In this document: positions 1 to 33,205 of the stretch, one piece after another | Position numbering within the stretch: the first letter of the stretch is position 1 | How the letters are laid out: every line of letters starts with the position of its first letter | Assembly: GCA_025465235.1 (NCBI GenBank) | Contig: JAODNO010000002.1 | Span: 1-33,205 of the forward strand | Direction of reading: 5' to 3' | From: Pseudonocardia sp. | Lineage (GTDB): Bacteria > Actinomycetota > Actinomycetes > Mycobacteriales > Pseudonocardiaceae | Length of the DNA stretch: 33,205 nucleotides | Position numbers and translations under genes: made by a program | Notes under the pieces: generated by a model | The model's database searches: none | What the model saw: only the letters and a program-made list of their open reading frames with translations | What the model was told of the DNA's origin: nothing

Positions 1-1677
1 CTCCATCTTCATCGCCTCGAGCACGACGACGAGGTCACCCGCCGAGACGGTGTCGCCATCGGACACCGCGACCTTGATGATCGTGCCCTGCATCGGAGCC
101 GTCACCGCGTCTCCGGACACCGTCGCGCCACCCTTGCCGGCCCCGCGCCGGCGGGGCGCCTTGGCCGCGCCGCCTGCGCCTGTGGCGCCACCCCCGCCGA
201 GTGCCAGGTCGCCGGGCAGCGAGACCTCCAGCCGCCTGCCGCCGACCTCGACGACGATGGTCTGGCGCGGGCCCACGTCCTCCTCGGCGTCGTCGCCGCC
301 GTGGAAGGGCGGGACCGTGTTGTCCCATTCCGTCTCGATCCACCGCGTGTGGACGGTGAAGTCCTCCGCCGTGGTCGACGCGAAGGCGGGGTCGTTCACG
401 ACGAGCCGGTGGAAGGGGAGCACGGTGGCCATCCCGTCGACCTGGAACTCGGCGAGCGCGCGGCGCGACCGTTCGAGCGCCTGGGCCCTGTCCGAACCGG
501 TGACGATGAGCTTGGCCAGCAGCGAGTCGAACTGGCCGCCGATCACCGAGCCGGGCTCGACCCCTGCGTCCACCCGCACCCCCGGCCCGGCGGGGAAGGA
601 GATCGACGTGACGGTGCCGGGGGCGGGCAGGAAGTTGCGGCCGGCATCCTCGCCGTTGATCCGGAACTCGATGGAGTGACCGCGGGGCTCCGGGTCCTCG
701 AGCAGGTTGAGCACCTCGCCCTCGGCGATGCGGAACTGCTCGCGCACGAGGTCGAGCCCGCTCGTCTCCTCCGAGACCGGGTGCTCCACCTGGAGCCGAG
801 TGTTGACCTCGAGGAACGAGATCAACCCGTCCTGTCCGACGAGGAACTCCACGGTGCCGGCACCGTGATAGCCGGCCTCCTTGCAGATCGCCTTGGCCGC
901 CTCGTGGATCGTGCTGCGCTGCTCGTCGGTGAGGAACGGCGCGGGTGCCTCCTCAACGAGCTTCTGGAAACGGCGTTGCAACGAGCAGTCGCGCGTGCCG
1001 ACCACGATCACGTTGCCGTGGGTGTCGGCCAGCACCTGCGCCTCGACGTGGCGGGGCTTGTCGAGGTAGCGCTCGACGAAGCACTCGCCACGGCCGAACG
1101 CCGCGACGGCCTCCCGGACCGCCGAGTCGTACAGCTCGGCGATCTCCTTCATCTCCCGCGCCACCTTCATGCCGCGCCCACCGCCGCCGAACGCGGCCTT
1201 GATCGCGACCGGGAGCCCGTGCTCCTCGGCGAAGGCCTCGACCTCCTCGGCCCCGCTCACCGGTTCGTCGGTGCCGGGCACGAGCGGCGCACCCGCCCGC
1301 GTGGCGATGTGCCGGGCGGTGACCTTGTCCCCGAGGTCGCGGATGGCCTGCGGGGTGGGGCCGATCCAGGTGAGCTCAGCGTCGATGACGGCCTGGGCGA
1401 AGTCGGCGTTCTCGCTCAGGAAGCCGTAGCCCGGGTGGATCGCGTCGGCGCCGGAGCGCTTCGCGACGTCGAGCAGCTTGTCGAACACGAGGTAGGAGTC
1501 GGCCGCTGTCGTGCCGCCGAGCGCGAACGCCTCGTCGGCGAGGCGAACGAAGGGGGCGTCGCGGTCCGGATCGGCATACACCGCGACGCTGGTCAGGCCG
1601 GCGTCCCGGCACGCCCTGACGACCCGTACGGCGATCTCCCCGCGGTTCGCGACGAGAACCTTGCTCAAGCGCGGCAC
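1..1677 (-). CDS. accA3: Acetyl-/propionyl-CoA carboxylase alpha subunit (biotin carboxylase + BCCP), C-terminus cut by window edge
   Basis: Reverse-strand translation starts [61 protein letters not shown] lies just upstream of the GTG. The window edge encodes the biotinyl motif EAMKME. The frame is open to the edge, so it is absent from the ORF track. Confidence 0.95.
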
Positions 1678-1791
1678 GGTCGGCCTCCTCATACGTCCGG
1701 GGGACCGGGGCCCCGGATCAGTTGTTACCGGGGAGTTTAGGGTGCGAGCCACCGATGCCCCGCTTCACCATATGTCTGCCGCGGGAGGCGG

Positions 1792-2328
1792 TCAGGGCCT
1801 GCCGGTCAACATCGCGATCATCCGGCGGACGCGGGAACGGCTGCGGGGCCGGGGATCGCTGTGCCCGTCGTACCGGAAGGCGGTTTCGCGTTCGGCCAGC
1901 TCGGCGGCGGCGCCCGTGCCGAGCTCGCCGCACCGCTGCAGGGCGCGGGCGATGTCCCAGCCATCCCGCAGCGCGCCGACCGGCTCGTGGCCCGCCCGGC
2001 GGGCGGCGAAGGCGCGCGGCCACTCGGCTCCCAGCGACGCCGCCAGTAGCGGCCACACCTTCGCGGCCTCGCCCGCGCGCTTGCGCAGCAGGGCGCGGCG
2101 GGTGGCGTCGAGGAGGGCCGGATCGAAGCCTGGGGGGACGGGACCGTCGGCCACCAGCGCGGCGACCAGGTCCGCCTGCCGCGCCGCGAGCCCGGACGTC
2201 CCGCCCCCGATGCCCGACGCCACCGAATCGCTCACAGCCCGAACCGCGGCCCCGGAGGCAGCGGCCGGCTGCCGGTGGTGATGGCCGCGGTGGGGTGGTG
2301 CCGGCGGCCGGGCCAGAGGCGGGCTCAT
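1792..2328 (-). CDS. 178-aa uncharacterised partner protein of the DUF692 operon (resembles SCO6045-type actinobacterial proteins)
   Basis: ATGA overlap with the DUF692 stop. Helical composition RQADLVAALVADGPVPPGFDPALLDATRRALLRKRAGEAAKVWPLLAASLG...LRDGWDIARALQ. Family resemblance is from memory only. Confidence 0.8.
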   Translation of the reverse strand: MSPPLARPPAPPHRGHHHRQPAAASGAAVRAVSDSVASGIGGGTSGLAARQADLVAALVADGPVPPGFDPALLDATRRALLRKRAGEAAKVWPLLAASLGAEWPRAFAARRAGHEPVGALRDGWDIARALQRCGELGTGAAAELAERETAFRYDGHSDPRPRSRSRVRRMIAMLTGRP

Positions 2329-3185
2329 CCCGCCACCGCCGTGTCGCCCGGTGCCGGCCGTCCCACCGCCGCGGCGATCGCCTCGAGCTCGGCGCGCAGC
2401 TCAGCCGCCGGCGGGTAGCGGCCGTCGCGCTCGAGCATGACCGGTGGAGGTCCCGCCGTCCGCTCGACGAGCCGTTCCACGAGCTGTAGTACGGCGCGGG
2501 GCACCGGGTGGATGTGGGTGTCGTGGTAGATGCCCGGGTCGTCGGCATGCTCCCCGCCGCCGGCCACGTGCACGTACGCGACCCGGTCGATCGGCAGCCG
2601 GTCGAGCACGGCCTCCGGGTCCTGGCCGCGGTTGACGGCGTTGGCGTACACGTTGGCGACGTCGAGCAGGAGGAGGGCCCCCGTGCGCTCCAGCAGCTCG
2701 GTGAGGAAGTCGGGCTCGCTGTACTCGTCGTCGGGCCAGTCGAACAGGGCCGCGATCGGTTCGAGCGCGAGCGGCACATCGAGCTCGGCCTGCGTACGCC
2801 GGATGTTGGTGGCGAGGACGTCCAAGGCCTCCCGTGTGCGGGGCACCGGCAGGAGGTGCCCGGCGTCGTGACCCGCCGCGCGGACGAACGCGACGTGCTC
2901 GCTCACGAGCGGGGCCTGCAGCGCAGCGGCACAGGCCGCGAGGTGCCTGACCCGGGACCCTTCGACGGGTTCGGCTCCGCCGAGGGAGAGCCGGACTCCG
3001 TGCGGCACCACCGGGATGCCCCGCTCCCGCAGCTCCACCACCCCTCGAGGTGGAGCCGCGGGAGCGAGCGTCTCGGCGATCACCTCGCAGAACGCCGGCC
3101 CGGGAAGCCCGGCCACCCAGCCGGCGATCTCCGGTCGCCAGCCGACGCCGACCCCGGCGGGGAGCAGCGCGTGCCGCTCAGCCAC
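2325..3185 (-). CDS. DUF692 / multinuclear non-heme iron-dependent oxidative enzyme (MNIO) family protein
   Basis: GTG start VAERHALLPAGVGVGWRPEI; family-type motifs HGVRLSLG, VSEHVAF, LALEPIAALF, LLLDVANVYANA, YVHVAGGGEH, YHDTHIHPVP, MLERDGRYPP. Confidence 0.9.
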   Translation of the reverse strand: MAERHALLPAGVGVGWRPEIAGWVAGLPGPAFCEVIAETLAPAAPPRGVVELRERGIPVVPHGVRLSLGGAEPVEGSRVRHLAACAAALQAPLVSEHVAFVRAAGHDAGHLLPVPRTREALDVLATNIRRTQAELDVPLALEPIAALFDWPDDEYSEPDFLTELLERTGALLLLDVANVYANAVNRGQDPEAVLDRLPIDRVAYVHVAGGGEHADDPGIYHDTHIHPVPRAVLQLVERLVERTAGPPPVMLERDGRYPPAAELRAELEAIAAAVGRPAPGDTAVAG

Positions 3186-4092
3186 CGCAGCCACCGCCAC
3201 CGCCTCCGCCACACCCGCCACCGCCACCGCCACCGCCGCCGTCGCCGCCGTAGCTGCTGGACCCGCTGCCCCCGTCGCCCGACGACCCACCTGCAGCCAC
3301 CCGCTGGGCAGCCAGCTCGTCGGCGAACGCGGGGTCGGACGCCCACAGCGCGCCCATCCCGAAGATCCCGATGCCCAGGGCGGCCCCCTCAGGCCCGTAG
3401 ACCGACCAGTCCGGCTTCACCTCCGGGGACAGCCCGTGGTGCTCGGAGCGCAGGGTAGCGAGCGTGCGGTCGCCGAGCCGGGTGCGCCGGGGCGCCCTCG
3501 CGAGCTGCACGGCGGCGACCGCGGTCACCGCCACCAGCGCCACGACCAGATACCCGACGGGCTTGGCCTCGGCCACTCCGGCCAGCAGCCGCACCAGACC
3601 GAGGCCGGCCACCACGAGCATCCACGACCCCACCCGCCGGATCCGGAGCCGTTGCTCCTCCGACAGCAGCAGGCCCGCGGCCACGAGCCGCTTCTCGATC
3701 ACGGCCAGCGCGACCAGCACCGGCCGGTGGAACTGCAGCCGCTTGCGCTGCATGGCGACCCGGGCGGTGAAGTGGATCGCGCGCTCCAGCTCGTCGGTGC
3801 CGGGGTCGAGCCTGCCGGCGGCCTGGACGGCGCCGCGCGACGACGTGATGGTGCCGCGCAGGTGCATCGAGCTCAGTGCCGAGTACACGGCGAGCTCGGC
3901 CCCGCCGTTCAGGTACGCCACGTCGTGGGGGCGCGCCGTCATGTCACCGGCCGGGCTCGTGGCCCGCGGATCCGCCAGTGCCCGACGCGCGCGGAACCCG
4001 GCCACCCAGATCGCCACGGCGATCAGGAGGTAGGCCACCAGGAATGACGGACCGCTGACTCCCCAGGTGTCACCTGTCGCTGCGAGGGTCAT
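3178..4092 (-). CDS. TIGR04222-type multi-pass membrane protein with Gly/Cys-rich C-terminal tail
   Basis: Hydrophobic segments FLVAYLLIAVAIWVAGF, SWMLVVAGLGLVRLLAGV, GYLVVALVAVTAVAAVQLA, GAALGIGIFGMGALWA; C-terminus GGDGGGGGGGGGCGGGGGGGCGG-stop; CTCAGGAGGTGTGCG upstream of ATG. Confidence 0.88.
   Translation of the reverse strand: MTLAATGDTWGVSGPSFLVAYLLIAVAIWVAGFRARRALADPRATSPAGDMTARPHDVAYLNGGAELAVYSALSSMHLRGTITSSRGAVQAAGRLDPGTDELERAIHFTARVAMQRKRLQFHRPVLVALAVIEKRLVAAGLLLSEEQRLRIRRVGSWMLVVAGLGLVRLLAGVAEAKPVGYLVVALVAVTAVAAVQLARAPRRTRLGDRTLATLRSEHHGLSPEVKPDWSVYGPEGAALGIGIFGMGALWASDPAFADELAAQRVAAGGSSGDGGSGSSSYGGDGGGGGGGGGCGGGGGGGCGG
3181..3291 (-). repeat. Low-complexity GGY (Gly) codon tract encoding the Gly/Ser/Cys tail
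   Basis: Plus strand reads gccaccgcagccaccgccaccgcctccgccacacccgccaccgccacc...; encodes GGSSGDGGSGSSSYGGDGGGGGGGGGCGGGGGGGCGG. Confidence 0.9.
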
Positions 4093-4219
4093 CGCACACC
4101 TCCTGAGCCGTCCTTATGAGACGCCTCACAGTGTTGCTGCCCTCACACAGCGCAGGGAACGTTCTTCACCAGGACTTGAGGTTGCCGCCTGAGCTGATCG
4201 ATCGGTGCGTGCTGACCGC

Positions 4220-4657
4220 TCAGGCCGCGGTGGCCGAACGCACCTGGTTCTTGATCCGCGCGAGCATCGCCACCATCCCTCGCAGCCGCAGCGGACTCAC
4301 GGCCTGGGCGAGCCCGAGCGCCGTGTAGAAATCGTCGGGTACGGCCAGCACCTCGGCCGCAGGCTCCCCGTCCAGGCCGGTGTGCATGATCGAGGCGAAC
4401 CCTCTGGTGGTGGGCGCCTCGCGTGGGGCCGAGAAGAACAGGTGCACCGCTCGGTCGCCCTCGGGCTCGACCTCGACCGCCAGGAACAACGGCGACTGGC
4501 ACTCGTGCACCTGCTCCATCGTGTCGGCCGCGTCGGCGTAGCGCTCCGGGAGCTCGGGCAGCTCCTGCGAGAGCTCGAGGAGCAGCTGCAGCCGGTCCTT
4601 CGGCCCGACGTCCGAGAACTCCTCGACCAGCTCCGCGAGCTGCGGGGGGAGGGTCAT
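4220..4657 (-). CDS. sufE: SufE family protein
   Basis: [40 protein letters not shown]...[13 protein letters not shown]...[48 protein letters not shown]; Cys in the HECQSP motif. Confidence 0.9.
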
Positions 4658-4745
4658 CGCGCGCCGCCCTCGCCGCGCCCGGTAGGCCCATGACATGACG
4701 TCGCAGCGCCCGACCGGTGCGCCGATGCTGCGCGTGTGCATCCGA

Positions 4746-5651
4746 TCATGCCGAACCGCGCTCCGATCCCTGCGCGATCGGCACCCGCACGGAGTTGCCC
4801 CACTCCGTCCAGCTGCCGTCGTAGTTGCGGACCCTGCCGAAGCCCAGGAGGTGCGTGAGCACGAACCAGGTGTGGCTCGAGCGCTCGCCGATACGGCAGT
4901 AGGCGACCACGTCGTCGTCGGCCGAGAGGCCCTGCTCCTGCTGGTAGATGGCCTCGAGGTCGGAACGCGGCTTGAACGTGGCGTCCTCAGCGGCCGCGCG
5001 GGCCCACGGGACGCTCGCCGCCCCCGGGATGTGGCCGCCGCGTACAGCGCCCTCCTGCGGGTAGTCGGGCATGTGCAGGAGCTCGCCCGAGTACTCGCCC
5101 GGCGACCGGACGTCCACCAGCGCCCCTCCCCGACCCACCCGGCCGAGGTGGGCGAGCACGTCGTCCTTGAAGGCGCGGATCGTGGCGTCGTCGCGCTCGA
5201 CCACCGGGTACTCGACCGGGGACGGCTTCGTCTGGTCCGTGGTCATCTCGCGGCCCTCGGCCACCCACTTGGCCCGGCCGCCGTCGAGGATGCGCACGTC
5301 CGGGTGGCCGAACAGGGAGAACACCCAGAGCGCGTAGGTGGCCCACCAGTTGTTGCGGTCACCGTAGAAGACCACGGTGGTGTCGCGGGAGATGCCGCGC
5401 TCGCCGCACAGCTCGGCGAACCCCTGCCCGTCCACGTAGTCGCGGGTGACCGGGTCGTTCAGCTCGGTGTGCCAGTCGACCTTCACAGCGCCCGGGATGT
5501 GGCCGGTGTCGTAGAGCAGCACGTCCTCGTCGGACTCGACGACGACCAAGCCGTCGGCACCCAGGTTCTGCGCGAGCCACTCGGTGGTGACCAGCCGCTC
5601 CGGGTGGGCGTACTCGGCCAGCTTCGGGTCGGTGTCGTTGGGCAGCGCCAT
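4746..5651 (-). CDS. sseA: Sulfurtransferase (tandem rhodanese, thiosulfate/3-mercaptopyruvate type)
   Basis: [40 protein letters not shown]...[11 protein letters not shown]...[18 protein letters not shown] active-site Cys. Confidence 0.93.
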
Positions 5652-5700
5652 GCGCCAAGGCTAGTCCTCGACGTTCACCGTTCGCAGCCAACGGGTCATG

Positions 5701-6327
5701 TCATCGTGTGGGCGTCCAGAGCTCCGTCACACCGACGCCGACCCCTGTGAGCAGCCGCCGCGTGAGCGGGAGGCTGATCCCGATGACGTTCGACGGGTCG
5801 CCGTCGATGCCGTCGACGAACCAGCCGCCGCGCCCGTCGAGGGTGAACGCACCCGCGACGGCAAGGGGCTCTCCGGTGGCGAGGTACGCCTCCAGCTCCG
5901 CGTCGCTGAGGTCGGCAAAACGTACGGTCGTCGTGGCGTGGCCCTCGGCCACCCGCTCGATCTCGCCGTCGGCGAGGCGGAGCACGGCGTGGCCGGTGAA
6001 CAGCTCGCCGGTGCCACCGGCCATTGCCCGCCACCGCTTGCGCGCCTGCTCGACGCCGCTCGGCTTGCCGACGAGCTCCCCGTCGATGAGGAGCATCGAG
6101 TCGCAGCCGATCACCACCGCGTCGGGATGAGCGGCCCCGACGCGCCGCGCCACGGTCGCAGCCTTGGCGCCGGCGAGGTGGGTGACCTTCTCGGCGGGCG
6201 GCGCGCCCGGCAGCGCTTCGAGCAGCGCCTCCTCGTCGACGTCCGCGACCTCGACCAACGGATCGAGGCCGGCCGCGCGCAGCACGGACAGGCGAGCGGG
6301 GGAGGCAGAGGCCAGTACGACGCGCAC
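5701..6327 (-). CDS. maf: Maf family nucleotide pyrophosphatase
   Basis: VRVVLASASPARLSVLRAAGLDPLVEVADVDEE...VIGCDSMLLIDGELVGKP...GTGELFTGHAVL...DGIDGDPSNVIGISLPL. Confidence 0.93.
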   Translation of the reverse strand: MRVVLASASPARLSVLRAAGLDPLVEVADVDEEALLEALPGAPPAEKVTHLAGAKAATVARRVGAAHPDAVVIGCDSMLLIDGELVGKPSGVEQARKRWRAMAGGTGELFTGHAVLRLADGEIERVAEGHATTTVRFADLSDAELEAYLATGEPLAVAGAFTLDGRGGWFVDGIDGDPSNVIGISLPLTRRLLTGVGVGVTELWTPTR

Positions 6328-6440
6328 GGCATCCGACCCTACGGCCGGTCCCGCGGCGGGTTCATCCCGCCACGAGGTCGTGCCGGTGCGCGCCGTGACC
6401 GCAACTCGGTACCCGGGACCCGGCGCGGCGCCCGCGGAGG

Positions 6441-6722
6441 TCAGCAGCCAGCGCCACCGCCACCACCGCCCCCGTCGCCACCGCTGCCGCCGCCGTCGGA
6501 GGCGCCGCCCCAGCCGCCACCTGAGTCGTGGCCGACGGAGTACGCGTCGTGGTACCCGCCGTCGCGGGAACGACTGCCGTGACGGACGACGCGGGGGTGG
6601 CTGCGGGTCGCGCGCAAGGCGTTGCGCTCCCGCTTGCCGCGGCTGGGAATGCTGGCCAGGGCGATCAGCACCGCCAGCCCCACGAGTGCGACGAGGCCGA
6701 TCCGGATGATCATTTCGTCCAT
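6441..6722 (-). CDS. 93-aa single-TM protein with Gly-rich tail and C-terminal Cys
   Basis: MDEMIIRIGLVALVGLAVLIALASIPSRGKRERNALRATRS...DGGGSGGDGGGGGGGAGC-stop; GGGAGGGAGGGACCGTC upstream of ATG. Confidence 0.78.
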   Translation of the reverse strand: MDEMIIRIGLVALVGLAVLIALASIPSRGKRERNALRATRSHPRVVRHGSRSRDGGYHDAYSVGHDSGGGWGGASDGGGSGGDGGGGGGGAGC

Positions 6723-6876
6723 GACGGTCCCTCCCTCCCGGCCGCGACCCCGCCGTCCCCGTGGACACGGTCACCCCCGGCCGATCACCTGAAGTGTGGG
6801 GTGGGTCACGTCCGGGAGGCCAGGAACTTGAGCAGACCTTGAGGCGAGCGCTCCACCCCTGGGCGGGCGCGCGGCG

Positions 6877-7128
6877 TCAGCGTGGCCAGGTCGACCTCGT
6901 CCACGCCCCGGGGCCTGGATGGAGGGGGACACGGAACCGCGCTGTGGGGTCGGACCAGCGTTCGCGGACGTTGGGAACGGCCTGCTCACCTGCCGATGCG
7001 GCTGCCGCGGCGAGCACCACGGTCAGCGCGGCGACCTCCTCGTCTGTGGGTTCGCCCCGCACCACCCGGAAGAGCGCCCTGCGCTCCTCGGGCGTCGGCT
7101 CCTCGCCCGCGCGGCCGAGCCGCGTCAC
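6877..7128 (-). CDS. accE: Acyl-CoA carboxylase epsilon subunit
   Basis: Short protein with [25 protein letters not shown], typical of ACC epsilon; 4-nt overlap with the beta-subunit stop. Confidence 0.88.
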
Positions 7129-8768
7129 AGCGGAATGTTCCCGTGCTTGCGTGCGGGCACGGCCTCCCGCTTGGTGGCCAGCATGCGGAGCGCGCGCCCG
7201 ACGTAGCCGCGGGTGTGCGACGGGGGGATGACGCCGTCGATGTAGCCGCGGTCGGCCGCGATGTAGGGATTGGCGAGCGTGTCCTCGTACTCCTGTTGCA
7301 GCTCCGCACGGCGGGCAGCGAGCTCGTCGCCCTCCAACCCCGTGAGCTCCTTGCGGTACAGGATGCTGACCGCGCCTGCCGAACCGGTCACCGCGATCTG
7401 CGCGGTCGGCCAGGCCACGTTGACATCGGCGCCCAGATGCTTGGAGCCCATCACGTCATACGCGCCGCCGTACGCCTTCCGGGTGATCACCGTGACCTTC
7501 GGGACCGTGGCCTCGGCGTAGGCGTAGATCAGCTTCGCGCCGCGGCGGATGATTCCGTTCCACTCCTGCTCCGTGCCGGGGAGGAACCCGGGCACGTCGA
7601 CGAACGTGAGCACCGGAACGTTGAACGCGTCGCAGGTGCGGACGAACCTGGCGGCCTTCTCGGAGGCGTCGATGTCGAGGCAGCCGGCGAACTGGGTGGG
7701 CTGGTTCGCGACCACCCCGACCGACCTTCCATCGACCCGGCCGTAGCCGACCACGATGTTCGGGGCGAACAGCTCGTGCACCTCGAGGAACTCGCCGTCG
7801 TCGACGACCCGGTTGATCACCTCACGGATGTCGTACGGGGTGTTCGGCGAGTCCGGGACGAGCGAGTCGAGCTCGAGGTCGGTCTCGGTGAGCCCGTCGG
7901 CGATCGCACCCGCCGTGGCTTCCGGCGCAGGGATGGCGGGCGGCTCGGACAGGTTGTTCGATGGCAGGAAGCCCAGCAGTTCCTTGACGTAGGCGAACGC
8001 GTCGGCCTCGTCGTCGGCGAGGTAGTGCGCGACACCGGACTTGGTGTTGTGCGCCCTCCCGCCGCCGAGGTCCTCGAAGTCGACCTCCTCGCCCGTGACC
8101 GTCTTGATGATGTCGGGGCCCGTGATGAACATGTGGCTGGTGCCGTCGACCATCACCGTGAAGTCGGTGAGCGCGGGGGAGTACACGGCGCCACCCGCGG
8201 CCGGACCCATGATCAACGAGATCTGCGGGACGACGCCCGAGCTGCGCACATTGCGCACGAAGATCTCGGCGTAGAGACCGAGCGCGACCACGCCCTCCTG
8301 GATGCGGGCGCCACCGCCGTCGTTGATGCCGATGACGGGGCAGCCGATCTTGGTGGCGAGGTCCATCACCTTGACGATCTTCTCGCCGTGTACCTCGCCG
8401 AGGGCCCCGCCGAAGACCGTGGCGTCCTGGCTGAACACCGCGACCGGGCGGCCGTCGATCGTGCCGGTACCGGTCACCACACCGTCCCCGAACGGGCGCT
8501 TCTCCTGCATCCCGAAGTTGGAGGAGCGGTGCCGGGTGAGGGCGTCGAGCTCGACGAACGAGCCGGGGTCGAGCAGCTGGTCGATCCGCTCGCGTGCGGT
8601 CTGGCGGCCCTTCGCGTGCTGGCGCTCCACCGCGGCCTCGCTCCCGGCGTGCACCGCGCCGTCGATGCGCTGGTAGAGGTCGGCCAGCTTGCCGGCCGTC
8701 GTGTGGATGTCCGGCTCGCCGGCTGCGGCGCCGGACGCGTCCGCGATCGGCTCGGTGGCTGCGCTCAT
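7125..8768 (-). CDS. accD5: Acyl-CoA (propionyl-CoA) carboxylase beta subunit
   Basis: [47 protein letters not shown]...[13 protein letters not shown]...[37 protein letters not shown]. Confidence 0.96.
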
Positions 8769-9011
8769 CGTCGTCCCTCACTGCGCTCGGTCAGCAACTC
8801 GGGCACAGGCTGTGCCCACGCTCCGCTCGCGCGCTCGCTCATGGCTACGCAGCTTAATGCGGTGGTAACCGGCAGCTGCCGCGGTGAGCCCCACAAGCCC
8901 GGCACGCCCGCTGACGTCCACCGGCACGTCCGCCGCCCCGTGATGTCCACCCGTCGCGGGCATCGCGCCGCACCCCGCGGCGGGCGCGGACCGCCGGTAG
9001 CGTCCGCCTCT

Positions 9012-9818
9012 ATGAACCGGATCGCTCAGCCGCTGGACGCGGATGTGCTGCGCACGTCGCTCGTCGGGCCCTGGGCTCAGGTCGACGTCGTCGAACGCAC
9101 CGGATCCACCAATGCCGACCTGATGGCCGCCGCGGCGGCCGGCGCGCCCGACCGCACGGTGCTCGTTGCCGAGCACCAGGAGGCCGGTCGCGGCCGGCTC
9201 GCCCGCAGCTGGGTAGCCCCGCCCGGTTCCGGGATCACCGTCAGCGTCCTGTTCCGGCCGCAGGGCGTGCCGCCATCGCGCTTCGGCTGGCTGCCCCTTC
9301 TCGCCGGGCTTGCCACGCTCGACGCCGTCCGCGAGCTCACGGCTGCCCCGGCGGGTCTGAAGTGGCCCAACGACCTGCTGCTCGGCGCGGGGTCCCGCAA
9401 GGTGGCCGGGATTCTCGCGGAGGTTGCCGACCCCGGTCGCCCCGCCGTCGTCGTCGGCATCGGGCTGAACGTCGCCGCGTCGCCCCCCGACCAGCCCGGC
9501 GCTACGTCGCTGGCCGCGGAGGGCGGGCCTTCCGACCGCTCGACGGTGCTCGTCGCGCTGCTCACCCACCTCCGCGAGCGCGAGGCCTCGTGGCGCGAGG
9601 GCCGCGGTGACGCGGACGCCACACGGCTGCGAGCGGACTACCGCGCCGGGTGCGCCAGCCTGGGGTCAGAGGTGCGGGTAGAGCTCCCCGGCGGCACGGT
9701 GCTCACCGGTATCGCCGAGGACGTCGACCGGGACGGCCGGCTGCTGCTCCTCGACGCGGCGGGCCACCGGCGCGCCGTCGCGGCCGGCGATGTGGTGCAC
9801 CTGCGACCAGCCGACTGA
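9012..9818 (+). CDS. birA: Biotin--[acetyl-CoA-carboxylase] ligase
   Basis: ERTGSTNADLMAAAAAGAPDRTVLVAEHQEAGRGRLARSWVAPPGSGITVSVLFRP...LKWPNDLLLGAGSRKVAGILAEV...VVGIGLNV. Confidence 0.95.
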   Translation: MNRIAQPLDADVLRTSLVGPWAQVDVVERTGSTNADLMAAAAAGAPDRTVLVAEHQEAGRGRLARSWVAPPGSGITVSVLFRPQGVPPSRFGWLPLLAGLATLDAVRELTAAPAGLKWPNDLLLGAGSRKVAGILAEVADPGRPAVVVGIGLNVAASPPDQPGATSLAAEGGPSDRSTVLVALLTHLREREASWREGRGDADATRLRADYRAGCASLGSEVRVELPGGTVLTGIAEDVDRDGRLLLLDAAGHRRAVAAGDVVHLRPAD

Positions 9819-9834
9819 GCAGTACCGTGGACGT

Positions 9835-10323
9835 GTGACCTACCCGGACGAGCTCCTCGTCGAGGGCGAGCAGGTCGTCATGCACAAGCACCCGCACTGG
9901 AAGATGCTCGTCGTCCCGGTGCTGGCGCTGCTGCTCGTGGTCGGGGTCGGCACCTTCGTCGCCGCGCTGGTCCGCACCACGACCTGGGCGCCGTGGGCCT
10001 GGCTCGCGCTGGCCGTGGTCGGGCTCGGGCTCGTCGCCCGGCTCACCGTTGTGCCCGTCGTCCGCTGGCGCACCACGCATTTCGTCGTGACCAACCGCAG
10101 GGTGCTGGTGCGTGAAGGGTTGCTCTCGCGCCACGGCATCGACATCCCGATGCGCCGGATCAACAGCGTGCAGTTCCGGCACACGGTGTTCGAGCGGATC
10201 CTGGGCTGCGGCACGCTCGTGATCGAGTCGGCGTCGGATGAGCCGCTGGAGTTCGACGACGTCCCGGGCGTGCAGAAGGTGCACATGATGCTGTACGACG
10301 AGCTGGCCGACGCCCAGCCTTAG
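9835..10323 (+). CDS. PH domain-containing (bPH/DUF304-type) membrane protein
   Basis: GTG start; DELLVEGEQVVMHKHPHWKMLVVPVLALLLVV...FVVTNRRVLVREGLLSRHGIDIPMRRINSVQFRHTVFERILGCGTLVIESAS. Confidence 0.9.
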   Translation: MTYPDELLVEGEQVVMHKHPHWKMLVVPVLALLLVVGVGTFVAALVRTTTWAPWAWLALAVVGLGLVARLTVVPVVRWRTTHFVVTNRRVLVREGLLSRHGIDIPMRRINSVQFRHTVFERILGCGTLVIESASDEPLEFDDVPGVQKVHMMLYDELADAQP

Positions 10324-10585
10324 TCCCTCATTCACGGATGATCCTCCCATGCGGACTTTCCGGAACTGATGGCCGAAAAGGATGAATCGTCGGCTCGGCC
10401 TCCAGCGACATACCGAAATTCTGCCGTCGCCCGATCGATTATCGGCGGTCGTGCGACCGGATTCCGGTCTGTTTACGAGCGGTGGCGTTGACCGGCGACC
10501 GCGGCGCCCGCAAGCTGGGGTGATGCCGGCGGACGGTGGCGAGGAACGGGTGCGCGCGCGTGGACGAAGGGCCCCGGCCCTCCCG

Positions 10586-11503
10586 ATGGTGGTGCCCGAT
10601 CCCGCGCTCCCCGAGCACGTCGCGATCTACGAGGTCGGCCCGCGGGACGGGCTGCAGAACGAGTCGGCGGTGGTGCCCGTCGAGGTGAAGGCCGAGTTCC
10701 TGGACCGCCTCGCGGCCGCGGGCCTCCGGGTGCTCGAGGCCACCAGCTTCGTGCACCCGAGGTGGGTGCCCCAACTCGCCGACGCCGCCGACCTGCTGCA
10801 GCGGCTGGTGCGTGTCGACGGCGTCGACTACCCCGTGCTCGTGCCGAACGAGCGCGGGCTGGACCGCGCGCTGGCGGCCGGCGTGCAGCACGTGGCGATC
10901 TTCGCCAGCGCCACGGAGACCTTCGCGAAGCGGAATCTCAACCGCACCCTCGACGAGCAGTTCGCGATGTTCGCCCCGGTCGTCGACCGGGCGCTGGCGC
11001 AGGGGCTGCGGGTGCGCGGATACGTGTCGATGTGCTTCGGCGATCCGTGGGAGGGCCCGGTCGCGCCGGAACAGGTCGCTGCGGTAGGGCGCAGGCTCGT
11101 CGAGATGGGCTGTCACCAGCTCTCGCTGGGCGACACGATCGGCACCGGCACACCCGGCCACGTCGATGCCGTGCTCGACGCGTGCCTCGCAGGTGGGGTG
11201 CCGGTGCAGCAGATCGCCGTGCATTTCCACGACACCTACGGACAGGCGCTGGCCAACACGCTCGCCGCGCTGCGCCGCGGAGTCACCACCGTCGACGCGA
11301 GCGCGGGCGGACTCGGCGGCTGCCCGTACGCGGAGTCCGCCACCGGCAACCTGGCCACCGAAGACCTCGTCTGGATGCTCGACGGACTGGGCATCCGGCA
11401 CGGCGTGGACCTCGACGCGCTCGTCGCCACGAGCACCTGGATGGCAGGCCAGCTCGGCAGGCCGTCCCCGTCGAACGTGGTGCGGGCATTGGGCCGGACC
11501 TGA
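10586..11503 (+). CDS. Hydroxymethylglutaryl-CoA lyase family protein
   Basis: HVAIYEVGPRDGLQNESAVVPVEVKAEFLDRLAAAGLRVLEATSFVHPRWVPQLADA...VHFHDTYGQALANTLAALRRGVTTVDASAGGLGGCPYAESATGNLATEDLVWML. Start codon uncertain. Confidence 0.93.
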   Translation: MVVPDPALPEHVAIYEVGPRDGLQNESAVVPVEVKAEFLDRLAAAGLRVLEATSFVHPRWVPQLADAADLLQRLVRVDGVDYPVLVPNERGLDRALAAGVQHVAIFASATETFAKRNLNRTLDEQFAMFAPVVDRALAQGLRVRGYVSMCFGDPWEGPVAPEQVAAVGRRLVEMGCHQLSLGDTIGTGTPGHVDAVLDACLAGGVPVQQIAVHFHDTYGQALANTLAALRRGVTTVDASAGGLGGCPYAESATGNLATEDLVWMLDGLGIRHGVDLDALVATSTWMAGQLGRPSPSNVVRALGRT

Positions 11504-11577
11504 CCGAACAGGGGGGTGCCGGTGAGCGCCCCCATTGCCTACGGTCGAGAGAACCTCATCGACGAGTGGAGTTAATT

Positions 11578-12747
11578 GTGACACGACTGCGTTTCGGTAT
11601 TTTCCTCGCCCCGTTCCACCCCGCGGGCGAGAACCCGACCAGCGCGCTACAGCGTGATCTGAAGCTGATCGAGCATCTCGACCACCTCGGCTACGACGAG
11701 GCGTGGATCGGCGAGCACCACTCGGCCGGCTCGGAGATCATCGCCTCGCCGGAGATCTTCATCGCCGCCGCCGCCGAGCGCACCAGGAACATCAGGCTCG
11801 GCACCGGCGTGACGTCGCTGAGCTATCACAACCCGTTGTGGGTGGCCGAGCGGATGGTGCTGCTCGACCACCTCACGCGCGGCCGCGTCATGCTCGGGGT
11901 CGGACCGGGCTCGCTGCCCACCGACTCCGCGATGATCGGCCTGAACCCGACCGACACCCGCGAACTGCTCGAGGAGAACCTCGACATCGTCATGCGGCTG
12001 CTGCGCGGCGACGAACCGGTGAACGCGCAGACGCGCACGCACGCGCTGATCGACGCCCGGCTGCACCTGCGCCCGTACTCCGACCCGCTGTTCGACGTCG
12101 CGGTCGCGGCGGTCGCGTCGCCGACCGGGCCTCGCCTCGCCGGTCGGCACGGCATCGGCCTGCTCTCCATCGGCGCCACCCTGACCCGGGAGGGCTTCGA
12201 TGCGCTGGCACACCACTGGACCGTCATGGAGGAACGTGCGGCGACGCACGGCACGGTCGTCGATCGACTGAAGTGGCGCCTTGTCGGCCTCATGCACATC
12301 GCCGAGACCCGCGAGCAGGCGTACAAGGATGTCGAGTACGGCATCGAGCAGTGGTTCCGCTACTTCCAGAAGGTGGCGGCCTTCCCGCAGATGGCGGTGG
12401 AGGGCGGCGACATCCGGGAGATGATCGACTACGTCAACGAGGCGGGCATCGGGGCGATCGGCACGCCGGACGACGCCACCGCACAGGTGCAGAAGCTCGT
12501 CGCCCAGTCGGGTGGTTTCGGCGCGATGCTGCTGCTGGCGCACGAGTGGGCCAACCCGGAGGCGACGCGGCGGTCCTACGAGCTCATCGCCCAGCACGTC
12601 ATGCCGCAGTTCCAGGGCCAGGCGCAGGCCACGCTCGACGCCAAGGCGCGTGCTACCGAGACCCGCTCCGGGCACGCCGAGCAGCAGAACGCCGCCGTCG
12701 CCCACATGACCGAGAAGTACCAGAAGGAGCTCGCCGACCGGGGATGA
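11578..12747 (+). CDS. LLM class flavin-dependent oxidoreductase (luciferase-like)
   Basis: VTRLRFGIFLAPFHPAGENPTSALQRDLKLIEHLDHLGYDEAWIGEHHSAGSEIIASPEIFIAAAAERTRNIRLGTGVTSLSYHNPLWVAERMVLLDHLTRGR. Confidence 0.94.
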   Translation: MTRLRFGIFLAPFHPAGENPTSALQRDLKLIEHLDHLGYDEAWIGEHHSAGSEIIASPEIFIAAAAERTRNIRLGTGVTSLSYHNPLWVAERMVLLDHLTRGRVMLGVGPGSLPTDSAMIGLNPTDTRELLEENLDIVMRLLRGDEPVNAQTRTHALIDARLHLRPYSDPLFDVAVAAVASPTGPRLAGRHGIGLLSIGATLTREGFDALAHHWTVMEERAATHGTVVDRLKWRLVGLMHIAETREQAYKDVEYGIEQWFRYFQKVAAFPQMAVEGGDIREMIDYVNEAGIGAIGTPDDATAQVQKLVAQSGGFGAMLLLAHEWANPEATRRSYELIAQHVMPQFQGQAQATLDAKARATETRSGHAEQQNAAVAHMTEKYQKELADRG

Positions 12748-12763
12748 GTTGTTCAGCGCGCTC

Positions 12764-13213
12764 CTATACCGCGTCGCGCGTCGCGAACATCCCCGTGAAC
12801 GTGCTGCGGTAGACGAGCTCGTCGCCCCGGTGCAGGAATGCCCGCAGCCGCACCAGCCCAAGGCCGGGACGGCTGCGGGAGCGCCTCGCCTCGAGCACTT
12901 CCATGGACGCGCGCAGCTCGTCCCCGGCGAAGACGGGCGCAGGCCACCGGATCTCCTCGCCGCCGGGAGAGCCCACGGACGCGGAGCGGGCCAGCACGCT
13001 GTCGACGTAGGCGCGCATCCACAGCCCGGCGGTGAACCAGCCGGACGCCGCCAGGCCACCGAAGATCGAGGCCGCGCCCGCGTCGTCGTCGACGTGGAAC
13101 GGCTGCGGGTCGAACCGACGGGCGAACGCCACCATCTCGTCCCCGTCCACGACCGTCGTGCCCATGTCGAAGCACCGGCCCGGGGTGAAGTCCTCATACG
13201 TGAGCTCGATCAC
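12764..13213 (-). CDS. MaoC family dehydratase
   Basis: VIELTYEDFTPGRCFDMGTTVVDGDEMVAFARRFDPQPFHVDDDAGAASIFGGLAASGWFTAGLWMRAYVDSVL (hot-dog fold hydratase motif). Confidence 0.92.
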   Translation of the reverse strand: MIELTYEDFTPGRCFDMGTTVVDGDEMVAFARRFDPQPFHVDDDAGAASIFGGLAASGWFTAGLWMRAYVDSVLARSASVGSPGGEEIRWPAPVFAGDELRASMEVLEARRSRSRPGLGLVRLRAFLHRGDELVYRSTFTGMFATRDAV

Positions 13214-13223
13214 GGGATGTGTC

Positions 13224-14003
13224 CTACCGTCCGATGATGGCCAGCGCGGCGTCGTGCACCCCGCCGTTCGAGGAGAGCCCATCGCCACCGGCGAACGTCG
13301 CCACGCCGCCGAGGTCGGTCATGGCGCCACCCGCCTCGGTGAGGATCGGCATCAGCGCGGCCAGGTCCCACGTGCTCGCGAGCACGTCGACGGCGATGTC
13401 GAGCACGCCCTCGGCCACCAGGCAGTGCTGCCAGAAGTCACCGAAGGCACGGCTCTCCCAGCACGCGTCGACGAGCCGCAGATAGTGCTCGCGGCGCCCG
13501 AGCCCCGCGAAGGTCTGGATGTCCGTGGTGGACACGTAGGCGTCGGCCAGGTCGGTGACGCCGGAGACGTCGATCCGTCGCGGTTCCCCGCCTGGGGTGT
13601 CGCTGGTCCAGGCACCGGCGCCGCGGGCGGCCCACCACCGCCTGCCCAGCGCGGGAGCACTCGCGACCCCGACCACGGGCTCGCCGTCCACGATCAGGGC
13701 GATCAGGCTGGCCCAGACCGGCATGCCGCGCGAGAAGTTCTTCGTGCCGTCGATCGGATCCAGCACCCAGCCGCGGCCTGACTCCGGCACGTCCCCCCCG
13801 CGCTCCTCGCCGAGGACCGCGTCGTCGGGGCGCTCGGTGGAGAGGGTTCGGCGGATCGCGTCCTCGGCCGCTGTGTCCGCGTCCGTGACCGGGGTGCGGT
13901 CGGGCTTGCGGGTCACCCTCAGGTCGGCCGCGCGGAACCGGTCGAGGGTGATCGCGTCCGCGGTGTCGGCGAGACGCAGGGCGAGCTCGAGATCGCTGTC
14001 CAC
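13224..14003 (-). CDS. hisN: Inositol monophosphatase-family / histidinol-phosphatase
   Basis: RKPDRTPVTDADTAAEDAIRRTL...VLGEERGG...GWVLDPIDGTKNFSRGMPVWASLIALIVDGEPVVGVASAP...SSNGGVHDAALAIIGR. Confidence 0.9.
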   Translation of the reverse strand: MDSDLELALRLADTADAITLDRFRAADLRVTRKPDRTPVTDADTAAEDAIRRTLSTERPDDAVLGEERGGDVPESGRGWVLDPIDGTKNFSRGMPVWASLIALIVDGEPVVGVASAPALGRRWWAARGAGAWTSDTPGGEPRRIDVSGVTDLADAYVSTTDIQTFAGLGRREHYLRLVDACWESRAFGDFWQHCLVAEGVLDIAVDVLASTWDLAALMPILTEAGGAMTDLGGVATFAGGDGLSSNGGVHDAALAIIGR

Positions 14004-14017
14004 GTGACGAGCCTGCC

Positions 14018-14140
14018 TCACCCGCCCGCGACGCCCTCGATCCGCTCCCACCGCAGATCGGCGTGACCGTTGTGCCGGTCGCACAGGATACGGACCTCGG
14101 CGACCATGTGTGGCTCGGACGTGCGGGGGTCGTCGGTCAC
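14018..14140 (-). CDS. Possible 40-aa small protein
   Basis: GTG..TGA frame: VTDDPRTSEPHMVAEVRILCDRHNGHADLRWERIEGVAGG; absent from the ORF track (below size cutoff). Weak RBS. Confidence 0.3.
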   Translation of the reverse strand: MTDDPRTSEPHMVAEVRILCDRHNGHADLRWERIEGVAGG

Positions 14141-14186
14141 ACCTCGATTCTGGGTCGGCCGTTCAAGAGACGCCTAGACTGCGGGT

Positions 14187-14843
14187 GTGACCACCGTCCT
14201 GTTAGCCGAGGACGACGCCGCTATCGCGGAGCCTTTGTCGCGCGCACTGCAGCGCGAGGGTTACGAGGTGGACGTCGCCGTCGACGGCGACGCCGCACTG
14301 GAACGAGTCCGGCGCGGGCACGTCGACCTGCTCGTCCTCGATCTTGGCCTGCCCGGGATGGACGGCCTGGAGGTGTGCCGCCGCGTGCGGCTGGACGCCC
14401 CCGACCTGCCCGTTCTGATGCTCACCGCGCGCACCGACGAGGTCGACTTCGTCGTCGGCCTTGATGCGGGCGCCGACGACTACGTGGGCAAGCCTTTCCG
14501 GCTTGCCGAGCTGCTCGCCAGGGTGCGGGCGCTGCTGCGTCGGCTCACCCCCGAATCGGTGGAGGTCGGCGGGGTCCGCATGGAGCTGTCGGGCCGGCGG
14601 GTGTTGGTCGACGGCGCCGAGGTCGGCCTCGCGAACAAGGAGTTCGAGCTGCTGCGCGTGCTGCTGCTGCGTGCCGGCCAGGTCGTGACCCGCGATGAGA
14701 TCCTGCGGGAAGTCTGGAACGACCCGGACATGAAGACGTCCAAGACGCTGGACATGCACATGTCCTGGCTGCGCCGCAAGATCGGCGGTGAGCGGCGGAT
14801 CGCGACCGTGCGCGGCGTCGGTTTCCGCTTCAACCACGACTGA
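14187..14843 (+). CDS. OmpR-family response regulator
   Basis: TVLLAEDDAAIAEPLSRALQREGYEVDVAVDG...DLLVLDLGLPGMDGLEVCRRVR...VGKPFRLAELLARVRALLRR; winged-helix DEILREVWNDPDMKTSKTLDMHMSWLRRKIGG. Confidence 0.96.
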   Translation: MTTVLLAEDDAAIAEPLSRALQREGYEVDVAVDGDAALERVRRGHVDLLVLDLGLPGMDGLEVCRRVRLDAPDLPVLMLTARTDEVDFVVGLDAGADDYVGKPFRLAELLARVRALLRRLTPESVEVGGVRMELSGRRVLVDGAEVGLANKEFELLRVLLLRAGQVVTRDEILREVWNDPDMKTSKTLDMHMSWLRRKIGGERRIATVRGVGFRFNHD

Positions 14844-14855
14844 TCGGTCTGTCGC

Positions 14856-16142
14856 TTGCGCCGCCGGATCCTGCAGTCGACTCTGCTCGTTGTTGCCATC
14901 ACCGCCCTCGTGCTCGGCGGGCCGCTCACCATCACCACCTGGCGGCTCGTCGAGGATTTCACCCGCGGTGAGCTCACCTCGAGCCTGGAGCGGGTGGCCG
15001 GGCGGCTGGACGCCATGGCCGGCCCGAACGGGGTCGACCCCGCCCAGATCGACATGAGAGCGCTCGAGCTCGCCATACCGGCAGGCGGCCGGCTTGTTCT
15101 GAAGCTGCCCGGCCAGGCGCCGGACGTGATCGGGCCTGACGTGGGCGCGAACCCGGTGTCGGAGACGATCCCCTTCGGACCCGGCGGGTCGATCACGCTC
15201 GAGGAGCCCCACCTGGTCCTGCGCGCCGAGCAGGTGCAGGTCACGCTCGTCGTCGCGCTGCTGGTGGTGCTCTCGGTGGCCACCGGGGCGGTGGTCGCCA
15301 CCGTGACGGCCCGTCGCCTGGCCGAGCCGCTTCGCGGCGTCGCCGACCGGGCCGCCCGCCTCGGCGCAGGCGACTTTCGCTCCGCGCCGGAGCGGCACGG
15401 CATCCCGGAGTTGGACCGCGTCTCCGACGTCCTCGACACCTCGGCTGCGGCGCTGGCGGAGCTGGTCCAGCGCGAACGCGCGCTGGTCGGTGACGTGTCG
15501 CACCAGCTGCGGAGCCGGTTGACGGCACTGCAACTGCGGCTCGACGAGCTGGCCGCGCACCCCGACCCGAGCACCCGCCGGGAGGCCCTCGCCGCGCTGG
15601 AACAGGCCGAGCGGCTCTCCGGAGTTCTCGATGAACTGCTCGAGGCTGCGCGGGCCGCTCGGGCGGCAGGGGCGCAGCTTCAGGACCTTCGCGAGGGACT
15701 GAGCACCGTGGCCGACGAATGGCGCCCCGCGCTACGTGCCGCTGGGCGGTCGCTGAAGGTGCGCGTGCCGGCCGGGCTGCTGGCCAGGGTCACACCGACC
15801 CGGATCCGGGAGGCGGTCGGGGCGCTGGTCGAGAACGCGATCCAGCACGGCGCCGGCACGGTCACGCTCAGCGCGCGGGCCACGGAGAACAGCCTGCTTA
15901 TCGAGGTCAGCGACGCGGGATCGGGCGTGCCGGAGGAGCTGGTGCCGCACGTGTTCGACCGTGGGGTGTCCGTGGGGTCCTCGACCGGTCTGGGGCTGGC
16001 GCTGGCTCGCGCGCTCGTCGAGGCCGACGGCGGACGGCTGGAGCTGTCCCGGGCCCGGCCGCCGATGTTCACGATCTTCCTGCCGATCGCGCGGGCAGAC
16101 GACGTCGTGGGGCTCCCCCGCCCGGTGACCTCGCCGCGGTGA
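14856..16142 (+). CDS. Sensor histidine kinase (HAMP + HisKA + HATPase_c)
   Basis: N-terminal TM, second TM LLVVLSVATGAVVATVTARRLAEPLRGV, RALVGDVSHQLRSRLTALQLRL (H box), VENAIQHG (N box), DAGSGVPEELVPHVFDRG (G box). Confidence 0.95.
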   Translation: MRRRILQSTLLVVAITALVLGGPLTITTWRLVEDFTRGELTSSLERVAGRLDAMAGPNGVDPAQIDMRALELAIPAGGRLVLKLPGQAPDVIGPDVGANPVSETIPFGPGGSITLEEPHLVLRAEQVQVTLVVALLVVLSVATGAVVATVTARRLAEPLRGVADRAARLGAGDFRSAPERHGIPELDRVSDVLDTSAAALAELVQRERALVGDVSHQLRSRLTALQLRLDELAAHPDPSTRREALAALEQAERLSGVLDELLEAARAARAAGAQLQDLREGLSTVADEWRPALRAAGRSLKVRVPAGLLARVTPTRIREAVGALVENAIQHGAGTVTLSARATENSLLIEVSDAGSGVPEELVPHVFDRGVSVGSSTGLGLALARALVEADGGRLELSRARPPMFTIFLPIARADDVVGLPRPVTSPR

Positions 16143-16152
16143 GCCGCGCCGC

Positions 16153-16662
16153 TCAGCCCGTCGGAACCTGCGTGCGCGCGTTCTCGTCGGGGAAGACGAA
16201 CCGGCGGAACGCCCACCAGCGGAAAGCCATGCCGACCAGCACCCCGATGATCTGACCGCTCACGAAGTCGGCAATCTCCTGCGTGAGAAGGCTCACGCCG
16301 GGCACCTTGAGGTCGAGGATGTAGCGCGATATCGCCAGCGGGGCCGTGTAGACCGCCACGCCGACACCGCTGATGACGAAGAACAGTGCGGCCTCATGAT
16401 GGCGGTCCCGGCCGCCGCGGGTGCGGAATGACCACTCGCGGTTGAGCACATAGGACACGATCGTCGCCACCAGCACGGAGATGACCTTCGCCGTGAGCGG
16501 CTTGTCGCTGAGCACCGTGCCCTTGAGGAACAGGAATATCACGGTGTCGATCACCCAGGTGGTGCCGCCGACCACGGCGAACTTGACGAGCTCGCGGTGT
16601 TTGACGGCAACGTCCCGGTAAGGCTGGGGAATGGCTGCCAGCACCGATTCGACCAAGGGCAC
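16153..16662 (-). CDS. GtrA family protein
   Basis: LVKFAVVGGTTWVIDTVIFLFLKGTVLSDKPLTAKVISVLVATIVSYVLNREWSFRTRGG...FVSGQIIGVLVGMAFRWWAFRRFVF. Confidence 0.93.
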   Translation of the reverse strand: MPLVESVLAAIPQPYRDVAVKHRELVKFAVVGGTTWVIDTVIFLFLKGTVLSDKPLTAKVISVLVATIVSYVLNREWSFRTRGGRDRHHEAALFFVISGVGVAVYTAPLAISRYILDLKVPGVSLLTQEIADFVSGQIIGVLVGMAFRWWAFRRFVFPDENARTQVPTG

Positions 16663-16719
16663 CTGGTCGATCGTGCCAGACGCCGACCGGGACGCCCCCG
16701 CAGGTAGGCTGCCCGCATC

Positions 16720-17934
16720 GTGGACGCGTCCTCTTCCAGCCCCCTTCCCGTCGTCGGCATGATCGGTGCCGGGCAGCTGGCCCGCATGACCCACCAGGCC
16801 GCCATCGCCCTCGGCCAGTCGCTTCGCGTGCTCGCGGAGCACCCCTCCGACCCGGCCGCGCTGGTCTGCGCCGACGTGAGTCCCGGGGCGGCCGCCGACC
16901 TGTCGGCGCTCCGCCAGTTCGCGCGCGGGTGCGCCGTGGTCACCTTCGACCACGAGCAGGTGCCGCAGGAGAACCTGCGCGCGCTCGTCGGCGCGGGAGT
17001 GACCGTCCACCCGCATCCGGACGCGCTGCTGCACGCGCAGGACAAGCTGGTGATGCGGCGCAGGCTTGCCGGGCTCGGCACCGCCGCGCCGCAGTTCGCG
17101 GAGGTGCGCGACGTCGACGACGTCGAGCGCTTCGGCGCCGAGCACGGGTGGCCCGTGGTGCTCAAGGCCGTCCGCGGCGGGTACGACGGGCGCGGCGTCT
17201 GGATGCTCGACTCTCCGGATCCAGCGCTGGTCGCCGAGCTGCTGGGGGCCGGCATGCCGCTGATGGTCGAGGAGGCCGTGCCGATGCGGCGGGAGCTGGC
17301 CGCGCTCGTCGCGCGGTCGCCGCACGGGCAGGCGGCGGTGTGGCCGGTGGTGGAGACGGTGCAGGAGGACGGCCAGTGCGTGCAGGTGCTGGCGCCCGCA
17401 CCCGGCCTCGACGAGGCCGTGGCCCTCTCGGCGCAGGAGCTCGCCCTGCGCATCGCGGCCGAGCTGGGCGTCACGGGCCTCCTGGCCGTGGAGCTGTTCG
17501 AGCGTACCGACGGGGTCCTGGTCGTCAACGAGCTCGCCATGCGCCCGCACAACTCCGGGCACTGGACGATCGAGGGCTCGCGCACGTCGCAGTTCGAGCA
17601 GCACCTGCGGGCGGTGCTCGACTACCCGCTCGGCGCGACAACGCCCACCGCGCCCGCCGTGGTGATGGCCAACGTGCTGGGGGCCGCGCATCCGCCCGCG
17701 ATGGCCATGGACGAACGGCTGCACCACCTCTTTGCCCGGTTCCCCGACGTCAAGGTGCACCTGTACGGCAAGACGGAACGGCCCGCCCGCAAGGTCGGGC
17801 ACGTGACGGTGCTCGGCGCCGACATGGCTGACGTGCGCAAGCGCGCCACACTCGCCGCGGAGTGGCTCTCGGCGGGCGTGTGGTCCGACGGCTGGTCTCC
17901 GCACACGGGGGTGTTGGAGGTGGCGCATGTCTGA
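16720..17934 (+). CDS. purK: 5-(carboxyamino)imidazole ribonucleotide synthase
   Basis: [30 protein letters not shown]...[18 protein letters not shown]...[34 protein letters not shown]. Confidence 0.96.
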
Positions 17935-18439
17935 CGTGCCCGTCCCGCTCGTCGGCGTGATCATGGGCAGCGACTCGGACTGGCCGGTGATGGAGGCCGC
18001 TGCCGGTGCTCTCGCTGAGTTCGACGTGCCCTACGAGGTGGGTGTGTACTCGGCGCATCGCACCCCGCAGCGCATGCTCGACTACGCGACAGGCGCGGCC
18101 GGGCGCGGGCTGCGGGTGGTGATCGCCGGCGCCGGTGGTGCCGCGCACCTGCCCGGGATGGTCGCCGCGGCCACGCCGTTGCCGGTGATCGGGGTGCCGG
18201 TGCCACTCGCCCGGCTCGACGGGCTGGACTCGCTGCTGTCGATCGTGCAGATGCCCGCTGGGGTTCCGGTGGCCACGGTGGCGGTGGGCGGCGCGCGCAA
18301 CGCGGGCCTGCTGGCCGTCCGGATCCTGGCGGCCGGAGACCCGTCGTTGCTGGACCGGATGGAGCGGTTTCAGGCCGACCTGGCGGAGTCCGTGCTCGCC
18401 AAGGACGCGGCGCTCCGCGCTGCCGCGGCGGAGCGCTGA
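17927..18439 (+). CDS. purE: 5-(carboxyamino)imidazole ribonucleotide mutase
   Basis: [86 protein letters not shown]; 8-nt overlap with purK. Confidence 0.96.
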
Positions 18440-18518
18440 GGATCACCGAAAATCGCGTGGCGCCCTGCTGCTCTCCCGTCGTAATGTGGCGGTACACGTG
18501 AGAGGAGGTGGTCCAGCG

Positions 18519-18557
18519 TTGATTAGCTACAGGACTCGTGAGGTGGCTGTCCGCTAG
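18519..18557 (+). CDS. Candidate 12-aa micropeptide (L/M)ISYRTREVAVR
   Basis: TTG ATT AGC TAC AGG ACT CGT GAG GTG GCT GTC CGC TAG, preceded by AGGAGGTGGTCCAGC (18503-18517), near-complementary over 15 nt to the conserved 16S rRNA 3' end (GCUGGAUCACCUCCU) with one position a G-U wobble. Confidence 0.5.
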   Translation: MISYRTREVAVR

Positions 18558-18605
18558 CACCACAGGACACGTTCTCCGACGGCCAAGTGGAAGCCGGTGT
18601 GGTGC
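18557..18605 (+). ncRNA. Predicted hairpin immediately following the micropeptide stop
   Basis: 8-bp perfect arms GCACCACA (18557-18564) / TGTGGTGC (18598-18605), inner CGGC/GCCG (18580-18583/18593-18596). Confidence 0.45.
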
Positions 18606-18627
18606 CGGCGAATTCCAGGCAGTCACC

Positions 18628-18694
18628 CGTGATCCCCGGGCCCGAGCCCGTCCAGCTCGGCTTGCGCACCCCACGGTGCGGCCCGGGGATCACG
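18628..18694. terminator. Large inverted repeat with two internal hairpins (candidate bidirectional terminator or structured RNA)
   Basis: 15-bp perfect arms CGTGATCCCCGGGCC (18628-18642) / GGCCCGGGGATCACG (18680-18694), enclosing CGAGC-N7-GCTCG (18643-18659) and CGCACC-N4-GGTGCG (18665-18680, its last base shared with the outer arm); between convergent purE and tetR. No U-tract. Confidence 0.6.
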
Positions 18695-18739
18695 CATGTC
18701 CGCTCTTGCGACAGGTGTCCATGTCGCGCGGCGGGAGGG

Positions 18740-19432
18740 TCAGGGAGCGGGGGGCGTGTTGCGCTCCAGGCGGACTACCGCCTGCTCGAGGCGCTGTGTC
18801 ACCGCGTGCAGGCCGTCGCCGCCCGCGGGCTCGCCGGGGAGCATCCCCGCCACCCGCCGGAACCGCCCGCGGCACGCCTCCATCCCGTCCTCGGGAGCCC
18901 CGGCACCGAGCCACGCCCGCAGCGCCAGGTTGTGCGCCGCCACCACGGCCGCCCCGATGACGGCGGCGCGCAGGTCGCCGTCCGGGTCGCTCGCGAAGCG
19001 CCGGCGCAGGTAGCGGGTGAACAGCCGGCGGTAGTGGTCCACGCTCGCCGACTCGCGGTCGCGCAGAACCGGCACCTCGTGGGTGAGCCGGTACCGCTCC
19101 ACCGATAGCCGCGGGTCGTCGGCATAGATGTCGAACACGGTCTCGCCGGCACGCAGCACGAGCGTTGCGGTGGGCTCCGTGGGGTGCGCGGTCTCGAAGA
19201 CCTCGGCGATGCGGGCCAACGCAGCCTCGTGGTCGGGCGAGATCGCGTCTTCCTTGCTGCGGAAGTACCGGAAGAAGGTGCGGCGCCCGACGCCTGCCGC
19301 AGCGGCGATGTCGTCGACCGTCGTGTCCTCGTAGCCACGGACCAGGAACAGCTCGACGGCGGCGGCCACGAGGTCGCGCCGGACCTCCGCTCGTCCCTCA
19401 GGCGAGCGGCCGCGGCGGGCGGCGACGGTCAT
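18740..19432 (-). CDS. TetR family transcriptional regulator
   Basis: MTVAARRGRSPEGRAEVRRDLVAAAVELFLVRGYEDTTVDDIAAAAGVGRRTFFRYFRSKEDAI; GGAGG upstream of the ATG. Confidence 0.93.
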   Translation of the reverse strand: MTVAARRGRSPEGRAEVRRDLVAAAVELFLVRGYEDTTVDDIAAAAGVGRRTFFRYFRSKEDAISPDHEAALARIAEVFETAHPTEPTATLVLRAGETVFDIYADDPRLSVERYRLTHEVPVLRDRESASVDHYRRLFTRYLRRRFASDPDGDLRAAVIGAAVVAAHNLALRAWLGAGAPEDGMEACRGRFRRVAGMLPGEPAGGDGLHAVTQRLEQAVVRLERNTPPAP

Positions 19433-19443
19433 CCGGCCTCCTT

Positions 19444-19487
19444 CAGTGGCACGCAGGGTAGCAAAGAACTTGTCCAGTGGCACGCAG
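19444..19487. promoter_or_regulatory. Direct repeats CAGTGGCACGCAG in the divergent tetR/acyl-CoA dehydrogenase region (candidate operator)
   Basis: Exact 13-nt repeats at 19444-19456 and 19475-19487, 31 bp apart; the second overlaps the inverted repeat GGCAC-GCA-GTGCC (19479-19491). Confidence 0.55.
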
Positions 19488-19505
19488 TGCCGTTACGCTG
19501 CACGC

Positions 19506-20663
19506 ATGGATCCCGACTTCGACACCTATCGGCTCAGCGACGAGCACGAGGCGCTGCGGGACGCGGTGCGCGCGCTCGCGGAGAAGGAGATCGCGCCGTA
19601 CGCGGCCGAGGTGGACGAGGTGGGCCGCTACCCGGTGGAGGCGCGGGCCGCGCTGGTCAAGGCCGGGTTCCACGCCGTGACGATCCCCGAGGAGTACGGC
19701 GGCCAGGGGGCCGACGAGCTCGCCGGTTGCATCGTGATCGAGGAGGTCGCGCGCGTCTGCGCGTCGTCGTCACTGATCCCGGGCGTCAACGGGCTGGGCC
19801 TGACCCCGATCCTGCTCTCAGCGTCCGACGACCTCAAGAAGCAGGTGCTGCCCTCCATCGCCGCAGGTGAAGCGATGATCAGCTACGCGCTCTCGGAGCG
19901 GGAGGCGGGCTCCGACGCCGCGTCGATGAAGACCCGGGCCCGCCGCGAGGGTGACTCGTGGGTGCTGAACGGCACCAAGGCCTGGATCACCAACGCGGGG
20001 GAGTCCACCTGGTACACCGTCATGGCGGTGACCGACCCGGAGAAGAAGGCGAACGGCATCTCCGCGTTCGTCGTGCACTCCGGCGACCCGGGCTTCGAGG
20101 TCGGTCCGAAGGAGCGAAAGCTCGGCATCCACGGCTCGCCGACGCGCGAGATCTACCTCACCGACTGCGCGATCCCGGCGGACCGCATGATCGGGGCCGA
20201 GGGCACCGGCTTCAAGACCGCCCTGCAGACGCTCGACCACACCCGCCCGACCATCGGCGCACAGGCCGTGGGCATCGCGCAGGGCGCGCTCGACGTCGCG
20301 ATCTCCTACGTCAAGGAGCGCAAGCAGTTCGGCCGCCACCTCGCCGAGTTCCAGGGCCTCCAGTTCATGATCGCCGACATGGCGATGAAGGTGGAGGCCG
20401 CCCGTCAACTCGTCTACGTCGCCACGTCCCGTGCGGAACGCGGCGAGCCGAACCTCGGCTTCATCTCGAGCGCGGCGAAGTGCCTGGCGTCCGACACGGC
20501 GATGAGCGTGACGACCGACGCGGTTCAGCTGCTGGGTGGTGCCGGGTACACGAGGGACTTTCCCGTGGAACGCATGATGCGGGACGCGAAGATCACCCAG
20601 ATCTACGAGGGCACCAACCAGATCCAGCGCCTCGTGATGGCCCGCGCCCTGCTCAAGAGCTAG
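19506..20663 (+). CDS. Acyl-CoA dehydrogenase (FadE25-like)
   Basis: MDPDFDTYRLSDEHEALRDAVRALAEKEIAPYAAEVDEVGRYP...AYALSEREAGSDAASMKTRA-type motif, FGRHLAEFQGLQFMIADMAMKVEAAR, QLLGGAGYTRDFPVERMMRDAKITQIYEGTNQIQRLVMAR. Confidence 0.96.
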   Translation: MDPDFDTYRLSDEHEALRDAVRALAEKEIAPYAAEVDEVGRYPVEARAALVKAGFHAVTIPEEYGGQGADELAGCIVIEEVARVCASSSLIPGVNGLGLTPILLSASDDLKKQVLPSIAAGEAMISYALSEREAGSDAASMKTRARREGDSWVLNGTKAWITNAGESTWYTVMAVTDPEKKANGISAFVVHSGDPGFEVGPKERKLGIHGSPTREIYLTDCAIPADRMIGAEGTGFKTALQTLDHTRPTIGAQAVGIAQGALDVAISYVKERKQFGRHLAEFQGLQFMIADMAMKVEAARQLVYVATSRAERGEPNLGFISSAAKCLASDTAMSVTTDAVQLLGGAGYTRDFPVERMMRDAKITQIYEGTNQIQRLVMARALLKS

Positions 20664-20815
20664 ATCACCGATCTTGGCCCCGTAGCGCTCTTCGCCAGTT
20701 CTTCGACAGGCCGCCCGGCGAGCCTAAGCGTGACGATGGTCCTGACCCGCTGCTCCAGCCTCGCATCACGCCTGACGGGAGCCGTCCAGGTGGTCCCGGT
20801 TGTGGGCGTTATTCG

Positions 20816-21562
20816 TTAGGTCCGCATCGCGCCGGTCGCGTTGGCCGCCGTGAGGATCAGCTTCGTCGCGGCGTCCGGCTGCGACACCATCGACGCGTGA
20901 GAGGCCGGCACCTCCTCGATCGTCGCCTTCGCGCGCTCGGCCATGAACCGCTGCGTCGCCGGCGGGATCGCCTTGTCCTCCGTGCCGAGGAGGTACCACG
21001 ACGGAATCGATTTCCACGCGGGCGGGCCGGACGGCGCTTCGAACGCCGCGCCGGCGAAGGGGCGCTGCGTGGCCGCCATGACGCGCGCAGTCTCGCGGTC
21101 GACGTCCCCAGCGAAAGCAGTCAGGAAGGCCTCCTGATCGATGTAGAAGTCGACGCCCTCTGAGCCGTCAGGGTTCGTGATGGGGTGCGGCCGCAGCGCG
21201 GGCGGCAGGTCCGGGTTCTCGTTCATCTCGAAGAGCTGCTTGACGCTTTCCCCTTCGTCGGGAACCCACCCGTTGAGGTACACGAGCGCCTTGACCTGGT
21301 CGTTGCCCGTCGCAGCATTGGTGATCACAGCGCCGCCGTAGGAGTGGCCGACGAGGACGATAGGCCCCTCGATCGTCCGCAGCAGCTCAGCGATGTACGC
21401 GGCGTCGCTGCGGAGGTGTCGCAGGGGGTTCGCCGCGCCGATCGTGCGGTAGCCCTGGCGGTGCAGCGCGCGGATCTCGCCGTCGAAGCCGCCTGCGTCG
21501 GCCCAGGCGCCGTGGACGAAGACGACCGTTGGCCGGGTGCCGCCGTTCGTTGTGGTGCCCAT
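20816..21562 (-). CDS. Alpha/beta hydrolase
   Basis: MGTTTNGGTRPTVVFVHGAWADAGGFDGEIRALHRQGYRTIGAANPLRHL...IVLVGHSYGGAVI nucleophile elbow; terminal region VPASHASMVSQPD. Confidence 0.92.
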   Translation of the reverse strand: MGTTTNGGTRPTVVFVHGAWADAGGFDGEIRALHRQGYRTIGAANPLRHLRSDAAYIAELLRTIEGPIVLVGHSYGGAVITNAATGNDQVKALVYLNGWVPDEGESVKQLFEMNENPDLPPALRPHPITNPDGSEGVDFYIDQEAFLTAFAGDVDRETARVMAATQRPFAGAAFEAPSGPPAWKSIPSWYLLGTEDKAIPPATQRFMAERAKATIEEVPASHASMVSQPDAATKLILTAANATGAMRT

Positions 21563-21649
21563 GCTCGCTCCTTCGCCGGGTATTGCAGGATCTGGCGAGC
21601 ATCCCAGCCCCTCGTGCGGTCCGCATCGCACGGACGTGGGGTCCGGCTT

Positions 21650-21960
21650 CTCGCGTCAGGCGGCGGCGACGACCGGCGCCGGCTGCCGCAGCGCCTCACA
21701 GCACCCCAAAGACCCGCCGTCGCGTCGTTGACCGGATCGATGACAAGGCGCGCCTCGAGAGTGAACCCGGCGTCGCGGAGGAGGTTGGCCACGTCGTCGG
21801 ATGAGCGCCGGTGTATCTGAACATGCATTGGGTGACCCCCGTCTCCCTCAGTCTTGAGACGGCTCCCGCTGCCGAGGTGAAAGCCGAGAAGTGCCACGCC
21901 GCCGGGACGCAGCACCCGATACGGCTCGTTCGTAAGGACGCCCGACGAGTTCGCCGCGAG
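21650..21960 (-). pseudogene. C-terminal remnant of a class I SAM-dependent methyltransferase
   Basis: Reverse-strand frame reads NSSGVLTNEPYRVLRPGGVALLGFHLGSGSRLKTEGDGGHPMHVQIHRRSSDDVANLLRDAGFTLEARLVIDPVND: LRPGG and DAGF motifs present, SAM-binding N-terminus absent. Boundaries approximate. Confidence 0.55.
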
Positions 21961-22052
21961 GCCTTCTCGTCAGATGCACGCGTGGCAGGTCTTCAAGCCC
22001 CGTCAAAACGATCCTCCCCTCCAGCGCAGCTGGCCCCCGACGGCGGCCGGGA

Positions 22053-22775
22053 TCAGCCCAGGCGCACCGTCGTGCGTTCCGAGGTCGCCTTCCGATCCAG
22101 CGCGGCCGGGTCGGGGTGGCGGACGTGCACCAGTGACGCCCCGGCGGCCAGCACCGCGAGCAGGCCGTCGCCCAGGCCCTCGGGGCTCGACCACTCCAGC
22201 GTGGAGAGCACGCGGTCCGACGACGTGAGCCCGAGTGCGACGGCCCGGCCGCGGGAGGCGGCGAGCACCTCGGCCACGGTGGCCCCGGCCAGTGCGGCGG
22301 TGTCGTCGGGGACGGGGGCCCACGGTACGAAGTCGTCGCCGTGCAGCCGCACCTCGGTTGCGAAGTCGATCACGCCCGACGGCAGCCCGGGAAGCCCCTT
22401 TCCGAACGCGTCGAGCGACAGCGCCACGACCCCGCCCGCCGGGGCCGCGGCGAGTGCGAGGTCGATGCGGTCGGCGTCGCACAGCACCCAGTCCGCGTCG
22501 GCGGGCTCGGCCACGACCTCGGCCCCGCACCACCACGCGCCCAGCAGCACCGCTGCCGTCTGCCAGTGCGCGGGCAGCAACATGGCCACCGCGGTACCGG
22601 GTTCCACATCGCACTCGTCGCGGAGCAGGTTCGCGGTCTTCGCCGCCCAGTTGGCGGCGGTGGTACCGGACAGCTCGATGCGCTCACCCGTCGCGTCGTC
22701 GTAGTAGGTGATCAGAGGTCGGGCGGCCGCCGCGCCGGAGCGGAGCGGGTCCAGCAGGGCTGCGGTGAGCGTCAC
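22053..22775 (-). CDS. TIGR03089 family protein (AMP-binding-like N-terminal fold)
   Basis: MTLTAALLDPLRSGAAAARPLITYYDDATGERIELSGTTAANWAAKTANLLRDECDVEPGTAVAMLLPAHWQTAAVLLGAWWCGA. Confidence 0.9.
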   Translation of the reverse strand: MTLTAALLDPLRSGAAAARPLITYYDDATGERIELSGTTAANWAAKTANLLRDECDVEPGTAVAMLLPAHWQTAAVLLGAWWCGAEVVAEPADADWVLCDADRIDLALAAAPAGGVVALSLDAFGKGLPGLPSGVIDFATEVRLHGDDFVPWAPVPDDTAALAGATVAEVLAASRGRAVALGLTSSDRVLSTLEWSSPEGLGDGLLAVLAAGASLVHVRHPDPAALDRKATSERTTVRLG

Positions 22776-22789
22776 GGGCTCACCGTAGG

Positions 22790-24547
22790 TCAGTCGATGC
22801 AGGGAACGCCCGCTGCCGTGATCGGCGCCGAAGGCGCGGGGGTGGCGGTCGGGCGGGCCGGGGCGTCAGCGGGCAGGACCGCCGGGTTGAAGTCGCCGCC
22901 GAGCACCACGAGCAGGTGACCGGGGGTCACCTCGTCGTGGCTCTCGACCGGGAGGTCGCCCAGTTGGGTGGCCACTGCACGGGCGGCCTTCGCGTCCGAG
23001 CCGGTGTAGTGGACCGTCGAGGTCGGTGTGGGGTCGGTGTTGTCCACCGTGCCCGCAGAGAAGTCGAGGTCACGCATGCGGCGGGCCACGGTCGCGGCCA
23101 TCCCGGGCAGTGCGGAGCCGTTGCGTACGTCGACGACATAGCGCGACGCGATCACGTCGACCTGTGGCGGCGGCGGTGGCGGCGCCTCTCGGGCGGCCTC
23201 CGCGTTCCGTTGCTGCTCCTCGATCCGCTGGCTGACGAACGTGCGCACGTCACCCGGATCGACCAGCACGACGTCGCCACGTGTGTTGGTCTCCAGGCCG
23301 CGGGTGGGGATGGTGAGGAACTCCATGTTGCCCGCCGCGATGTCAGACGCCTGCTGCGCGAACGCGAGGATGTCCCAGCCGGAGTCGATGACCAGCGACT
23401 TCTGGGCGACGTCGATCAACGCGCGGAGTTTGCCCGGATCGGTCATTGTGCCGCCGGAGAGGATCTTGTCCGCGACCGCGGCGAGGAACGCCTGCTGGCG
23501 GCGGATCCGCGAGAGGTCGCCTTCGGGCAGTCCGTGCCGCTGCCGGACGAACGCGAGGGCGTCGGCGCCGGAGATCGTCTGCGGCCCGGCAGGGAACCGG
23601 GCGCCCGACAGCGGCTCGTCGACCGGGGCCCGCAAGCAGACGTCGACGCCCCCGATCGCGGTCGTGAGGTTGTAGAAGCCGAGCAGGTTGATCTCGGCGT
23701 AGTGGTCGATGTGCTGGCCCGTGAGGTTCTCGACAGTACGGATCAGCGTGCTGCGGCCCGCCTGCGCCGACTCGGCCTCCACCCGCTGCCGGTCCCGCAC
23801 CCCGTCGGCCACGAGCTGCTCGGCGGTCGTTGCCTTGGTGGCGGGATAGGCGGCATTGATCTTGTCCTGGCGGTAGCCGGGGATGTCGACGTAGCTGTCC
23901 CGGGGAAGGGAGAAGGCCACCGCGGCGCCCCCGCCCTGCGGGACGTGGAGCAGGATGATCGTGTCGGAGTTGAGGACACCGGAGTCGGGGCCGCTGTTCA
24001 GGAGGCGCTGCAACTCGGGCGGTAGCGGGTTGCCCTGCGCGTCGGTGCGGCTGTCCACGCCGACCAGCAGGATGTTGTCCGCACCGTCGTCGTTCCCACT
24101 CGCAATGACGTCGGTGGTGGTGATCCCGGAGGTGATGTCGCGGTAGAGACCCCACGCGGTGCCGGTGAGCACCAGGACGAGCACCGACGCCACCACGAGG
24201 GCGATCCGGAGCCGCTGCCGCAAGGGGAGCCGGGCTTTCGCGGCAGGGGTGAGCGGAGCAGGGCGGGCCCGTCGGGGCCTGCCCTTCGTCGTACCCGATG
24301 GCGCGGCGCCGGCTCGGCTCGTGGTGCGTGAGCCGGACGTCCGGGACCCACCTCGCGGCCTCCCGGCCGACGTCCCGGTCGTCGACAACGGATCGGGCGT
24401 CGTCCGATGGGCGGACGGGTACCGGGCCGATCTTTGCGAGCGAACCGTCGGCTCCCGCCGGCCTGATTTGCCGGAGCGGTGCGGGCTGTTGCGCTCCCGA
24501 TCGGACGGTGACCGGGCCGAGCCGTCGGTCCAGCCCGGTCCGTTCAC
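22790..24547 (-). CDS. LytR-CpsA-Psr (LCP) family protein with C-terminal LytR_C domain
   Basis: TM LRIALVVASVLVLVLTGTAWGLY; NILLVGVDSRTDAQGNPL; SDTIILLHVPQGGGAAVAFSLPRDSYVDIPGYRQDKINAAYP; GGVDVCLRAPV; FVRQRHGLPEGDLSRIRRQQAFLAAV; C-terminal VVDVRNGSALPGMAATVARRMRDLDF. Confidence 0.95.
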   Translation of the reverse strand: MNGPGWTDGSARSPSDRERNSPHRSGKSGRREPTVRSQRSARYPSAHRTTPDPLSTTGTSAGRPRGGSRTSGSRTTSRAGAAPSGTTKGRPRRARPAPLTPAAKARLPLRQRLRIALVVASVLVLVLTGTAWGLYRDITSGITTTDVIASGNDDGADNILLVGVDSRTDAQGNPLPPELQRLLNSGPDSGVLNSDTIILLHVPQGGGAAVAFSLPRDSYVDIPGYRQDKINAAYPATKATTAEQLVADGVRDRQRVEAESAQAGRSTLIRTVENLTGQHIDHYAEINLLGFYNLTTAIGGVDVCLRAPVDEPLSGARFPAGPQTISGADALAFVRQRHGLPEGDLSRIRRQQAFLAAVADKILSGGTMTDPGKLRALIDVAQKSLVIDSGWDILAFAQQASDIAAGNMEFLTIPTRGLETNTRGDVVLVDPGDVRTFVSQRIEEQQRNAEAAREAPPPPPPQVDVIASRYVVDVRNGSALPGMAATVARRMRDLDFSAGTVDNTDPTPTSTVHYTGSDAKAARAVATQLGDLPVESHDEVTPGHLLVVLGGDFNPAVLPADAPARPTATPAPSAPITAAGVPCID

Positions 24548-24600
24548 GTGTGCACCTCCGCTGACCCTCGCTGCCGGGTCTCCTAGGGTGCAGCACCGGA

Positions 24601-24703
24601 CGCGCCCGGCCGGGCGCGCCGGTGCGCGTGTCGCGGGTGATCGTCATCGGAGATGACCGTGCGTTCGTGACACATGGTGCTCCCGGGCACGCCTGCCCGG
24701 GAG
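24601..24703. repeat. Three consecutive palindromes upstream of the glycosyltransferase
   Basis: CGCGCCCGGCCGGGCGCG (24601-24618), GTCATC-GGA-GATGAC (24643-24657), CTCCCGGGCA-CGCC-TGCCCGGGAG (24680-24703). Confidence 0.7.
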
Positions 24704-24719
24704 GAGAGGGGAGCCATCG

Positions 24720-25547
24720 TTGCCCGAGCAGCTGTCGCTGTTGCTGCCGGTCTGGGCCGGTGATCGGCCCGATTTCCTCACCGAGGCGTTCCGCTCCTCG
24801 GTGGACGGCCAGACCCGCAGGCCGGATCAGGTCGTGATCGTGCGTGACGGTCCGGTGGGCGATGCTCTCGACGCTCGGATCGCGGAGCTCGCCGCAACGA
24901 GCCCGGTACCGGTGGACGTGGTTGCGCTGGAACGCAACGTCGGCCTCGGCCCCGCGCTCGACGCCGGGCTCGCGGCCTGCCGTCACGATGTCGTCGCGCG
25001 GATGGATGCCGACGACATCTCACTTCCGCACCGGTTCGCCGTACAGATGCCGATCATCGAGTCGGGCGTGGACATCGTGGGATCCGGCCTGCTGGAGTTC
25101 GGCGCCCATCCCGACGACGTCGTGGGTACACGGACGCCGCCGACAGACCCGCGCGACATCCGCGTCCGGGCGCGGTTCGCCGACCCGTTCAACCACCCGA
25201 CGGTCGTGTACCGGCGCGATCTGGTGCGATCCGTCGGCGGCTACACCGACTTCGCCCTCATGGAGGACTACCTGCTCTGGGCCAAGATGATCGTCGCAGG
25301 AGCGCGGGTGGCGAACGTCGCGGAGCCACTAGTGAAGTACCGCGTCGGGGCAGGCGCCTACGCGCGGCGTGGCGGGCTGCGCCAGCTTCGCGCCGAGGTC
25401 TCCATCCAGCGCCGCTTCCGGGCGTTGGGGTTCACGACACGGGCCCAGTTCGTGCGCAACGTCGCGGTACGAGGGGGCTACCGGCTGGTCCCCGAGCGGC
25501 TGCGGCGGGTGGCCTATCGCGCGGTCATTGCCACCTACCGACGGTGA
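24720..25547 (+). CDS. Family 2 glycosyltransferase
   Basis: TTG start; LSLLLPVWAGDRPDFLTEAFRSSVDGQTRRPDQVVIVRDGP...LERNVGLGPALDAGLAACRHDVVARMDADDISLPHRF (MDADD). Confidence 0.93.
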   Translation: MPEQLSLLLPVWAGDRPDFLTEAFRSSVDGQTRRPDQVVIVRDGPVGDALDARIAELAATSPVPVDVVALERNVGLGPALDAGLAACRHDVVARMDADDISLPHRFAVQMPIIESGVDIVGSGLLEFGAHPDDVVGTRTPPTDPRDIRVRARFADPFNHPTVVYRRDLVRSVGGYTDFALMEDYLLWAKMIVAGARVANVAEPLVKYRVGAGAYARRGGLRQLRAEVSIQRRFRALGFTTRAQFVRNVAVRGGYRLVPERLRRVAYRAVIATYRR

Positions 25548-25596
25548 CCGGGCGCGGGCGGGATGGGAGCATCACTCACCCGATCGAGGGAGTCCG

Positions 25597-26448
25597 ATGA
25601 CCCAGCCGTCCTCCTTGCCGCCCGAGCCCCTGTGCACGCAGGGCGTCGCCCTGCTCGACTCCGGCCACGCCCTCGACGCGGTTGAGGTGCTGCGTCAGGC
25701 GGTGGCCGCGGGTGAGCCGTCGGCCCCCGACCTGCTGGTGCGCGCCTACCTCGACAGCGGGAGCTGGCACGCCGCCGCCGAGTGGCTGACGCCGCTCGTG
25801 CAGCAGGGTCACGTGCGCTTCGCCGGCAGGCTTGGGGTGGCGCTCGCGGAGCTCGGCGACCGCGAGCGGGCCGAGGACACGCTGCGGCTGGCCGTCGAGT
25901 CGGGTGAGCTCGCGGCGGCCAACGACCTCGCGATCCTGCTCCGCGACCAGGGCAGGCTCCGCGAGGCGGTGCAGCTGCTCATCCAGGTCGCGGAGGCCGG
26001 TGACGGCCAGGCCGCCGCGAACGTGGTCGAGCTGCACCTCGAGGCCGGAGACCTGCAGTCCGCCATCGCCGCGGCCGAGCGGTACGCCGACGAGAACCGC
26101 CCCGACACCGTCGTCGCCCTCGCCGACGTCCGGGCGCTCCAGGGCCGCACCGATGAGGCCGAGGGGTTCTACCGGCGTGCAGGCGAGCTGGGAGCCTTGC
26201 GCGCCCACACCGCATACGGCCAGTTCCTGGCGGTCGCCCGGGGCGACATCGAGGGTGCCGAGCGCGAGTTCCGGGAGGCGGAGCGCCACGCCGAGCCCGG
26301 CTGGGCGTACACGCTCGGCCGCTTCCTGCTCGACGAGGGCAGGCCCGAGGAGGCGCGGACCTACCTGCAGGTCGCGGTCGACTCCGGGGACACGGCGGCG
26401 CTGGAGGCGCTGATCGAGCTGGACGGCGAGGACCCGGCGGACGACTGA
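25597..26448 (+). CDS. Tetratricopeptide / Sel1-like repeat protein
   Basis: MTQPSSLPPEPLCTQGVALLDSGHALDAVEVLRQAVAAGEPSAPDLLVRAYLDSGSWHAAAEWL... with repeated helix-turn-helix units. Confidence 0.88.
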   Translation: MTQPSSLPPEPLCTQGVALLDSGHALDAVEVLRQAVAAGEPSAPDLLVRAYLDSGSWHAAAEWLTPLVQQGHVRFAGRLGVALAELGDRERAEDTLRLAVESGELAAANDLAILLRDQGRLREAVQLLIQVAEAGDGQAAANVVELHLEAGDLQSAIAAAERYADENRPDTVVALADVRALQGRTDEAEGFYRRAGELGALRAHTAYGQFLAVARGDIEGAEREFREAERHAEPGWAYTLGRFLLDEGRPEEARTYLQVAVDSGDTAALEALIELDGEDPADD

Positions 26449-26533
26449 GTGCCGAACACGCGGGAGCTTCGCGGCGCGGCAACCGCGGGTGGCCGGCGTG
26501 CTCCCGCGCTCCCGCGCCGTTAGGGTGCGCGCC

Positions 26534-27385
26534 GTGGACCGTGACCCGATCCGCCGCGACCCCGTGCAGGAGTACGGCGACGGGCTCGCCGTTGTCACGG
26601 TGACGCGCTCGGTCCGGCTCGACGTCGACCGCATCGCCACCTCGCCGCGCGTGGCGACGACCCGCCCGGTCCGCGTCGTACTGGCCATCGTCGGGGCCGC
26701 CAGGGCGGCGTGCGGCGACGCCACCGGTGGGGACGGGGTGGAGGTGCTGTCCATCGGCGAGGACATCGGGCGTGCCGCTGCCGTCAACCGCGCCGTGGCC
26801 GGTCTGGACGCGGGGGTGGGCTGGGTCGCGATCGCCGACCCCACGGTGCGGTGGGGGGCCGGGGTGCTGGACGGGCTCCTCGCGGCTGCGGCCGGGCGCC
26901 CGCGCGCCGGCCTGCTCGGACCCCGGCTGCGCGCCGCTGCAGGCGCCGTCGTGCCGTCCGCCGGTGCGTTGCCCTCGATCACCCAGGCGCTGGGTGGCCG
27001 GATCCGGAGCGGAGCCGGCGCGGGCCCGACGGGCTGGCTGTCGACGTCGTGTGTGCTGGTGCGGCGCAGTGCCTGGGACTCGGTGGACGGGTTCGACCCG
27101 CGGTACCTCGGCGCCCCCGGTCCCGTTGACATGGCCGATGTCGACCTCGGCGACAGGCTGGGCCGGGCCGGCTGGTTGGTCGTCCACGTGCCGGGCCTCG
27201 AGACCGACATGGAGATCGACACGGAGATCGACACCGTCATCGATACCGAGGGCGGTGTTGACGCGCGTGACGGGCACGGCATCCTGACGTGGCGCGCGGA
27301 CGATGTACGCCGCTATGTGCACGACCGCGCACGCGCACCTGTCCGGGCGCTGCTGGCGCTCGCGAGTCGTGCACGCCGAGCGTGA
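26534..27385 (+). CDS. Family 2 glycosyltransferase (WbbL-like position)
   Basis: IGEDIGRAAAVNRAVAGLDAGVGWVAIADPTVRWGAGVLDGLLAAAAGRPRAGLLGPRL...WLSTSCVLVRRSAWDSVDGFDPRYLGAPGPVDMADVDLGDRLGRAGW. Confidence 0.82.
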   Translation: MDRDPIRRDPVQEYGDGLAVVTVTRSVRLDVDRIATSPRVATTRPVRVVLAIVGAARAACGDATGGDGVEVLSIGEDIGRAAAVNRAVAGLDAGVGWVAIADPTVRWGAGVLDGLLAAAAGRPRAGLLGPRLRAAAGAVVPSAGALPSITQALGGRIRSGAGAGPTGWLSTSCVLVRRSAWDSVDGFDPRYLGAPGPVDMADVDLGDRLGRAGWLVVHVPGLETDMEIDTEIDTVIDTEGGVDARDGHGILTWRADDVRRYVHDRARAPVRALLALASRARRA

Positions 27386-27461
27386 CCCAGTGGAGACACC
27401 GCGTGTAGGAACACCGAGTACCGAGACACCGAAAGCCGCTGACCGAGCTGGAGGAGAACGC

Positions 27462-28535
27462 GTGTTGCAGGACGTCGAGGCCGTGGTGCTGGTCGGGGGC
27501 AAGGGGACGCGGCTGCGGCCGCTCACGCTGTCGGCCCCGAAGCCCATGCTGCCCACGGCGGGCGTGCCGTTCCTGGCGCACCTGCTGTCCCGGATCCGTG
27601 CTGCGGGTGTCGGGCGCGTCGTGCTCGGCACGTCGTACCTCGCCGAGACGTTCTCGGCGCATTTCGGCGACGGCGCCGCCCTCGGGCTCGAGATCGAGTA
27701 CGTGGTGGAGGACCACCCCATGGGCACCGGGGGCGGTATCCGCAACGTCGCCAAGTACCTCACCACCGACGACGTCCTCGTGTTCAACGGCGACGTGCTG
27801 TGCGGTACCGACCTGGGTGCCGTCGTCGACACGCACCGGAGCACCGACGCCGACGTGACGCTGCACCTGGTTCGCGTGCAGGACCCCCGTCCCTACGGCT
27901 GTGTCCCCACGGACAAGTCGGGTTCGGTGCTCGAGTTCCTGGAGAAGACCGAGGACCCGCCCACCGACCAGATCAACGCGGGCTGCTACGTCTTCCGCCG
28001 CAGCGTGATCGAGTCGATCCCCGAGGGACGCCCGGTGTCGGTGGAGCGGGAGACGTTCCCCGAACTGCTCTCGGCGGGCGCGCAGGTCTCGGGACACGTC
28101 GACAACGCCTACTGGCGCGACATGGGCACCCCGGCCGACCTGATCCACGGTTCGGCCGACCTGGTGCGCGGGGTCGCCCCCTCCGCTGCGCTGCCAGGGC
28201 CCACGGGCGAGGCGCTGGTGCTCGAGGGCGCCGAGGTCGCCGAGGGCGCGCTGGTGTTCGGCGGCACCACGGTGGGGCGCGGTGTCCGGATCGGGGCGGG
28301 TGCCCGGGTGGAGGGCGCCATGCTGTTCGACGGCGCCGTGGTCGGCGAGGGTGCGGTGGTGGAGCACTCCGTGATCGGCGCGGGCGCGCGCGTCGAGGAG
28401 GGCGCGCTGGTCAATGACACGGTGGTCGGGGACCGCGCGATCGTCGGAGCGCACTGCGAGCTGCGGCGCGGCCTCCGGATCTGGCCGGACGTGGTCCTGC
28501 CGCCGCACGCACTGCGCTTCTCCCCGGATGTCTGA
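27462..28535 (+). CDS. NDP-sugar pyrophosphorylase / mannose-1-phosphate guanylyltransferase
   Basis: VVLVGGKGTRLRPLTLSAPKPMLPTAGVPFLAHLLSRI...VFNGDVLCGTDLGAVVDTH...NAGCYVFRRSVIESIP; C-terminal hexapeptide-type repeats (GVRIGAGARVEGAMLFDGAVVGEGAVV). Confidence 0.94.
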   Translation: MLQDVEAVVLVGGKGTRLRPLTLSAPKPMLPTAGVPFLAHLLSRIRAAGVGRVVLGTSYLAETFSAHFGDGAALGLEIEYVVEDHPMGTGGGIRNVAKYLTTDDVLVFNGDVLCGTDLGAVVDTHRSTDADVTLHLVRVQDPRPYGCVPTDKSGSVLEFLEKTEDPPTDQINAGCYVFRRSVIESIPEGRPVSVERETFPELLSAGAQVSGHVDNAYWRDMGTPADLIHGSADLVRGVAPSAALPGPTGEALVLEGAEVAEGALVFGGTTVGRGVRIGAGARVEGAMLFDGAVVGEGAVVEHSVIGAGARVEEGALVNDTVVGDRAIVGAHCELRRGLRIWPDVVLPPHALRFSPDV

Positions 28536-29487
28536 GCCCTCGGGGCTTCCGCATGGACACGACGGCGGAGACTCCCGTGCCCACGCACGGGACTGGCGGC
28601 CGGAGTACCCGCTCGACGTCGCCGGCGTGCTCGCCCCGCTGCGCCGCGGCCGGGGCGATCCGACGTGGCGCTCCGCGGGCACGGGGTCGGCGATCTGGCG
28701 GGTCTCGACCACACCGGACGGTGCAGCGACCATGCGGCTGCACCGCCGTGGCGACGGCACCGTCGTGGCCGAGGCGTGGGGGCCCGGCGCGCAGTGGTCG
28801 CTCGACGGGCTGCCGGCGTTGCTCGGCGAGTCCGACCGCCCCGAGGAGTTCGTCGCGCACCACCCACTGGTCGCCGACGCCGCGCGGCGCATGCCGGGCC
28901 TGCGCTTCGGCGCATCCGGTCGGGTCTGGGACGTGCTGGTGCCCTCGGTGCTCGAGCAGAAGGTCACCGGAGTGGAGGCGCGCCGGTCGTGGCGGGAGCT
29001 CTGCTGGCGGTTCGGCGACCCCGCCCCCGGGCCCGCGCCCGACGGAATGCGCGTGCCCCCGACGCCCGCACAGATCCGGGCCGTGCCGGACTGGGAGTGG
29101 CACCGCGCGGGCGTCGACTCAGCCCGGCGCCGCGCGATCCTCGCCTGCGCCGCGGTGGCGCACCGTCTCGAGACGGCGTGCGAGCTGGGTGGGGAGCGAG
29201 GGCGGGAGCTGCTGCGCAAGGTCCCAGGAATCGGGGTGTGGACGGCGGCCGAGGTGGCACAGCGGGCGTGGGGCGACCCCGACGCGGTGAGCGTCGGCGA
29301 CTTCCACATTCCCACCCTGGTGGGCTGGGCACTGGTCGGCCGACCGCTGGATGACGCCGCGATGCTCGCGGTGCTGGCCCCGTACTCGCCGCAGCGCCAG
29401 CGCGCGGTGCGCTACGTGGAGGTATCCGGGTTCCGTCGTCCACGCTTCGGGCCGCGGTACTCCCCGAAGGACTACCGCGCGATGTGA
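28528..29487 (+). CDS. DNA-3-methyladenine glycosylase 2 family (AlkA-like HhH-GPD)
   Basis: VLVPSVLEQKVTGVEARRSWRELCWRFGD...LRKVPGIGVWTAAEVAQRAWGDPDAVSVGDFHIP (HhH-GPD); 8-nt overlap with upstream gene. Confidence 0.92.
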   Translation: MSEPSGLPHGHDGGDSRAHARDWRPEYPLDVAGVLAPLRRGRGDPTWRSAGTGSAIWRVSTTPDGAATMRLHRRGDGTVVAEAWGPGAQWSLDGLPALLGESDRPEEFVAHHPLVADAARRMPGLRFGASGRVWDVLVPSVLEQKVTGVEARRSWRELCWRFGDPAPGPAPDGMRVPPTPAQIRAVPDWEWHRAGVDSARRRAILACAAVAHRLETACELGGERGRELLRKVPGIGVWTAAEVAQRAWGDPDAVSVGDFHIPTLVGWALVGRPLDDAAMLAVLAPYSPQRQRAVRYVEVSGFRRPRFGPRYSPKDYRAM

Positions 29488-29510
29488 GGGCCGGACGCGG
29501 ATGGTGACGC

Positions 29511-29600
29511 TCAGCCCCTTGCCGGCTGCCCGGTGGATGCGCGGACCACGAGCTCCGCGGCCAGCTCGACGTGGCGGGAGGCCACTGTCCCCGGTCGACG
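29511..29600 (-). pseudogene. C-terminal remnant of a LacI-family regulator
   Basis: Reverse strand reads TVASRHVELAAELVVRASTGQPARG-stop, matching the LacI C-terminal signature (..ELVVRAST..). No intact upstream body. Confidence 0.5.
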
Positions 29601-29906
29601 ATGCGGAGCAGCGTCCGCCGCGGTGGCGCTGAGCGCGGCCGATGGTGATCGCGTACGTGGTCTTCCAGTGCTGGTTCGTCGCCGGGCTCCCCGCAGGCGC
29701 GGTGAGGTCCTGACCCGGTGACATCATGATCGGACAGGAGCAGACTTCGTGGACCAGAGCTCTATGCGTGAGCCGCGCATCCACCGTGGTCGGGAGGTCG
29801 CGGCCCGAACGGCTGGAGCAGACGATCCGCCTGGCCCCCACCCCGTCCCTCACGAGCTTTGGACCGTGTTCGTCGACATCACACCTGCCGAGGAGAACTG
29901 GCTGCG

Positions 29907-31004
29907 ATGACCGCACCTGCCCCCACACCCCGCACCCCCACCACGTTCGGCGTGGTCGGCAGCGGCTGGCGCTCGCTGTTCTTCCTGCGGCTGGCCCAGG
30001 CCGCCCCCGACCACCTGCGGGCCGCAGGCGTCGTGACCCGGACCGGCAAGCGAGGCCAGGAGGTCACGGATGCGTGGGGGGTGCCGACCTTCCGCACGGT
30101 CGAGGAGCTGCTCGCCGCGGACCGTCCCGACTTCGTCATCGCGGCGGTGCCGTGGGGGCAGATGCCCGTCACCACGCGGGAGGTGGTGGCCCTCGGCGTG
30201 CCCGTGCTGGCCGAGACCCCACCCGCCCCCGACCTCGACGGCCTGCGCTCCCTGTGGTCCGACGTGGGCGGGAGCGGGCTCGTGCAGGTGGCCGAGCAGT
30301 ACCTGCTGATGCCGGGCCACGCCGCCCGGCTCGCGGTGTTGCGCGACGGTCTCATCGGCGAGCCGACATCGGTGCAGCTCTCCTCCACGCACATGTACCA
30401 CGCGGTCTCGCTCATCCGCGGCCTGCTCGGCGTGGACATGGACGAGGCCGTGGTCACCGGGCGCGAGTTCACCGCGCCGCTGGTCGACCCGCTCTCATCC
30501 GACGGATGGAAGCAGGACGCGGTGCCCGAGGCGCGCACCACCACCATCGCCACCATCGACTTCGGCGGCCGCTCCGGCCTCTACGACTTCACCGACAACC
30601 AGTGGTGGAACCCGTTGCGCGCCCGCCGGATCCTCGTCCGCGGCTCCATGGGCGAGCTCGTCGACGACCGCCTCGTGCGGATGGCCGACCCGACGAGCCC
30701 CGTGGAGTCGCACCTCGTCTACCGCCGCACCGGCGTCGACATGAACCTCGAGGGCAACGACCTTGACTTCGTGAGCGTGGACGGCAGGGTGGTGTACCGG
30801 AACCCGTTCTCGGGCACCCGCCTGTCCGAGGACGACATCGCCGTGGCAGCGTTGCTGGAGGCCACCGGAGCGTGGGCTCGTGGGGAGGGCCCGGAGCCCT
30901 ACCCGCTGGCGCAGGGCTGCCAGGACCACGCCATCGCACTGGCGATCGGCGAGTCCGCCCGCACCGGGCACGATGTCCGGGTGACGAAGGAGCCGTGGGC
31001 CTGA
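29907..31004 (+). CDS. Gfo/Idh/MocA family oxidoreductase
   Basis: TTFGVVGSGWRSLFFLRLAQAAPDHLRAAGVVTRTGKRGQEVTDAWGVPTFRTVEELLAADRPDFVIAAVPWGQMPVTTREVVALGVPVLAETPPAP. Confidence 0.93.
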   Translation: MTAPAPTPRTPTTFGVVGSGWRSLFFLRLAQAAPDHLRAAGVVTRTGKRGQEVTDAWGVPTFRTVEELLAADRPDFVIAAVPWGQMPVTTREVVALGVPVLAETPPAPDLDGLRSLWSDVGGSGLVQVAEQYLLMPGHAARLAVLRDGLIGEPTSVQLSSTHMYHAVSLIRGLLGVDMDEAVVTGREFTAPLVDPLSSDGWKQDAVPEARTTTIATIDFGGRSGLYDFTDNQWWNPLRARRILVRGSMGELVDDRLVRMADPTSPVESHLVYRRTGVDMNLEGNDLDFVSVDGRVVYRNPFSGTRLSEDDIAVAALLEATGAWARGEGPEPYPLAQGCQDHAIALAIGESARTGHDVRVTKEPWA

Positions 31005-31084
31005 TGCCGCTGGTGCGGATCGACCTGCAGCGCCGCGCGATCGCCGGCGTCAACGCCGGCCCCGTGCGCGGGACGGCCGCATGA
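31004..31084 (+). pseudogene. 26-codon mini-ORF resembling the N-terminus of a 4-oxalocrotonate tautomerase-type protein
   Basis: MPLVRIDLQRRAIAGVNAGPVRGTAA-stop: MPLVRIDL matches tautomerase N-termini (catalytic Pro1). Overlaps stop/start codons on both sides. Confidence 0.5.
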
Positions 31085-32190
31085 GGGCAGCCGTCCTGCG
31101 CGAGCCCGGCACGCCGTTGCAGGTGGAGGACGTGGAACTCGACGCCCCGCACGCCGGCGAGGTGCTGGTGCGGGTGGAGGCGGCGGGGGTGTGTCACACC
31201 GAGCTGCACTACATGTCCGGCGACATCCCGTGTCCGTTGCCCATCGTGCTGGGGCACGAGGGTTGTGGGGTCGTCGAGCAGACCGGTTCCGGGGTCGACA
31301 GGGTGGCGGTGGGGGACCGGGTCGCGTTCACCTGGCGCCCACGGTGCGGGTTCTGCGAGTTCTGCATGACCGGGCGGCCGGTGATGTGCATCTACGGCCG
31401 GGTGCAGGCTCGCTCGGGCGGGTTGATGGACGGCACCTCGCGCCTGCGTCGCGGCGAGGAGAAGGTGCACCACTTCCTGGGCGTTTCGTGCTTCGCGGAG
31501 CGGGCGGTGGTGTCGCAGCGGGCGGTGGTGCCGCTGCCCGAGGATGTGCCGGTCGCGGTCGCCGCGGTCACCGGTTGCGCGGTGATCACGGGGCTGGGCG
31601 CGGTGGTGAACGTGGGCGGGCAGCTGGCCGGCCGGCCGCTGCTGGTGATCGGCGCGGGCGGGGTCGGGCTGTCGGCGGTGATGGGCGCGGTCCTGGTCGG
31701 TGCCGGACCCGTCGTGGTGGTGGACGTGGCGGCGGACAAGCTGGAGTTGGCACGCCGGCTGGGCGCCACCCACACCGTCGACGCCGGCACCCTCGACGCG
31801 GCCGGTGTGGTGGAGGCGGTGCAGGAGCTGACCGGGGGCGGCGCGGAGGTGGCGGTCGACGCCGTCGGCAGCCCGCACACCCTGCGCCAGGCCTTCACGG
31901 CGCTGCGCCCCGGCGGCACCGCGATCGCCGTCGGGCTGGCCGCGGTGGACGCCACCGCCGCAATCCCGATCAACGAGCTGGTGCAACAGCAGAAACACCT
32001 GGTCGGCAGCCTCTACGGCTCGGCCAACCCCCCGGTGGACCTGCCCCGGATCCTGTCGCTGTACCGGTCGGGGCGGCTCCCGCTGGAGGCCCTGCTCGGC
32101 GCCCAGCACCCTCTCGAGGGCGTCGAGGACGCCTATCGGGCGCTGCGCGCAGGCGCCACCGGCCGCGCCGTCGTGGTGCCCGGCCCGTGA
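31081..32190 (+). CDS. Zinc-dependent alcohol dehydrogenase (MDR superfamily)
   Basis: MRAAVLREPGTPLQVEDVELDAPHAGEVLVRVEAAGVCHTELHYMSGDIPCPLPIVLGHEGCGVVEQTGSGVDRVAVGDRV; structural-Zn Cys CGFCEFCMTGRPVMC; GAGGVGLSAVMGA. Confidence 0.95.
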   Translation: MRAAVLREPGTPLQVEDVELDAPHAGEVLVRVEAAGVCHTELHYMSGDIPCPLPIVLGHEGCGVVEQTGSGVDRVAVGDRVAFTWRPRCGFCEFCMTGRPVMCIYGRVQARSGGLMDGTSRLRRGEEKVHHFLGVSCFAERAVVSQRAVVPLPEDVPVAVAAVTGCAVITGLGAVVNVGGQLAGRPLLVIGAGGVGLSAVMGAVLVGAGPVVVVDVAADKLELARRLGATHTVDAGTLDAAGVVEAVQELTGGGAEVAVDAVGSPHTLRQAFTALRPGGTAIAVGLAAVDATAAIPINELVQQQKHLVGSLYGSANPPVDLPRILSLYRSGRLPLEALLGAQHPLEGVEDAYRALRAGATGRAVVVPGP

Positions 32191-32259
32191 CCGTGTACGC
32201 CATCTATCCGAGCGCGACATGGTGGTGTTGATCATTGGCGGGGAGCAGTCGCGATCCGC

Positions 32260-32916
32260 TCAGCGCTGCTCCCACCGCCAGTTCAGCTCGGCTGCCTCTG
32301 GGGGTGGTCCGGGCAGCGGCGGGAGGGAGTCGCGGTCGGCGGCGAGTCCGGCCAGGTGGGTGGCGAGGACGCGGCGGCGTAGCTCGCGTGTGCGTCCGGG
32401 ATCGGGGACGCGGATCGCCGCGCACGCCTCCAGTACGAGCTCGACGTCCTGCCCGACCGCGTCCGGCCGGAGCCGCCCGGCGGCGCGGGCGCGCTCGAAC
32501 AGGGCGGTGCCGAGCTTGTTGGCCCGCTCGGCGTCCTGCTGCATCTGCGCGGTGGGGACGAACGTGCCGGCCAGGTGGACGGTCAGCGAGTGGACGTCGG
32601 CGTCCACGATGCGCTGCAGAAAACCGGTGAACGCGGTCCAGGCGTCCGAATCCGCGGCGGCCGCCTCCGCCTCGGCGAGGTAGCGGCGCAACCCGTCGTG
32701 GCAGAGCGTGCGCAGCAGATCCTCCTTGCCGGGATAGCGGCGGTAGAGGGCGCTGATGCCGACGCCGGCGTGCTGTGCGACGGCGGCGATCGGCGCCTTC
32801 GGATCGTCGAGGAACACCGCGCGGGCGGCGTCGAGGATCGCCGTGTCGTTCTGGGCGGCTTGGCGGCGTCGACCGGAGAGACCGGATTCGGCGGCGGTCG
32901 GGGTCTGCGAGGACAT
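32260..32916 (-). CDS. TetR family transcriptional regulator
   Basis: RRRQAAQNDTAILDAARAVFLDDPKAPIAAVAQHAGVGISALYRRYPGKEDLLRTL. Confidence 0.94.
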   Translation of the reverse strand: MSSQTPTAAESGLSGRRRQAAQNDTAILDAARAVFLDDPKAPIAAVAQHAGVGISALYRRYPGKEDLLRTLCHDGLRRYLAEAEAAAADSDAWTAFTGFLQRIVDADVHSLTVHLAGTFVPTAQMQQDAERANKLGTALFERARAAGRLRPDAVGQDVELVLEACAAIRVPDPGRTRELRRRVLATHLAGLAADRDSLPPLPGPPPEAAELNWRWEQR

Positions 32917-32932
32917 CTTTCGATCCTACTCT

Positions 32933-32980
32933 GGAACGGATCGTTCCGCTCTGTCATGATTAGAGGGAACAAAGCGTTCC
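32933..32980. promoter_or_regulatory. Twin TetR-type operators GGAAC-N5-GTTCC
   Basis: GGAACGGATCGTTCC (32933-32947) and GGAACAAAGCGTTCC (32966-32980), 33 bp apart, in the tetR / epoxide hydrolase divergent intergenic region. Confidence 0.75.
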
Positions 32981-32996
32981 GTTCTGAGGAGAGCCC

Positions 32997-33205
32997 GTGC
33001 CGAACACCGACATCCGCCCGTTCCGCGTCGACATCCCGCAGGACGCGCTGGACGACCTGGACGCCCGGCTGCGCGGCGCCCGGTGGCCCCACGAGCTGCC
33101 CGGTTCCGCCGACGTCTATGGCGTGCCCGTCGCCCGGGTCCGGGAGCTCGTCGCGCACTGGCTCGACGGGTTCGATTGGCGGGCGGTCGAGGCCCGGCTG
33201 AACAC
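32997..33205 (+). CDS. Epoxide hydrolase N-terminal domain protein (cut by window edge)
   Basis: VPNTDIRPFRVDIPQDALDDLDARLRGARWPHELPGSADVYGVPVARVRELVAHWLDGFDWRAVEARLN, EHN-type N-terminus; GAGGAGAG upstream. Confidence 0.88.
   Translation, partial: MPNTDIRPFRVDIPQDALDDLDARLRGARWPHELPGSADVYGVPVARVRELVAHWLDGFDWRAVEARLN

Follow-up and report, generated by a model that had tools for sequence, protein, structure and literature searches.

A TIGR04222–MNIO–partner gene trio in Pseudonocardia and the Gly/Cys membrane-protein tail as its probable substrate

A three-gene unit and its recurrence

The window, a stretch of 33,205 nucleotides from a draft Pseudonocardia genome (contig JAODNO010000002.1), carries on its minus strand a membrane protein gene, an MNIO (DUF692) enzyme gene and a small third gene, which overlap head to tail by 8 nt (GTGGCTGA) and then by 4 nt (ATGA), exactly as a first-pass annotation of this DNA had described. 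The first gene (3178–4092, minus strand) encodes a 304-residue protein that matches the NCBIfam model TIGR04222 with E 5.4e-40 and 137 bits against a cut-off of 43. The second (2325–3185, minus strand, starting with GTG at 3185) encodes a 286-residue protein, and its assignment to DUF692 is borne out by a match to PF05114 (MbnB_TglH_ChrH; E 1.6e-79, 267 bits against a cut-off of 25). The third (1792–2328, minus strand) encodes 178 residues if the ATG at 2328 is the start, and its product is a DUF2063-like MNIO partner. The last ∼35 residues of the TIGR04222 protein (3181–3285, minus strand) form a Gly/Ser/Cys tail that contains Cys294 and Cys302 and ends in -CGG; this tail is the proposed substrate of the enzyme.

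An AGGAGG ribosome-binding site of the TIGR04222 gene can be read directly at 4099–4104 (minus strand). Just upstream of it, alignment of the upstream regions reveals an imperfect palindrome, TGAGGCGTCTCA (4117–4128, minus strand), which takes the form TGAGACGTCTCA in two relatives; the palindrome before the trio is also given as TGAGRCGTCTCA. Farther upstream lies a conserved element, ACCTCAAGTCCTGGTGAAGAACGTTCC (4156–4182, minus strand), a putative promoter or operator of the trio that is shared by the Pseudonocardia loci and by L080 of another genus, and that has no second match within 3 mismatches in the source genome.

The trio recurs in other actinobacteria, as had been believed. All three genes are present at 34 of 36 named actinobacterial loci; one of the other two lies at a contig edge, and the last has a split ORF. 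They are also present at 42 of the 43 MNIO loci that adjoin a TIGR04222 gene among 150 genomes of the source organism's order, the sample in which TIGR04222 C-termini were read. Neighbouring genes were taken from a codon-composition gene caller; all-against-all BLAST clustering was swamped by antisense ORFs. The arrangement is more than chance. The draft source genome contains one MNIO gene and one TIGR04222 gene. In Pseudonocardia the trio is flanked by accA3 and by sufE-sseA-maf, whereas quite different genes flank it in other genera, and the unit is therefore the trio and not the neighbourhood. We considered sulfur delivery by sufE and sseA as a general feature of the system and rejected it, since both adjoin the trio in Pseudonocardia only.

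The MNIO enzyme and its partner

MNIO enzymes perform unusual cysteine chemistry, and those so far known act, to our knowledge, on small, mostly secreted peptides. The nearest named relatives of the enzyme in the window are those of P. alaniniphila (85%) and P. xinjiangensis (83%). The iron ligands of TglH are His71, His107, Glu151, Asp184, Asn187, His216, Asp229, His231 and Glu258 (PMC10880893), and the alignment places all nine in the window's enzyme as H62, H97, E142, D175, N178, H206, D222, H224 and E252, at positions that are invariant across 20 sequences. Across 20 relatives, E-values are best with the BufB and HvfB models and poorer with those of ApyH, ChrH and MbnB. BufB is also the best NCBIfam match of the window's enzyme (E 7e-56), with a score well below the cut-off of that model (189 vs 310 bits), as is the score with HvfB (156 vs 360 bits). 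Judged from these profile scores, the enzyme belongs to a separate subfamily that is nearest to the copper-RiPP enzymes.

The third protein had been described as small and uncharacterised. The small gene is real, but the second adjective no longer applies, as a profile match and a gene fusion mark the protein as a DUF2063-like MNIO partner. Comparison of a profile of 74 partner relatives with one of 32 DUF2063 proteins gives 90 collinear columns with a score of 31.9 (P 2.3e-4), while the reversed profile scores 13.7 and 60 column shuffles score at most 15.3. By this match, the third protein corresponds to what Antoine et al. call the "PME-type 2" partner. Single-sequence searches return little: the partner has no Pfam (PF09836 included) or NCBIfam family match, searching PDB sequences and Pfam with E allowed to reach 10 yields nothing meaningful, and the best Foldseek match, MbnC (E 1.9, TM 0.29), is not significant. 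The AF2 model of the partner is confident and helical except for the first 45 residues. Conservation is absent from these ∼45 residues, and relatives start 5–25 residues before a conserved LAxRQ motif, so that the start is uncertain and GTG 2235 is an alternative to ATG 2328; the conserved core begins near 2193.

In nine of nine sampled MNIO loci from genomes taken, by their size, class and gene content, to be Streptomyces (L165–L170, L173, L174 and L179), the enzyme and the partner domain are fused in one open frame, with the partner domain at the C-terminal end, and the neighbouring TIGR04222 protein often has no Cys. This fusion argues strongly and independently for joint action of enzyme and partner, and it forms a natural parallel to an engineered HvfB-HvfC fusion, which is active (PMC13419390). 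In Mycolicibacterium and Tsukamurella, only ∼65 residues of the partner remain, and an RRE domain is not evident in the partner, short versions included.

Cysteine tails and their co-occurrence with the enzyme

The TIGR04222 protein in the window ends in GGDGGGGGGGGGCGGGGGGGCGG followed by the stop codon, a C-G7-C-G-G pattern with two Cys residues, of which the final C302-G303-G304 is invariant in an alignment of 26 sequences. In the order sample, 51 of 62 Cys tails end exactly in -Cys-Gly-Gly, and among all tails read, 411 of 417 Cys residues precede Gly or Ser, the commonest spacing being 6. The codons of the -CGG end vary synonymously, and the end persists in genes whose stop is clear of the MNIO start. 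We therefore discarded the idea that -CGG is a by-product of the overlapping start; it is also present at copies that do not adjoin an MNIO gene. A tail of this kind in a GC-rich genome, where GGC/GGT runs are prone to expansion, could conceivably be a functionless slippage sequence. A neutral tail would lose its Cys residues randomly, however, whereas the Cys-Gly/Ser context and the -CGG end are kept across families with synonymous variation. Slippage is already contradicted by this conservation and is very improbable. A search of the source genome for other proteins ending in -GGCGG gave one further pattern match (L132), which does not fall at the end of any gene-like ORF.

Cys tails are found in 57 of 65 MNIO-adjacent TIGR04222 proteins versus 5 of 22 non-adjacent ones (Fisher P 3e-8, a value that ignores kinship). 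The eight MNIO-adjacent proteins that have no Cys tail belong to tandem arrays, as extra members next to a Cys-tailed one, and the five non-adjacent proteins that have one come from genomes with an MNIO gene elsewhere. Cys-tailed TIGR04222 proteins are thus confined to MNIO genomes in the 150-genome sample. Viewed from the enzyme, a Cys-tailed copy is present at all 43 MNIO loci that adjoin a TIGR04222 gene, and it carries the -CGG end at 39 of them. In five MNIO-free genomes the TIGR04222 proteins lack a Cys tail, although Gly-rich ends are kept in at least two of them (L107, L108). The coupling is looser in Streptomyces, where a Cys tail is missing from five of the seven TIGR04222 proteins read next to an MNIO gene; some of these genomes encode a distant TIGR04222 protein with 1–2 tail Cys, and in others none was found.

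The first-pass annotation had proposed that the tail is the substrate of the enzyme. That proposal now has comparative support, in that the co-occurrence of Cys tail, enzyme and partner is near exceptionless in the order and the tail Cys residues and the -CGG end are conserved in the protein sequence, and we consider it quite probable on these comparative grounds that the tail is the MNIO substrate. Alternatively, the tail might need no modification and serve as a metallothionein-like or disulfide-forming segment; the enzyme and its partner would then have another substrate, and the genes would be co-transcribed for some other reason. Gly/Ser/Cys tails are able to bind soft metals without modification, some MNIO-adjacent TIGR04222 proteins of Streptomyces have no Cys, and some MNIO genomes (G009, G073 and G086) have no TIGR04222 neighbour. 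However, the invariable presence of a Cys-tailed copy at the 43 loci, the loss of Cys in MNIO-free genomes and the absence of any other recurrent Cys-rich protein at the loci examined all speak against an unmodified tail, which we regard as improbable.

At one of the loci that stand apart (L126, from G073), the partner domain follows the MNIO gene, and neither a TIGR04222 gene nor an obvious Cys-rich protein lies alongside. Elsewhere in the window, a 93-residue protein with one TM segment is encoded between maf and accE (6441–6722, minus strand); it has a Gly-rich tail whose final residue is Cys (ending in GGGGGGGAGC before the stop). P. alaniniphila has a counterpart in the same place, ending in GGGGSC (L003, up to 1649), and none was seen in three other Pseudonocardia loci. 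It is possible that this protein is a second MNIO substrate acted on in trans.

Topology, proposed maturation and known relatives

The description of the first gene product as a multi-pass membrane protein holds, with three clear TM segments and a weaker fourth. TM1 spans residues ∼15–36 and is followed by a folded domain (∼40–145), TM2 (∼150–174), TM3 (∼179–198), the weak TM4 (∼231–252) and the tail. The AF2 model has a pLDDT of 84, with disorder in the last ∼35 residues. Averaged over 26 relatives, K/R counts are 0.4 for the N-terminus, ∼15 for loop 1, 0.8 for loop 2, 6.6 for loop 3 and 0.8 for the tail; loop 1 has K/R at both flanks, and the tail has 4 acidic residues beside its 0.8 K/R. 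By its charge distribution, TM1 looks like an N-out anchor. This distribution places the folded domain, which lies between TM1 and TM2, in the cytosol and both the N-terminus and the tail outside, with the caveat that a Gly tail would be poor in K/R in any case. We therefore favor, with some reserve, a tail that faces outside.

TM4 is short and weakly hydrophobic (KD about 1.2–1.7), and the tail could accordingly be cytosolic, with TM4 as a surface helix and the modified tail acting inside, near the membrane. Such an arrangement agrees with the preferred model on the substrate and differs on the final location of the tail. The cytosolic location of the enzyme and the basic linkers that precede the tail in several tandem paralogues fit it as well. 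In most Cys-tailed TIGR04222 proteins, however, TM4 is hydrophobic and hardly any K/R follows it, whereas Cys-less copies have basic C-termini, and Antoine et al. likewise put the tail outside (PMC12452194). We regard a cytosolic tail as a minority possibility, though one to be taken seriously.

Foldseek with the TIGR04222 model returned no match, which left unsupported our guess that the folded domain is RRE- or GPP34-like. With E values of up to 10 admitted, 19 of 26 TIGR04222 members show a remote match to DUF2207_C, the best of them at E 9e-5. DUF2207 membrane proteins are thus alike in this match and in having Gly-rich tails, as in the weakly matching L180 and L182, and differ in that these tails have no Cys. 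The sequences of L180 and L182, together with the DUF2207_C relation, suggest that the Gly tail may be older than its Cys residues.

Taking as its basis the observed families, gene coupling, iron ligands, conservation, co-occurrence and Streptomyces enzyme–partner fusion, our model regards the trio as a self-contained module for the maturation of a membrane-anchored protein whose modified tail is displayed outside, and we think this model as a whole reasonably likely. The C-terminal Gly/Ser/Cys tail of the newly made TIGR04222 protein would at first lie in the cytosol, where the MNIO enzyme, kept active by the DUF2063-like partner, would oxidize the tail Cys residues with Fe and O2. Neither enzyme nor partner has an evident export signal, so that modification would precede translocation of the tail. 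By analogy with the nearest characterized relatives, BufB and HvfB, the products may be 5-thiooxazoles; thiooxazole-type chemistry on the tail Cys is a tentative assignment, somewhat short of an even chance. The last TM segment would then put the modified tail outside, where, still anchored, it might bind metal, with copper as the leading guess. Metal buffering by the tail, again an analogy, is a little more doubtful than the chemistry, and copper buffering in particular perhaps applies, solely by virtue of the likeness to BufB and HvfB. More speculatively, and in our view rather unlikely, the cytosolic TIGR04222 domain may replace both leader peptide and RRE, the modified tail being surface-displayed and never released. 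Such a built-in recognition part would explain why the partner can be shrunk to ∼65 residues, RRE-less or fused to the enzyme.

The tail might instead be a conventional RiPP core that a protease releases after modification, with the membrane part serving as leader and export device. The disordered tail of ∼35–60 residues behind a conserved domain would suit such a role, and MNIO products elsewhere are mostly exported peptides (PMC12452194). No protease or exporter gene is recurrent at the loci examined, however, and the alignment contains no conserved cleavage motif before the tail, which makes a released core somewhat less probable even than an unmodified tail.

Clusters of TIGR04222, MNIO and "PME-type 2" genes were described by genome mining in 2025 by Antoine et al., who proposed the Cys tail as the MNIO substrate (PMC12452194). 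The idea of the tail as substrate is therefore not new, having been published as a prediction in that article; an experimental test of it was not found in the literature searched. The window is, by its sequence, a further member of these clusters, with sharper evidence: both domains score over cut-off, the C-proximal tail is of low complexity and contains Cys, and the DUF2063-like partner is missed by Pfam. The published clusters have the same three families, C-proximal Cys segments outside the membrane that are likewise proposed as substrates, and a short, RRE-poor partner. Their authors report a loose association overall, with partners predicted in at least 10% of clusters, whereas the trio here is almost obligatory in the order (PMC12452194). 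The main text of that article, as available, does not appear to contain the near-obligatory trio, the -CGG end or the Streptomyces MNIO-partner fusion. Its abstract speaks of large extra-cytoplasmic domains, whereas the charge distribution here places the folded domain inside (PMC12452194).

Among other systems, the bufferins (BufA/BufB/BufC) are alike in that an MNIO enzyme, BufB being the best NCBIfam match, and a DUF2063-type partner act on Cys. They differ in their Sec signal peptides and DUF2063-RRE partners and in the frequent presence of DoxX, whereas the trio has a polytopic membrane target, no adjacent DoxX, a partner without evident RRE or PF09836, and an enzyme below the BufB cut-off. 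The oxazolin system HvfA/HvfB/HvfC shares repeated Cys-Gly sites and the pairing of enzyme and partner; EGKCG motifs and a DUF2063-RRE partner are absent here, and the enzyme is below the HvfB cut-off. TglH/TglI shares the nine iron ligands and the need of the MNIO enzyme for a partner with a helical N-terminal domain. TglHI, however, takes the beta-carbon off the C-terminal Cys of a carrier peptide, whereas here several Cys are present, the last of them followed by two more residues. If the membrane-protein tail is the target, MNIO chemistry would extend to anchored proteins of a kind common among actinobacteria, Nocardia, Mycolicibacterium and Streptomyces included. The substrate idea is directly testable thanks to the natural fusion of enzyme and partner, the -CGG signature and a trio that is nearly obligatory.

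The surroundings of the trio vary by clade. Metal, copper or redox genes are not general neighbours at the loci examined. Clade-specific neighbours are a two-component system in Actinomadura, HxlR in Frankia and an ArsR-type regulator near the trio in Mycolicibacterium. At 11 loci of other members of the family, msrB (SelR/MsrB) lies directly upstream of tandem TIGR04222 genes (L097, at 4449–4889, and L076, L080, L082, L084, L091, L092, L096, L098, L100 and L106). The window also carries the actinobacterial sRNA Ms_IGR-5 of Rfam at 18494–18700 (plus strand), with a score of 100.8 bits.
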